Notes under the pieces: model-generated
What the model saw: the letters and a program-made list of their open reading frames with translations, nothing else
The model's database searches: none
What the model was told of the DNA's origin: nothing
Made by a program: the position numbers and the translations under genes
Shown here: piece after piece, positions 1 through 64,000 of the stretch
How the letters are laid out: every line of letters begins with the position of its first letter
How positions within the stretch are numbered: position 1 is the stretch's first letter
NCBI GenBank assembly: GCA_036172665.1
Contig: CM069870.1
Location: 29,936,001-30,000,000, forward strand
Reading direction: 5' to 3'
Source of the DNA: Prosopocoilus inquinatus
Taxonomy: Eukaryota > Arthropoda > Insecta > Coleoptera > Lucanidae
DNA: 64,000 nucleotides

Positions 1-302
1 GATTTATAAATTTGAACATCATCTGCATAGAAATAATATTTACAATTTGTGAAAAGTGAACTAAAATTAGAAACGTAAAAGTAATATAAAATAGGACTCA
101 ATATTGACACCTGTGGTACACCTCTCTTTATCTTATTAAATCCGAAGTAATTCTCGAATAACGAACAGCTTGACGCCTATGAATCGAAAACCGAAATTAA
201 GAAAAGTCTACAAAATTCAAAATTGAAAATAGCACGTCGTGGTATAAAGTGTCGAAAGCACGTGAATAATCAAGTAACACTAGATCCGTTATGTCGTCGA
301 TT
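1..302 (-). pseudogene. Non-LTR retrotransposon (LINE) reverse transcriptase fragment
   Basis: Read on the minus strand this piece carries three ordered RT blocks. They are a LLDYSRAFDTLYHD block (the usual D-x-SKAFD motif), a GVPQVSILSP block (usual GVPQGSILGP) and a YFYADDVQIYK block that includes the YADD catalytic pair. The first block sits near 230-300 and YADD near 10-35, so the gene runs out of the window at its left edge. At least one in-frame stop and a probable frameshift separate the blocks, so it is dead. The motif set fits the Jockey/CR1-like LINEs seen elsewhere in the window, but the clade cannot be fixed from this length. Confidence 0.8.
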
Positions 303-1593
303 ATCGCTTAACATTTCTTATTGCATTTTCCTCTTCTGAGAAACACTATTTTTAATTACCGAAAACTATGGTCGAATAATACCAAAAATATGTATTAGAA
401 AATGCTATGTCTTAAAATCTAACTCTTTATTTTGCAATAACTAAATAATATTTTCAGAAGGCGGAGATAATCCTCCATAAGTTATATCAGAAATATAAGG
501 AATCTCTTCCTTTTATATTTTCAGAGCTCTAACATTTTTAAATAGTCATTTAGAATAGAATGACGTTCCCATTTAATTTCCTGTGAAGGAGCCGTATAAC
601 TGAAAATATTTTCCCAGTTTATATGAAGAGTTTAGATAACGAACATACACAATTTTTCACAACTGAATTATGAAGTTTTCATCTGCTTTATTTGGTAAAG
701 TAATAATGCTTAATCAATTTAACTACCTTAGCGAGACCCTACAGTCGTATTGTAAATGTTTTAAAATGTTCCTCATTATTCTTTAATTAGAAAAGCAACC
801 CTCACAAATCAATTGTGGTCATATCATTGGGCAATTATTTTGAACCCGCTCGGTTTCATGATGTTTTCATTACCTACCTGAAAAATCAATGTAGCTATTG
901 TACAAACAATGCGAAACAGGTGGGAAAGCAATTTTGATAATATCAACTCCCAGTATAACGTGTCTTTACTTATTTAGGTCAATTTCCGTGGAGCTTTTGT
1001 AACCAAGAAAGTTTTATTGAGATTAAAACTACACAGTATTACTTTTATAAGCCAATAGTTTGCTTCAAAAGAAAAAAAGTTGTTCCGTTGCTTGTCCAGT
1101 TTTTTTTTTATATTGAATAAGAAATGAAAATGAGGGAAGCACTTAGAATAATACGTTTCAATAAAAGAAATGGACGCCAGTTACTTAAAACAAAAAAAAA
1201 TAGCTTTTTCAAGAAAACCGTGAAAATTCAAACATAGGTATTACTTTAGTAGCGGAAAAGTTCCAAATACAAAATGACGTCTGCTCTCTGGAGACTAGCA
1301 GAGTATCACGGGTTAATACCTTCCCTTCCCCAGGGGATAAGGTGACCGTCAACGTTGTGAAATAAAACAAGCTGAATAGTTGGAATGTTTCGTTGAGGTG
1401 GAAAGCCAAAGGGAGTAGTTCTTGCCTTACAAAAAAATAAAATAAATGAAAACACGGTGACAAATTTTCAGCTAAAATGATTTAGATTTCTGTAAACATT
1501 AGAATAAAAAATAGAATACCATGACTGATGTTTTCCTTTCCAAGGCTCTATTAAAATGAATTTGCCTCAAATTAAATTGTGTGCGCTAAACTG
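303..1593. other. Unassigned AT-rich DNA
   Basis: No motif-bearing reading frame, terminal inverted repeat or RNA gene was recognised here. The single short open frame (1209-1463, minus) has no recognisable domain and is probably chance. Confidence 0.5.
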
Positions 1594-3560
1594 TACAGTG
1601 GCGTGCCAAAATGTCTTAGCTATAAGAACTTAACAATGGGATTTCAAATATTGTTTCAAATATTGATAAATTTTATGTTGTTTCCTAACAACAAAAATTT
1701 TCGAACGACAATACATTTTATAAAAAAAAATGTTCTGTAAATCTAATTCTAACTTTTTACGAAAAATGGACAATTATGCCGACAAATTAATATTCAGACG
1801 AGTCTAACAATTAATTAATCAGTACGGTGTTACATCGCCTTTGGGTTATACAGTGACCGCCAAAAAGTTCGAAAATTTTAGTAGGATTCAATAGTTATTT
1901 ACAAAATGTGTGTCGTGATTGCCAGACAAAGTTTCCTTCAGTTTAGTATTTCGAAAAAAAGGAATATTTTCAATATTCTCAGTTTTGCTCAAGATGTGAA
2001 GAAGTAAATGGGCATTTGGTACTTAACTCTTACGAATGATTAGCTTATTTTTATCTATAAGCAGTATTTAAAACAATCAAATTTGCTTATGGGTTTTTAA
2101 CTGTTGCGTGCACATTTTAATTTGAAATGATTTTTCACGTTTCTGGTGCAAGGCATTTTTAAAATAAAATTTTGTGTTATTTCTTTTAATTTCTTGATTA
2201 CACAAATTTTCTAACCCTAACTTAGCCTAAGCAGACCGAAACTAGCAAGAATTGCATCTACTTTTTGTTTAAACCCGTTGAAATTCGTACTTATAAAATC
2301 GACATTGGTACAAACAATAAAAAACATTTCATGGCTACAACGAAAAATATCGATTTTATAAGTACGGATATTAAACGGCTCTAAATCAAAAAGTAGATGC
2401 AATTCTTGCAATTTTCCGTCTGCTTAAACTAAATTGGGATTATGAGAAACGTATTACGAAGAAATCAAAAACATTAACACGAAACCGTATGTAAAAAAGG
2501 CCTTGCACCAGAAACGTGAAAAATTGTTTCAAATTTTCTTGTGCATGCAACAATTCGAAACCCAAGAGGAAAATTTATTCTATTAAATCTTTTTTATGAA
2601 TATAAATGAATAAGCTAACCACTCTTAAGAGTTAAATACCAAATGTTTATTGAGTACTTCACATCTTGAGCAAAACTGAGAATATTGTAAATTTTCTTTT
2701 TTTCGAAATATTAGACCGAAGGAAATTTTATCTGGCAATGAAAACACAGATTTTGCAAATAATTATCGAATCTACTAAAATTTTGCCTAATACATCCAGC
2801 AATTTCAAATTACAACAATTTTTTAATTTTCATATCTCAAGTAAGTGCTATTTTTAGCAACACTAAAAGTTGCTCATAAGCATTGTCCTGTTTATATCTA
2901 GTTATCGAACATGCACAAACTATTGGTGTAAAAAGTTAAAAAAAAAAACAATAATAAAACATTTCCCATATGGTGCGAACTTTTTGGCGGTCACTATATA
3001 ACAGCCTTGATTCTTTTTGGCATGGTATCTCGACTAAAGATTCATAATATGGTGGGGGGAAAGAATTTCATATTTCCTGTATCTTAGCTCTTAATTCGGG
3101 AATTATTCGTTGGGAACTGTTTGGCAAGATCTCTTTCATGTTGTGCCGTAGGATTTCGATCATATTCAAGCCGCTACTTCATGGTCAAGCCAGCACTTCA
3201 AATCATCTTTTTGTAGATTTGGCTGCATGACACGAAGCCCCGTCCTGCTGAAAAATGTAATTTTCTCTTCCGAACTGCAATCTTGCAGCCGGCAGAAATT
3301 TTTTTTCCTAAAATACTGTAAATTTTTCTGCGTTTATGGTACCATTAATAAACTTCAGTTTGCCTAAACCTTTGCAGGACATGCATCTCGAAATCATAAC
3401 AACTTACGGGAATTTTACAGTTCGTTTAAAACAGACTTTATGGAAACCTCAGCTTTTGTTCTGATTATTCGTGATTCGTCACTGAAAACTATTTGGCTAC
3501 TACCTACATGAGCAGAAGCAAATTTCGCGCTGACGAAATTAACTTGCAGCAGAGCCAGCA
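1594..3560 (-). pseudogene. Tc1-like transposase relic, split by a foldback insertion
   Basis: The minus strand shows a decayed Tc1-like DDE transposase. From N to C: FSDESRI-like text near 3450-3480 (first catalytic Asp), FQQDGASCHAAKST near 3210-3260 (second Asp) and a stretch resembling LRAKIQEI near 3070-3100. The C-terminal MPKRIKAVI region ends with PKGDVTPY and a stop near 1815-1848. The C-terminal codons are separated from the rest by a 1.15-kb foldback element at 1849-2998. Several stops and frameshifts are present. A plausible left terminal repeat begins at 1594 (TACAGTGGCGTGCC). No matching right end was found before the sequence changes character near 3560. Family identity is firm; borders are not. 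Confidence 0.8.
1849..2998. mobile_element. Foldback MITE of Tc1/mariner type, about 1.15 kb
   Basis: The two ends are inverted repeats (CAGTGACCGCCAAAAAG at the left, its complement at 2980-2996) flanked by TA or TATA, the Tc1/mariner target. The inversion extends deep into the element. The region 1900-2300 pairs with 2340-2780 at roughly 80 percent by eye, for example GCTCAAGATGTGAAG near 1988 and its complement near 2660. The right arm holds about 150 extra bases near 2790-2980. No transposase frame is present, so it would need a helper. It sits inside the C-terminus of a Tc1-like transposase relic and is therefore younger than that relic. Confidence 0.8.
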
Positions 3561-5330
3561 GCTTAAGTCGTGACAGCTGTGGGTGTTAATTAAACACGAT
3601 AATAAATGAGCGCCATCTAATCTTAACCTGAGACGAGGAGAGGATCGAAGGAAAAGGAAATGACTCGCTTTATGTAACAATCTTTAATATTGTCAACAAC
3701 AGTCAAAACAACGCAAAGTGTGTGATGGGCTTAACGCCATCAAGTGTCTACTGTCCTTAACGAGAGAACAATAACCACTAAAACTATGAAATTGTGCGTA
3801 AGTTAAATCATGAGTTTAACTGAAAGAATGGCATCAAATGAACACTAAAAATATCTCAAAAGTAATGCAAATTAACCGTAGGCGGGTCCGACAAGAGCTT
3901 TACATATCGTTGGTTTAATTAGGAAAGCTCGTTACTCCACTTTTAGGGTTTCTTGTTTTTTTCTCATTCCTTAGGAATGCGTAAAATAAAAATAAAAATC
4001 CTAGTAACTTCGCATTGAACAGGTTACAGGGTTATATTCCCGTAACCCGTAATCAGTTTTTCTAATTAGACCGACGATATTTAAAATCAAACATAAGTTT
4101 AAATATGCAAAGTAAAATGAAAACAGTAACAGCGATACGCAAAATTCGGCCTGAGGTCGCACCCACAGATAAGGATATCTCCCACCTGATCGTTCTCCAC
4201 CAATGACGTATGATGACGTCAAACGAAAATAACAACCCCTCCGAAAACCAGATCTGCACGTTGTAACGCTGCGCTGCTACCCCAAAAGAAGACTAAGCTT
4301 AAACACCTGGAGCAACCAACAAAAGCGAGGAGTCATACCCCAAGAAGGGGTCGTATAAAAAGGAATTCAAAAAAAGCTAAACGCCTGGAGGGCTAGAAAA
4401 CTAAAATGCCTCTAAGAGAAGGAAAGTTCGACAATAATAAACTGCACTAAAAGGAGAGGAGCAGCCATAAACATACCTGTCCTGAACTCCAAGGACGAGG
4501 CTTGAGACAACTCTGAACGAGTTTCTTGTGCCGCGAGCGCCAAATCAGAACCGATGAGACGTCGTACGACGAGGACCTCCCCGAGGTTCCTCCCGAAAAC
4601 CAAAAAGTGAACCGACCTTCAGGAAGCCACGACGCGTAAGTGGGGTCGCGCCTTATATAAACAACACCATTAATTGCAGAGGATATCGCTAAACGACTGA
4701 CTGGCTCAGGACACAATACGAGTTAATAAAGCAAAACTGGTCATGCCCCCAATTGTATGAAGGAAGGAAGGTGACCTCAGCAGGAATCAACGAGTATCAA
4801 CACAATGTAGGGACAAATCAATGGCATTAAAGGTCGAGAGTGAAACCAATTTAATCTGTCCGTCGAAATATTAACTCGCAAGAAACTGTAATTCACATAG
4901 ATTAGGCCAGTAAAAGAAATTTGCCTATGACTATTCAAGCACGTGGAATAATAATTTCGTACGGTTCTCGATGAAATGCGCTTGTAAATGTTTAAAAATA
5001 TGCGACAATTCTATCTGATACTAGAAACTCCGAAAGATATTGTTTAATTAAAACCACAATACGCCGATGCGTAGGGAAGTTTACACCATCTTATGGCCGG
5101 AGTATTTCAAAGAGCATGCACAAAAGCATCTAAGTTAAAACACAAAGCTAGAAATCATTTCATGTTTTACGAATTTAAATATTCCAGCCACGAAGACGAC
5201 ACTAAAAAATTGATTTTAAATGCAATAATATCCGATGAAATAGCTGCGGTATGAAGCGCTTTCCCACACACGCGATTTATTAGTATTGTGCAATCGAGAA
5301 CAAATTCCAATGAGACTTATTATACCGGTT
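3561..5330. other. Unresolved GC-richer block, possible LTR or decayed element
   Basis: The stretch from about 3600 to 4850 is clearly less AT-rich than its surroundings. It contains TATA-like motifs such as TATATAAGGCGCGACC on the minus strand near 4650. Two related pieces about 90 bases apart (around 4290 and 4375) share AAACACCTGG or AAACGCCTGG. The open frames at 4001-4716 overlap one another and show no domain. A solo LTR or the end of a retroelement would fit the composition, but I found no matching second LTR, primer-binding site or polypurine tract. Beyond 4850 I see nothing. Confidence 0.35.
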
Positions 5331-5820
5331 GTTTCATGAGAAGCGATTTCCCAAACCGTAACGTGGCTACTAATATTTCTTTGGTCCATCTAACTTTAGA
5401 TTTTGCCCAGTCCAGACGTTTCTTTCTTTTGTATCTCGGTTAACAGTGGTTTCTCTTTTGCCTTTCCAAAAATAAAGTGTATTAAAATTTCTATTCTCAA
5501 AATTAAACGGATTTGTGTAACCATTGTCGACAACATTCCCTAGATACAGTTAGACCAGACTCTTTACCCATTGTGACTGAATTTCTCCTAAAAGTACCTC
5601 GTCTGTGCCTTTCGCAAATTTTGGTGAGAATTTTTTGTTGTTTCTCTGTTACAATTCTTTGTCTTCCAGGACATTTGCTACGAATACCAATATTTGCAGT
5701 TTCTCCACTTTTTTTATTATCTATCGATTTCGATAAATTTTTTTTCATTGTTTTAAACGCCGCATATTGTCAAATTAGAATTTCACGTACTTTATTATTA
5801 GTTGGTACGCCTCGGGCCAT
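5330..5820 (-). pseudogene. Tc1-like transposase, N-terminal half, broken
   Basis: The reading starts with ATG at 5820 (MARGVPTNNKVREILI, then a stop). It continues in the same frame as an 81-residue piece with a CPGRQRIVTEKQQKILTKI segment. That segment has the look of the GRPRKLT-type linker between the two paired-like helix-turn-helix units of Tc1-family transposases. After a further stop, RLDWAKSKVRWTKE near 5360-5410 matches the conserved R-x-x-WA-x-x-x-x-x-WT-x-E segment just before the first catalytic Asp. Nothing of the catalytic core follows. The copy is truncated and dead. Paired repeats upstream at 5916-6120 look like one IR/DR-type end of the same element. Confidence 0.75.
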
Positions 5821-5915
5821 ATTTTTTATAAACTTTTTGTTGTTAGTGTCAAAATTATCAATAAATTAACCTTTTGTTTCCAAGATTTCCTTGTTTTTAA
5901 AGTATAAAAAGGTAA

Positions 5916-6120
5916 ACGTCCGAACAATTAGTTGCCAGCAAATTTGATGAATTAATGAAATTAATTGCATTGATTAGACACAATATAAACAATTTATTTT
6001 GAAAATGTATGTCTTAAAATAAATCTACATTCATAACATATTTCTTTTTATAGCTGTAATGAGAAAAGTCAACAGATATTTCAAAAATAACCATCTGTCG
6101 GAACATTTAGTTGTTAGGGC
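5916..6120. repeat. Paired direct repeats resembling a Tc1 IR/DR terminus
   Basis: The motif GTCCGAACAATTAGTTG near 5918 recurs as GTCGGAACATTTAGTTG near 6096, in the same orientation and about 180 bases apart. Two such direct repeats per end, roughly 150-200 bases apart, are typical of the IR/DR subgroup of Tc1-like transposons. The transposase N-terminus starts about 100 bases to the left, as expected for such an end. No matching opposite end was found. Confidence 0.45.
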
Positions 6121-6636
6121 TCGTAATTCACGAGCGAATTCAAGTTTCAAAATATTAAAAATTGACGCAACAGGTATTTTATTTAAGCATTATACGGGGT
6201 GTTTGTGAAACAAATGCAAAACTTAAACGTGTAATACATCACCATAAATGGGAACGATTGAACTTACATGCCCTTAACAAAAGTTTTAAATATTTCGAGG
6301 AAATCGCTTTTGAAAATCGGACAAGAAATAATCGTCTATGGCTTTGAGATAGGTCAAGAAAAGGAAATTTTATTGGAACAAGAAACAGAAGTCCAATCGA
6401 GCAGGACCTTTACCGAGTCGAGAGGCGAATAAAAGCATTGTTTTTAACATCGCAATAAGTCCTAATACAGTTGGGTCAAACAATTTGCTTCATTTTTTAT
6501 TATTGTGACGCACAATTTATTGCTCCGTATTCTTTAGGATCAACAGTTTAGTTTGTGAAAAGTGATCGAATGAGTTAAAATTAAATACGATTACAATCAA
6601 CATAGTATTATTACCGAACCGGAGGCAACATAAGAC
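6121..6636. other. Unassigned stretch
   Basis: A lone ACGGGGTGTTTGTGA motif near 6194 resembles a transposon end but has no partner in reach. The short open frame 6162-6347 has no recognisable domain. The 5' part of the gypsy-type element that follows may begin somewhere in this stretch, but no LTR could be delimited. Confidence 0.35.
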
Positions 6637-6974
6637 TTGCTGCGTCGACTTTACACCGAAGTCCAAGGTTCGACGGAAGCCACTTTGACCTTCGCCGTGA
6701 GTAAATGGGGAATCTTCGAGAAGGTGGCAGCCGCCATTCCAGCAACAGACAGAGTTGCTACCATTTGTCGAATGGTTAAAGATGAAGTCCGACTCATGTA
6801 CCGCTGCCAACTTCACTCACCGAGCTGAAGGATCGATGCCAACAAATCGATTTTGCACAACCGCACAACGAGGCAAGGTACACGACAATCAGCAACGGAT
6901 GACTCAGCACTACGGCAGAACCAGCCGCCAAAATGCCGATATTGTCCTGGTAAACACTTCCATCGTGACTGTCC
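6637..6974 (+). pseudogene. gag: Ty3/gypsy Gag, C-terminal part with zinc knuckle
   Basis: One frame runs from 6637 to a stop at 6974 with a single internal TGA at 6826. Near its end it encodes CRYCPGKHFHRDC, a Cys-Cys-His-Cys zinc knuckle (spacing C-x2-C-x3-H-x4-C) characteristic of retroelement nucleocapsid proteins, which bind the element RNA. The protease/RT frame follows about 180 bases downstream in a different frame, as usual for gag and pol of gypsy elements. The N-terminal capsid part was not recognised. Other open frames over the same bases (6517-6988 minus, 6755-7120 plus) are shadows. Confidence 0.7.
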
Positions 6975-7157
6975 AATTGCCTAAGCAAGCCGCAATCAGG
7001 ATCGATCGGAAAACTAGGTCGTCCCCGAGATCAAGCAAGCCTCGGAGCCCCGGGAGAAAAACAAAAACCCATAACCAACTGTCACCATCGAGGACCAGCA
7101 ATCAATATCGCAGTGACTAAGAGGAGTCACGCCCAACTACCACGAATCCAAGCAACC

Positions 7158-8611
7158 ATGGTAAAAAAAATTGACGCCTTGCTCGATACAGCCGCCAGCC
7201 ACAACTTCGTCAGTGCAGGGCTGGTTACCAAAATCGAGCCAAGCCAATTCAAGACAGCTGATCTCGCGAGCATCGATGTTAAGCTATGACTCCGAGGATC
7301 GACTATCATTCCGATGCAACTGAAGGGTGTTGACGTCACCGTAGACGTTAGCGAAGGACTCCGCGAGGAAGTCATACTCGGTTATCCATGGTTCCTCCAA
7401 CAGGCTGTATCCATGGACTTTAACAGAAGATGTATAGATTTCGGAACGGGTAAAAGAGCCACAGCACACTGGGTAACGCCGAGAAAGTCACATCAACGAA
7501 GTCAGCCGAATCTTGACTCCGCAACCGAGCATATAGGAAGCAAACAGGAAGAAATCAAGGTTATTCTGAAGCAATTCGTCGAGGTATTTGATGAGAACGG
7601 ACCAAGGACAACCACCAACACAGCTATCCATACAATCCATCTGAATGGCACCACGCCGGTGTTCAGACGCCCATACCGATACAGCGACGCCAAAAAGAAA
7701 GTCATCGCCGAGGAAGTGGAAGCTATGTTGGCCAATGGAATAATCGAGCCGTCGACAGCACCTTGGAGCTCCTCTATCGTCTTAGTTGCTAAGAAAGACG
7801 GAAGGCCCCGCTCCTGTGTCGATTATCGACGACTGAACCAAAAGACTAGAAGTGAACCAACTGCAGTGCCCATCATCCCCAACGTGCTGCGAGATCTGAG
7901 GAAGGCAAGCATATTGAGTACCCTCGATTTGAGAACCGGATACTGGCAAATTCCGATGGATCCGGCTTCCAAAGCAATGACGGCTTTCACGACACCGGAT
8001 GGAGCTTCATATTGTTTCCGAGTCATGCCGTTCGGATTAAAGAATGCCCCGGCGACGTTTCGGAGGATGATGACCCAAGAGGATCTCGCTGGCTACCTAC
8101 GAGATTTCTGTATCGTTTATTTAGACGATATAATAATATACAGCGATACTTGGGAAGACCATTGTCGACATGTGCACTACGTTCTCGAAAGGCTCCAGCA
8201 GCATAACTTGAAGTGCACGATCCAGAAGTGCCAATTCGCAACGCCTTCCGTTGCCTAATTGGGTCACGTGACTACCGAGGACGGAAATGGAGCCCAACCC
8301 GAACATTTGAAGAAAATCCAGGCAGCTGACAGAATCGGACAGAAATATGAGGATACCTGGGGCTCTGCAACTGGTTACGTGATTACATTCCGAGATTTGC
8401 TGAGATGGGATGAAGAGCAAGAGCGAGCATTCCTGGAGGTTTAAAAACAATTTCGGAGCCCTTTAACCTTCAAGAGACCACTTCCCGGTTTGCGATTCAT
8501 TCTACAGACGGATGCCAGTGCCGTGGGGATTGCTGCAGTACTTTATCAGAATGTGGACGGGATGAAAAGAACGATGCAATTTCCGAACTTGTATTTACAC
8601 TTTTCGCTCTG
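7158..8611 (+). pseudogene. pol: Ty3/gypsy Pol fossil: protease, reverse transcriptase, start of RNase H
   Basis: A single frame holds the whole region. The aspartic protease motif is LLDTAAS (near 7175). The RT part has SSIVLVAKKDG, CVDYRRLNQKT, STLDLRTGYWQI, MPFGLKNAPATF and the catalytic YLDDIIIYSD (near 8120). The RNase H start is ILQTDASAVGIAAVLYQ (near 8495). Three in-frame stops interrupt it, TGA at 7287, TAA at 8256 and TAA at 8442, but I saw no frameshift, so decay is moderate. Between RT and RNase H the text is diverged. After 8611 the integrase and LTR are missing. The longest open piece is 7314-8258 (314 residues). Order and motifs identify Ty3/gypsy; I do not assign a clade. Confidence 0.9.
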
Positions 8612-11600
8612 ATTGGTCGATCGGGCTTTCGGGAAGAAATTTGAGTCTGGGTGACCGAGTTAACGCGATGGCACGGTGACAATCATCAAAATGCCGCAAT
8701 TCACGAACGGCGAGAGATCAGCATTTCAGAGGAGTGTATTCATAATGCCGTCGAAAGGATTTGCGCTAATCCTGACATATACATGAACACAAGAATCACT
8801 TTTTCGCCCAGCTCGTTTGTGTGACATTAATGATAGATGCCACATCGAACAATTGTTATTAACATTTCTAAATATGTAATAGTGAACGTTTGTTTGTATT
8901 CGATCCTCCACAAAGATGATATTCGGTGAGTGTGTCTTGCGTATTAGTCATTCCCGCGATATTTACTGTCTACGATCAGAGAAACAGGTTCCGTAAGTTT
9001 TTCTTTTTGTTATTTCATGAGCGCCGAATAAGAGACGGATAAAGGGATTTTCTTTTTGTTATACAATTTTTTTTTGTATTTTTTTCGTTTTGTTTGTACT
9101 GTCGGCGTACTGTGTTTAAAAATGTTGCAGTTATTTTGCAAATACCTTGTATTATACCTGTATCAAGAGACCGGTTTTAAGATTTCTATTTAAAATAATG
9201 AAGTTCTAAATTACATTATACTATTAAAATTTTGGCGATTTATTTGGGAACCTTTTTTCCTGAGATAAATGAATCAATGAATGAAGCAGGTGTTCCACAG
9301 ATGTACAACAAACAGCGCGCTATTTAATCGCTGCATATACCGGAGAGCACATTATCACTCAGGAGCTTTCAAACCTTGCTTAAAATCTATACCCTCCCCT
9401 GCACTTAGTAAACGCTTACGGTTTACAAAGTTACGAATGTTAGTGCACTTGAGGAATGAACGTTGCCACCGTAGTCGTATTAGAGGAAGCTTTCTGCTAA
9501 CACACTTTCTGTTTGGCAATTTGCCAAGTTATGTAAAACAAGCACTGCGCTATACGAATACGAGATGTATTACGTTCGATTTTCCGTACTTTTTATATGA
9601 AATCTGACAAACAACTCATTGCACTTCTGGAGGTTATTTTAGACTAAAACTTAAAACATGCTGTCTACAAGTTGATAAAAAAATCCCTCAGTGTTAAGTA
9701 TGCTACTTCTTCACACATATCAGCCTTTCTTGCTCACGTATAATATAATAATAATAATATAATACTTATTTTCCCAAAATACGAGTATAATAAAAATACA
9801 ATATGGTTATAAGAAACATTAAACATTAAATATTTATGAAAGTTCAATCATCACAAGAATACATAAAAGCGGTAGCAATTTAGTTAAACCAAGAAGGTAA
9901 ACTTGTGTTTAAAATTTCAAAGATTACAAAGGGTAATAAATATAAATAATCCACAAATGTAAAAACTTAAGTGTGAGAATTATAGTATAGAATTGATTCC
10001 CGTTTGTCTATACTTCTACTTAATTGTATAGCATTGTACAAAGCTGTCGTTTGTTCTCCAGATAGACTCGAAAGTCAATTTGATGCTTTTAAACAAAAAA
10101 TATAGTCCGTCTAGAAAGTATGATAATAATAATGAAACAATTCAAACAGAAAAAGAAGACAGTTTCAGTTACTGGTTCATGTAATTCCCGTTTAATCCTA
10201 CAAATTACACTGAATGTGCGGATAACTTGTGTAGAAGAATGAAAAGTACTTCCCTTTTTTAAGATTGTTTCGCACAAGAGTTACAGATATTATTTCTCTG
10301 TGCAAATTTAAACTTATTAAATTTAAACTATATCTGTAAATAAGGGTGAGGTGAGGGTAGAATTTGAAACAGTTTGTATTTTAAGTCAATAGCAGAAGAT
10401 TTTCATAATTGAATCTTACTTTCGTAATGGAACTTAAAATATGGTGAATAAGTTTCCAAACTTACATTAACGAATTTCATGAACAGTTTTCTGGAGTTAT
10501 AGATATTCAGAGAATTACGAATTACTCCTACTTTTTAAGGGTATTTTCTTGTACCTTATAAAAATGATATAGCACAATTCAGACGTTGCATAAAAATTTG
10601 TAATTATTTTTAAAATGACCAGTCCTTCGGGCAATATTTCTTTGAGAGTTTCAAAACTCAGTAAATACGCTTTTTATTTTGTAAGCCTGAAAAATTTACT
10701 GAAATGGTAATTTTAGTACATTTCGTACCAATATAGTCGAATTTCAGTAAATCGAATTTTGACCTCGTATCAGACTTCTTTTTTTTAATCTGTGGTGTTT
10801 GCCCAATGAAGTCCTAAGTCATAGACCTGTCATGACCTAAACAGCGGGAGTATATTTTTGTAAGTATAAAGTGTTCCATGGTTTTGTTACTTCCAAACCT
10901 CCCCGCCGTTGAAGAGGAACCAGTATCGAATTGTATCCCCAATACTAAAGGGTACCTGAAGTAAGTAAAGACGACCGCCGAGAAATATCTCGAGCGGACG
11001 ATCTTACGATTACAAGGCCGGTCCCTTACTACTTGGACCGTTCAGGCATTAAAATAAAGGAGCGTTCAGGAGTTAAAATAAAGGAGTTACGTGTCATTTA
11101 AAAACACGAAATCTTGATATATCCACCTTTTTTGCCTTTTTTGTGGCAAGTCACGGATCAAGTTGTCGAAGTTCGATTGTAAATGCATTGAGAAAAATAA
11201 ACCGTTCAGTCGACCAAAAATGCATTCGGTTAACAAAATTTTTCATTTACCCATTAGCAATGATGCCTAATGGTAATTGAACTAACAGTAAAAAAGTTAA
11301 ATATTTTAGGTTCAATCGATTCTTTCGTTTGATACAAGACATTATGCAAGACACTTCAATGTACAAAAAGATTGATTCAAAAGTCAAGATTTTCAAATTG
11401 TTCACGCAAGTTGCTTGAACCAACTACATATCTCATTTGACTGAACGCTTGTTTATTATTTATTTATTGAATATATGTTTATTTTCAAATATTGTAACCA
11501 ACCAAAATGGTTAAACCAAATCAGTCTAGAATGTGCGGATATCGCTTCGGGTGAGTCATTAGCTGTTTTCCCGTTACGCAATTTATGCACCCGAACGAAC

Positions 11601-11930
11601 CCAAAAGCGCAAAAGAGCGCGAAGTGCACGTTCCAGTTAGACAACTTTCCATAAGTTTATACATGAAGCTCACGCGTTTAAAACCCAAGTGTGTTTGAAA
11701 GGCAAAATTCAGAGCTAACAGAAAACACCTAGTTTCACCTCAGGAGCACAAGAGCTCTTTCTGAGAAAAGTACGAGCGTTTCAGTTATTCTGATTCCTGG
11801 TGAATCAAGAAATAATACGACATTCATTTTCACAAGGCTATACATCAAGAAATGCGAGAAATACTAGTGAATATTTTGCCAGCGTCATCTATTTATAAAT
11901 CAAAAGTTGCTCGCTGTTAATTTTACTCGA
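8612..11930. other. Long stretch without recognisable genes
   Basis: This region follows the gypsy fossil and may hold degraded 3' parts of it up to about 9000, but no integrase or LTR was recognised. The 108-residue open frame at 9281-9607 has no motif I know. A GC-richer patch lies at 10830-11050. The rest is AT-rich with a short ATA/ATT run near 9740. Nothing else could be supported. Confidence 0.45.
11042..11090. repeat. Two-copy 24-bp tandem repeat
   Basis: The unit TTCAGGCATTAAAATAAAGG is followed directly by a second copy differing at two positions. It is too short to interpret further. Confidence 0.6.
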
Positions 11931-11931
11931 C

Positions 11932-12205
11932 TTATGCCTGATTTCTTCACCTCCTGATAAGTGTACCTGCCAGATATTATCATTGGAGACCATTATATTG
12001 ACAATAGGTTACGAGGATATTAACTGGCAGATAAATTTATCAAGATGTGAAGAAATCGGGCCTTAGGTCCGATCTTAACGGTCGGTTAATACCTTAGGAA
12101 ATCATTATCGGCACAAAGGTTTCCAATGATATTAACTAACGGTTAAATTTATCAGGAGGTGATAAGATCGAGCCTAAATTTTCAGAAGGTGGTAAAATCG
12201 GGCCT
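11932..12205. repeat. Two adjacent copies of a palindromic MITE (GGCCCGAT family)
   Basis: A palindrome spans about 11935-12066, with ends GATTTCTTCACCTCCTGATAA and TTTATCAAGATGTGAAGAAATC. A second copy follows at 12067-12178 and a further partial end (GTGGTAAAATCGGGCC) at 12185-12203. The centre carries GGAAATCATTATCG and its complement. Related copies are at 46076-46190 and 62140-62270. Units are about 115-135 bp, palindromic and without coding capacity, and start near TAAGGCCCG. The short ends and possible TAA/TTA flanks suggest a PIF/Harbinger-type MITE, which is inference. Confidence 0.65.
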
Positions 12206-12450
12206 TAACTTAACTTTTCATTCTGCTTTATTCAATTATCGGAAAGATTATTTAGCCAACAGAGCTTTATAATTATTTAGAGATTTCATATTTTTGACTT
12301 AACAAATTAAATAGTTTCAATTTTAGGCAAGACGGTTCCGTCTTTCAGTCAATTCTAACATTTTTTTAGAGCGCCACAATTCTAGAGGAAATAGTTATCA
12401 TTAACTGTCAGTACAGATCATAACATCAAATAAAAACACAACATTAAAGT

Positions 12451-13512
12451 TTAAAGTAGATGCTCAAAGTGCTCTCCTTCAGCTTGAATACATAAGCGTA
12501 CTCTGCGTTTCATGTTTTAAAACCCGTTTGCTAAGTGTTCGGGGGTTATGTTAGCACACACATCTGTAATGCCCGTACGAACTTCTTCGATTGTGTGACG
12601 CGGAGTTCTCAAAACTGTATTCTTCATGTGCGGATGAATGAAGTAATCCATAATTGTAAGATCCGGAGACTTTGCAGGAAAATTCACAATCCGATTATCG
12701 AAAAATTGCTGCAGGAAAGTCATTGTTTGATGAGCTGTGTGGGCAGTAGCATTGTCTTGCTGAAAAAACCCTTCTGTAAGTTCATCATCATGTAGTTGAT
12801 TAATGAAAGGTTCTAATAACTCATTTCGGTATCTTTCAGCAGTTACTGAGTCGTTAAAAAATATTGGTCCGATGATACGCCTTCTTGACACTGCTAGCCA
12901 AACACCAATTTTTAATGGATGTAATGGAGTTTCCACAAATTCATAGGGATTTTCTGCTGACCATATTCTCATGTTCTGTTTATTTAAATACCCTGAGAGA
13001 TGAAACCAGGCCTCATCGGAAAAGAAACACTTGTCAAGAAGGTCGTCGTTGTTTAAGTTTTCAAGAAACCACTGACAATATTCTGTTCTTCTGTGAAAAT
13101 CTACTGGCCTGAGTTCGTGGACTGCTTGATTCTTATATGGATAAAACTTTAAGTCTTTTTTAAGAATAGTGTGACCTGCTCCCACTGATAGCTGAATTTC
13201 TTGTGAAAGTTTCGCAATAGATTTCTTGGGAGAGTGTCCCATTCGATCCCGAACATCTTCAATGCAGGCTGCAGTCCTTTTCTTAGCTGCTCCGCTCCCT
13301 GTTTTGCGACCAAGTGATTCTGTTTCACGAAATTTAAGAACACAAGCATGGATATGTTTAACTAGCTGTTCATAACTAATAGCAAAATTAGGAAACTGCT
13401 GTCGATACTTCTGTACACACTGATTAATTGAATAAACTAACTGTCCATTTTCTATTCTACCGGTTCGAAAATAACTTTCAACAATAAATATTTTCTGCTG
13501 TAATTCTAACAT
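12451..13512 (-). pseudogene. IS630/Tc1/mariner-type transposase, one premature stop
   Basis: The frame opens at 13512 and runs 354 codons to a TAA at 12451-12453, with a single internal TAA at 12517-12519 (codon 332). The N-terminal part (residues 1-100) looks like the DUF4817-type helix-turn-helix found in many insect transposases. The DDE core shows CFFSDEAWFHLSGYLN (first Asp), GFFQQDNATAHTA (second Asp) and AKSPDLTIMDYFIHPHMK, where the third acidic residue is Asp about 35 residues after the second. The C-terminal piece after the stop (RRVRLCIQAEGEHFEHLL) still reads well, so the stop is probably recent. This is the best-preserved protein in the window. No clear terminal inverted repeat pair was found. 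The two plus-strand open frames over it are shadows. Confidence 0.85.
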
Positions 13513-13559
13513 TTTGAATTAACTGAAAATACAATGTGTCAATTTGACATTTGTTTAAT

Positions 13560-14710
13560 TAAATAATTGAACAGCTATCAGTGCTGCAAATCTTAGGAGA
13601 AAAAAACAGTGAAATCATAGCCCACTTGAATGAGGAATTCAATTGAAGGCACGGTATAATGCTTAGTTAAGAATGTTAATGTTGAAACAAGTACATTTTA
13701 TTTAAGCCAACGCACAAAAAGTTGATACTAAAATTTGTTGGCTGAACAATTTCATTATGAAAACGAGAAACACTTTACGTAGAACTAAACATTAAAGTTT
13801 CGGGAAACGTAAAGGTAAATAAATTAATATTTCTTTTCCATATTTTACTTCACATGGTAAACCGCTAAAGATTGAGATAGTAACCCTTCAATGTCGCGTA
13901 TATAAAATAAACAAAATTTCGTTTTCAACGAATAACTGCGCTCGTTCCAGCACTTAGCGATGCCTGCGGGTTTTATAAGATTTTGTAAACTAAAATTACA
14001 GAGCAAACACTTCGTCAGAATCGAGTCCATTCAATTCGGCCGGTAATCTCTTGAGAAAATGGGTAGATCGCTTCAGTCCATAAACGAAATCTCCCACTGT
14101 TATACTTACCTCAATCTCGATCGCTGCGAGATCAGTTTGAATTGAATAACACGGATTTGGAATCAATTTCGAACACTGCTCTATTGTAATGTTATAACAT
14201 AACGCACTTCATGGTTTGGCTTTATCAAGAAATGTGTATACGAGCGAATGGAAAAACCGCATTAAGTATGCCGTATAAAAGCTGATACCTACGTGCAACA
14301 TTAACACGTGAAATTAACGTCACGAATGTATTTTTGTAACCGAGTATATCTGAACAGACGTCAGAAACCGATCTACCTACGTTTTGTATTAAAGAGTGAT
14401 TAGGCGCATCAAATTTAAAACGCTTCTCAACACATTTTAAGAACCAATTTATATTTTTAGAATACATTTTTGAAATGTTGACCTACTGTTTCAGTTAATT
14501 TTAGATAAATTAGCTAGGTTTTCTAATGTCGCGAATGAAGGCCAACATATACATTATATATTGTAATTTCCATTGAAATTTCGGAAAATACACGAATTAA
14601 TGAATCGTTTTTGGTCTTTGCCTGACTTTGAAGTATTAATTTATGCTCTGATAAAGTTTGTCCTCTTTTTTCTTTTTCGCTTGCAACACGAATTTTTAGT
14701 ATTATTATTG
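13560..14710. other. Unassigned stretch
   Basis: Two short minus-strand open frames (13845-14030 and 14225-14467) have no recognised motif. No repeat structure was seen. Confidence 0.45.
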
Positions 14711-15719
14711 GAGATGGGAACGATAGTTTTGAAAAGTATTTAAATACAAAGTAAGATACTTTCGTAAATATTTTTGAAGATACTTTTCAAAAAGACACTC
14801 AACATAAAAGCATTCGAGATTCAAGATACTATAGTATCTAAGACACTTAAAAAAAAAGATATGGGGAATATTTTGTAACTTATTAACAACAAACAAAATT
14901 TATAGGTGTTTTAAAATTTAATAAGAGCAACAAAATTTATCAGCTGTTTCAATTTAAGGTTTTTGCTACAGAATAACTAATGTATGTCATGGGACATGAA
15001 GAGAAAAACAGAAAACCATGGAAATAACTATGCCACTTTTGTTCATAAATAATAACGAAAGTTGATTAACTAATTAACACAAAATTAAGCAAAACTAAGC
15101 TGATCTTAAGTATTTGGTGCAACTGGCCATTAGATACTAAACAGCATTTAGGATATCTTTCGACCGTTATGAGATAGAATGGGGAAATAAACAAAAAACT
15201 CGCTGTGGAGAAATTGCGGGCTGTATAATACTGTTTACTGCATTTTGCTTTTTTTGAGAGTAATTATTATCATTAATAATTATACAATCACAAAAGCAAT
15301 TAATTGAATAAATGTAAAATATTATCTTGAATGCAGTAAACAGTATTATACAGCCCGCAATTTCTCCACAGCGAGTTTTTTGTTTATTTCCCCATCCTAT
15401 CTCATAACGGTCGAAAGATATCCTAAATGTTGTTTAGTATCTAATGGCCAGTTGCACCAAATACTTAAGATCAGCTTAACTTTAAGCGTCGCTTAGAATG
15501 TGGGTTATATTAATGTTATATTACCCCAAATGTCACATTATAAGCAATACTTAAATTTAATACTTTGTTAGGACCTAAGGTACAAATACTATTTGAAAGT
15601 ATCTTTATTTCATTAATACTTTGTGTCACAAAAATTTTAATTCAAGGTACAAGATACTACCTTATACATATTTGAAAAAGATCTAGCTGTCGTTTTTCTT
15701 CAAGCTACTCCCAGCTCTG
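14711..15719. mobile_element. hAT-like non-autonomous element
   Basis: The left end reads GAGATGGGAACGATAG and the right end, complemented, CAGAGCTGGGAGTAGC. This short imperfect terminal repeat of AGAGNTGGGA type is common at hAT ends. Subterminal regions on both sides are rich in AAGTATTT, AAGATACTTT and similar motifs. There is no transposase. Flanks are TATTATTATT-like on the left and ATTTTATTA on the right, compatible with but not proving an 8-bp target duplication. A separate foldback (15096-15478) lies in its centre. Confidence 0.5.
15096..15478. mobile_element. Near-perfect foldback element, 383 bp
   Basis: The arms start TAAGCTGATCTTAAG at the left and end with the exact complement at 15478. 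About 145 bases on each side pair with only a few differences visible by eye, for example ACTCGCTGTGGAGAAA at 15200 and its complement at 15357. The loop is about 80 AT-rich bases. No coding capacity. The near identity of the arms suggests recent insertion or ongoing arm homogenisation. It sits inside the hAT-like element 14711-15719. Confidence 0.8.
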
Positions 15720-15960
15720 ATTTTATTAACTACACGCGCAAACAGTTTCTGCCTATTTATTTGTTTGTATAACAAGAACAGAAAGTTTTTAGAATATGTT
15801 ATGATTATGAGACGTATCTGTTTAGCTCTGTCATATGCATTTCATGATAGGTATACTAATCATTTATTCCAGCATTCTTTTGAATACCGTTGTATCATTC
15901 ACACAACATTTAACACTTATGCCGTCGATGTAAATGTTTATTAAAAATTTTTATTGCAAA

Positions 15961-16065
15961 ACGTTTTTGACTGGAATGGATCCCTCGATCCCCATCCTTT
16001 ATAAAGCTGTTTCAGCCCTATTTAGGGCTTCATCAGTAGTAGCGTAGTTCTCGACAGTTCTGCTC
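15961..16065 (-). ncRNA. Type I hammerhead ribozyme motif, core intact, helix I decayed
   Basis: On the minus strand the core reads CUGAUGA, then a perfect helix II (AGCCC, loop UAAAUA region, GGGCU), then GAAAC. Helix III follows as ACAGCUUU and the expected cleavage site is UUUA. The downstream AGUCAAAAACGUUUUGC matches the region after the ribozyme in the tandem array at 17.5 kb. Helix I strands no longer pair well, so activity is doubtful. It is joined head to head with a plus-strand copy of the array unit (16081-16200), the same arrangement seen at 47.2-47.4 kb. Confidence 0.75.
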
Positions 16066-16080
16066 CAAACCAAAACAAGC

Positions 16081-16200
16081 GTGGCCGGCCGCCTTGTATG
16101 GGATGACTTATTATGTAGCAACCGGGCTTCAATTTGTTAATCCTAATCCAATGTCAGATCAAAAAGCGATCGCAGGATGTCGCTACTTAAGCTTTTCATT
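16081..16200 (+). repeat. Diverged copy of the spacer of the 311-bp HHR repeat
   Basis: GGCCGCCTTGTATGGG, CTTCAATTTGTTAATCC and TCAAAAAGCGATCGCAGG match the inter-ribozyme spacer of the array units at 17.5-18.6 kb in order and orientation. It lies directly next to a ribozyme on the opposite strand, so this copy is inverted at the junction instead of tandem. Confidence 0.75.
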
Positions 16201-17050
16201 AATGTTTACTGTTTCTCGTATAGTGCTTGCAATTAATGTAACTGTTACCCATCCTCTAAATCAAACGTGGGCACATAAATCCGAAAAGAACGAGCTTCTC
16301 TTCGATGGTCTGAATGAATCCGTTAACAAACAAATGTGATCTCATGGAAGTCACCAAAAATGATCGGGGTCGCATTGGTTGTTGTGGTTAGCAGAGTTAG
16401 GCGCATTTTAGGCGGAAGGTTTCGTTAAATATACGAGGAACTACTAATATGCTGAAGCGATCATAGACGGAAAAAGTTGGAGTCTTTAGCGAGTTATGAT
16501 ATGATAACAAGCATTGGATAAGATGAGCAGATTATGCAATTTCCTATGTAACGCCGGAGTTGAAGGTTTCCTGTCACTGTTTTTTTGTGTAATGCGGTTG
16601 TAAAGTTACGTACGTGCATAATTATAATTCAGTTTTGATACAGCAAAATTGTTTTATAACTTCAGCGCTCTTCGCTATAAAAACAAAACAATAAACCAGT
16701 CTATGGGGCACGCCGTAACCACAGTTCTGGTCGACTGGATATAAAAACTTGTTTACATAACCAAATCATTCCCAAATAAACTGGCAATCTTTTTGCAGCG
16801 ACGGCGCAGCAATTGATAAGAATTGAATGTGTTAGTCTTTTTAAAAGTTATATTACAGAATTATAATGTTTTCATAATTAATAATTTCAAAGAAATTATA
16901 AAGGTAATTTTGTTACACACTTAATTTACTTACTTTTAAACAGTTTTACATGTATTAAACCAATTCGAAACTTTTGAATTACTTCATACAAATATAAATT
17001 TTGCACACAGACGAAAAGAAAGCTGACAAATAATAAACGTTTTTATTTAG
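16201..17050. other. Unassigned stretch
   Basis: No coding motif or repeat structure recognised. The open frame 16094-16339 runs out of the HHR repeat unit and is not a gene by any evidence here. Confidence 0.45.
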
Positions 17051-17054
17051 TTTG

Positions 17055-17095
17055 CCTGGACTAGTTTCGACCTTCGCTATTTTCACGAGACTGAT
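17055..17095 (-). ncRNA. Degenerate hammerhead-like motif of Penelope type
   Basis: The minus strand reads CGAAGGUCGAAACUAGUCC. GAAACUAGUC has the layout of GAA plus a palindromic helix III (ACUAGU) plus C17 that is usual for hammerheads of Penelope-like elements. The upstream core is degraded (UGAAAA in place of CUGANGA). Treat as a relic. Confidence 0.4.
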
Positions 17096-17138
17096 TAATT
17101 CAGTGGTCTCTTTAAATTTCCATTTCTATACTCTCTTT

Positions 17139-17282
17139 TATAATTCGGAGGAGCATTATAAAATTTTGGTACTAAAAACGCGCTTTGTTATTGGTAGCTC
17201 ACCGGAATTGGCCAATGCTGATTTGACCAATGCTAAAGCTCGTTTTGAGTGCCAAAATTTCAAAGTACTCCTCCGAATTAAA
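17139..17282. mobile_element. Small foldback MITE, about 145 bp
   Basis: The left end TAATTCGGAGGAGCATT and the right end (complement TAATTCGGAGGAGTAC) are inverted. The pairing continues inward over AAATTTTGGNACT and AACGNGCTTT with a short loop near 17210. No coding capacity. The three open frames drawn over it are artefacts of the palindrome. Confidence 0.7.
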
Positions 17283-17598
17283 ACAAAAAAAACAATACAG
17301 TCTATTTGAAGATTGTAGATCTGTTCGCTTGTTGCACCGCTTCTACTCACAGTATATTGTATTAATACATGAAGTCAGAAGATACAAATACTTTGAGTGT
17401 ACAGAGGTTCCACAAACAAAGAGAAACAAACCTCTACTTATTTTTAGATAATTTAAAATATTCGTAATTCAAAAATATTAATCAGTTGAGATTACAAAAA
17501 AAATCATCTAAAGTCTTGTCAAATGCTGTCGCTATTTTATATGTTCATCATTCTTACATCGCAATTGCGAATAAATTGGGCAAGTCGTTTTTGGTCTG

Positions 17599-17685
17599 CA
17601 GTGGGAATGTCGAGCTACGTTTCTGCTGAAGAAGCCCCAAGCAGGGCTGAAACAGCTGTCCAGAGGCTGCTCGAGGTTCTCACTG
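17599..17685 (+). ncRNA. Type I hammerhead ribozyme, array copy 1
   Basis: Core CUGAAGA at 17626-17632 (C3 U4 G5 A6 N7 G8 A9 all allowed). Helix II is AGCCC paired with GGGCU over 17633-17648. GAAA starts at 17649. Helix III is the self-complementary ACAGCUGU at 17652-17659 and cleavage is expected after C17660. Helix I pairs in three blocks: UUCUG with CAGAG next to the core, UCGAGC with GCUCGA, and CAGUGGGA with UCUCACUG at the far end. Internal loops between these blocks sit where loop-loop contacts occur in natural type I hammerheads. With no loop on helix III, a dimer is the likely active form. Confidence 0.9.
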
Positions 17686-17896
17686 CAATCAAAAACGATT
17701 TGCACAAAATTTTCTAAAATCTTTCATTATGCTTTGACAGCAAGCATGGGGGACTCATTAGGAGCAAATCCCGCTTCAATTTGTCTATCCTACTGCAATG
17801 TTAGGTCAAAAAGCGATAGTAAGATGTCGCTATTTTATATGTTCATCATTCTTACATCGCAATTGCGAATAAATTGGGCAAGTCGTTTTTGGTTTG

Positions 17897-17983
17897 CAGT
17901 GGGAATGTCGAGCTACGTTTCTGCTGAAGAAGCCCCAAGCAGGGCTGAAACAGCTGTCCAGAGGCTGCTCGAGGTTCTCACTG
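17897..17983 (+). ncRNA. Type I hammerhead ribozyme, array copy 2
   Basis: Same sequence and pairing as copy 1 over all helices and core positions. The only nearby change I see is GGTTTGCAG for GGTCTGCAG just before helix I. Expected cleavage after position 17958. Confidence 0.9.
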
Positions 17984-18207
17984 CAATCAAAAACGATTTG
18001 CACAAAATTTTCTAAAATCTTTCATTATGCTTTGACAGCAAGCATGGCCGCCTTGCATGGGGGACTCATTAGGAGCAAATCCCGCTTCAATTTGTCTATC
18101 CTACTGCAATGTTAGGTCAAAAAGCGACAGTAAGATGTCGCTATTTTATATGTTCATCATTCTTACATCGCAATTGCGAATAAATTGGGCAAGTCGTTTT
18201 TGGTCTG

Positions 18208-18294
18208 CAGTGGGAATGTCGAGCTACGTTTCTGCTGAAGAAGCCCCAAGCAGGGCTGAAACAGCTGTCCAGAGGCTGCTCGAGGTTCTCACTG
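18208..18294 (+). ncRNA. Type I hammerhead ribozyme, array copy 3
   Basis: Same core (CUGAAGA, GAAA), helix II, palindromic helix III and three-block helix I as copy 1. It lies one full 311-bp unit after copy 2. Expected cleavage after position 18269. Confidence 0.9.
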
Positions 18295-18517
18295 CAATCA
18301 AAAACGATTTGCACAAAATTTTCTAAAATCTTTCATTATGCTTTGACAGCAAGCATGGCCGCCTTGCATGGGGGACTCATTAGGAGCAAATCCCGCTTCA
18401 ATTTGTCTATCCTACTGCAATGTTAGGTCAAAAAGCGATAGTAAGATGTCGCTATTTATATGTTCATCATTCTTACATCGCAATTGCGAATAAATTGGGC
18501 AAGTCGTTTTTGGTCTG

Positions 18518-18604
18518 CAGTGGGAATGTCGAGCTACGTTTCTGCTGAAGAAGCCCCAAGCAGCGCTGAAACAGCTGTCCAGAGGCTGCTCGAGGTTCTC
18601 ACTG
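18518..18604 (+). ncRNA. Type I hammerhead ribozyme, array copy 4 (helix II mutation)
   Basis: As the other copies, except that the 3' side of helix II reads AGCGCU where the others have AGGGCU. This puts a C-C mismatch in the middle of helix II and should weaken it. It is the last copy; the array stops about 33 bases after the ribozyme. Confidence 0.85.
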
Positions 18605-18637
18605 CAATCAAAAACGATTTGCACAAAATTTTCTAAG

Positions 18638-20478
18638 ATATTCGTTTACTTTGAAATTGTATATTTTAAGGATCCATGTTTTGATCTAAAGCCAGTCTAT
18701 GGAAAATTAGGCAAAAACAATCACCTAAAGCTTCTTGGAAATTCTAGTGTTAATGTTTATACCAGTAAAACTGAAAAGCAAGGGACATCACGTGACGAGG
18801 TAAACACCATTAAAATGTATGATTCATGTGACTCACGATAACGTAAATAACGAGCCCACGAATAAATCGTCGAACGACTTCGAATAAACACAGAGCTTAA
18901 ATCAAAATTAAATCACTTAATTTATTTTAAGAATATCAGAGGTAAAATTATTTTGGATCTGTAGCTGTGCCAACTTAAAGCGTGAGTACGTAGATATAGT
19001 AAAGTAATTTGCAGTAAAAATTAACGGTGGCGTTAGTGCTAGACACATTTAACAAAATACCGGATAATTTTGGCAACAATACTGCAAATTTCATACGCTA
19101 AATTATTTTAAGCTTATTGACACACAACAGCACGCTATATTTCATGCATTTGTAGTTACATGCACAAAACATTGTTTTCAGTTACGGCAGTGGTTACGGC
19201 AAATATTAGGAATTAGCGTGTTATGAACTACAAACAGCTACTTAAAGATTTAACAGCATTCTTATAAATTCCTGTAATTTAGTTCAAATCATAAATCACG
19301 TGTGTAAAAAAACATTTGGAAACACGAATTTTAAAACTCTCTCGTTCTTTCGCTTTGCAACATATACACGATTTTTAACCAGAAGAACGAACAAAATAAA
19401 ATTCAAATAATCGAATCGAATTATACAGCTCATTTTTTAAATATGATTTCCGTGTCGCTGGTAAAATCTACCGTCACATACATATATCAAAAGTGCTTTC
19501 TGCTGTTAAGTTATATTTTAAAATTTAAAAGCTGTTTAGAATTCTGAAAAGTTGTTACATTGAAATGTGTATACCTACTCGTCATTTATACTACTTTAAT
19601 AGATGTATTAGCTCGACCCGTGTAATTCACATTGAAATAAAATTTCATTACTCGGTAAAACAATCTTAAATTGAATAATTAATTAATTAATTATAAATGT
19701 AAATTAGTTGATAGCTGATAGTGTTACGTAATAGTCTTGATAGTATTTACTATGGAATAGATTTTCACCACAGAATTATTAAGTAACGTTTATATGCAAT
19801 TTAAAGGTGAGCTTGAATTACGAGTCTAACAACTTACTAAATACATACACAAACATGTACACGTATGTTTGAACAAAGAGATTGAAAAGTATTAGCCACC
19901 ATTCGAAGCACACAATAATAAATTAATTTAAAACTAGGTCCCCCCAAATAAGAACAAAAATTGACTACTTGTATATTAAATAAATTAGAGTAGTAATGTT
20001 TAATTTTTATAAATTTAAAAATTGTAAAATTTAATATAAGTTTTAAATAGTAATCGCAACTGATACCTTAGTTTCACAAATGTATTTTTTTGCCTTAATT
20101 TGGTTTGAAGGCCTCAGCTGCTTTGTTGCATTTCTATACTTGGGTTCTATACTAAAACCGCATGATATTCTTCGGGTTAGCCGACGTTTCGTCCACTTTT
20201 CGCCGAATAGTTGCTGCTGTCGCTTCTAGAACGAGAACGTTCTAGAACGGAGTATAGAAAGACTAAGCTAACTGGGACACAGAAATAAATTGATAATATA
20301 TCCAAAACTCATGTTCTTCATGCCTAGTCCATTGTTTAATAGTAACTGGATAGCAATTTTGTATTTTATTGCATTTAAAATCAAGTAAATTGTTATAAGA
20401 TTTCCTTTTAATTTCTAAATTGCGTTTATTTCAATGTGATCCGTACATTATTGGAATGAAATTGGATTGAATCTCCTA
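18638..20478. other. Unassigned AT-rich stretch
   Basis: No gene, terminal repeat or RNA gene recognised, apart from a heat-shock-element-like palindrome at 20224-20247. Confidence 0.45.
20224..20247. promoter_or_regulatory. Heat-shock-element-like cluster
   Basis: The bases contain TTCTAGAA and, three bases later, GAACGTTCTAGAA. The second part gives three contiguous inverted nGAAn units and the first gives two more. This is a strong match to the heat shock factor consensus on paper. No gene or transcription start can be assigned beside it, and part of the match follows from a local palindrome (TTCTAGAACG and its complement). Confidence 0.35.
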
Positions 20479-20592
20479 ACCACAAAAAGTTTTTTTAAAC
20501 TATATACGTGTTTCGGTAACTATGCTGCTATTTTCAGTAGATGACAGCATAGCTGCCGAAATACGTACATAGTTTAAAAACCTTTTTGTGGT
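20479..20592. repeat. Foldback repeat with degenerate hammerhead cores on both strands
   Basis: A 114-bp palindrome with arms ACCACAAAAAGTTTTTTT and complement. Each arm ends in a hammerhead-like piece. The plus strand has GACAGCAUAGCUGCCGAAAUACGUAC and the minus strand AGCAGCAUAGUUACCGAAACACGUAU, preceded by CUGAAAA. The CUGANGA core is mutated in both. Helix II (GCAGC-AUA-GCUGC type) and the UACGUA helix III are the same as in the 37.3-kb foldback, so this is a decayed relative of that family. Confidence 0.65.
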
Positions 20593-20723
20593 ACTGTTTT
20601 ACTTTCCAAAGCGTTCTTTTGACAAAGGAAGCTTCAAAAATATCATACTTAAAAGTATCTGAGATGAACCGTTCGTATTTCAAAATTACAGGCGAAAATC
20701 AGAATTTCCAATTATCTGAAACA

Positions 20724-22235
20724 CACTGCTTCAATAAATTAACGCACCATGCAATAAAATAAGAAATTTTCGATTTTTTATTCAAAATTTATAGTAACTG
20801 ACATTCATATGAAATAGCTAAGCGTATGAGGTTAATTTTCCAACACTTATTTACATTTGATTATCACTTAAGGATGATTTCATAAAATTAAATGACATGC
20901 AAGTTCATTAACCAAAAAATCAATTTCAATTTTAATGTTTAAATTTCGATTTTATTCTTAAAGTGATTATTGTTTTTTGTTTTTGTGTTTCTTTGTCATT
21001 ATGCCACACGAATTTCGAAATTTGATCAAAGAAGTTTGCACTCAAGTAGTGGCATAGTTAGAATAAGACTGAACCTATTATCGAGTAGGAGAAAGATTCG
21101 GTGTGACCCAAATCTCAGTGTGCCGAATGGTACGAAGGTATAGAGATATTGGTAATTATTCTCGAAGGCCTAGGAAAGACAGACATAGTGAAACAGTCCA
21201 TGTTCAGACCATTTTTAGACAGTTTTTGCTTTAGAACAGAGGTTCTTTATAAGCAAAAATTTTTCAATTCGATCTAAAGGAAGTGCATGAGGTTCTAATT
21301 AGCATCGAAACTATTTGTTAACGTCTAATTTGATATGTCATGGGTCTGTTCAAGATCCAGCCTTATCTGCAGAACATCGCACAAATCACTTGGAATTTGT
21401 TAGATTTCATCCGATTTAGGTACAGGACGATTGGAGTCGAGTTCTCTTTGAAGACGAATCTAGATGTTTTTTTACAAGTGTGGTAGACGTGTTCATGTAA
21501 ACCAATGGCCAAATGAACGGTATGCTCACTGCAACATTTGGATACCACATTATTTGTCGGAAGCCTTTTTATTGCGTAAGTAAGAATTACTTTGATAGCG
21601 CGTACGGACGTAGTGATATTAAATAATGGAAAACTTATTTCCTTTCGGCACACAACGGACATCCTGCAACATCATGTCGTGCCATTTGTGCTCTATATCA
21701 GACGCATTTTTTTTATTAAAGCAAGATAATTTTCGACGCCAACGTGTTCGGAAAATTCAAAATCGCTTAGAGGAGATTGAAATCGATGCCATGGTTTATC
21801 CAGAAAGAAGTTCAGACCTCAGTCCCATTGAACATATCTGGGACACACTTGGTAGGCGTCTGAAAACACTCAGAGATTATCCAAACGAAGTTAATAATGG
21901 GGCGTTGGTTTGTGGAAATGTGGAAGGGATTGGAATAAAACGACGTAACTTCGCTTATTTTATGTGTGGATCGTCGATAACAATCTGTTATACCAAATAG
22001 AGGTCAAGATACCCCACATTGATGTCATTTATTCAAAAATTTTATTCTCAAATTTTTCGACTTTTGATTTTACTGGTTTGTATTGTTTATTTTTTACTTG
22101 TAAATGATGATTTTATAACACATTAAACAGTTGTTATAAAATTGTTTCAAATCAACGTCAACCTTTTCAAATTTTAAATAAAGAAAAGGAAAAATCTTAT
22201 TTTACTGAGTGGTACGATTATTTCTTGGAGCAGTG
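20724..22235 (+). mobile_element. Tc1-like transposon, full-length but degenerate
   Basis: Left end CACTGCTTCAATAAAT at 20724 and right end (complement CACTGCTCCAAGAAAT) at 22235 form terminal inverted repeats. The pairing goes on over TNACGNACCA and AGTAAAATAAG-type bases. The right flank is TA; the left flank is mutated. The 1.5-kb size and the transposase relic inside (21001-22000) fit a complete Tc1-like element. Confidence 0.75.
21001..22000 (+). pseudogene. Tc1-like transposase relic
   Basis: Text on the plus strand begins MPHEFRNLIKEVCTQ and then shows a helix-turn-helix region RVGERFGVTQISVCRMVRRY with the second half of a homeodomain-like fold. Next come DDWSRVLFEDESRCFF (first catalytic Asp region, near 21430) and KQDNFRRQRVRKIQNRLEE (second Asp, near 21722). 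SSDLSPIEHIWDTLGRRLK near 21810 carries the Glu that marks a DDE Tc1 enzyme. Stops and frameshifts occur throughout the first 600 bases, and the last open piece is 21626-22000. The protein is not functional. Confidence 0.8.
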
Positions 22236-22428
22236 TATTTAGAAAATCGAAAAAGTTAAGGTAATTACTTTCCCAAATTCTAATCGATAAAATATGCAAA
22301 TTTACTTCAATTTAACAGATTTAGACGAAAAATAACAAGAACGATTAGTGTAACCAATTCCACATATCATGAACATTGATTACGTTTAAAATTGTAAAGA
22401 AATTCTTAAACGAAATGTTTTGTAATTG

Positions 22429-22985
22429 TACAGGGTGCTGCCTTTTGAAACGCAACATAGGAAATCCCATGTTAATTTAAAGGTGTTCGAATGTGGGCTT
22501 CCCTAATTATTTTACAACAAATTTCCATTTGGGTTTTTTAAAGCACTCATATTTTTCATACGCGGAATTTTAAGATATTCAATAAAAGATTCTGTAACTA
22601 AATTCAATTTATAATTGTGTAATAATGTAATTTATATCAAACTATCAGCACACCCTTGATCAATGTTAGACTGGACAGGTAATTATAAATAGTCATTTTC
22701 ATCAAATCTATATAGAAAAAAACTTTTTCAGCAATTTATTTTAACATTACTGATCAAGGCCGCGCTGATAATTTAATATAAATTGAGTTTTGTTACTGAT
22801 CTTTTTTAAATATCTCGAAACTGAGCAAATGAAAGATTTTCAAATTTCACAGACAGATTCATCATGAAGAATTCTTTAAAAAACCTAATGGAATTTTGCT
22901 GTACAATAATTAGGGAAGCCAACATTCGAGCACCTTTAAATTAATATGGGATTTCCTGTTGCAATTCAAAACGCAGCACCCTATA
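22429..22985. mobile_element. Foldback MITE with TACAGGGTGCTGC ends, copy A
   Basis: Ends TACAGGGTGCTGCC and complement at 22972-22985 are inverted. The pairing extends inward, for example AACGCAACATAGGAAA and TCCCTAATTATTTTA on the left and their complements on the right. The two halves around CCTTGATCAATGTTAG and TTACTGATCAAGGCC are also inverted. No coding capacity. The same family is present at 31982-32423. TA flanks and the CAGGG start suggest Tc1/mariner-type mobilisation, which is inference. Confidence 0.75.
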
Positions 22986-24021
22986 TGTATAAGGACTGTG
23001 TTTATTGTAAACGTAAAGACAACTGACGAACTGACCATTTATTAAAAAAGAAAATTTGCTCCCAAAGTAGCTAAAAAATATTTATTTATTCATTTCTAAC
23101 TTTCTCAACATTCAGAGTGGATTTCCTTTGTTTATCAAAATTACTTTTCCTCTGCTTCCTGTTTTCTTATACAACTCGTAAAATCCACCGTCGAAACTTC
23201 TAGGGTTTCCCGTTATATATTTATTATGTAAATAAGTTCATACGAAGGAGTAACAACCTCGTCTTTGAAAACATGTATACTTAGCAGAGAGAATAGTTTA
23301 TGATTCATAATACAGACGATCACGGCGCAGTAGTCGTAAATATATATCTAAATTAGTGAATTTACATTTCTTTATAATCACTTTCGAATAATTAATTCCA
23401 AACGGAATGCGAACAGAAATGTAATAAATCTCACTTATTATAAAAAAAATATGAAATTACAAAAATAATTATTATTTTGAGTACTTTGTGAGCAGAAATA
23501 ACAAACTAGTGTGCATTATTCTAAACTTGTCAAGACATTCTAATCTAATACCCAAGTTAACAAAACACGAACAATGATTTTATTTTGTTATGCAACGTAT
23601 CCCTACTCTGCTTTTTAAAATAAACATATCAAAACATAGTAACCATAGGCCAATAATACCAATAATTTGTTAAACACTTAAACAAATTTAGATATTGTAC
23701 TTCATTTTATCTCAATACAATTACGTCGGCTGAAGAAAAATGCTTTATTAAATTCATTCTGAGGAATATATTCTGTAACACATCGCTGTAACAGAGAATG
23801 AACCCTTATTTATATGCCTTGAAAAACGGACGGATTTTGCACGCAAGCACAGAATTCTAACAAATATGGATTCAAATAGCAATTTAATCAAAATTGTATA
23901 GTGCTTATTTACTTTCGCAAATGTTGCAATGCAAGCAATGCAAGGTGCATAAGTATAATAATTCTTCTATCTAGGATAATATTAGAAATTGAAGTCGACT
24001 CTTGTACGATGAAAATTGTGA
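22986..24021. other. Unassigned AT-rich stretch
   Basis: No open frame of note, terminal repeat or RNA gene seen. Confidence 0.45.
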
Positions 24022-24130
24022 ATAAATGGTTTTTAAACTTTACCGGACAGGATTATCAATCGACAGTGAAACGTTGAAAGCTATTTCCATTTATAATTCT
24101 GTCCGGTTAAAGTTTAAAAACCATTTATTA
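24022..24130. repeat. Short foldback related to the 40.8-kb hammerhead palindrome
   Basis: Arms AAATGGTTTTTAAACTTTACCGGACAG and complement enclose AGTGAAACGTTGAAAGC. The order GAAACGTTGA, short gap, TTCTGTCCGGTT is the same as in the palindrome at 40786-41173, where it follows a complete hammerhead helix II. Here the CUGANGA core and helix II are gone. Confidence 0.6.
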
Positions 24131-24260
24131 ACAATATTACAATAATATTAAGAATTCATTGATGTTAGCACAAGATATTCTTTATTTATTAATTATCGAA
24201 TCATGCTGTGAAATCTATGGTATTCATGTAGAGTTGTAAACAATTAAATTTTGACAGTAA

Positions 24261-24435
24261 GGCTTAATTCTCCCACGAGCAGCGCGTCGCGTCGCGTTAA
24301 ATTTTTACATGTCATTTTTTGACAGAAAATGCTGCCGAGTGAGAATTGCTTCATTTAAAACCATAACGACTTTTAGAGGCAGCAAAATATCGCGACATGA
24401 CGCGACGCGACGCACTGTCGTGTGAGAATTGAGCC
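24261..24435. mobile_element. PIF/Harbinger-like MITE with GC-rich subterminal repeats
   Basis: Ends GGCTTAATTCTC and (complement) GGCTCAATTCTC are flanked on both sides by TAA, the three-base target typical of PIF/Harbinger. Just inside, both ends carry runs of GCGTCGCGTCGCG, also inverted. No coding capacity. Assignment to the superfamily rests on the target site and end sequence only. Confidence 0.65.
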
Positions 24436-24587
24436 TAATTAATGTCAACTTTTTTTGTTTTATACTGGTAATAATAACTATCAAAACAAATTTCCTCTAT
24501 CACGATTGGTTTCGGAAAAATATTAATAAATAAAATTCATATTGATGATACAATAATAACTAATTGTGTACTGCGGTGGAACGTATT

Positions 24588-25990
24588 TAGGAAGACTTCC
24601 GCTTCACTTTTCTTTTGTACTGAAATTTAGAACATTCTGAAATCAACGTCCAACAGTAGTCAGCAAGCATCTCGCTATTCCTATTTTCCTGATAGCATTT
24701 TTCAATGGTGGAAATGTCCTGATGAAATCTCTCCGCATGCTCATCACACATTATCGGCCAAGATTATGGGGAAAAAAGTTCACGAGCGAATGCTAGAAGT
24801 GTATTTAAGGCTCATGTTACTGCCTGATGCATTGTAACTTCTATTAAGTTCACTAACGATTTCCTCCAAATTTTCAGACTTTTTATTTCCTAAGAAAATA
24901 ATAGATAATAGACTTTTTGTGTCACGCTCTTAAATGCATTCCAAGCCGCCTGTTCTAAATCGCTTAAGATTATGTCAAATTCTCTATTTATTCTCTCTTT
25001 ATCAGTTATAGTAGGAAATTTTTGTTTAAGGTATTGAAATCTTGGTCTCTCTCTCTCTCTCTCAAATCTGATTTTATATGTAATGGCGGTAAAAGTATTT
25101 TGTGAAGTTTTTAGTTTTGCATTACCAACAAATAATGGAGTATCGTAGTTTTCTGATTGGTCATTGCTTAACAGTATAATGCAAATTTCTCGCTCGACTG
25201 TCATTCACATAGGCAACAGCAATACTTTGTGAATCCAAGTTGTAGACGAAGTAAAACTGCAACTACTTTGAGATCAGCAGTGATGATGATAAATTGTTTA
25301 ATTGATCTTATGAAGCAGATCGAGACGTGTCTTATTTTCATATGATTCCTTCATGATCAACAGGGATAGAAGGGTAGACGTTTCCTATATGTAAAAGGAC
25401 AGATTTTAAACTCAATTTCGAAGCATCTATAAAAAGACGCCATTCTTCCGGTTTGTGTTTGTAACCTAACGCTAGCATGAAATCGTCAACATTATTGCAA
25501 AATTAAAGACTTTTTCGGTTAAGAAGTACTATGACAATTCTTTCTGGCGATTTCGATATACAGAAATATACGTATCCGGATCTAACAGCCTCCATTCTTG
25601 TAGTCTTAATCCTAATAATTCTATTTCAGTTTTCAAATTGAGATCTCGAATTAGGGTCATTTAATTCCAATTGATTTATTAAATGAGGCGTGTGGTAAAT
25701 ATTCTTTATCCGAGTTCGACAACTTTGAAGCGTGTTCCTCTGTCTCGGTATCAACATCTTCACTCGAAACATTTACAGGGCGTCGTACTGGTAAAATTTC
25801 CGTATGAGGAGGTGAACGAGTGGCAAGTAATTTTATCCTTATTTTTCAAGACTTGAAGGTCTTGGTACAACAAAAGTAACAATCTGTCAAATAATTCTGT
25901 TCACGCCAAAGTATAGGCCTGACAAATAGCACAGCAATGTTCTTGCCATTTAACCAGCTTCTTAAAATAATAGCATATCGTGCACAGCAG
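24588..25990 (-). pseudogene. Relic of an uncharacterised repetitive arthropod protein
   Basis: The minus strand carries a string of conserved blocks in order, broken by stops and frameshifts. They are LLDPDTYISVYRNRQKELS (near 25580), ALGYKHK-like text then RMASFYRCFEIE (near 25440), IGNVYPSIPV-like text (near 25390), ADLKVVAVLLRLQLGFTKYC (near 25250) and ILLPPLHIK (near 25090). FNTLNKNF/FQYLKQKFP, LEQAAWNAFKSV and finally CDEHAERFHQDISTIEK and MLADYCWTLI (24640-24750) follow. I recognise this block order from large families of uncharacterised arthropod proteins that occur in many copies per genome. I do not know their function. Multi-copy occurrence suggests a mobile-element origin, which is inference. 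A (TC)n run at 25050-25070 interrupts the frame. Confidence 0.6.
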
Positions 25991-26194
25991 TTCTCAGACG
26001 GCCTACAACTTGTCTTGATTTTTAATTTAAAATAGAGCTCATACGCTTTTTCTATTAAAGGTGTAATATTCCATCAAACATTCCATTCATAGAAATCATT
26101 CAATGGAAGAGACTGTCGGCGCTTGGTGAAACATTATAATAATAAAGCAAAATAAAATAAAAACACTCGGTATTGTTTCACTTAATATAATTAG

Positions 26195-26245
26195 TACTCA
26201 ATGCACATTTCGGTCGTTATGCCATCTGCAGGAGTTATATTAAAA
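26195..26245 (-). ncRNA. Degenerate hammerhead ribozyme of the Penelope-like element
   Basis: Minus strand: CUGCAGA (one change from CUGANGA), an imperfect helix II with GGC and ACC, then GAAAUGUGCAUU. The last part gives a self-complementary helix III AUGUGCAU with G-U pairs. Position downstream of the endonuclease matches the terminal repeats of Penelope-like elements, where such motifs are known. The A6 to C change should abolish activity. Confidence 0.55.
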
Positions 26246-26302
26246 AACTAAACTAAAACCGACAGTGCGAACTTTTAAATATATTTCGCCTAAACTAATA
26301 AG

Positions 26303-27434
26303 TATTTACAATACATTTTTATGGGCACTGTTACTGCGGGGGATCTTAAAAACTAAGTTCTTGTTAACTAGGGGTGTATTTGTCAGATCTATTTGGTCAT
26401 TAAGCAGATTATCCGGATTCTCGGTAATTTCTTTGTAAATAAATATGGATTCTAACATGTTCATTTTATAACTTTTGTTCTCAACAAATAAAATTTCTAG
26501 ATTATAGGTGGTGTGATCACAATTCAGCAAATGATTAGCGAATGTTGAGTTCCTTGGTTTAATCTGGCTACTCTCATGTGTTCATCAAACCGTAGTTTAA
26601 AATTCCTTCCTGTTTATCCTATGTAACATTTATTACAGTTCGAACATTTCAATTTATAAATCCCTGACTTATCCTGTTTTAATTTGTTGTTTACAAGGGA
26701 TGATTTTATTGTGTAATTATTGTAGAATGCAGTTCTGTAACCTATTTTCTTAGCCAAATTGTTGATTTTTAAACTGACACTACCTAGATAAGGTAATTTG
26801 ATCCATTCTTTGTTATTCTTTTCTTCAGTGTAGTGGAATATTTGTTTTCTAGCCATAAACATTTTTGTTCGTTTCATGATTTTGCCAATTAGTGAGATAT
26901 TGTAACCGTTGTTGACAGCTATTGTTTTAATTATGTTCAGTTCGTTTTACTCATTGGGATATGTAATAGTCTATAAATCATTGAATTGAAAGCCGCACAT
27001 TTAATATTGAACGGGTGAGACGAATTATTGTGAGTTACTGTGTCTGTCTAGGTTGGTTTTCTATATATACTTAAGTCTAAAGAATTATTAATTTTTGTAA
27101 TAGTAAGATCTAAGAAATTAATTGAACCTTCGCTATTTTCTTTTTCGAGTGTAAACTGGATTTTTGAATTTAAACTGTTAAGGATTTCCAAAAGGTGATC
27201 TAATTGTCTATCTGTTTCTGACCAGAGACATAAAATATCATCAACATATCGGTGCCAAAAGATAACGTTTTTGATTAACTTGTTAGTTGAATTTAGAAGA
27301 GTTCTTTCGAAATTATCCATAAAGATTTCTGCTAGTAACGGTGAGAGAGGGGAACCCATTGGTAAACCCTGTTTTTGTTTATATATTTTATTATTAAATT
27401 GAAAATAATTCTGTTCAATACAAACTTCGAACAT
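26303..27434 (-). pseudogene. Penelope-like RT (C-terminal part) and GIY-YIG endonuclease
   Basis: The first open piece (27434 to 27048, 128 residues) has KQGLPMGSPLSPLLAEIFM and WHRYVDDILCLW, the RT motifs of Penelope-like elements, then NFLDLTITK and YRKPT. After stops comes a linker piece (26877 to 26614) with LPYLGSVSLKI. It runs into a GIY-YIG nuclease: SGIYKLKCSNCNKCYIG, a stop, then TGRNFKLRFDEH. The final piece (26530 to 26306) carries NHLLNCDHTTY and LESIFIYKE with the acidic residue expected late in the domain. The N-terminal RT half is missing. The enzyme copies RNA at nicked target DNA in intact relatives; this copy is dead. Confidence 0.88.
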
Positions 27435-27581
27435 ATTAAATATTTCTTTATCGTTATATAAAACAATACCGAGTGTCTATTTTATTTTACTTTACTATAG
27501 AAATCATGTTGAAACTCTCTTAATATTTTATGATAACTTACTAATAAAACTAAGTATCTTTAGATGTATTAAAATTTAATA

Positions 27582-27916
27582 TACAGGCTGTTTGGAAATT
27601 GCTAGTACAAAAAAACGGTAGTTGGTGATGGTGAGTTGAAGTCATGGGCAAAAAAAATCTAATAAAAATCATTTAGTTTTCGACTAAACCTCGACTTGGC
27701 CAGAATTGTTGGTGCCCCACTGAGTTAAGGTGTGACTGAGTTAAGCTGTCACAACAATCACAACTGGGTATATTATTATTACCAAAAATGAATGCCGCTT
27801 ACATAAATAATGAGTTGACGGACATGGTGATATTTTATGGAAAAAATAGGTTTCTTGGATTTCTCAGGACTTCCAGATGCTACAGTTTTTTTTGTACTAT
27901 TTCCAAACATCCTGTA
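27582..27916. mobile_element. MITE with TACAGGCTGTTTGG ends
   Basis: Left TACAGGCTGTTTGGAAATT and right (complement) TACAGGATGTTTGGAAATA are inverted repeats continuing over AGTACAAAAAAA and CTGTAG/CGGTAG, about 38 bases in all. TA-type flanks. No coding capacity. Tc1/mariner-like by end sequence. Confidence 0.7.
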
Positions 27917-28082
27917 GATTCAAAAATAAATATTCCTCAAAAGCCTAACGTTTGAAATTTTTGACAATATTTTTAGAATTAGAATGAAAAACTACATATG
28001 ATACAAGAAAAAATCTTATGACCAGTGTTCTTATTATATTTCACATTTATAGGAGTAAAGTTAAAAATACTAAATGTTTCTG

Positions 28083-28279
28083 ATAACTAGAGAACGGGAC
28101 TTGGTACGTGTAACGGTGGAAGGGAGGAGTAGGAGCGGGCGGTCGCACCTTCGCGTCCTGTGTTGATTTGAATCACAGTCCTACTAAATTTAAATCGACG
28201 CAGGAGGCGAAGGCGCCACCGCCCGCTCCTACTCCTCCCTTCCACCGTTACACGTACCAAGTCCCGTTCTCTAGTTATA
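28083..28279. mobile_element. GC-rich foldback MITE, copy A, 197 bp
   Basis: Ends ATAACTAGAGAACGGGACTT and complement. About 85 bases of each arm pair almost perfectly, including the GC-rich block GGAAGGGAGGAGTAGG, and enclose a short loop near 28180. Copy B lies at 39358-39553. No coding capacity. Its G+C content is far above that of its surroundings. Confidence 0.8.
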
Positions 28280-29408
28280 ACTCAAAAGTGTTCAGCAACT
28301 ACGTCGGCGAAATATGGATTATTAAGAATGAATAAGCTATGAAATATCCTAATCAATTTTTCAAAAAGGTAGGCCACCGAAGTGTAAATGTATGTCGTAT
28401 GCCAAATACAACGCTAAGCAGTTAGTTGGCAATTCATGTTTATGTTTTATGTTTTACCTTTCATGGCCTACCTTTATTAAAAATTTATTTAGACATATTG
28501 TACAAATTAACACTTTTTTATTTCATTTTTCAGTATATTATAATACAACGGCTAGAAAGTAAGCATAAGAAATAAAATATTTTATCTAGTCTAAACAGTT
28601 GCAAAAAATATATATTTTGTAATTTTGAAGATTCTAAAAATTCTATGAAAATTAATACCAACATTAGCAAGAATTATTATTGCATTATTTGTTAAGTCTT
28701 ATTGCATTTTTCGAAAATAAATGATAGTCGGCATTTATGGAATACCCATTCTTTGGGCCGTCATAAATTCTGAACTAAGATGCTGACTATTCAGATATTT
28801 TAATTAAAAATACTTTATGTTGTTTTCCAGCGGTTGCATATAATAAATTTAAGAAATATATATTTTTTGGGAAAATTATGTAACAAATTATAAAACATTG
28901 CATTTTCATGATATGATTTAAAATGGCGGGTAATATGGAATTGTCAGTTGGGGTGATATGAAATAAGGAAAAATATGCAACATTTTGAATTAATAAGGTG
29001 AAATACCAACTGTTGTACTAATCTACACTATAACAAACTAACTTTGGTGTAAGAAACACTTTCATTTAAAAAAAAATACCCTAAAATACATTTTTCTAGT
29101 ACCACACGAATACTTCCAAAACGATGAATTCACAAAATCATGTACTGTAAAGTTATGCAATCTTACTGGCTGAGAACATCTGTAGTAGTGACCTACAATA
29201 CCGAAATTCATGTTAATGCCAGAGTCGATTAACAGGTGGAGCCTCTTATTTTAAAAATACCGGTATTCCATATTAGCCGGTCTATTCCATACATGCCGTC
29301 TTTACCTTACATAAAAAATAATTATTGTATAGTTCACGTAGACAAAAATATTTAAAATTGTTTAAATATTTAATTGTGTTGTGTTTAATAGAGAAAACGG
29401 CGTAATTA
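28280..29408. other. Unassigned AT-rich stretch
   Basis: No gene or repeat structure recognised. Confidence 0.45.
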
Positions 29409-29797
29409 TACTGGGCGTTCCAAAACAACGTTTCAATATTTATAGACCTGTACATTTATAGGTACTTTAAATAAAATAAATGTTGCACATGTGCATATTG
29501 GAAAACTACATATGTATTAAAAGGATTTCCTTTGCCGACCCGATTTAGTATTAGACAACTTAATTTGAATTTTTCTCTAAACGTCCTTATAGGTCCTTTA
29601 CGAATAAGAAAGGTCATTTTGAATTTGTTGTAGTGTAAAGAGCAACGAAACAAATTATCATGCTATTACAATTGAATCGGTGTTATCTCGAAAACGATTA
29701 ATTTGCAGACCCAACTTTATTAAAACTTTCCCAACTTGTTTTCGGCCGTTACTACATGCTCCATGAATATTTAAATGTTGCTTTAGAACAGCCTGTA
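29409..29797. mobile_element. MITE with TACTGGGCGTTCC ends
   Basis: Left TACTGGGCGTTCCAAAACAA and right (complement) TACAGGCTGTTCTAAAGCAA are imperfect inverted repeats that continue over the TTTAAATATTCAT region for about 38 bases. TA ends. No coding capacity; the minus-strand open frame inside it is a chance frame. Confidence 0.65.
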
Positions 29798-30659
29798 TTT
29801 CCGTTCTTATAAGGTATGTCTGTGCATAATTTAATTAAGAATTTGTTTCGCACTATTTCAAATGCAATCTCAATTTTATATTTAACTACGAAAATGATTA
29901 GACAGTTGTACGTTAACAAAACGTTTTTTAATTAAAATTTAGAACGTATTAGACAGAAAATTATCTTCAAAATAATCTAATTAAAAAAACTGTATTCGTA
30001 ATAGTCAAAATGAGAAATAACATCTTGTTTCGAATGCGGAAATCCATTGCTCGAATACTATACAATCTCAGTGTGTCTTTTCTTACTATTCACCCACTTC
30101 ATGCGAGCTTCAAATGAATACTAATGACCTCTTCGTTAAAGAGCCACGCACGATTTAGTTTTATTGGGTAAAATCGCTTTTGCAACGTCGTGGAAAACCC
30201 AATTACGTTATAGTTTGTACAGGGTGTTTATTCAAAGCGAATTGCTTTTGTAAAACTGTTCAATACAGCCATAAAAATCATATGCCCTTTTTATTTCTTT
30301 TTTATACAAGGCAAAATCTTTCACTTACCAAATATCAAAATAATATTATACAGACTGTCTAAAATAACTTGTCAACTACAGGGACTTCCTTTATTATGTT
30401 AAAATATTGGTTAAATGAGAAAAAAGTTTCGCTTTTTAGCCTGCGTTAAAGACTTCACCAGATTTAAAATATTGATTACAATTGCATGATGAACTGAAAA
30501 CAACCAAACTTTTACTTGTTTAATATCTCCTTTATTTGTCAAAGAAATAAGTTAAAAAAAGAAATATCTACATCTTCCATTCATTCGACACATCACCAGA
30601 TTTTTTGTCTGATATTGTTTTTGTTTTTTTTTTATTCTGTCATGTCTAACTTTCTTTTA
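29798..30659. other. Unassigned stretch with one orphan transposon end
   Basis: GTACAGGGTGTTTATTC at 30218 resembles the left end of a CAGGG-type MITE, but no inverted partner was found. The rest holds nothing recognisable. Confidence 0.4.
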
Positions 30660-31931
30660 GGTTAGCCAAATTTTTAGATGAGAAAAAGATAATTTCAAGT
30701 GTACAGAATCTGCAGCACTAGAATTAATAGAATACATTCTAGCTAACATAGATGCCTATAATAAGACAATAGCTACTTTCTGCGATCTAAGCAAGGCTTT
30801 TGATCTCGTCGAACACAAGCGATTATTAGATAAAATATATTATTATGGCATCCGTGGAATTAGTCATAAGTGGTTGTCATCATATCTACAAGCCAGATCA
30901 CAGAGAGCAGAAATTAGATGTTTGGGTAAATGTAGTAGATCCTCATCACTTGATATTTACAAAGGTGTCCCTCAGGGGTCTATACTAGGACCAGTATTGT
31001 TTAATCTTTACATAAATGATCTACCTTTAAATCTAAATACTGTTAATAAATGTGTAATGTATGTAGATGACACTGTCTTGGTTAATTACGGAAAAAAACG
31101 TTAAGGTACTTTCAACTATGGCCAATAATGCGGTTGAGGATATGAAAAAGTGGCTTCAAGAAAATCAATTATTTCTAAATGAAACTAAATCTCAGTTCGT
31201 GGAATTTAGCACCAAAAATGCAAATGAATGCAATAAAGCAAAAATGATCTCTCTTCAACGTGTATCCACAGTTAGATACTTGGGTTTCGATTTGCATGAG
31301 AACTTTGATTGGGCTGAACACATAACCAATTTATCTAAAAAGTCAATAAAAATATATTTGCCTTAAAAAAACTTTCTTCTCTATGTGGCACAGAAACTTG
31401 CAGGATCTTTTATTTCAGTAAAATATATTCTCAGTTAAAGTACGGATAACTATTACTATTCGTATTATTCATAAGTTACCTTTTAGGTCATCATGTAGGA
31501 CTTGCTTTATGAAAAACGACTATTTAACTTTATCAAGTATGTATATTTATTCTGCAGCTGTCTATATTCGTAAAAAACTACATAGTTTTGAATCCAGCGC
31601 TGCAAGCGAAAACTGCAGCATACGTCAGCCATCTTTGCTTTTGCCAAGATGCAGATTAGAAATGCGTAGAAAAGGTCCTCTTTGCTCTGCTATTAGAATT
31701 TACAATAAACTTCCTAACAGGCTGAAAGAGGCTTCCTCTCTCGCTTTGTTTAAGAGTAACTTAAAATGTTGGCTTATTCGGGAGTGCTATTATTCTGTGA
31801 ATGATTTTTTTCTGGTAAACTAATGTATGTGATAAAGGTACACTGTTTAGTAAGTTTCTTTACAATTGTCCTAATTTTTTTTCCTCTGACAATGTCTATA
31901 TCTTTATATAAGATTTAACGACAATAAAGGA

Positions 31932-31969
<38 letters not shown>

Positions 31970-31972
31970 AGT
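30660..31972 (+). pseudogene. 5'-truncated Jockey/CR1-like LINE, RT domain and 3' end
   Basis: Blocks in order: LAKFLDEKKIISSVQ (near 30665), IATFCDLSKAFDLVEHKRLL (near 30770), YLQARSQRAEIRC, YKGVPQGSILGPVLFNLYIN (near 30960) and MYVDDTVLVNYG (near 31060, YVDD in place of YADD). A one-base change in an A7 run near 31090 shifts the frame. The text resumes with AVEDMKKWLQENQLFLNETK and VRYLGFDLHENFDWAEHI. After another break the C-terminal domain follows at 31509-31823, with GPLCSAIRIYNKLPNRLK. The element ends in an (ATT)n tail at 31935-31968, as in several LINE clades. It lacks the endonuclease, so it is a dead 5'-truncated insertion. Confidence 0.88.
31934..31970. repeat. (ATT)n 3' tail of the LINE
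   Basis: About twelve ATT units follow AACGACAATAAAGGA directly. Microsatellite tails rather than poly(A) are usual for CR1-like and some Jockey-like elements. Confidence 0.8.
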
Positions 31973-31981
31973 ATAGGAATA

Positions 31982-32423
31982 TACAGGGTGCTGCATTGAT
32001 GAACGCAATTGTGTTAAAATGTTGACTTTCCTTTCAAAATATTTAAGAAACATTCAGTAACGAATTTCAATTTATACTAAATTATAAACAAGGCCTTGAT
32101 CAGTAAATGTTAAAATAAATTACTAGAAGAGTTTTTTCTCTTAATATTTTTGAAAAATAACTAGATTTATTTATCACCTGTCCAGTTTTCACAATCATTG
32201 ATCAAGGCAAGGCAAGTTTAGTATAAACTGAATTTAGTTGAATCTTTTTAAAATATCTTGAAACTGAGTCAATGAAAAATTTTCAATCTGCCCAAAATCT
32301 TGCCGAGTACTTTAAAAAACCTAAACAAATTTTACTGTAAAATAATTAGGGAAACCAATAGTCGAGCACGTTTAAATTAACATGGGCTTTCCTATGTTGC
32401 GTTCATCAATGCAGCACCCTGTA
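31982..32423. mobile_element. Foldback MITE with TACAGGGTGCTGC ends, copy B
   Basis: Ends TACAGGGTGCTGCATTGATG and complement (32404-32423). The right half (ATAATTAGGGAAACCAAT, CATGGGCTTTCCTATG) is clearly the same family as copy A at 22429-22985, while the left arm is shorter. It lies only about 10 bases after the LINE tail. Confidence 0.75.
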
Positions 32424-33142
32424 TATAGAACCTTTAAATTCTATCTAATCTGACAAAGTGTAGGGTATTCCAGTAGAAGAAAGAATACACTTTGCAGAGT
32501 ATAAAGTAATATTGTCTTGTAGAATTCTTAGATCAAATAAAGAAATATTTATTTGTTTAATATAGAAAATAACATCGTATTTGATAAACCCAAAAGCAAA
32601 CTAAAAAATAACGTTATATACGTATGCTACATTCTTTCAGGTAATCTGAAATATTATTTGACAATTTAAGCGATGCAGTAATACAGACATTTCAATATAA
32701 TGCAAGAAGAAGGTAATAATTGAAAACGTAAAATGAACTAAAAGCAAATCTTGAGATAATTAAAAAACATATTTAAATTAAACCATGTGCATTCCTCATT
32801 CGAATCTGTGGCGCTTACTTAACGATTAATTTAAGTTTCTGCTTACCGTTAACAAAGCCCTAAGAACTCCAACAGAGATTTGATAAGACAATTCCCTGAT
32901 AATTGAAATTTGGTGCGGTCTGTTGGTTTTTAAGTTGAGGATTTTCTTCAAAGGACAATGTTAATTAAAAAAGAAGTTTACTTAATAATGGCTTGATATT
33001 TATAATGCGATTTTGAAGATAACTGTATTTGAACAGCGGAAACCACTAATTAGAAATTACTATAATGAATTATAACGATTTTCTGCTAATCAAACCGATG
33101 CGGCCCCTTGCTGGATTACATATTTCGAACATGAGAATAATA
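32424..33142. other. Unassigned stretch
   Basis: Nothing recognised. Confidence 0.45.
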
Positions 33143-33409
33143 TACAGGATGTTCTAAAATTCAGTACGCAAATTTGTGCGTGAGTAAAGGGTGTCAAAAT
33201 ACATAAATTTTATTAAAATTAATAATTGTATTCAGAATGATATTTGTAGTTATTTATTATTATTATGTTATTGCATGTTATCATCGGTTATTATACCACT
33301 TCTCAGTAAGCTGGCATTTTAGGACATAAGTTTGTTAAGAAAATTTATTTGTTTCGACGTCCTCTACTCACGCACAAATTATGCGTACTGAATTTTGGAA
33401 CATCCTATA
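33143..33409. mobile_element. MITE with TACAGGATGTTC ends
   Basis: Left TACAGGATGTTCTAAAATTC and right (complement) TATAGGATGTTCCAAAATTC are inverted and pair on through AGTACGCA and TTTGTGCGTGAGTA, about 48 bases per arm. No coding capacity. Confidence 0.75.
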
Positions 33410-33629
33410 TATGTATCTAATTAATTTATACTTAGCTGATAGGAATATGCCATAAGGCTTCTTGGTTAAAAATTTTCATAAAGTGTACGAATTTTAGCAC
33501 ATAAAAAATTAAATAATATATAAAAGCAGTAAAACTTTTTGTCAAATTTTTCAAATTAATATAATAGAGACTTAAAAATATTCACAATTATAAAATTTAT
33601 TGAGATAACTAGAACAGTCGGTGAGATCT

Positions 33630-33704
33630 CATTGGATTCTTCTACTGAAGAGACTCCAAACATTGCCGAAGTAGCTATTCACGGGATGCTCGAGAAATCC
33701 AATG
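33630..33704 (+). ncRNA. Degenerate hammerhead of the tandem-repeat family
   Basis: Core CUGAAGA at 33645-33651 is intact, but helix II and the GAAA side are damaged (GCCGAAGUAGCUAUU). The outer helix I pairs perfectly, CAUUGGAUU (33630-33638) with AAUCCAAUG (33696-33704), although the bases differ from the array copies (CAGUGGGA with UCUCACUG). The downstream CAATCAAAAACCGATTTGC matches the array. It is a single isolated copy with no spacer repeat beside it. Confidence 0.65.
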
Positions 33705-33759
33705 CAATCAAAAACCGATTTGCAAATAGTTTTTTACCTGTCGTAACATTTATTATTAA

Positions 33760-36384
33760 TGATTCTGGAAAATTACATAATTTTTTCCCATAAATTTTTC
33801 TGGAGCTTTTTTGAATGCAAAATGCCGCTCATTGTTTTGCTATTGCACAATCCTATTTGTTTTTCTTAGAATAGTCTCTATTCTTTTGTGTATAAAATTT
33901 TTATAAGAGTTTCAGAGTTTAACTAGTTTTGAAAAGTAGTTTTAACTTTTATAACTTATGCTAATTCTTTTATTTATTACACTTATGGATATCCTAACAC
34001 AATTAAAAATTAAATTCTACTTCACCGGGAAAGTATAAAACATAAATTCCTCTGTGCTTCGTGAAAAACAAAATATATTTTGCACATTATTTACGGCATC
34101 CCTAGAAAATGGACAAGAAAATTAAATTGGGTCTGAAATTTCATAATCTGCACGAAATTAATTTTTAAAGCTGTTAGCCGTCGACGTAAACAAAGCTGTT
34201 TAAAGGACTGAAAATGAAGTAAACTGTCTTTTATTATTTACGCAAAAAAATGAGATCATATAAAAAAACTTCGAAAGCAATTTTAAACGTAAGGTAAACA
34301 GAGAATTTAGTCGTTATAATTTTAACCGTAGAATAGATTTGTTTGTGAATTTTTTGATAAATAAAATTGTCTTAGTATTATCTGCAACTTTAATGCAATT
34401 ATTTCATTAATAATTGTTTTGGAATTTAATGTCAAATTTGTATTCATGCAAGCGTATTGTAGAAATGTTCCATAAAAAAAAGTACAATATCTACTACTTC
34501 ATCAAATTTCAAACTTTATTAAACTATGTACGTCATGACATTTTTCTAAGTTCATATCGGAACAAAATAGACCTATTATTCGTTTCATTCAAAACTGAAG
34601 TTTCCTTCGCGCATGTCACTCTGTTGTCTACTTTGGAAACAATACCCTTTAAATAAAATTGATATGCACCGGGTTTTTTGTACTTCAATGGAATAATTGA
34701 ATGTATTGAATCAGAACAGAAAAAAATTAAGTATGTTAAGAAGTACGAAATCATTTCTTTATCCTAATTAGACTCAGCAGGTTGTAATATTCTACCAGCT
34801 CATTATTTAATTATTTATTAAACTCGAAAATGAAGAAATATACTATGCTAAGATAACTTCGGGTTTATTATGTACTCCTATATTTTTACTTTATAGAATA
34901 ATTTGGAAATTTTTAGTTTTACAAAATGTGTACAGTTGGGGAAATAGAAAACGGGACAGTAAACTTTCGTTAGTTTAAATCTTACTTCTAAATTTCGGTA
35001 ACTGTGGTAATTTATCAACCTTCACATTAAGTAAAATGATTAATCATTCCGTTTATTATTAAAAATTATAACGAACAAATACCTCATACAAATAAATCAT
35101 ACTAGTGTAATAATTAGTTTTTATTTTACTTACAATTATTGCCATGCGAAATAAAATGAAACAAAATAACAGTCATGCAGCCTTTCGATTGAATTACTGA
35201 ATGCAAATGTCCGGACATTGTTTGAATTAAGATTTCTAATGTACATATTCCACATCCGAAATGTCACATAGTTCTTCCAAAGGCTTTACTAATTCCATTT
35301 GATTCACTAGTCTAAAATTTTCACTAACATTTCCCTTAGAAAGAGGATACATTCTTAAGGACTCTATTTGACAAGTTATTCCTGACGTTCACTGACGATA
35401 ACAAATTAATTAGAATGGTCACGACTGTCACCAAGGAAACTTCATACTATCAAAATAATCGGAAATTTCGTTATAAGGCTTTCTATTTCCGCAACTGTAC
35501 AACTGGCATTCAATATTTTCAAATGTCGATTGTACTTTTTAAACAAAATTTAAATGCAACAAAATATAATGGGCATTTATTCCTTTATTATTTGTGTCTT
35601 ATAAATGTTTTACAACGGTGTTTCAGAATAAGTTTTTTTTTAATGTAATTAAACAAATTTGACTAATAACGTTCGGAAATCTTTTTATATAGGGATAAGA
35701 CCATTTGACGGAAATAAGAACTTGAAATAATCTAAGTATGAATTAAAACTAATAAGTACTCGCAAGTACCTAGGAATTCCGGAGCAAAAGGAACACATTT
35801 ATGTGAAAAGCACTTAAAGAACTTCCTAACAAATATCAAAATCCAACGACAAACAGACTTGACATTTATTGCAAGTAGTTCTGACGCTACATCGACTGCA
35901 TTTATAATGCAAAAGCAAGAACAGTTAATGGAATCACGTGACCCATATCTGTCATTCATCTAGTAAAGTTGGTAATCAGACTGTGTAACTTCACGAAATT
36001 CGGAAAGCTTCGAATATAAAAATTCGACTCAATATAAATGTCCTGTTAGCTGTAATATTTTTTATCTGAAGTATGATATATTGTATAAGTCCAACAATAA
36101 TTTATGCAACTAATGGAAACAACTTCTCGATTTGCTTTATCTTGTTTATTATGCTAAATTAAAAACATTGGTGGATCGTTTGAATTAATCACTGAGCGGC
36201 AAAATGTATATTGAATAGGCAAGTCTATACCGCAAATAATCAACAATTTGACGAAGCATGCAATTGAAAATATCAATTGATGATTACGACACATAACATA
36301 TAATTGGGGTTTATTATGTAACATTGATACTAACTTGATATGTAACAATTATTGCTATGTTTCAAGTGACCTTGCTAAATCGGT
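33760..36384. other. Unassigned AT-rich stretch
   Basis: Short open frames at 34414-34656, 35415-35648 and 35732-35959 show no motif. No terminal repeats found. This is one of the longest featureless stretches of the window. Confidence 0.45.
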
Positions 36385-36560
36385 ATTCTGTAAACAGTTT
36401 CCTAACAACTTGCAATTCGTATTAAGTGTGATTTCGAATTAATATGCATCTCTCTTCAATTGACGGTCGGCAATCGACTTGAATTATTATGAAATTATAT
36501 CAAGTTCTCTTCAATTATTGAACACCATATCAATTGATATCCATATCAATGTTACAGAAT
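36385..36560. repeat. Possible small MITE with ATTCTGTAA ends
   Basis: ATTCTGTAAACAG at 36385 and TGTTACAGAAT at 36550 are inverted, about 176 bp apart, and the interior carries several CAATTGATAT-type short palindromes. The right end abuts the LINE C-terminus. Evidence is limited to the 9-11 base ends. Confidence 0.35.
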
Positions 36561-37266
36561 AGCTCTAAATGAGGAATTCTCGAGCAAGTTTGTTCTAGCA
36601 GTAAAAATCTGCATTAAAGAGTGGGAGCGAGTGCCAAGACGTAGTACAAGAAAAGACAGGCCACTTAACAATTCAGGGATACGAACGTTCCCATTAATCA
36701 GTTTGATTAAAAACACCAATGAAGCAATCACACGACGTGTTTCAAGACTTTTTAATTGAAACATATTTAAGACATACTCTTGGAAATTCTTCGATTTCTT
36801 TTCTAAAGTAAAGATATTTTAAGAATTTGCGCTGAATTCTCTCAATGTTATCAATGTGAACGCCATAATTAGGATTCCAAACCAAAGACCCGTACTCTAG
36901 TCGAGATCTAATATACGTGTAACTATAATACAGTTGTTTAATTGTAGCAAGACTGTTAAAACATTTACAAGTTCTAATTATCAAACCTAAAGTCTTATAA
37001 ACGGTATTCGTGATATTGTCAATGTGGCGAGTGAATGTCAATCTGCAGTAGAATGTTACTCCTAAGTCTTTAACATTATCACAGCGATTAATAGTTTCCT
37101 CGTTAGTAGTATAATTTTAAGACAATATTTTTTTTTCGTCTACTAAAAGAAACAGCAGAATATTTAGATGGGTTTAATGATCACTTGCGAAAATAATTTA
37201 ATATCATCTGCGTACATAAGGCATTTAACCCTGATATCCTTAATTGAAATTAACCTCCGCCCACAA

Positions 37267-37333
37267 TAAGTTTTATATCCGTAGATACGTATTTCGGCAG
37301 CTAAGCTGCCATCTTCAGTACGCTACCAACTTA
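37267..37333 (-). ncRNA. Type I hammerhead ribozyme, complete, palindromic helix III
   Basis: Minus strand, 67 nt. Core CUGAAGA (37312-37318). Helix II is GGCAGC with GCUGCC around a UUA loop, then GAA. Helix III is the self-complementary AUACGUAU (37285-37292), with cleavage after the following C (37284). Helix I pairs CGUA with UACG beside the core and UAAGUU with AACUUA at the outer end. All conserved core bases are present. As in the 17.5-kb array, helix III has no loop, so a dimeric active form is expected. Confidence 0.85.
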
Positions 37334-37380
37334 AAAGCACTAAGAAAGATTTAAAACCACCTAATCATAATTAGGTGGTT

Positions 37381-37447
37381 TAAGTTGGTAGCGTACTGAG
37401 GATGGCAACTTAGCTGCCGAAAAACGTATCTACGGATATAAAACTTA
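37381..37447 (+). ncRNA. Type I hammerhead ribozyme, second arm, slightly degenerate
   Basis: Core CUGAGGA (37396-37402) is intact. Helix II has one mismatch (GGCAAC against GCUGCC) and helix III reads AAACGUAU, one base off the palindrome. The outer helix I UAAGUU with AACUUA and the inner CGUA with UACG are kept. Confidence 0.75.
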
Positions 37448-37817
37448 TTGTGGGCGGATGTTAATTTCAATTATCTCTTAAACCACAGTCTCCTTTACTA
37501 TTTTAGTTAACTAATATCCTTAACAATATCATTGATAAAGTTAACAAATAACAGTGGCCCAAGTACAGAACGTTGAGGGACTATTGAGGTTGCTACGAAC
37601 TCAGTTGACTTTATACAATTATACTCAACAAATTGTCGCCGATCAGTGAGATATGAAGCAAAAAGGTGGAGTATGTGAGAAGATAATTGAACATAATTAT
37701 TGAAGGTAATTAAACATATTATTATTATTATTATTATTGTTATAAGCCATAAGTATTTAGTTTTTCAAGAAGAAGTTGATGATAAAAACGATCAAATTCC
37801 TTGGTCAAGTCTACACA

Positions 37818-38909
37818 GGGGTGATTCAGAATAAGTGTCCGACCGCAGATAGTCTTTGAAAAAGCAAGGCAAATAACTGTAGACATGGGGGGGGGGTCTA
37901 ACTTGTGTAGTTTTTGAGATAAAATGGATTAAAAATTCACATGTAAACTTCTTGGTGGTCACTGGAATAACCGAATGCGTCACAACTAAGACCTCGAATC
38001 TGAGGGTCCAAACTCAGAGGCGTTGTATTCCGTGCGCGGCGGGGCTCGATTTCTCGCTGCATTTCTGATGGGCACGGGGATTCTACGATCGAATTCTACG
38101 TCTCATTAATTTTGATTTTGACGATTCTACATTCTCTCTCTCTCTCTCTTCTCTCCGTAAATATTGAAGAGTTCAAAATTTACTTGGAGAAAGCGTCTCT
38201 CCCAACATGTTATGTTGAGAAATTATTTTCTCGCTTTAAAAGATAAGACATTCTCACGGCAAATCGAAAAAAACAAACGAACGAAAATTTGGAACGTTAT
38301 TTAATCATTAATTTTAATAACGATTAATAGCTGAGAAATTTTGGTATTTTCTACCCTATTCGAATTTCGAATACCTGAGAATACTCAACTACACGCGTAT
38401 CTGTTAAACCGGGCAATCGAACGATTCAGATCTGCTCTACCCTGTGGGTGTTACGATGCGTAATCGGCATCTGGGAGACTGGACGGGCTATTTTCCTCGA
38501 TGCTGTAGTCACAACAGCAATAGACGTTCAAGGAAAAAAACACAAAACACGTTCATTTAGCCTTAAGAGGCGTTGTGTATGGCGGCCTATTCATCAATCA
38601 TGTGAATAGGCGTATAACAAGAAGGTCACATCGAATATCTGTTAACAAAAACCGTAAGCATACATCACATAACATTTACTTTTCGCTGACCCAGTAACAC
38701 AAATAGTTAGTCAACTCGATTTTAAAAATACATTACGCATCGTATTCCAATAGTCTTTGGTGCTACTCAAACGGTATCCATTTGGGGCACAAAAGACGTT
38801 GATTTTCCAAATGTCTCCGATAAATTTCTTTCTTGCAATTTGGAACTTCCATGACCTTAGCAAATACGTTCCTAACGGATCGGTTACTTATTATGAATTA
38901 CCCTATATA
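37818..38909. mobile_element. Non-autonomous TIR element inserted in the LINE, about 1.1 kb
   Basis: Left GGGTGATTCAGAATAAGTG and right (complement) GGGTAATTCATAATAAGTA are inverted repeats. Outside them the LINE text joins cleanly (SNKLMWF to VDLTKEFD). The inside holds a G10 run near 37890, a (TC)n run near 38135-38160 and GC-richer patches near 38000-38090 and 38390-38580, but no recognisable transposase. CAGGGTGATTC-type ends with TA-rich flanks suggest Tc1/mariner-type mobilisation. Confidence 0.65.
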
Positions 38910-39357
38910 AACCACATTAACTTGTTTGAGGCAATCAACACTTTCATAAAGAAACTGAGAAATTGAAATTAAGTTTGTGATAGTGGATTTACCGGGCGTA
39001 AAACCATGTTGAATGGTTGAAAAAAATGACGAAAACTGATGTCATAGAAAAGGTCAAGTAAATTCAAGGACTTGACAAAGTCGCACGTAACCGCAATAGG
39101 TCCATAATTATCGATTTGTGACTTGTAACCTTTTTTGAAAAGAGGAACAATCCGAGATAGCTTCCATAATAATGTTGCATTGTAATATTAAATTGTAAGT
39201 TACAGTTAACGGTTTAACCAAAACATGAGCACAATCGCGAATTAAAAATACAGGAATTTGGTTAGGACCTGTTTTATTTGTGAATTTCAAAGTTTTGATA
39301 ACCTCCAGAATATCGTCATTTGTAATAAATACAATGTCAGCATCTGTAAGATGTATT

Positions 39358-39553
39358 ATAACTATAGAACGGATCTTGGTACTTATACCGGTGGAAGGGA
39401 GGAGTAAGGGAGGGCGACCGCGCCTTCGCGTCCTGCGTTGTTTGAATGTAATAGGACTGTGATTCAAATCAACGTAGGACGCGAAGGCGCGACCGCCCGA
39501 TCCTACTCCTCCCTTCTACCGGGACATGTACCAAGATTTGTTCTGTAGTTATA
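39358..39553. mobile_element. GC-rich foldback MITE, copy B, 196 bp
   Basis: Same family as 28083-28279: ends ATAACTATAGAACGGATCTT and complement, with GGAAGGGAGGAGTA and CGCGCCTTCGCGTCC blocks paired in both arms. TTATAACTA stands on both sides. It lies at the upstream edge of the LINE relic, so it is younger than that LINE. The two open frames over it are palindrome artefacts. Confidence 0.8.
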
Positions 39554-39555
39554 AC

Positions 39556-40785
39556 TACTTGTAAGTGTTCTTTATAGGTTGTTATACATCTTGTATATTG
39601 AAAATCAGTTTTTATTTATTTTGTGACATACAAGTGTATAACTAGGAAATTTAAATAAAGTGGCATTGCTTCAAGGTTTCCAGCTAATTTTGTATTTATT
39701 CTGGATACGCATGCCATACTCTACTTCTACAACTTGAAAGTATTAAGAACATAAAATAATATCCTATTTAGCAGATTTAGGGCCCCATTCTGTATCAAAC
39801 GCGTTAAATTTGAAGGCCTGTAAATTTTGTTGCTACGGTAACAACCAATCATAGAACTGTACTTTAAATTTGAAAGGGTCTCTAAATGTTAACAGCCCGT
39901 TAATAATTTAAAAATACGACTTATATTAAATTAATTACTATTGCTACGTAACATGAAGACCAATGAGTACATACATGGTTAGGCGGTTCGAGGACTAATC
40001 AATAGCGAGCAATGCATGAACAACCATGGCAACGTCCGAAGAATCCTAACCCTGCTTATATAGAACAGGTGAACATACGTTACGTGACATACTCTCAAAT
40101 TGCGAGATTTGTACCCGGCAATGATTACACGTAATGTATGTACAATTAAAATATTTAACAAAATGTTCACCTCCTACATTGATATTTTCAATCATGTTTA
40201 AAGAGACTACAGCAGACATTACATGTTATTAGGAGCATTCCTAATTTTTCCTAAATAAATATATTATGAAATGTAGAACACTCTTCTTGTGTTTCGGTTA
40301 GTTTAAGTGGGCTCGTAAACTTCCTAGTTCAATATTCGGCTTGACTAACAATTTACCCCCAAATATATTGACTCAACATGAGAATTGACCCAGAATGTTT
40401 GCGAACAGGGGTTGGCCGAGTCCTCATAAACTACCAACGATCAAAAAAATTGTGCCCTACTTCTTGCAACGAGATACATTATTATGCTTATGAAAGTTTT
40501 CCGAAATTACGGTAAAATATTATCTTTCAAATTGAACGCTTATCGCTTTAATTAACAGACAAGTACGTGAATTTTTAATAACAATAGTTTGTCACTTAAT
40601 CTAATTGGCTAAATATTTCTTCATTATCAAATGGTCGCTTTCGAACATACAGGGAGTTACAGGACTGTTACTCTTATCAACACTAAAGAATTTTAATGGT
40701 ATAGCTCTAGCTCAAAGAGGAAAAACGTGTGTTTTAAAATCTCTGCTAAGTAATGGGATGCAATTCATATCTAATAAAATATCAA
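39556..40785. other. Unassigned stretch
   Basis: The 5' part of the LINE relic may extend a little into this region but no motif was seen. A GGGGCCCATTCTGTATC-like start near 39783 looks like a transposon end without partner. No gene recognised. Confidence 0.4.
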
Positions 40786-40829
40786 GTACAAAGTTTTTTT
40801 AATCTCGAACCGGACAGAAATATGAAATA

Positions 40830-40868
40830 TCAACGTTTCGCTATAGATTTATAGCTTCGTCAGAAGTG
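40830..40868 (-). ncRNA. Hammerhead motif, left arm of the 388-bp palindrome
   Basis: Minus strand: CUGACGA core (40857-40863), perfect helix II GCUAUA with UAUAGC around AAUC, then GAAACGUU. Helix III would be the two-pair palindrome ACGU with cleavage after the following U. Helix I beside the core is poor in this arm, so activity is uncertain. Confidence 0.6.
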
Positions 40869-41084
40869 AAAAAAATGAAATAAACAAGTTGTCCAGAGAA
40901 ACGAAAAGGTAACATGATTTTATATTAAAATACGAGTTGTCCGGAATAAAGGGAAAAGTAACTAGAACTAAATAGTTAAAAAATAGTTCTAGTTACTTTT
41001 CCCTTCATTCCGGACAACTCGTATTTTAGTTTAAAATCACGTGACTTTTCGTTTCTCTTACAATTTGTTTATTTACTTTTTTTT

Positions 41085-41124
41085 ACTCCTCACGAAGCTA
41101 TAAATCTATAGCGAAACGTTGAGT
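41085..41124 (+). ncRNA. Hammerhead motif, right arm of the 388-bp palindrome
   Basis: Plus strand: helix I ACUC (41085-41088) pairs with GAGU (41121-41124). The core is CUCACGA with G5 changed to C, helix II is perfect as in the left arm, and GAAACGUU follows. The left arm keeps the core and the right arm keeps helix I, so together they point to an ancestral complete ribozyme. Confidence 0.6.
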
Positions 41125-41173
41125 GTTTTCCCTTCATATTTCTGTCCGGTTCGATATTATAAAAACTTTGTAC

Positions 41174-41589
41174 TTACAATTTTCATCGGACAAGAACCAA
41201 CATCAATAAAAATATGATAAATCGCAGCCGTTTAAAAGAAACTGGGGATAAGTTCATTTCGAAATCGTAAAGTTCTTGAACACAAATCCATTCATTGTAA
41301 ACGCAGTACTTGTCGCAGTATATGGGCTTTAGAATGTTAGTAGAAACAAAAATTCAACATAGCGCTCGTGAGAAAAAATAAAATTGATGTTGGTCCGAAC
41401 GGAAAAGAAACGTTTTCAATAGAGTGTAATATTATTATCATCGTAAAAAACTCAAAAATGTGTCTCAAGAAAATATTCATTTTGTTATGATCACAACAAA
41501 TACTTCAGAAGCAAAAATTAGAAAAGAGAATTGTGTTTTCGGTTTTTTAGAAATATTTCAGAAATTACTAATTTTCTCCAAATGGATTA
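41174..41589. other. Unassigned stretch
   Basis: Nothing recognised; a short open frame (41460-41690) runs into the Harbinger end and is not a gene. Confidence 0.4.
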
Positions 41590-42012
41590 AGGTTGTTCCT
41601 CACTTAACCGGCACGGCACGGCGCTGTAACGTCCGTTCCATACAGGCGACGTATTGTAGCGTCGCCCACTGTTCCGGCAGTGACCGGTAGATTACGTGGT
41701 AGAAGTTGGTGTGTACGAATATAAAATTCAGCTTACATCAAGTAGTCACAAGTTCGACAATTTATGTCAACATGTCTGATGATCAGGGAAAAGAATTCAG
41801 GCCACTTAGTATTAGGCGCTTTTTATACCGAATGTATTGTTTATTCCTGCCGATACATGGAATTGTTATCCAGTAGGAGGAAAAGAAGTGCAATACGAGC
41901 GTTCTCATTTTGCAGAGATTATTGTAGGCGGGGCTAATACATTCCCAGCACTAAATTTTCGCACTGTTCGCCAAACAAGTGGCTAGAATTCTTTTCCCTG
42001 TTGATGATGAAG

Positions 42013-42170
42013 GCCGTTGTAGTGGCCGCTTTATTAGATGAAGAATAAAATCTGAAGAGGAAAAGGAAAGTATGTGTCCATCCTGTTAATAAAAAGAGGG
42101 CGACTTTAAGAGAGTTCCACCATCTATTTCAAGACCTAAAGAAGACGAAAAAAGCAAAGCAGGGAGTAAC
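42013..42170 (+). pseudogene. PIF/Harbinger transposase, N-terminal fragment
   Basis: The plus strand reads VVVAALLDEE, a stop, then NLKRKRKVCVHPVNKKRATL and EFHHLFQDLKK. This matches the conserved start of insect Harbinger (DDE_Tnp_4 type) transposases, where a basic stretch, W/C-VHP and FHHL(F/Y)-x-DL follow the Ala-rich opening. The catalytic DDE part is absent; the element ends abruptly at the nested insertion. Only this fragment survives, so the copy is non-autonomous. Confidence 0.7.
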
Positions 42171-42205
42171 CTGAGTTGATATTTTATAACGCCGGACGGC
42201 GCCGC

Positions 42206-44531
42206 ACAGTGGTCCAGAATGAAATTTTAGCCCGACAAAATTATTTTTTTTATATCTAAGTTTCCAAAATGATGAAAATAACAAAACAGTACCTTTTTAA
42301 CTACATTCTCTATAGAAATCGTATGATAGTATCACAATACAATCACTTCTATAAGGATTTTTGCCTAACTTTAGAGCGATTATGCTACCTTACAAGAAAA
42401 CCTAAATTTCTCTGCAAGGTGTTAATAAAAAACCTGTACAACGTTTGGCAGGTGATAGTAGAGATGAAGACAAGAAAAAAATTCTAACAAACCAATGTTC
42501 AATACTCAATACAGGGTGTCCACGCTTGGTATTCACTTTTCTAAAAATTTTATTTTTTAAGTCAAATTCTGCGTGGATAAATTAAATAAAAAGTTGTATT
42601 TTCCGACGTAGCACAGGTCGTCGTACGACTTCCGGTTTCAACGGAAATGACATCAACTTTCTTATTTTAAATGTAATGGCCTATATATTTTTACATATTT
42701 GAAATCTGCAGATCATTGTGAGTCCGAATATGTGTCATTTAGTAATTTTGGTTCTCATGACGAAAATTCTTTTTTGTTTTTTTTTTAATTTCCAAAGCTA
42801 TAGATCATGTATTTTCGATCTAATGCGAACAAATAAATCGAGGAAGCCACTCCTTTGATTGCATTTTGTTATTTAACATTTTTACAGCTCATGAAATTTT
42901 CATTAGGTGGTAAAATGTACCATTTGAAAAAATAAGTTTACCCGGAAGTGGTGGGGTGGCTGGCGTTGCGTCGAAAAATTATTATATATTAAATTTATTT
43001 AATTTATCGATCCTAAATGTTACGTAATAGTAAAAATTCTAGAAAGTGAACACATAACGTATTGAGTAATGGACATGGGTTTATTAGAAGCTTTTCTTGT
43101 TTTGATCTCTACTGTCACCTGCCAAACGTTGTCCAGATTTTTTTATTAACACTCTGTAGAAAAATTTAGGTTTTCTTGTGAGGTAACATAATCGCCCTAA
43201 AATTAGGTAAAAAAAGATGTTCAAAAGAGTTTGCAAAAACGTACTAAAATGGTAAGAACAAGATTTTCATATTTGTCCTATTGCAGTCAATAGAAGTGAT
43301 CTAATAGTTTGGAGTATTTTTATTTTTAAATTCTGTTTTCATTTTTACTTACATGTGGTATAGGTACTATGCCCGCCAAAAAAATCTGCACATATATGGC
43401 TTAAAGCTGCATTCAAACTAATAAAATAAGTGAAAAATGCACGTAGAGATTTCTTTGGCGGCCATAGTACATGATTTAAAATTAGTTAAAATTGAATTGT
43501 TTCGTGTGACAGCCAAAAGCATATCCTGTACATTGTAGTTTATTTCGATTCGTCTTTAAGAGTAAAAAATGTTTTGGTGTTTTCCGCACTAGATTTTATC
43601 AAAATTTGGTATATAAATTTTATATTATACGAAACAGCCTGTGCAATTGTAACTAAATTTAAATCATTCATATATGTATATCACACGCAAGTAATAGCAA
43701 AAACAAATTTTAAAAATTAACAAAGACGTTATCTATGGAATACGGAGTATTGGCTCACCCTGTATATGCACTAAAAACTAATTAAATAAAAACTATTAAT
43801 TTAGTTTATTAACATAAAATACGAATTGTTTTGAAAAATCTTAAATTGATCAAGGAATTTTAATTATTTCACTACAATCATATTATTCACATATTTTTGC
43901 GAATACCGCATCCTTTTAAATTCTAATCCTTTTTAAGGAAATCTAAAAAAGTTTTAGTTTTTCTAGAGATTTCAGACAAATAGAATTTTATAAAATATGT
44001 CTTTCCTCTTGTCAACTCAATCCACGGACACACTGCTTAAGACATTCTCGTATTTACTCATATTCAGAGTCAAATCAAGAGTGAATTTTGAAGAAATCTT
44101 ACAAAGTAGCAAAAAGTAGCACTTGGTTGGACAAAATTATTTTAAAATAAACTACTAACTACAATTACATTTAATATATTTTATTTGAATTAAAAAAAAA
44201 TTGTAAATAAACCTTCGGATCCGATTGATCATAAATGGAATTATATAAGAAAGAGTAAAATAACAAGATCTCACCAAACTTACCCAATAAAACCTTCTAA
44301 AATACTGTCAGACTTATGTTTAACTTATTACATTTTCAGTCACGTTTGATACCTGAAATGTTCATGCATGATTTGACAACGCTACAGAAACGTAAATAAA
44401 AGAAAAGGTTGCGAAACAAATAAAACAAACATGGAAGAACATTAAAAAAATATTTTTTTTATTTTGATGTTTATTCAAATGTTTCAATTTCCTTCATTTT
44501 GTCGCGCTAGACTTCCATTCTGGACCACTGT
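42206..44531. mobile_element. hAT-like element nested in the Harbinger, with internal inverted arms
   Basis: Ends ACAGTGGTCCAGAATG and complement are inverted and continue as CGACAAAAT. The direct repeat GCGCCGC flanks it at 42199-42205 and 44532-44538, a 7-8 bp duplication as for hAT. Inside, 42340-42490 is inverted against about 43080-43230 (TTGGCAGGTGATAGTAGAGAT and complement). CAGGGTG-type ends stand at 42510 and 43768 and a small MITE lies at 43365-43469. No transposase was recognised, so the interior is a stack of further repeats. Confidence 0.65.
43365..43469. mobile_element. Mini-MITE, 105 bp
   Basis: Ends TACTATGCCCGCCAAAAAAA and (complement) TACTATGGCCGCCAAAGAAA are inverted, followed by a matching TCT and an AT-rich centre. 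TA flanks. Its ends resemble the GCCGCCAAA-type ends of Tc1/mariner MITEs. Confidence 0.75.
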
Positions 44532-44847
44532 GCGCCGCCCACTTTGCCGGACCGGCACAGCACCTTCCGTTGTTTGCCGATCAAATCGAAGAATCGGAGA
44601 CCTGCAATCCCGTCCGGCACCGTTCGCGCTGGTCCATCCCGTGTTGGTCAAGTGAGCGGTCCTCCGTTCATTTATACGTATTTAATTCAGTCCGTATTTT
44701 AACGAGACAGAACGGGCCGTGACGTGCCGGTCAAGTGAGCGACAACCTTTATTGTTCAGCACCAAAATACGCAACTTTGTATCAATTTAACGGAATCCGT
44801 ACCGCTTACCGTTTTTGAGATCCGTCTGGTCAGACTGGAATTTATAA

Positions 44848-45185
44848 AGCCATGTCCACATCAATAAAAACTTGTATTGTGCGTTTCATTTTGAAATTCG
44901 GTAAAAACATTAGCGGCTCAAAAAATAAATCTGGTTAAGAATTTTACGGCATAAATATTTATCTTGCGTGTTGTAAGGCCGAATCCACGTGTTCAGGTTT
45001 GCAGGATAATCGTCCACATTCACAATACTGTTACCAACACCAATCTCTTTGAAGTTGCGTGCCAAATTATTTGTGCGCATTTCTATGCGGCGCACAATCT
45101 ACACCAACAAAAATTTCGACAAACACGAATAAATTTTTATCAAATACAACGCAGGATGCAAATTTTTGTTGATGTGGATGCGGCT
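44848..45185. mobile_element. PIF/Harbinger-like MITE, 338 bp
   Basis: Ends AGCCATGTCCACATCAATAA and (complement) AGCCGCATCCACATCAACAA are inverted over about 40 bases and flanked on both sides by TAA (44845-44847, 45186-45188). No coding capacity; the two open frames over it are artefacts. It follows the 3.2-kb Harbinger by only 100 bases. Confidence 0.7.
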
Positions 45186-45661
45186 TAACTGGGTAGTATG
45201 TAGAATTATTCACGCAAGCCATTCAGTAAACTTTTTCAGGAAAGGAATTCAGGTATAAATTCGAAATTTACAAGGTAGATATACTTCACAAAATATAATT
45301 CAAATAAGATATTTTACTTCACCCTTAGTCGCTAATAACTAGCTTATTTTAGATGGTATATTACATTTTTCGTCGTCGGTTTTGAATACTACAAATTGCA
45401 CTATGTTTAAGATTATTGATTTATTTTTAGAACCTGAATTATACAACCTAATTTTCCAAAAATAATACCACCGCTAATATTGGGGCAATTTAATTTGTAA
45501 CAGCCCATGTTTTAGTTGAAGCCCTAAGGTTCTTAAAAGTTTCATGAACGTATTGTATTTAGCTACAGGTTGTCTAAAATGTACGTCTCTAATTGAAGAA
45601 AAACACCAAAGAGTACTTGTTTTCAAAGGAATAATGTTTTAATACAGCATTGTATATAAAA

Positions 45662-45843
45662 TTAAGGCTCGAAGTACACGCTCGTTTTTGTGTCGCTCGT
45701 TACCGCACCAGCGCTGCAATTGCAATGAATTTTATGACACTTACGGTGCACAGTACTTTGTTCTTATTGACCAATGCACACGTTCGGCAGTTTACCGCAC
45801 CGGCTCCGCACGGACAAAAACAAGACGTGTGCTTCGACTGTAA
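45662..45843. mobile_element. Palindromic MITE with TTAAGGCTCGAAG end
   Basis: Left AGGCTCGAAGTACACGCTCG and right (complement) CAGTCGAAGCACACGTCTTG are imperfect inverted repeats. Inside, CGCACCAGCGCTGCAA and CACCGGCTCCGCACGG are both GC-rich. TTA stands at the left and TAA at the right. PIF/Harbinger type is likely but not proven. Confidence 0.55.
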
Positions 45844-46075
45844 ATGCTGCATTGATCTGTATTTATTAGCATTCCATATCTACGTTTAATAGTTTTGTTA
45901 TAAGATAAGATATCACATCATACTAAACAAGAAAGCTTGAAGTTTATGTAGACCATTTCAGTTTTCGAGACTAAATATCATTTAAAATTTTAATTGAGGA
46001 ATATTTATTTTCATTATTCTAATTCTATATTTGAACAGCTATGTTAAGGTATAAACTTGAAAATGGATTTTAAAC

Positions 46076-46190
46076 TAAGGCCCGATTTTTCCAGCTCTAG
46101 ATAAATTTATCTGCTGGATAAGATCCTAGGAAACTATTATCGACACAATGGTTTCCAAGGATATTACCTAGTGGAAAGACTGGGCCTTAA
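46076..46190. repeat. Palindromic MITE, GGCCCGAT family
   Basis: TAAGGCCCGATTTTTCCAG and complement TTAAGGCCCAGTCTTTCC enclose the shared centre AAACTATTATCGACACAATGG. It is the same family as 11932-12205 and 62140-62270. Confidence 0.7.
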
Positions 46191-46303
46191 TAAAGTTGGC
46201 CCATTTTTTATTACAAACTAACAAACACAATAAATTAAAAGTCAAGAATTCTTATATATAGTTCCTACATTTTTTCTTAAGCAGATATCTATTACTAATC
46301 ACT

Positions 46304-46392
46304 AACGCCCGGATTCAAATACATTTTTAGGTGATGCGTACGATCAACTAAAATTGACCCATCACCTAAAAAACACAACCGAATTTGGGCTT
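46304..46392. repeat. Short palindromic repeat with TTTTAGGTGATG core
   Basis: AACGCCCGGATTCAAATACA and complement of AAGCCCAAATTCGGTTGTG form the ends; TTTTTAGGTGATG and CATCACCTAAAAA form the inner arms. 89 bp, no coding capacity. Confidence 0.65.
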
Positions 46393-46549
46393 GACCACGA
46401 GTATAACCAAACGTACACGTATGGGAATAGTCCACTCAAGATATCCCTATAACGCGTTCCATTCTTAGAATGTAGTATAAGCCTTATGGAAAATTCGGAG
46501 AGATAAGGACAGCTTTATTGAAAAACTATGAAAGATATATACTTCATAG

Positions 46550-46741
46550 TAAAGGCCGAATTCAACCTGCCGAGTACTGGGCCAAGAGAGTGTATTCGAC
46601 CGAGTGTTCGGCTAATGTGATCAATACAGTGAGTACTCGACCTATCCTACATGTTCTCTACCTGTTCTAATAACAGTTTTTCGGCCGAGTAACAAAGTGA
46701 ATGACTCGGCCCAACACTAAGCAGGTGTAATTCGGCCTTTA
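46550..46741. repeat. Palindromic MITE with TAAAGGCCGAATT ends
   Basis: TAAAGGCCGAATTCAACCTGC and complement form exact 13-base ends with a shared AACCTGC/CACCTGC next to them. GCCGAGTACT- and GGCCGAGTAA-type motifs recur inside on both strands. 192 bp, no coding capacity. Confidence 0.7.
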
Positions 46742-47224
46742 GGAGCCTGCTATAAATAATTAACAACGGCGTCACACGAGTGTACAAAATACATAAATCG
46801 AAATTATAAACCCAGACTCGTTTTATTACAAGTTGTACTCTGAAAATGTGTCATAAAAATTGTGTAAAAACGTGCAGACAGGGGTTGGAAATCCACTTTT
46901 CATCCCCTTTTGTCCCTAATTCATTTAAACAATCTATACAAAGTTGGATTTCGATTGTCTCTGTTCGTAGCTCCTGTGGTTTGGTAAAAAACCAGAAATC
47001 GGTTTTCGAATTTGTTTTCCATGGTTGCTCAAATATCGTTTTTCCTGTATTTTCAGAATTATGGAAAATGCTTCATCCTTTTCTCTCTTTCCGGTTTTTC
47101 ATCTCCTTAGACTTCAGATAACTTTACTTACGAGAATGTCTCAAATAAAAATGCCCAATTTTTTAATATAACAACACATTTAAAAAAGCGTAAAATTTAG
47201 AAATGAATAACTTTAAACAACGAC
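46742..47224. other. Unassigned stretch
   Basis: The 91-residue open frame 46846-47121 shows no domain. Nothing else recognised. Confidence 0.4.
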
Positions 47225-47290
47225 ATCCTACGATCGATTTTTGACGCAATATTGCATTAAGATTGACAAATTGAAGCTAGTTTGCTACAT
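47225..47290 (-). repeat. Inverted spacer fragment of the HHR tandem-repeat family
   Basis: The complement reads AGCTTCAATTTGTCAATC, TGCAATATTGCGTC and GTAGGATGTCG, matching the spacer of the 311-bp units in order. It points away from the ribozyme that follows, the same junction type as at 16 kb. Confidence 0.7.
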
Positions 47291-47299
47291 AATAAGTCA

Positions 47300-47390
47300 A
47301 AGCGACGGTACTCTAGAGCTACGGGTCTGTTGATGAAGCCCCAAGTAGGGGCTGAAACAGCTGTACTGAGGCTGCTTAAGTGATTCACTG
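47300..47390 (+). ncRNA. Hammerhead motif of the tandem-repeat family, one core change
   Basis: UUGAUGA replaces CUGANGA (C3 changed to U). Helix II is extended and perfect (AGCCCC with GGGGCU), GAAA is intact, helix III ACAGCUGU is the same palindrome as in the array and the site is GUA. The downstream CACTGCAATCAAAAACG and GATTTGCAAAATTTT match the array. C3 is essential in known hammerheads, so this copy is probably inactive. Confidence 0.75.
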
Positions 47391-47742
47391 CAATCAAAAA
47401 CGATTTGCAAAATTTTGTAAAATTTAGGTTACAATACAATTTAGAAAAATGTAAATATAAGAAAAAACAAGACGTGAAGTTCAGCTTACAATTCAGAAAT
47501 TTTTTTTAACATTTTAACAAAATTTGAAATTTCATTCACAGTATAGTTACATAAAAGAATTACTTTTAATATGAACAATTTTAGTTTTAATTAAGACGAA
47601 TAAAATTTTGAAATATTAACTGAAGATATTACTAATAACCAAAATGTCAAGATTACAAAAATAAATAAATACCACTGAAATTATAGGGTTAAATTGAAAA
47701 AAAAAATGGTTTGCGAGAGAAAGGCGAACATTCATTACAAAT

Positions 47743-47873
47743 AATTGAAATTAATCTCCGCCCACAATAATTTTTATATCTGTAATTTTTATATCCGTTA
47801 CGGATATAAAAATTATTGTGGGCGGAGGTTAATTTCAATAATCTCTTAAACCACAGTCTCCTTTACTATTTTA
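47743..47873. repeat. Internally deleted copy of the 37.2-kb hammerhead foldback
   Basis: TTGAAATTAATCTCCGCCCA and complement form the arms, separated by only a short AT-rich centre without ribozyme. The tail TCTTAAACCACAGTCTCC continues to TATTTTAG exactly as at 37473-37505. The shared tail outside the palindrome shows it belongs to the element. Confidence 0.75.
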
Positions 47874-48078
47874 GTAATTCAGTACAAAATCAAAAAAGAA
47901 ACCTGTGTTAGAAAATATTTATGCGTAAAATGAATTATTCTTTCAACTCACCAACGCTGACTTTCTTGAAACACAGAATTAAAATTAAATGAATAAAATA
48001 GAAAGATAAAAGAAATAAAGAAAACATGTTTAACATGTTTCCTGAAGAGTTAAAATTTTCTTAGATAAAGCTAGTTTC

Positions 48079-48908
48079 TAGTGTCCGACCGAAACCGATT
48101 TTTTCGCCGAAACCGAAACCGAAACCGAATTTCGGCCAATGTCTCAGTTTCGGCCGAAACAGAAACCGAATCTTATTCGAAAGAAGTTAGGGATAGTTTT
48201 ACTAAAGTCTAAATTAATAGTTTTATTTATTAATAACCGAAATTAAATAAATTTATACTGTAAGACACAAACAAAAACAATTTTAAATTAGTTTTATTTA
48301 ATAATAACTGAAATCAAACAAACTTATATTGTAAGACAAAAACAAAAACAATTTAAAATGTTCGTCTCTATCATATTTTACGAAAGTCAAAAGAGATTTT
48401 TTTTCTGCTATAGCTCATAGACAAAATTCAAATGTGTATCTTATTAAAACTGAATTTAGGCCAGAGTCAAAAACTTTGGTATTTTGGTGATTTCACGTCC
48501 TGTAAAGCAAATTCACTTTGATTTTCATTAATTTGAAATTTTGTGGTAAAGATTGCGTTAATATTACGGTCTGCCTTTTCAAGCTGGGGAATTTTGAATC
48601 GGCTTTTGAATTGGGATCGGTCACATTTCAAATATGCGGTCAAATATGATTTAATACAGCTTTAATTCATTGTCAAAAACTGACATTTACACTGTTAAAA
48701 CTGAGTATGATTTAATTTGATGTCCAAAAATTAATCAAGTTTGAGATTAATATGCATTTAAAGCAGAAAAAAGAAAATAAATGTAGGTTCGGTTGTAGTC
48801 GAAGGTTCGGCGGTTTTTTGACCGAAACCGAAACTTTGACCGAACCACGAAAATATGGCCGAAACTGACCGAAACCGAAACCGAAACCGAATATTCGGTC
48901 GGACACTA
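48079..48908. mobile_element. hAT MITE with (CCGAAA)n subterminal arrays
   Basis: Perfect 15-bp ends TAGTGTCCGACCGAA, complemented at 48894-48908, flanked by CTAGTTTC at 48071-48078 and ATAGTTTC at 48909-48916. That is an 8-bp target duplication with one mismatch, the hAT rule. Both subterminal zones are arrays of CCGAAA on the + strand (48086-48170 and 48815-48890). Inside, about 75 bases near 48209 are repeated in tandem to 48360. No transposase. The (CCGAAA)n arrays are likely transposase binding sites, by analogy with other hAT elements. Confidence 0.85.
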
Positions 48909-49167
48909 ATAGTTTCAAAAAAGAATATAAACGTATTTTATTCAGTAGTCAAATAGCATAATAGATAACAAATTTTCAGTCGTTACTCCATGAAGAAATC
49001 TTAACTTTAGCTGTTTTGTATATTATACATGTATGTTATTATTACTATTACTATGAATATCACTAATCCATTATTATCACTATTTTGCTATCGTAGTTTG
49101 AACGTCAAATTGTTTCATGAATCTCAAAGTTTTTATTATTACTATTATTTTTTCTTTTTGATAAGTT

Positions 49168-49305
49168 TTAGAGGTTAAGTGGTAGAGCAATGTTTTCGCT
49201 GAAATCATTGAACTTCGCCTCAAATTCCCTAAGCTTGTATTATTTTACACTTTTCATTATATTGTGTTGGTGGGGATAAATAAAATTAATTATTATTATT
49301 ATTGA
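49168..49305 (+). repeat. Possible tRNA-derived SINE
   Basis: TTAAGTGGTAGAGCAATG near 49175 resembles a tRNA A box, CGCCTCAAATTCCC near 49217 resembles a weak B box, and the unit ends in TAATTATTATTATTATT near 49286-49302. The ATT tail is like that of the LINE at 31934-31970, so LINE-driven copying is conceivable. Only one copy was seen in the window, so this stays tentative. Confidence 0.35.
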
Positions 49306-50934
49306 AATAAAAGAATTAGCTGCAACAAAGAACGAACACTAATTAGAGAACTGTATTCAAAGGACCCGGAAGAATCCGTTTCTCCTCCGCTGCTAGAGAA
49401 TTTATGCACTTTTCTCCTCCCTGGTTTGTATCCACAGGGAGAACATCAGATGTTGCATTTGCTATGCATAAAAAAAATCGTAATCATAAGCATAATTAGG
49501 GGTAATATTGCGGCTTCCGTACAGTCAATCTCAACTGCTAGGTCTCTTGCTGTGTGCCGCGTGCAAAAAAAAAATTCGAAGAACTGCTTTACCCTAACTT
49601 ATGTACGCGTAATCATTCCTTATAATATTTACTCGCAACAGTTAATTTTCTACAAAAACTTTGTAATTCTGTGTACTGAATTTTCGATCATTTACAGTGG
49701 TAGAAAACCAAGACAACGATAAACGGTTCGATAGTTAAAATTGAATCGAAAGATAACTTGAACGCACTACATTAAAATGAAGGTTAGAAATACAGGCAAG
49801 TGTCCGTTATTGTTAATTAGTGATGGTATCCCCAATCTTGTACCTAAAATTTTGAATTGTTGATCCCGGACACAAATGATCACCCAGTACAAGAAGAGTG
49901 AAAATTTTTATTGTTACCGAAAATACGTGAAATTGTTGGTTAGACTAATTATTCCATAAAAACTGTATGGATAAAAACATATTTACATTATTACTTAAAG
50001 ATGTAAATAACAATAATCTCAAAAAAAATGTATGAGAAATTAAATTTTTAGTAGTAATTGCTTTACAAGAATAGGGTCAGTGAAGTTGTATTTGGCAACT
50101 CATACAATGAAAAAAAATTCAAATCAAAATTATTAAATGAACGCCTGTGAGTAAAAAAAGAATCTGTTTCAATTATTTTAATTTAATTACATTTTCATTT
50201 TAATTTAATTACGTTTGCTGTTGAATATTACTTTGTTTTATAGTAAACAGTAGTATTTAACTTAAATTCGCAAGTAAAGCTTGCTGACCCACGAACACTT
50301 TCTGAGACTCGGACGCTAAAATAACACGGAAATTGTTTTGACATTTGGAAAATATGTTCGTCGAGTGAAAATCCTGACACAGTGTGAGACTGCGTGTTAA
50401 ATCCAGAAATAAAATTTTCTTTCTCGCATTTCACTGTGGCGACATAATTTATAAAATCTTTCAGTTGTACTCCCCGTACGAAAAAGACCTATTTATTCAG
50501 GAAGTCATAAAGCACCCCTTTTATGTAACATGTTTAGCACTAACAAAGTCTAAGTAACAAACTTTGTAAAATATATTTTAGGCCGGTCGGTTGAGCGAGA
50601 AATTTCTAGGTTACGGGGCGATGACACTTCCTCACAGGGTGTGGCAAAATAAACTTTGCGGAACATTTGGGTATTAGCCTGTGAAAACAGGATAAAATAA
50701 ACTTGACCAACTTTACTGTGACATTTAAACTTGATGAAATAAGTTACAAATTTGTAATTAAAACCATTAATAGATAGGTACAACGCGCCTACATTTAATA
50801 TTTTACTTTAATAACATTGTGATGAAGCTTTTAAATGTTTATTTAGAAACTGTTTTTTTTTCTTATTCTAATGAATTCATTATATTTCAACAAAATTGAT
50901 ATATTTTATATTTTAAAAATATCTGTTGTTGATA
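49306..50934. other. Unassigned AT-rich stretch
   Basis: Open frames at 49426-49722, 50228-50434 and 50550-50783 have no recognisable motif. No repeat structure seen. Confidence 0.45.
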
Positions 50935-51150
50935 TACACCGTGATTCAGAAATGTGGTCCGATATTTTCAGGGTGAATAGAACATCAAAAAATAGGGTCT
51001 TCTTTATATACAGATATTTTTTATTTTGAAAAGTTACGTAAGAGGTGTTTGCTAACTTTTAAACCTCAATTACTCGAAAACGGTTCGGTTTATCGCAGTG
51101 CAATAAGAGAATTTGTGCCAAATTATAACATTTCTGAATCACGGTGTGTA
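50935..51150. mobile_element. MITE with CACCGTGATTCAGAAATG ends
   Basis: TACACCGTGATTCAGAAATG and complement (51130-51150) are 18-base inverted repeats with TA-type flanks. 216 bp, no coding capacity. Confidence 0.75.
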
Positions 51151-51318
51151 TTCACTGTATGTGAATAAGATGTTTAAGAAAAGCATTTCCAGAAAGCGAT
51201 AAAGCGGTTGGTTTCTAAGGGTCAGTTTATATCGATTTAGAAAATCACTTATTGTTACGTATGTAGTCGAGTTCCAAAATTAATTCAAAAAGTAACTGGT
51301 CTCATTTTTTTATACATA

Positions 51319-52578
51319 CGTGGGCTGCTGGAAAAGTTTCTGGAAACGGTATGAAAAAACTCATATGAAATTTGGTAAACGGTATCATTGTTTTTCGAAG
51401 TATTCGCCTTTGATGTCAATATACTTTTGCATACGCTCGAACCAATTTCTAAAGCACGTTTTCCACTCTAAAGATGGTACCTCAGAAACCAGTGTCCGGA
51501 ATGTTTCAACCGCTGCTTCAGCCGACGAAAATCGCTCACCACGCATTTTATTTTTGATATTTGGGAACAAAAAGAAATCATTAGGTGATAAATCAGGTGA
51601 ATATGGACAATGAGTCATTAACTCAACATTTTTGTTGGACAATAAATCAACTGTTTGACGGTCTGAGTGAGACCTGGCGTTGTCATGATGGAGAATAATT
51701 CGTCGATTTCGATTGTTTCTTCTTATTTGATCGATGACTTCCGGCAAACAAATTGTAGTATACCAATCAGCATTCACGGTTTTTCGATCTTCTAAAGCCA
51801 CGGTTGCTACATGTCCAGTTAAACCAAAGAAACAAGCAGTCATTTTCTTCGCAGCACTGCGTGAACGGACAACTTTTGTCGGTTTTGGTTCATTTTGAAA
51901 TACCCAAACGGTAGATTGTTGTTTACTTTCTCACCAGTAACGATGTTATAAACTAAATTTGAACGACCTCAATTGAATTTCTTGAGCATTTCTTCGCACC
52001 ATTTGACAGGATCCTGCTTTTGCGCTTCTGTTAAATTGTGTGGGATCCAACGACTGCAAAGCTTTCGTACGTTCAAGTGATCATGCAAAATCTGGTGTAT
52101 TGCTTTCATGTCAATGCGTAAGGATGCTTGAATCTCACGGTATGTCACATGTCGATATCGCTCAAGCATTTCACACACAGCATCTACATTAGTGGCAACA
52201 ACAGATGTTGATGGACGACGTTCACGAAATTCGTCACTGAGAGAGGTACGTCCACGCTGGAATTCGGCAAACCAATTCTAAACACTGCTCTTTGATGGTG
52301 CTTCATCTCCAAAAGCCAAATGAAGCCGATCGAGGCATTGTTTCGGCGTTAGACCACATTTAAAATCGTAAAAAATCATGGCACGAAAATTTTCATGCGA
52401 GATTTCCATGTTTACACAAAATTACTTTTTCTCAAATGCTGTACAAAACTAGTTCACTTGGATAGGAACTGTCAATAGAATTATCGGCGAAAAACGTCAA
52501 ATTTTTCAAATATGACAGTTGATAAACGCTAACAATTCTAGACCTACTAGATTCCAGAAAATTTTCCAGCAGCCCACG
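51319..52578 (-). mobile_element. Mariner transposon, complete ends
   Basis: Ends CGTGGGCTGCTGGAAAA and complement, pairing over about 28 bases, with TA on each side (51317-51318, 52579-52580). Length 1260 bp, the usual mariner size, with a single minus-strand transposase relic inside. The ends are well kept, so the copy could still be moved in trans. Confidence 0.9.
51385..52409 (-). pseudogene. Mariner transposase relic, first catalytic Asp deleted
   Basis: The frame starts MEISHENFRAMIFYDFK at 52409, with GLTPKQCLDRLHLAFGDEAP, then a stop and NWFAEFQRGRTSL. Next is RYRHVTYREIQASL and the WIPHNLTEAQK linker, another stop, and IVTGEKVNNNLPFGYF. In relatives TGDE-W follows here. The Asp and about a dozen codons are missing and the frame shifts. 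The last 152 residues (51843 to 51385) are clean, with ILHHDNARSH (second Asp), YSPDLSPNDFFLFPNIKNKM (third Asp, DD34D type) and ending EYFEKQ. The enzyme is dead. The plus-strand frame 51320-51613 is a shadow. Confidence 0.88.
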
Positions 52579-53639
52579 TATAAATCAGAAAATATGTACA
52601 GTCTCGAGCATTAATTTTGGTCGTCACTGTCCATCAAAATGATTAATTCTGAAAATTAATAAACATCCTGTCTTTTATCAACCGAGTGTCAAAAATAAAT
52701 TAAATTTTTAGGCGATTATCACCTCATTAGTTCCAGTAAAATATAAGTCAAACACTTAGTTTTGACAATCAACGACGAACAAAAATTATTGCTCACGACT
52801 TAGTCTTAAACGCAAAACATTTTGGTTTGTAAATAAAATTGTAAAGACTGCAATAAATTATTATTATTATTATTATTTATAAGTGGACAGCAAGAACGAA
52901 CAAGAAACACTTATTTCTGTGTAACTCTTAACCTATTCTGAATTTAAAAGAAAATTTAAATTGAACTTTCTGATTAATTTACTGCAAACTCATAAATTTT
53001 ATACTGCTCAACTTTAACAATTTGAATAGTATGTAATGCATTCATAAATTATATTTGAGATACATTACATCTGAGTGTTTTAGAGAAAATTCTCGTTATT
53101 AGAAAACCCGTATCAACGAGCTACAGGCGACAGTTTCTTTTTTTAGAAATACGTTGAAAATACCTGTCACTGACACATTTTGCCGAGAACAATACTCTTT
53201 TAAAAGGATTTTCGCGATACGAATTGAAATTTAATTGGCCTGTCAAATGTTGATGTAGCCGTATATAATTTTGCCAACTTGTATGCATGGCGACATGCGA
53301 CAGCAGTTTAGTTTCTTACTTTAATGCATTTACAATTTACCAATATGAAATTTTAGTTTAATTGATAGAGAGAGTAGTTAAAATAATACTATAAAATTGA
53401 AAAAATATGCTTGACAAAACATAAATGATTCATCCGTTGTTACGATTATTTGAATTTATTCATCAGTTTATTGATAAATAGGGCTTTCATGTATCAGTTG
53501 CAATTTTTTTTATTGTTTATAAAATTGCAGTTTCAAATTTATTTTGTTTATTTATTTAATCTAAAATCCATACACCGTAACGTGTTGGACTATAATTTAC
53601 ATACTACATGATACATATTTATTTTATAAATCTAATATA
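52579..53639. other. Unassigned stretch with one LINE-like 3' tail
   Basis: TTTGTAAATAAAATTGTAAA followed by GACTGCAATAA and an (ATT)n run at 52805-52878 looks like the 3' end of a CR1- or Jockey-like LINE, without coding sequence before it. The rest holds nothing recognisable. Confidence 0.4.
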
Positions 53640-53904
53640 CTTTTCATTTTTCTTTTTCATGCATTTCTTTCCTGTCCTAATGTTTTTACTTCGTACCAGC
53701 TAATTCCTCATCTTAATCGTGGTGTTCCTATTGTGCGTCTTTCTTGCATTCTGGCTTCATCTATTTCATTGGATATATCGTTAGCCTTTATTCTATGTAA
53801 GTGTCTTAACCAACTTTTAAACATAATAATTCTAAATATATTGAAATCTTGACGTGCTTTGAGTCACTAAAAACGCTGTCGGCTTGAAATAGTTTATTAA
53901 TAAA

Positions 53905-53950
53905 AGTCGTTACGAAGACATGTTTCGGTCAAAAGACCATTTTCAAATCT
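53905..53950 (-). ncRNA. Degenerate hammerhead motif, left Penelope-like end
   Basis: Minus strand: UUGAAAA in place of CUGANGA, helix II GGUC with GACC around UUUU, then GAAACAUGUC. Helix III is the palindrome ACAUGU with site GUC. Two core changes (C3 to U, G8 to A) argue against activity. Confidence 0.6.
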
Positions 53951-54393
53951 ACAAGAAAAAATGAAATTAAAGCTTAAAATAGTAGACCATTAACAAAACA
54001 AAGACAAACCTTGGTAAAAGTCGATTAAACGTGTTGCGAAAAGGAGGACATATTGTTTGCGCTAAGTGGCGCTAAGGTGCGGTAACATAAAATATTCGAT
54101 AAAAATCCCTAACAATGGGGGGCAAGTAAAGTTAATAAATATTAAATTCCAACAAGTTGACAAAATAGCCCAAAAGGGGCAAAATAACGATTGAATTATA
54201 CAATAACAATGATTAAAGTTGAACGAGTAACAAATAATGTAAAAATTAAAACTAGCAAAAAGCTAAATCAAACCAACATGAAACAAAAAAAAATTTCTTT
54301 CGAAAAGACAGTAAAGACCGTAGTCTAAAAATTAAATTTACAGCAAAACAAATTTTAAGACCAAAAAGTGAATTAGTAAAAAAGGGGGAAGGG

Positions 54394-54929
54394 TTAGGAG
54401 ATATTCCAGTTTATAGATTTGAAGAAATTAAATTGAGGGAAGATAATCTGATCGTTCAGTAAGGTGACGTCTCTATCATTCTTAGCCAAAAATATTTCTA
54501 AAGCTTCAGCAATATTAAGTTGAAGACCTTTAGGGAGTTGAAAAAATAATTTTATAGAGGGGTTGATATCTAAAGAATGACCAGAATCTAAAAGGTGGGT
54601 AGCAAAATTAGAATCAGTTTTTCCCAGCCGAGCAGAAGCTAAATGTTCTTTCCAGTACAATGGGGTTGCATACACGAGATAGAGTAAACACCACTTTTGC
54701 TCATAAAATGTATCTCATCTTTGGAGTTTGAGAGATCAGATATAAGGTTGTAATCATTTGAAAAAGTGATCTTTACACCTTCTAATTGTTTCAAAATTTG
54801 TCTGAGTTTTTCTGAGACGGTACCTAAGTAAGGTACTGAAACAAAAGTGAAATTGGTGGTTGAAGTCGAAGTGACTTTCAGGAAAGGAAAAACTGCTTTA
54901 CTGATAAGTTTATTTTTATTTTTGGCCAA
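54394..54929 (-). pseudogene. Penelope-like GIY-YIG endonuclease, C-terminal part
   Basis: Two overlapping open pieces in different frames. The first (54929 to 54639) has VPYLGTVSEKLRQILKQL, the linker also seen in the 26-kb element, then SGVYSISCMQPHC (GIY motif as GVY). The second (54675 to 54394) has YWKEHLASARLGKTDSNFAT and HLLDSGHSLDINPSIKLFFQ, then LNIAEALEIFLAKNDRD with the late conserved Glu. A frameshift sits between GVY and EHL, where YIG should be. RT is absent. Dead. Confidence 0.82.
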
Positions 54930-54944
54930 TCAGGTCGTAATATA

Positions 54945-55130
54945 TCTACCTGCGTCAAAGAACATTTAGCTTCTGCTCGGCTGGGAAAAACTGATTCTAA
55001 TTTTACTACCCACCTTTTAGATTCTGGTCATTCTTTAAATATCAACCCCTCCAAAAATTACTTCATCAACTCCCTAAAGGTCTTCAACTTAATATTGCTG
55101 AAGCTTTAGAAATATTTTATATAAATTTAA
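54945..55130 (+). pseudogene. Second, inverted copy of the Penelope-like endonuclease
   Basis: Plus strand: CVKEHLASARLGKTDSNFTT, HLLDSGHSLNINPS, then a frameshift to LKVFNLILLKL-type text. It is the same sequence as the minus-strand copy at 54394-54675 with small differences, joined head to head to it. Confidence 0.8.
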
Positions 55131-55510
55131 TTTTTAGACTACGGTCTTTTTTGTCTTTTTCAAAAAAAAATTTTGGTTTCTTGTTGGTTTGATTTAGCTT
55201 TTTGTTAGTTTTAATTTTTACGTTATTTGTTACTCGTTCAACTTTAATCATTATTGCATACTTTAATCGTTATTTTGCCCCTTTTGGACTATTTTGTCAA
55301 TTTGTTTAAATTTAATATTTAGTAACTTTACTTGTCCCCCATTGTTAGGAATTTTTATCGAATATTTTATGTTACCGCACCTTAGCGTCACTCAGCGCAA
55401 ACAATATGTCCTCTCTTTCGCAACACGTTTAATCGAATTTTACCAAGGTTTGTTTGTCTTTGTTTTGTTAATGATCTACTATTTTAAGCTTTAATTTCAT
55501 TCTTTCTTGT

Positions 55511-55555
55511 AGATTTGAAAATGGTCTTTTGACCGAAACATGTCATCGTAAAGAC
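55511..55555 (+). ncRNA. Degenerate hammerhead motif, right Penelope-like end
   Basis: Plus strand: UUGAAAAUGGUCUUUUGACC then GAAACAUGUC, the same as the left copy including both core changes. Shared changes mean the loss predates the inverted duplication. Confidence 0.6.
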
Positions 55556-58113
55556 TTTTATTAATAAACTACTTCAAGCCGACAGCGTTTTTAGTGACCT
55601 AAAGCCCGTCAAGATTTCAATATATTTAAATTACCGTCACTAATATCATGGATAATCCACTACATAATTATTCTATATTGTCTTTGTTTTATCACATTTT
55701 GTGTTAGTTTTATTTTCAAGTCTTCTGTTATTGCCGTATTTCTTATCTTGTTCCATTCTAGAAACCCCTTATATTTTTCCTAAAAAATCTCATCTCCACA
55801 GCTTTTACTTTGCTTTTATTTACTTTTGATATAATCCAGGATTTTGAGGTCTTACCACTCTTTGATATACTTGACTTTTGATCCCATTCCTTTTTTGACA
55901 AAGAACATATTTTTGGGAATGTTAAATAACCTTCCTCCCTTTCCCACTTTCTCTGTGAATTTTTTACCTACTTCTCGCTTGTATTCTATCATTTTTCCCA
56001 GATAGTTGTAGCTTTTAACTTCTTCTAGTGTTTATTTCTCCTTTATGTTGTTTTTCTTTGTTAGCCATTATCATTATTTTGGTCTTACTTATAATTATTT
56101 CCGTATTTATTAGTTTTGGTTCTCTCTGGTCTTCTTCTATGTTATGTTTCAATTTTTCTTCAGAATCTGCTACAATCACCATGTCGTCTGCGAATAGCAT
56201 TTCTTGTATTTGAATTATTTTCATTTTCCTTCATTCTGTTACCAAATCTGACTGTTTCTTTTATTGCTTCCTTAACTAATGTTTAACTTCTCTATTTGTT
56301 GATTTGTATAGGTTATAATCTTCTTCCTGTTGGAGTTTTAAATAGTTTTTTCAGTGTTGCTTCTTTTGTTTATATTTCCGGTGGCCACCACTTACTTCTT
56401 TTTGTATATAAGTTACTTGTTCTACTGGTCCCACAGCTTTCTTTAGCTGCTAAGATTATGTTCTTCTTAAAATAATTCCAATTACTTTCCATGTCTTGTT
56501 TATCTTCGGCTTCTACTTTTCTTAAGTTAACCATTAATTTAACTTGATGTGTCCTTTTTATTTCTTCCTCTTTCAGGCTATGATTTTTGATTTTTTCTTT
56601 CGTTATTTGTTTCCGTTTGATTTGTCTTCGTTCTTCTGTCCTCTTTATGACTTCCATTAATACTAAATAGTGGTCGCTTCCAATTTCTGCATGTCGCTTT
56701 ACTTTTACATCTTTAATGGATTTCAACTTTCTCCATATAATAAAATAATCTATTTTCGATTTTTCTTTCCAAAATTGAACATCTATATTGAATTTAAGTA
56801 TAAGTTTTGTATTTATTAATATTAAATTGTTGGCTGTACATAAATCTAGCAATGTGTTTCCCTTATCGTTTTTTTCTTGTTTGGCCATACGCTCCCGTAT
56901 GTCTTTGGAAATTTTTATTGTTGTTGCATTCAAGTCTTCCATGTCTGTTTCTGTTTGTAGTTCTTACAAGAATTTTTCCTTTTCTTCTTTTTTTTGCATT
57001 GCCATTTGACCCATACGTTGCCCATACGTTGCTATTAAGTTATTAAGAGCTATGTTTATTCTCCAAATTTACCTGAATAAATAACAAATCTTTCATTCAT
57101 TTTTTTTTCTCTTTCATGTTCTTTATTTTATATGGTTTTACTATTAGTCCTACTCTGCCTGATCCCCATTTAGCAGTTTCCACTCCCGTCCAATATAATA
57201 GGTATCCATCTCTTAACTCTTGCATACCTTTATTTTTCTTTTTTGTTTCTGTAATTGCTAAGTAATATAAGGTTTGTGTTTTTATCTCTCCAATTAATTC
57301 GCCTTCTTTACCATTAATTCTTCCTCTTACATTCCACGTTTCTATTTTTGTTGTATTTTTTGTTATTTTTGTCTTACTTATCCCTGCATTTATCTTTGCA
57401 TTATTCTTTTTGTTATTTTCAATGTTAATATCCAATTTCAAGTTACGTGTCATTGCGGTGGCCTTTTTTCATAGATCCATCCTATTTCCTTATCTGTTTT
57501 AATTTATTTAGTTTTTTTAGCTGATACGTCGTACTTTTTTCATTTGACCCTCAGTTACCTTTTGACTGTAATTTGTTTTATTTTCGACAAATTGTATTGT
57601 AGGTAAGATCTTTTCCCTGGCCTGTTTCAACTGGGTATTAATTTTTTCTTCTCTTGTTGAACATTCTTTGGGTACTAGATCCATATATCCGTTTCCTTTC
57701 GATTTTTTGATTATCTTAAAATCATTGCCCTCGTAGAAGTTTTGGTCAGTTTTACGTCAGTTTTAAGATTGGTCTGATTTTTTTACTATATTTTCCGATT
57801 CTTCTTATTTCTTCCACATCTATCTTTTTATCTAGATTTACCCCTGTTTTTTTTTCTGTAACTCTACAATCAAACATAGTTTCAAATAATTTTCTTCAAA
57901 ATTTACAATGCTTCGGCGTAATTTAACGTTTGAAGAAGCCAAATACACTATTCAATAATCAAAATGCACTATTCACAAGAAAAATAAATTGTTTTTCTCT
58001 TTTAAACTGAATAATTAATAAAAGTAATTACGAAATTACAAACAGTTGTTTCAAAAATACATTCTTGCCATCAATATTTTTTTGTGTACATGGTATTGTG
58101 CAATAAAAGTCAA

Positions 58114-58162
58114 CTGTCATGACAATAAATAATAAGTGTTATGACAATAAATAATAAGTGTT
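58114..58162. repeat. Two-copy tandem repeat of 22 bp
   Basis: ATGACAATAAATAATAAGTG is repeated directly, without change, after GTT. Confidence 0.75.
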
Positions 58163-58553
58163 TTCTTTATCTCCAAGGATTACCTTCATTTACAGCCAAA
58201 ATGTAGTTATAAAATACTGTGTATCCACGGATTGAGCCCATTACAGGAAAATAAAATATTTTTGAGTTTTTGAAAATTTAGCATAAAAATTTCGTTTTAT
58301 CCTAAAAGCCTAGAAGCATTGTAGTAAGTGATAACATCCAGTTAATAGCCGAAAAAGACTGAACGGTCTAAACCTTTTCTTAGTAAAAACAGTCAGCTGG
58401 TTTTGTCTAAACTCATGAATTAAAAAGCTTGGTATTATAATACCAAAAGATTCAATTCAAGTCTTTATAGATGACCTGAAATAAATATTTTTACTACGAC
58501 CCTTTATGAAAAGACATTTGTTGTCAATGGAATACTTCCAATGTACTTGGTTT

Positions 58554-58637
58554 CCGTCACTAGCGAGGAAAAATTTCATAACGTTAATTTTCGTCACCAC
58601 AGACGAAAGTTAAATTTCATCTCTGTCTAGTGCGTCA
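58554..58637. repeat. Small imperfect foldback
   Basis: CGTCACTAGCGAGG with TTAATTTTCGTC on the left pairs imperfectly with GACGAAAGTTAA and CTAGTGCGTCAC on the right. 84 bp, no coding capacity. Confidence 0.5.
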
Positions 58638-60073
58638 CTGTATCGCGTTATTATTAGTGTTTTCTTTCGCTTAAAAGTTTGAATCGTGTTTCGAATAGTT
58701 TGAACCTGAATTCCATTGTCAAGGATCCAATAAACTCGCAAGCAATTGTAAATATATACATAAAATACTAATTTTTTTTTGCAAATATTATTAAGCTTCG
58801 TTTTATGAATAATGAGGAAGTTTTAAATATCGTGAGTAAAACATACCTTGATAAATAATAAAAGTTAACTTATATTTAACCTTTAAATTGTTAATTATTT
58901 TTTTAATTTACTTCGTTGGACGAAGTTGAGTTAGTTTGGGCACGAAAATAAAAAAAAAAGTTTAACTCGTTAGCAAACGTTGCACATCAGACAGGAAAAT
59001 CAATGCTTTGGAAAGGGAACTTGTTAAAATTGCAACAGTTAACTTCATCGGGGAAACTCAGGAAAGCAATTTTAATTTCACGATTACCATGAGCGGCGAC
59101 AAGTTCCAGTTATAATATATACATGCAACGTTCAAAATGTAATTAATTTTAAGCAGGTTTAAAACGTCAAGCGGGTGATATTTTAAATTAGTCCTATAAT
59201 TAAATTCAAAATTAGTTTTAAACACACAAGATCATCAAAAACAAATCAGAGACAATTGGAAAAATTAAAAATGTACACAATTTCAGAGTTGCAGTTTTAA
59301 AATACACCATTTCTAAGTTCAGTTTCAGACTTGCTGAAAATTTTATTCCGAACTATATTTTTCCTCAGAAGGAAGGCACCGCCAAATAACACATCGCTTA
59401 GAGTTGAAGTGGTAGTGCGGGAACAATGAGAACGACATTATAAAGCAATCATCCTGAAAAATGCCTCACTTATAAGAAAGGAACGAGAAAAAAAGGGCCA
59501 GGCATTACGCAGAGGTGTGTGTGAGAAACGCAAAACGGTGAAATAAATTCCGTCAGCAAAGGTCGTTGATGAATTCGCTCCGGAATTAGCTAATTTAATT
59601 TCTCTCTGTTGTTAACTGTAAACTTCTGTTCGAATCAAATCGATTCGAAAGGAAATTAAATTGCATTTTATGAAACGTCTAAAATAACAATGTTTGCATT
59701 ATAATATCAGGTTTTAATTCAGATAATTGAATGTTTATTTGGGACTCAAATATACGAAAATAATATTTTATAGCCTGGTCTGTAAGACCTACCCGTATGG
59801 AGATGATAAACTGATTTATAACAGTATACAATGAGTATCCGAATAGTCTTGATAATCAATATAAACTCTGCCAAAAAAACCATTTATAAATGGAATGGTA
59901 TACATAAAAATGTTAATTTCATGAGCAGGAAAATAATATTGAAGCTAAGATGTTTTCCAAAATTTTTATTTTACAAACGTGCTTTATTGACAATGATAAA
60001 CCACAACAAGTGCACTAAATTTCTATTTATGAATAAGGAATACAATAGATACAGAGGGTCATGGACATGGTCT

Positions 60074-60190
60074 AGGAACCAGGTATAAAAAGTAGCAAAT
60101 ATTCGAGCAATTGTAGTAAATCTTACGATAAAAATAGCGTCTTGCTCTACAATTGTATGAATATTTGCTACTTTTTTATATCTGGTTCCT
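60074..60190. repeat. Foldback repeat, 117 bp
   Basis: AGGAACCAGGTATAAAAAG and the complement of AGGAACCAGATATAAAAAAG form the ends and pairing continues over TAGCAAATATTC and CAATTGTAG. No coding capacity. Confidence 0.7.
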
Positions 60191-61989
60191 TTTTGACGCT
60201 ATTTTACTACATTTTTTCTTTCTGTGTACTACAAATTTATTTTATGAATATTACTACTATGCGTCATTTATAAAGAAGCTTCAACAAGAAATTTCTTTGT
60301 CATTTCGACCATAGATACTTTATAAGTGTGCATATGCAAACGAGACTTCATAATTCCTATGGCACTTCCATTTAAGCTGAAAAAGACATAAAGACTCAAG
60401 AGCCTTGATAATTTCAATATCAATTTGGTAAATTTTCAACATCCTTTATTCGTAAACCGTACATTTCGCAGCCAAATATTGCCATTGTCCATTCATAAAC
60501 CATTTTCCTGTAACTTGAATATTTTGATGTCCGTGAATTATCTATTTCAAATTAATTTAAATTTATGAGTCGCATATTGATGTTTGACTAATGGGATTGA
60601 AGAAAAGAATAAGCGCAGAACACCGAATCGGAAGGAGTCACTTTGACATTAAAACCCTTCATTTCTAGAATAATTAATTCAGGCAAGCAAGCCGCTTCTT
60701 CGTCTGAATTGGTTACTATGGTACACTCTGGTACCATCGCGACCAATAAATTCTAGAACAAGCAAATATTTTCTCACTTAAAGTGAACTTTCATTAATTA
60801 CGTCTCATTGCCAAAATACTTGAAAATTGCCTTGGTAATCCGAAGAACGAGAAGCAGTTATTGTCAAATTTATGATGGTGTCATCATACGAACAATCTCC
60901 AAACAAATTAAGAATAAGTAAACACGATTTTATTGTCGAAACTTCATTTTGGCTTTTGTTCAAAGTTGGATTTAACATTTTGCTTAATTTTCGTCAAACA
61001 TAACAACGTCTTGGTCTCAGTACTTTGTGACCAATTGATCTCCGATCAAATTGTCCATCAGTTCATCATGATCACCCAAATATTCCATTCGTCAAGTCGA
61101 TCTTACACAATAACAAAGCAGAAAACACCTTGACAGGCTTGAAGTATGTATCAACTCTATTATCTAACCACTCCTGCCAGAACAAAATAATAGAAGTCTA
61201 AAAAGACGCTGGCCATTCGTTCTTTAAAAAAGAGATGGAAGAGGTTTCTTCGCTGGAAGAATTCTCATCATACCACAAACAGACCTTAAATATTAAGTCC
61301 GATGTTACCCGTTACCCTAAAGAATTGTATAATTCTGCTTGCTGATTGAAGCAGTATGTCATGAAACCCCCAGAAAATGTGTAGCATGTAGTGAAATCTG
61401 GTTGATAATCGAGAAAAATTGAAAATCCAAATAATATGTTTGTTCTCATAATATCAAAAATGCTATAATTTCAATTAAAAAAAATTTTACCTTTTTAATT
61501 TGCTTGGAATAAATATTTAAATCGCCGATTTCTCATTGTCAAAACAAGCAAAACAGTAGCCTCAGCCTCAGGATAAACTTCATTCTTTTTCAACACTGGC
61601 CTTTTCATCAATTTTGTTTAAACAATTTTTTCAGTTACCCGCACACTACTTTCTTTTTAAACATCTCTTTTGATTCAGTTAAGTAAGTACGTTCTAGAAT
61701 TATTTTTTTATCTGAATAATTTTTTCACATAAGTTTAACATTAATTGACAAGACCGGCTAACATGATAACACAATCCCTGGACACAGTGTATAATTTGAA
61801 ATTCATTTACTGTTTTCTGAATTTACAATTGATGTTTTCTAAAATTAATTAATCTAAATTACGAATTCTGAAACAAAACTAAATAGTTGATTTTTTCCGA
61901 ATTACAGCTGAAAATGTTATAATTTGCTATTTAATAAGTCACACCAGGCAAAATAGTCAACAAATTAGAAAATTTTAAAAATTTATCAC

Positions 61990-62052
61990 AAGTCTGTTCG
62001 GTGTCAAGGCCTCCTCAGCAATAGCTCGAGAATTCCATTGCAATCTCACCGA
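61990..62052 (-). ncRNA. Truncated hammerhead of the tandem-repeat family
   Basis: Minus strand: UCUCGAGCUAUUGCUGAGGA matches the 5' half of the array ribozyme (UCGAGCUACGUUUCUGCUGAAGA) with core CUGAGGA intact. It goes on with a shortened helix II (GGCC, CACC) and GAACAG. Helix III and the 3' half are missing. Confidence 0.5.
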
Positions 62053-62139
62053 GCCTATCCTGTTGTTAACACGTATGCTTTGTCGCTTTATATTAAGAAT
62101 ATTAAATTAAAATCTTCCTCCAAACTACCAACCCTGTCT

Positions 62140-62270
62140 TATGCCCGATTTCTTCACCTAGTGATAAATTTATTCGCCAGGTAATATCCTCGGAAACTAT
62201 TATCGATACAATGGTTTCCACGGATAATACCTGGCAAAAAAATTTATCAGGAGGTGAAAAAATCGGGCAT
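62140..62270. repeat. Palindromic MITE, GGCCCGAT family, best-preserved copy
   Basis: TGCCCGATTTCTTCACCTAG and complement of TGCCCGATTTTTTCACCTCC enclose GATAAATTTATTCGCCAGGT and its complement, then GGAAACTATTATCGA. 131 bp. Same family as 11932-12205 and 46076-46190. Confidence 0.75.
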
Positions 62271-62570
62271 TAATACTTTATCAATTTTGGAGATTTTATT
62301 AATTTGACAAATTGAACGCAATGCGAGAATAAAGATCCCATTTAAAAAGAATGATTTTTTTCTAATTTAACCCACGAGAAATAAAAAAATTTATCGTATC
62401 TAGTTTCAACCTACAATGTGTGCTCAGACTTACTTAACTTATGGAAGCTTTCCTTGTTTTTTTTTCCTTTTGAATTATGATTAAGAAATTGCTATTGTCG
62501 TGGAAATCAAAATAACCAAACGCTACATATTCTTACTCACAATAATCTGCAGATTCCATGTATAAAGATG

Positions 62571-63213
62571 TACAGAGTGTTTCGTCAACAAGATGGGTAT
62601 ATTTTGAATGTGCTCCAAAGCAGTCAATTGAAAGTGCTATAAATTTGATTTTCTATAACTTTTGTTGAGAGATGAGGTCAGCTTTAATGATGTACGAGCC
62701 CTGCCTCAGTGAAATTGGCTCAACTAACGAAATAGTTTTTTTGCTAAGAAAACCCTCCTTGTGAGAAGAAAATTTACTAACATCAATAGAAGACCGTAAT
62801 GATATGTGAATTGTTTATTAAGATTTAACAAATAAAACTAAATTATAACTAATAGGAATAATTAAAAAAAAATAGGAACACGGAAATATATCTAATATTA
62901 TCACAAATTAAAATGTGTTACGTCACCTTTTAGACTTATTACAGCTTCTAAAACAGCTGACTTACTTTCGAAAAAGTGACTAGCAAATTTGATACGTTTC
63001 AGTCATACTTTTGTTAAAACCAAATTATTTTACCAAACGACAATTTGAAACTGAAAATACCTGAGAATATTAAAAAAAAAAAAATACTTTTAGTAACATG
63101 TGGATGAACTTCAACCAGTTTTTCTCTATTGTTACATAAATTTCCAATTTTTATATTTTTAATAGTTGGGCCAACTTCACTGAGAGAGAGCTCGTAGATA
63201 TGTTAACTCTGTA
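62571..63213. mobile_element. Foldback MITE with TACAGAGTG ends
   Basis: TACAGAGTGTTTCG at the left and complement of TACAGAGTTAACA at the right form the ends. About 120 bases in, TACGAGCCCTGCCTCAGTG and AATTGGCTCAACTA pair with bases near 63150-63200. 643 bp, no coding capacity. Confidence 0.6.
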
Positions 63214-64000
63214 TACATAAGTATTTGAAATACACAATAGAAATTTTAAACAAATTTAATAAATCCAGACATGTCTGAAGTTAATACCAGTATTCTATTT
63301 AGTACTTTTAAATTGTGTCTGTTGAAATTTTAATGATATTTATAGTAAATAAAACTTTCAAATAGATACTTATTCAGTCTCGAAGTTAAAATTTCAATTA
63401 ATTTCTGAGAGAATTCTCTTGTTGTAAACACGTACTTCAACAGTCATTGCTCTGAACAATTAAAGTTTCATCTTAAGATCAGTTTGCCCTTGCTCTGAGA
63501 CAGATTAAATTTTCGTTGGAAATTATAGAAACTTTGAAACGTAATTCTCATTAAACTGTTCAAGATGGTGCTGTACTGCCTTAGGATATAATACTTCCTT
63601 CAAATGTCTGTTTTCCATTTTATAAACTAATAAAATAAATGACGAAATGCCAACATTTTTAATATTCACAATGTATTTTCAGCACCAATAAAAAAAAAAA
63701 TTTCTGATAAATAATTTTTGTATTAATAAAACTTTGGCCGCGCCATGACTAATTCCTCGCCGCTAATATTCATAAATCTGTAATTGATGTTCTTTTGCAC
63801 ATACCGCATGTCTGACAATAGAACGTACGAATTTTTTAACATAGGGAAACAGAAATTGATCTTTCTGAGTAAATTCATATGAATTTCTAAGTCGCAATCG
63901 AAAAGGTTTTGGTATTTAAAGAATTTTGATAAGAAATTTAATAATTTTCTTGTCGTAGGCTTAACAGCCTGTTTAGAAACGAAAAATCAACCATGTGTGC
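63214..64000. other. Unassigned AT-rich stretch to the window end
   Basis: Nothing recognised. Confidence 0.45.

Follow-up and report, generated by a model that had tools for sequence, protein, structure and literature searches.

The window, i.e., the whole 64-kb stretch of DNA that was analyzed, contains a single tandem array at positions 17527-18636 (period 311, 3.6 copies, 97% matches with Tandem Repeats Finder). The array is composed of head-to-tail units of 311 bp with a GC content of 43%, and few differences were found among the aligned units. The unit alignment showed that 13 bp are missing from unit 1 and that the 3' end of unit 4 is cut at unit position ~197. A previous interpretation made from the letters alone, hereafter the sequence-only reading, had described four near-identical units with periods of 298, 311 and about 310 bp. 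The tandem array is real and the intervals between the predicted cuts were indeed 298, 311 and 310 bp, but there are 3.6 units, the fourth being truncated at its 3' end. No ORF of at least 100 aa overlapping the array was found. Arm mapping indicated that the array is a single arm in the sense orientation (+ strand) that ends at a site named here S2 (18625-18642, unit positions ~180-197); unit 2 includes the site named S1 (17841-17855, unit positions 17-31), which is an outer arm end in other copies. A candidate 3' target-site duplication was found at 18634-18645 and its candidate 5' partner at 17454-17465, with 11 of 12 positions matching; this pair is a weak, suggestive candidate only, and its 5' member sits 61 bp upstream of the first unit. 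These 61 nt (17466-17526) contained no unit sequence by blast or arm mapping. Directly upstream of the array, at 17143-17279, there is an inverted-repeat element (TTCGGAGGAG...CTCCTCCGAA) that is MITE-like by eye.

Each unit carries the core CUGAAGA, a helix II with the loop CAAGCA, GAA, a helix III formed by the self-complementary octamer ACAGCUGU, and GUC, an arrangement that reads as a type I hammerhead, with helix I open. The cores start at 17626, 17924, 18235 and 18545, and therefore the predicted cuts fall after 17660, 17958, 18269 and 18579. All four motifs are on the + strand, and those of units 1 to 3 (17626-17660, 17924-17958 and 18235-18269) were defined by alignment and descriptor, while that of unit 4 (18545-18579) was defined by fold and alignment. 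In unit 4, a G-to-C change generates a mismatch in helix II and a different fold; since this unit is also truncated, the unblemished motif is present in three units and not, as had been claimed, in all four. Core position 7 is A in the array and U in the textbook core, a position that tolerates change. A strict descriptor (core, helix II of at least 4 bp, GAA, helix III of at least 2 bp and helix I of at least 5 bp) gave three matches in the window, whereas none was obtained in 100 sequences of 64 kb generated with a first-order Markov model. The sequence-only reading had also described a three-block helix I; this helix is present, and in unit 1 its stem is much longer than described, with the predicted hairpin covering 17581-17702. 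When the unit 1 hammerhead was folded, as proposed in that reading, the hairpin at 17581-17706 was far better than its shuffles (z -9.05), and helix I adjoining the core paired in most of nine distinct variants. The covariance-model match that had been put forward as a check was not obtained, as the Rfam search of the window made no call at gathering cut-offs; a permissive search returned only Hammerhead_HH9, at 14.5 bits and E 3.9, in three units and amid chance-level matches. Moreover, a rival fold in which the core is paired (-52.0) was predicted to be 6 kcal/mol more stable than the catalytic fold (-46.0), tertiary contacts being ignored in both, and for this reason ribozyme activity is not to be assumed.

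Next, the genome (649,647,856 bases, ~650 Mb) was searched with the 35-nt hammerhead motif, allowing up to three mismatches. This gave 9086 + 9126 matches, 18,212 in total, a figure that counts motifs and not insertions, and the reversed pattern gave no match in the same search. The array is therefore not a lone assembly artefact, and the further genomic copies that the sequence-only reading had asked about were found in thousands of places. The window also includes two older two-armed copies, one at 47215-47423 (copy A, + strand) and another with a hammerhead arm and an inverted arm at 15944-16199 (copy B, - strand), a decayed copy of the hammerhead/S2 part at 33640-33736 (copy C, + strand), and a possible, very decayed copy supported by two short matches at 61920-62045 (copy D, + strand). 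The type I hammerhead, unit size, GC content, thousands of motif copies and target duplications in most of the examined insertions (see below) agree with the retrozyme identity that had been proposed, and support the assignment of the array to an abundant non-LTR retrozyme family, predicted to be non-autonomous and non-coding. Elsewhere in the genome, Rfam Hammerhead_1 was above its cut-off in at least seven places among the 74 scored of 83,220 candidates. Four loci (L001, L002, L004 and L007) belong to other hammerhead families, in which core position 7 is occupied by A or G. Their 3' stretches are similar (AATCGAAACTGACTTGCAACTA in L002), and these families are perhaps sister retrozymes.

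To describe how the copies are built, arms were mapped on the circular unit in two samples. Sample 1 was composed of 39 deduplicated pieces taken from the highest-scoring DNA matches (scoring covered 40 of 1352 candidates) and from three neighborhoods of Rfam hits, the hits of the other families being excluded, and it is thus biased to long and young copies. A pair was called head-to-head when its left arm lay on the minus strand, its right arm lay on the plus strand and the two were joined with no more than 40 bp in between, and arm ends were classed as S1 (unit positions 12-36, ~22) or S2 (176-210, ~190). We found 42 such pairs in the 39 pieces, and 35 of them had one S1 and one S2 end; two were S2/S2, none was S1/S1, and the remaining five, not two-site, were four older or decayed pairs and L060, with a second arm of 18 nt. 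One locus outside this tally, L024, was S1/S2 too. As a check against selection, sample 2 was picked by motif and not by length, taking every seventh of the first 100 listed exact motif matches, all on contig 1 (10 of 15 planned places), and all 10 places contained S1/S2 pairs. When the 33 two-site pairs of sample 1 with arms of at least 94% identity were combined with these 10, 41 of the 43 were S1/S2, two were S2/S2 and none was S1/S1 (p ~1e-10 for 41 of 43, assuming independent ends with a probability of one half). In most insertions the outer ends were fixed on both sides, and the largest of the 43 reached 22.65 units. In agreement, among those first 100 exact matches on contig 1, opposite-strand neighbors within 1.5 kb were divergent in 19 cases and convergent in none, and nine neighbors lay on the same strand, eight with a spacing of 309-312 or 624 and one of 1024. 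Both sites are AU-rich stretches that flank the ribozyme stem in the predicted fold, and are more unpaired there than average (0.69 for S1 and 0.82 for S2, versus 0.35 overall).

These data indicate that elements usually have two arms, of which a head-to-tail array represents one, and that the array in the window is an exception, an atypical copy with the S2 arm only. Other single arms persist in L066 and in the first arm of L060; L063 looked single-armed, yet a 12-bp repeat is present there and a further 18 nt were read by eye as the remnant of an S2 arm. In the window copy, the S1 arm may have been lost or replaced, the second end may have been joined elsewhere, or only the S2 arm may ever have been present.

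We then analyzed the insertion boundaries. Exact direct repeats of at least 9 bp across the ends were found in 25 of 31 S1/S2 pairs from sample 1 with arms of at least 94% identity (e.g., 12 bp in L029), compared with 3.1% of 454 mismatched flank pairs. In sample 2, repeats of at least 10 bp were present in 9 of 10 insertions and in 0 of 48 mismatched flank pairs. Over the 34 sites of both samples with repeats of at least 10 bp, the most frequent length was 12 bp (18 of 34), and the target neighbors were roughly palindromic, with AAC before and GTT after. These duplications would be most naturally explained by a nuclease that acts as a dimer and cuts the two strands symmetrically, with a stagger. 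The repeat of L024 is a simple AAT run and is uninformative, and both S2/S2 pairs, which may be composites, had no direct repeat of 7 bp or more. As for the inner junctions, 24 of 34 pairs with arms of at least 94% identity were free of filler, and 18 of these 24 had 3 nt or more that fit both arms, versus 5.8% expected by simulation; this microhomology would be the trace of end joining of two cDNAs. Some fillers looked, by eye, as if copied from nearby unit sequence.

Penelope-like elements (PLEs) are present in the same genome. In the window, a 5'-truncated remnant occupies 26309-27476 on the - strand, with the end of the reverse transcriptase (RT) at 27051-27476 (RVT_1, E 3.6e-13) and GIY-YIG-like pieces in other frames, recognized by eye. 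The search of the genome with the PLE RT generated 2781 candidates, of which 150 scored matches were listed. Many of the latter are in long open frames, and the 10 neighbor pairs within 5 kb among them were all divergent, one of them (contig 8) being self-overlapping and doubtful. Two of these pairs were read and were near-perfect head-to-head elements. Their duplications measured 14 and 11 bp and their arms differed in length by 40 and 34 nt, respectively, and both had a small hammerhead-like motif near the outer ends; AAC and GTT were not clearly seen by eye in their flanks. The comparison of the retrozyme unit with one PLE, L068, gave only matches of 7-18 nt (E 1.3 or worse), i.e., no significant similarity, and hence a shared tail is not claimed. 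Head-to-head arms, short duplications and unequal arm ends, which make up the PLE-type footprint, were found in the retrozyme family but not in the one-armed copy of the window. The sequence-only reading had mentioned Penelope-type terminal repeats as having this tandem layout, an identity that found no support here, as the array had no ORF of 100 aa or more and no significant similarity to the one PLE compared; as no RT/GIY-YIG ORF is present, the array was not classed as a PLE. Its proposal that the RNA is copied by a Penelope-like RT fared better, being supported by the integration footprint of the family, although not proved.

The DNA itself shows the arms and their S1/S2 pairing, the target motif with its duplications, the microhomology at the junctions and the PLEs of like layout. 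We propose an integration cycle that would begin with cleavage of the transcripts by the hammerhead, yielding ~311-nt monomers that would be ligated into circles. A Penelope-type RT/endonuclease would then make a staggered cut of ~12 bp in an AT-rich palindromic target, roughly AAC-12-GTT, and each 3' DNA end would prime cDNA synthesis on retrozyme RNA, one at S1 (~22) and the other at S2 (~190). A cDNA going round the template more than once would yield tandem arms, and joining of the two cDNAs via microhomology would leave head-to-head arms between target duplications. In this cycle, ribozyme cutting, circularity and the PLE as the enzyme are the parts that we infer. We consider it likely that this is a non-autonomous non-LTR retrozyme inserted by PLE-type two-site cDNA priming, probably on an RNA circle. 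A stricter version, to which we give slightly better than an even chance, is that two-site, two-ended priming is obligatory: one small RNA circle would offer two different start sites, one per DNA strand, and a Penelope-type enzyme acting as a dimer would read them and cut the target symmetrically with a 12-bp stagger. The head-to-tail arrays would then be the long arms, and the S1/S2 asymmetry would be the retrozyme form of the Penelope tail.

The nature of the template was assessed within the arms. In 43 of 43 two-site insertions, the arms crossed the hammerhead cut site unbroken, with 171 crossings, a count that is partly built in because both samples were found via sequence beside this site. 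Clustering of the inner ends at the cleavage site was considered and rejected, as 0 of 86 were within 2 nt and six within 10 nt. The lack of inner ends inside this 2-nt range speaks against linear monomers released by cleavage and is neutral between circles and uncut multimers. The latter, i.e., multimeric array transcripts that serve as templates with the hammerhead being of little weight for insertion, are an unlikely explanation; in its favor, ribozyme mutants left the in vitro insertion of an Anolis PLE unchanged in the data given in PMC11167929, the rival fold pairs the hammerhead core, and variants in three giant arrays were at intermediate frequency. When these three were excluded, however, variants at sites present in both arms were confined to a single row in 103 cases or occurred in all rows of both arms in 18, and only 11 were in between (30 insertions), as would be expected from one template of unit length. 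Of the 18 both-arm variants, only four were private to one insertion. Among variants fixed in one arm, 19 were also fixed in the other arm and five were absent from it (33 insertions). A looser count, before trimming the outer 8 nt of the arms, gave 11 concordant and 22 discordant lineage variants, with a between-insertion concordance of 8.5% and 7 of the 11 concordant variants near S1 or S2. The best-fitting template is a circle that was copied over several rounds in both arms, and two RNA molecules may at times serve one insertion.

LINE-1 twin priming yields 5' inversions, and a LINE that mobilizes the retrozyme could generate inverted arms in this ordinary way. We regard this as improbable: twin priming touches a minority of LINE-1 copies, whereas all 10 insertions of sample 2 were two-armed, S1 serves as a fixed second start site, and the target is palindromic. 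As generally described, a SINE mobilized by a LINE has one fixed 3' end and a variable 5' end, and this candidate was rejected since both outer ends are fixed in most of the retrozyme insertions. In favor of a LINE, a LINE-like RT frame was seen by eye in the window at 30682-31101, and published Nematostella repeats have 15-bp duplications that were likened to LINEs in PMC4918200. Finally, a plain satellite grown by unequal crossing-over and inversion, with the ribozyme as a relic, is scarcely credible, because, even if the 22.65-unit insertion and the intermediate-frequency variants of the three giant ones fit some later expansion, the motif copies are dispersed in thousands and the examined insertions have fixed outer ends and target duplications, the latter already contradicting it.

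Metazoan non-LTR retrozymes with type I hammerheads, with insects among the hosts, have been published (Cervera and de la Pena 2020, PMC7229834), and therefore the kind of element itself is known. As described there, they resemble the present family in having tandem units of ~170-400 bp with a GC content under 50%, target duplications of more than 4 bp, an RNA that is highly self-paired, and PLEs in the same genome. Cleavage and circles have been shown for those retrozymes and are predicted for the present family. A difference is that most copies of the latter consist of head-to-head arms, one ending at S1 and the other at S2. That paper left open the mobilizer and template of animal retrozymes, naming PLEs as a strong candidate, and the words 'inverted' and 'head-to-head' are absent from its main text. 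What appears to be new here is how the copies are built, from two head-to-head arms with S1 and S2 ends; a survey limited to listings and abstracts returned no description of head-to-head, two-start retrozyme insertions, which is a weak hint of novelty. Because the insertions themselves bear a footprint like that of Penelope, in which both start sites are fixed, the enzyme and template question becomes directly testable, and the family, with its thousands of motif copies, provides a natural setting in which small RNAs are written into DNA at the two ends of a break.

Among PLEs, an inverted pLTR, a palindromic junction, duplications of 8-10 bp and a tail have been described (PMC3846280). The endonuclease-containing Penelope of Adineta vaga in that account shares with the retrozyme the inverted 5' arm, palindrome or microhomology at the junction, partial tandems, short duplications and a tail on one arm; the retrozyme differs in having no long open frame and in its ends, which are 143-168 nt apart on the unit versus ~31 bp. 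A PLE protein, Poseidon PAc of Anolis, cuts and extends both DNA strands (PMC11167929), and is alike in that RT starts inside the RNA, targets are AT-rich and a hammerhead is linked; as reported there, no strand difference in the start site was seen in vitro, unlike the S1/S2 rule found here. The pDo500 repeat of Dolichopoda cave crickets (PMC2837043), likened by description only, is also an insect hammerhead repeat and was described as a satellite. The plant LTR retrozymes, as presented in PMC4918200, share the hammerhead RNA, circular intermediate and non-autonomous character, and differ in their type III hammerheads, LTRs and 4-bp duplications; this identity was rejected for the array, with its type I motif and the family's duplications of ~12 bp.

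Some minor observations were made along with these analyses. In three cases (L010/L011, L046/L047 and L036/L037), two loci that lie on separate contigs or at a great distance from each other have equal insertion structure and spacing and, as read by mapping, are segmental or assembly duplicates. Among the best 120 listed relatives each of the PLE RT and of a transposase of the window, the few named ones came from beetles of five genera, an ant and a land snail, and a scan for viral contigs gave zero. Finally, two PLE-type hammerhead-like motifs resembling that of L068 lie head-to-head in the window, 78 bp apart, at 37318 (- strand) and 37396 (+ strand), and another at 40863 (- strand) resembles the motif of the PLE L069. 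The sequence TTATTGTGGGCGGA, which follows the motifs at 37318 and 37396, is also contained in an inverted pair at 47745-47839, by eye perhaps a tiny head-to-head PLE end.
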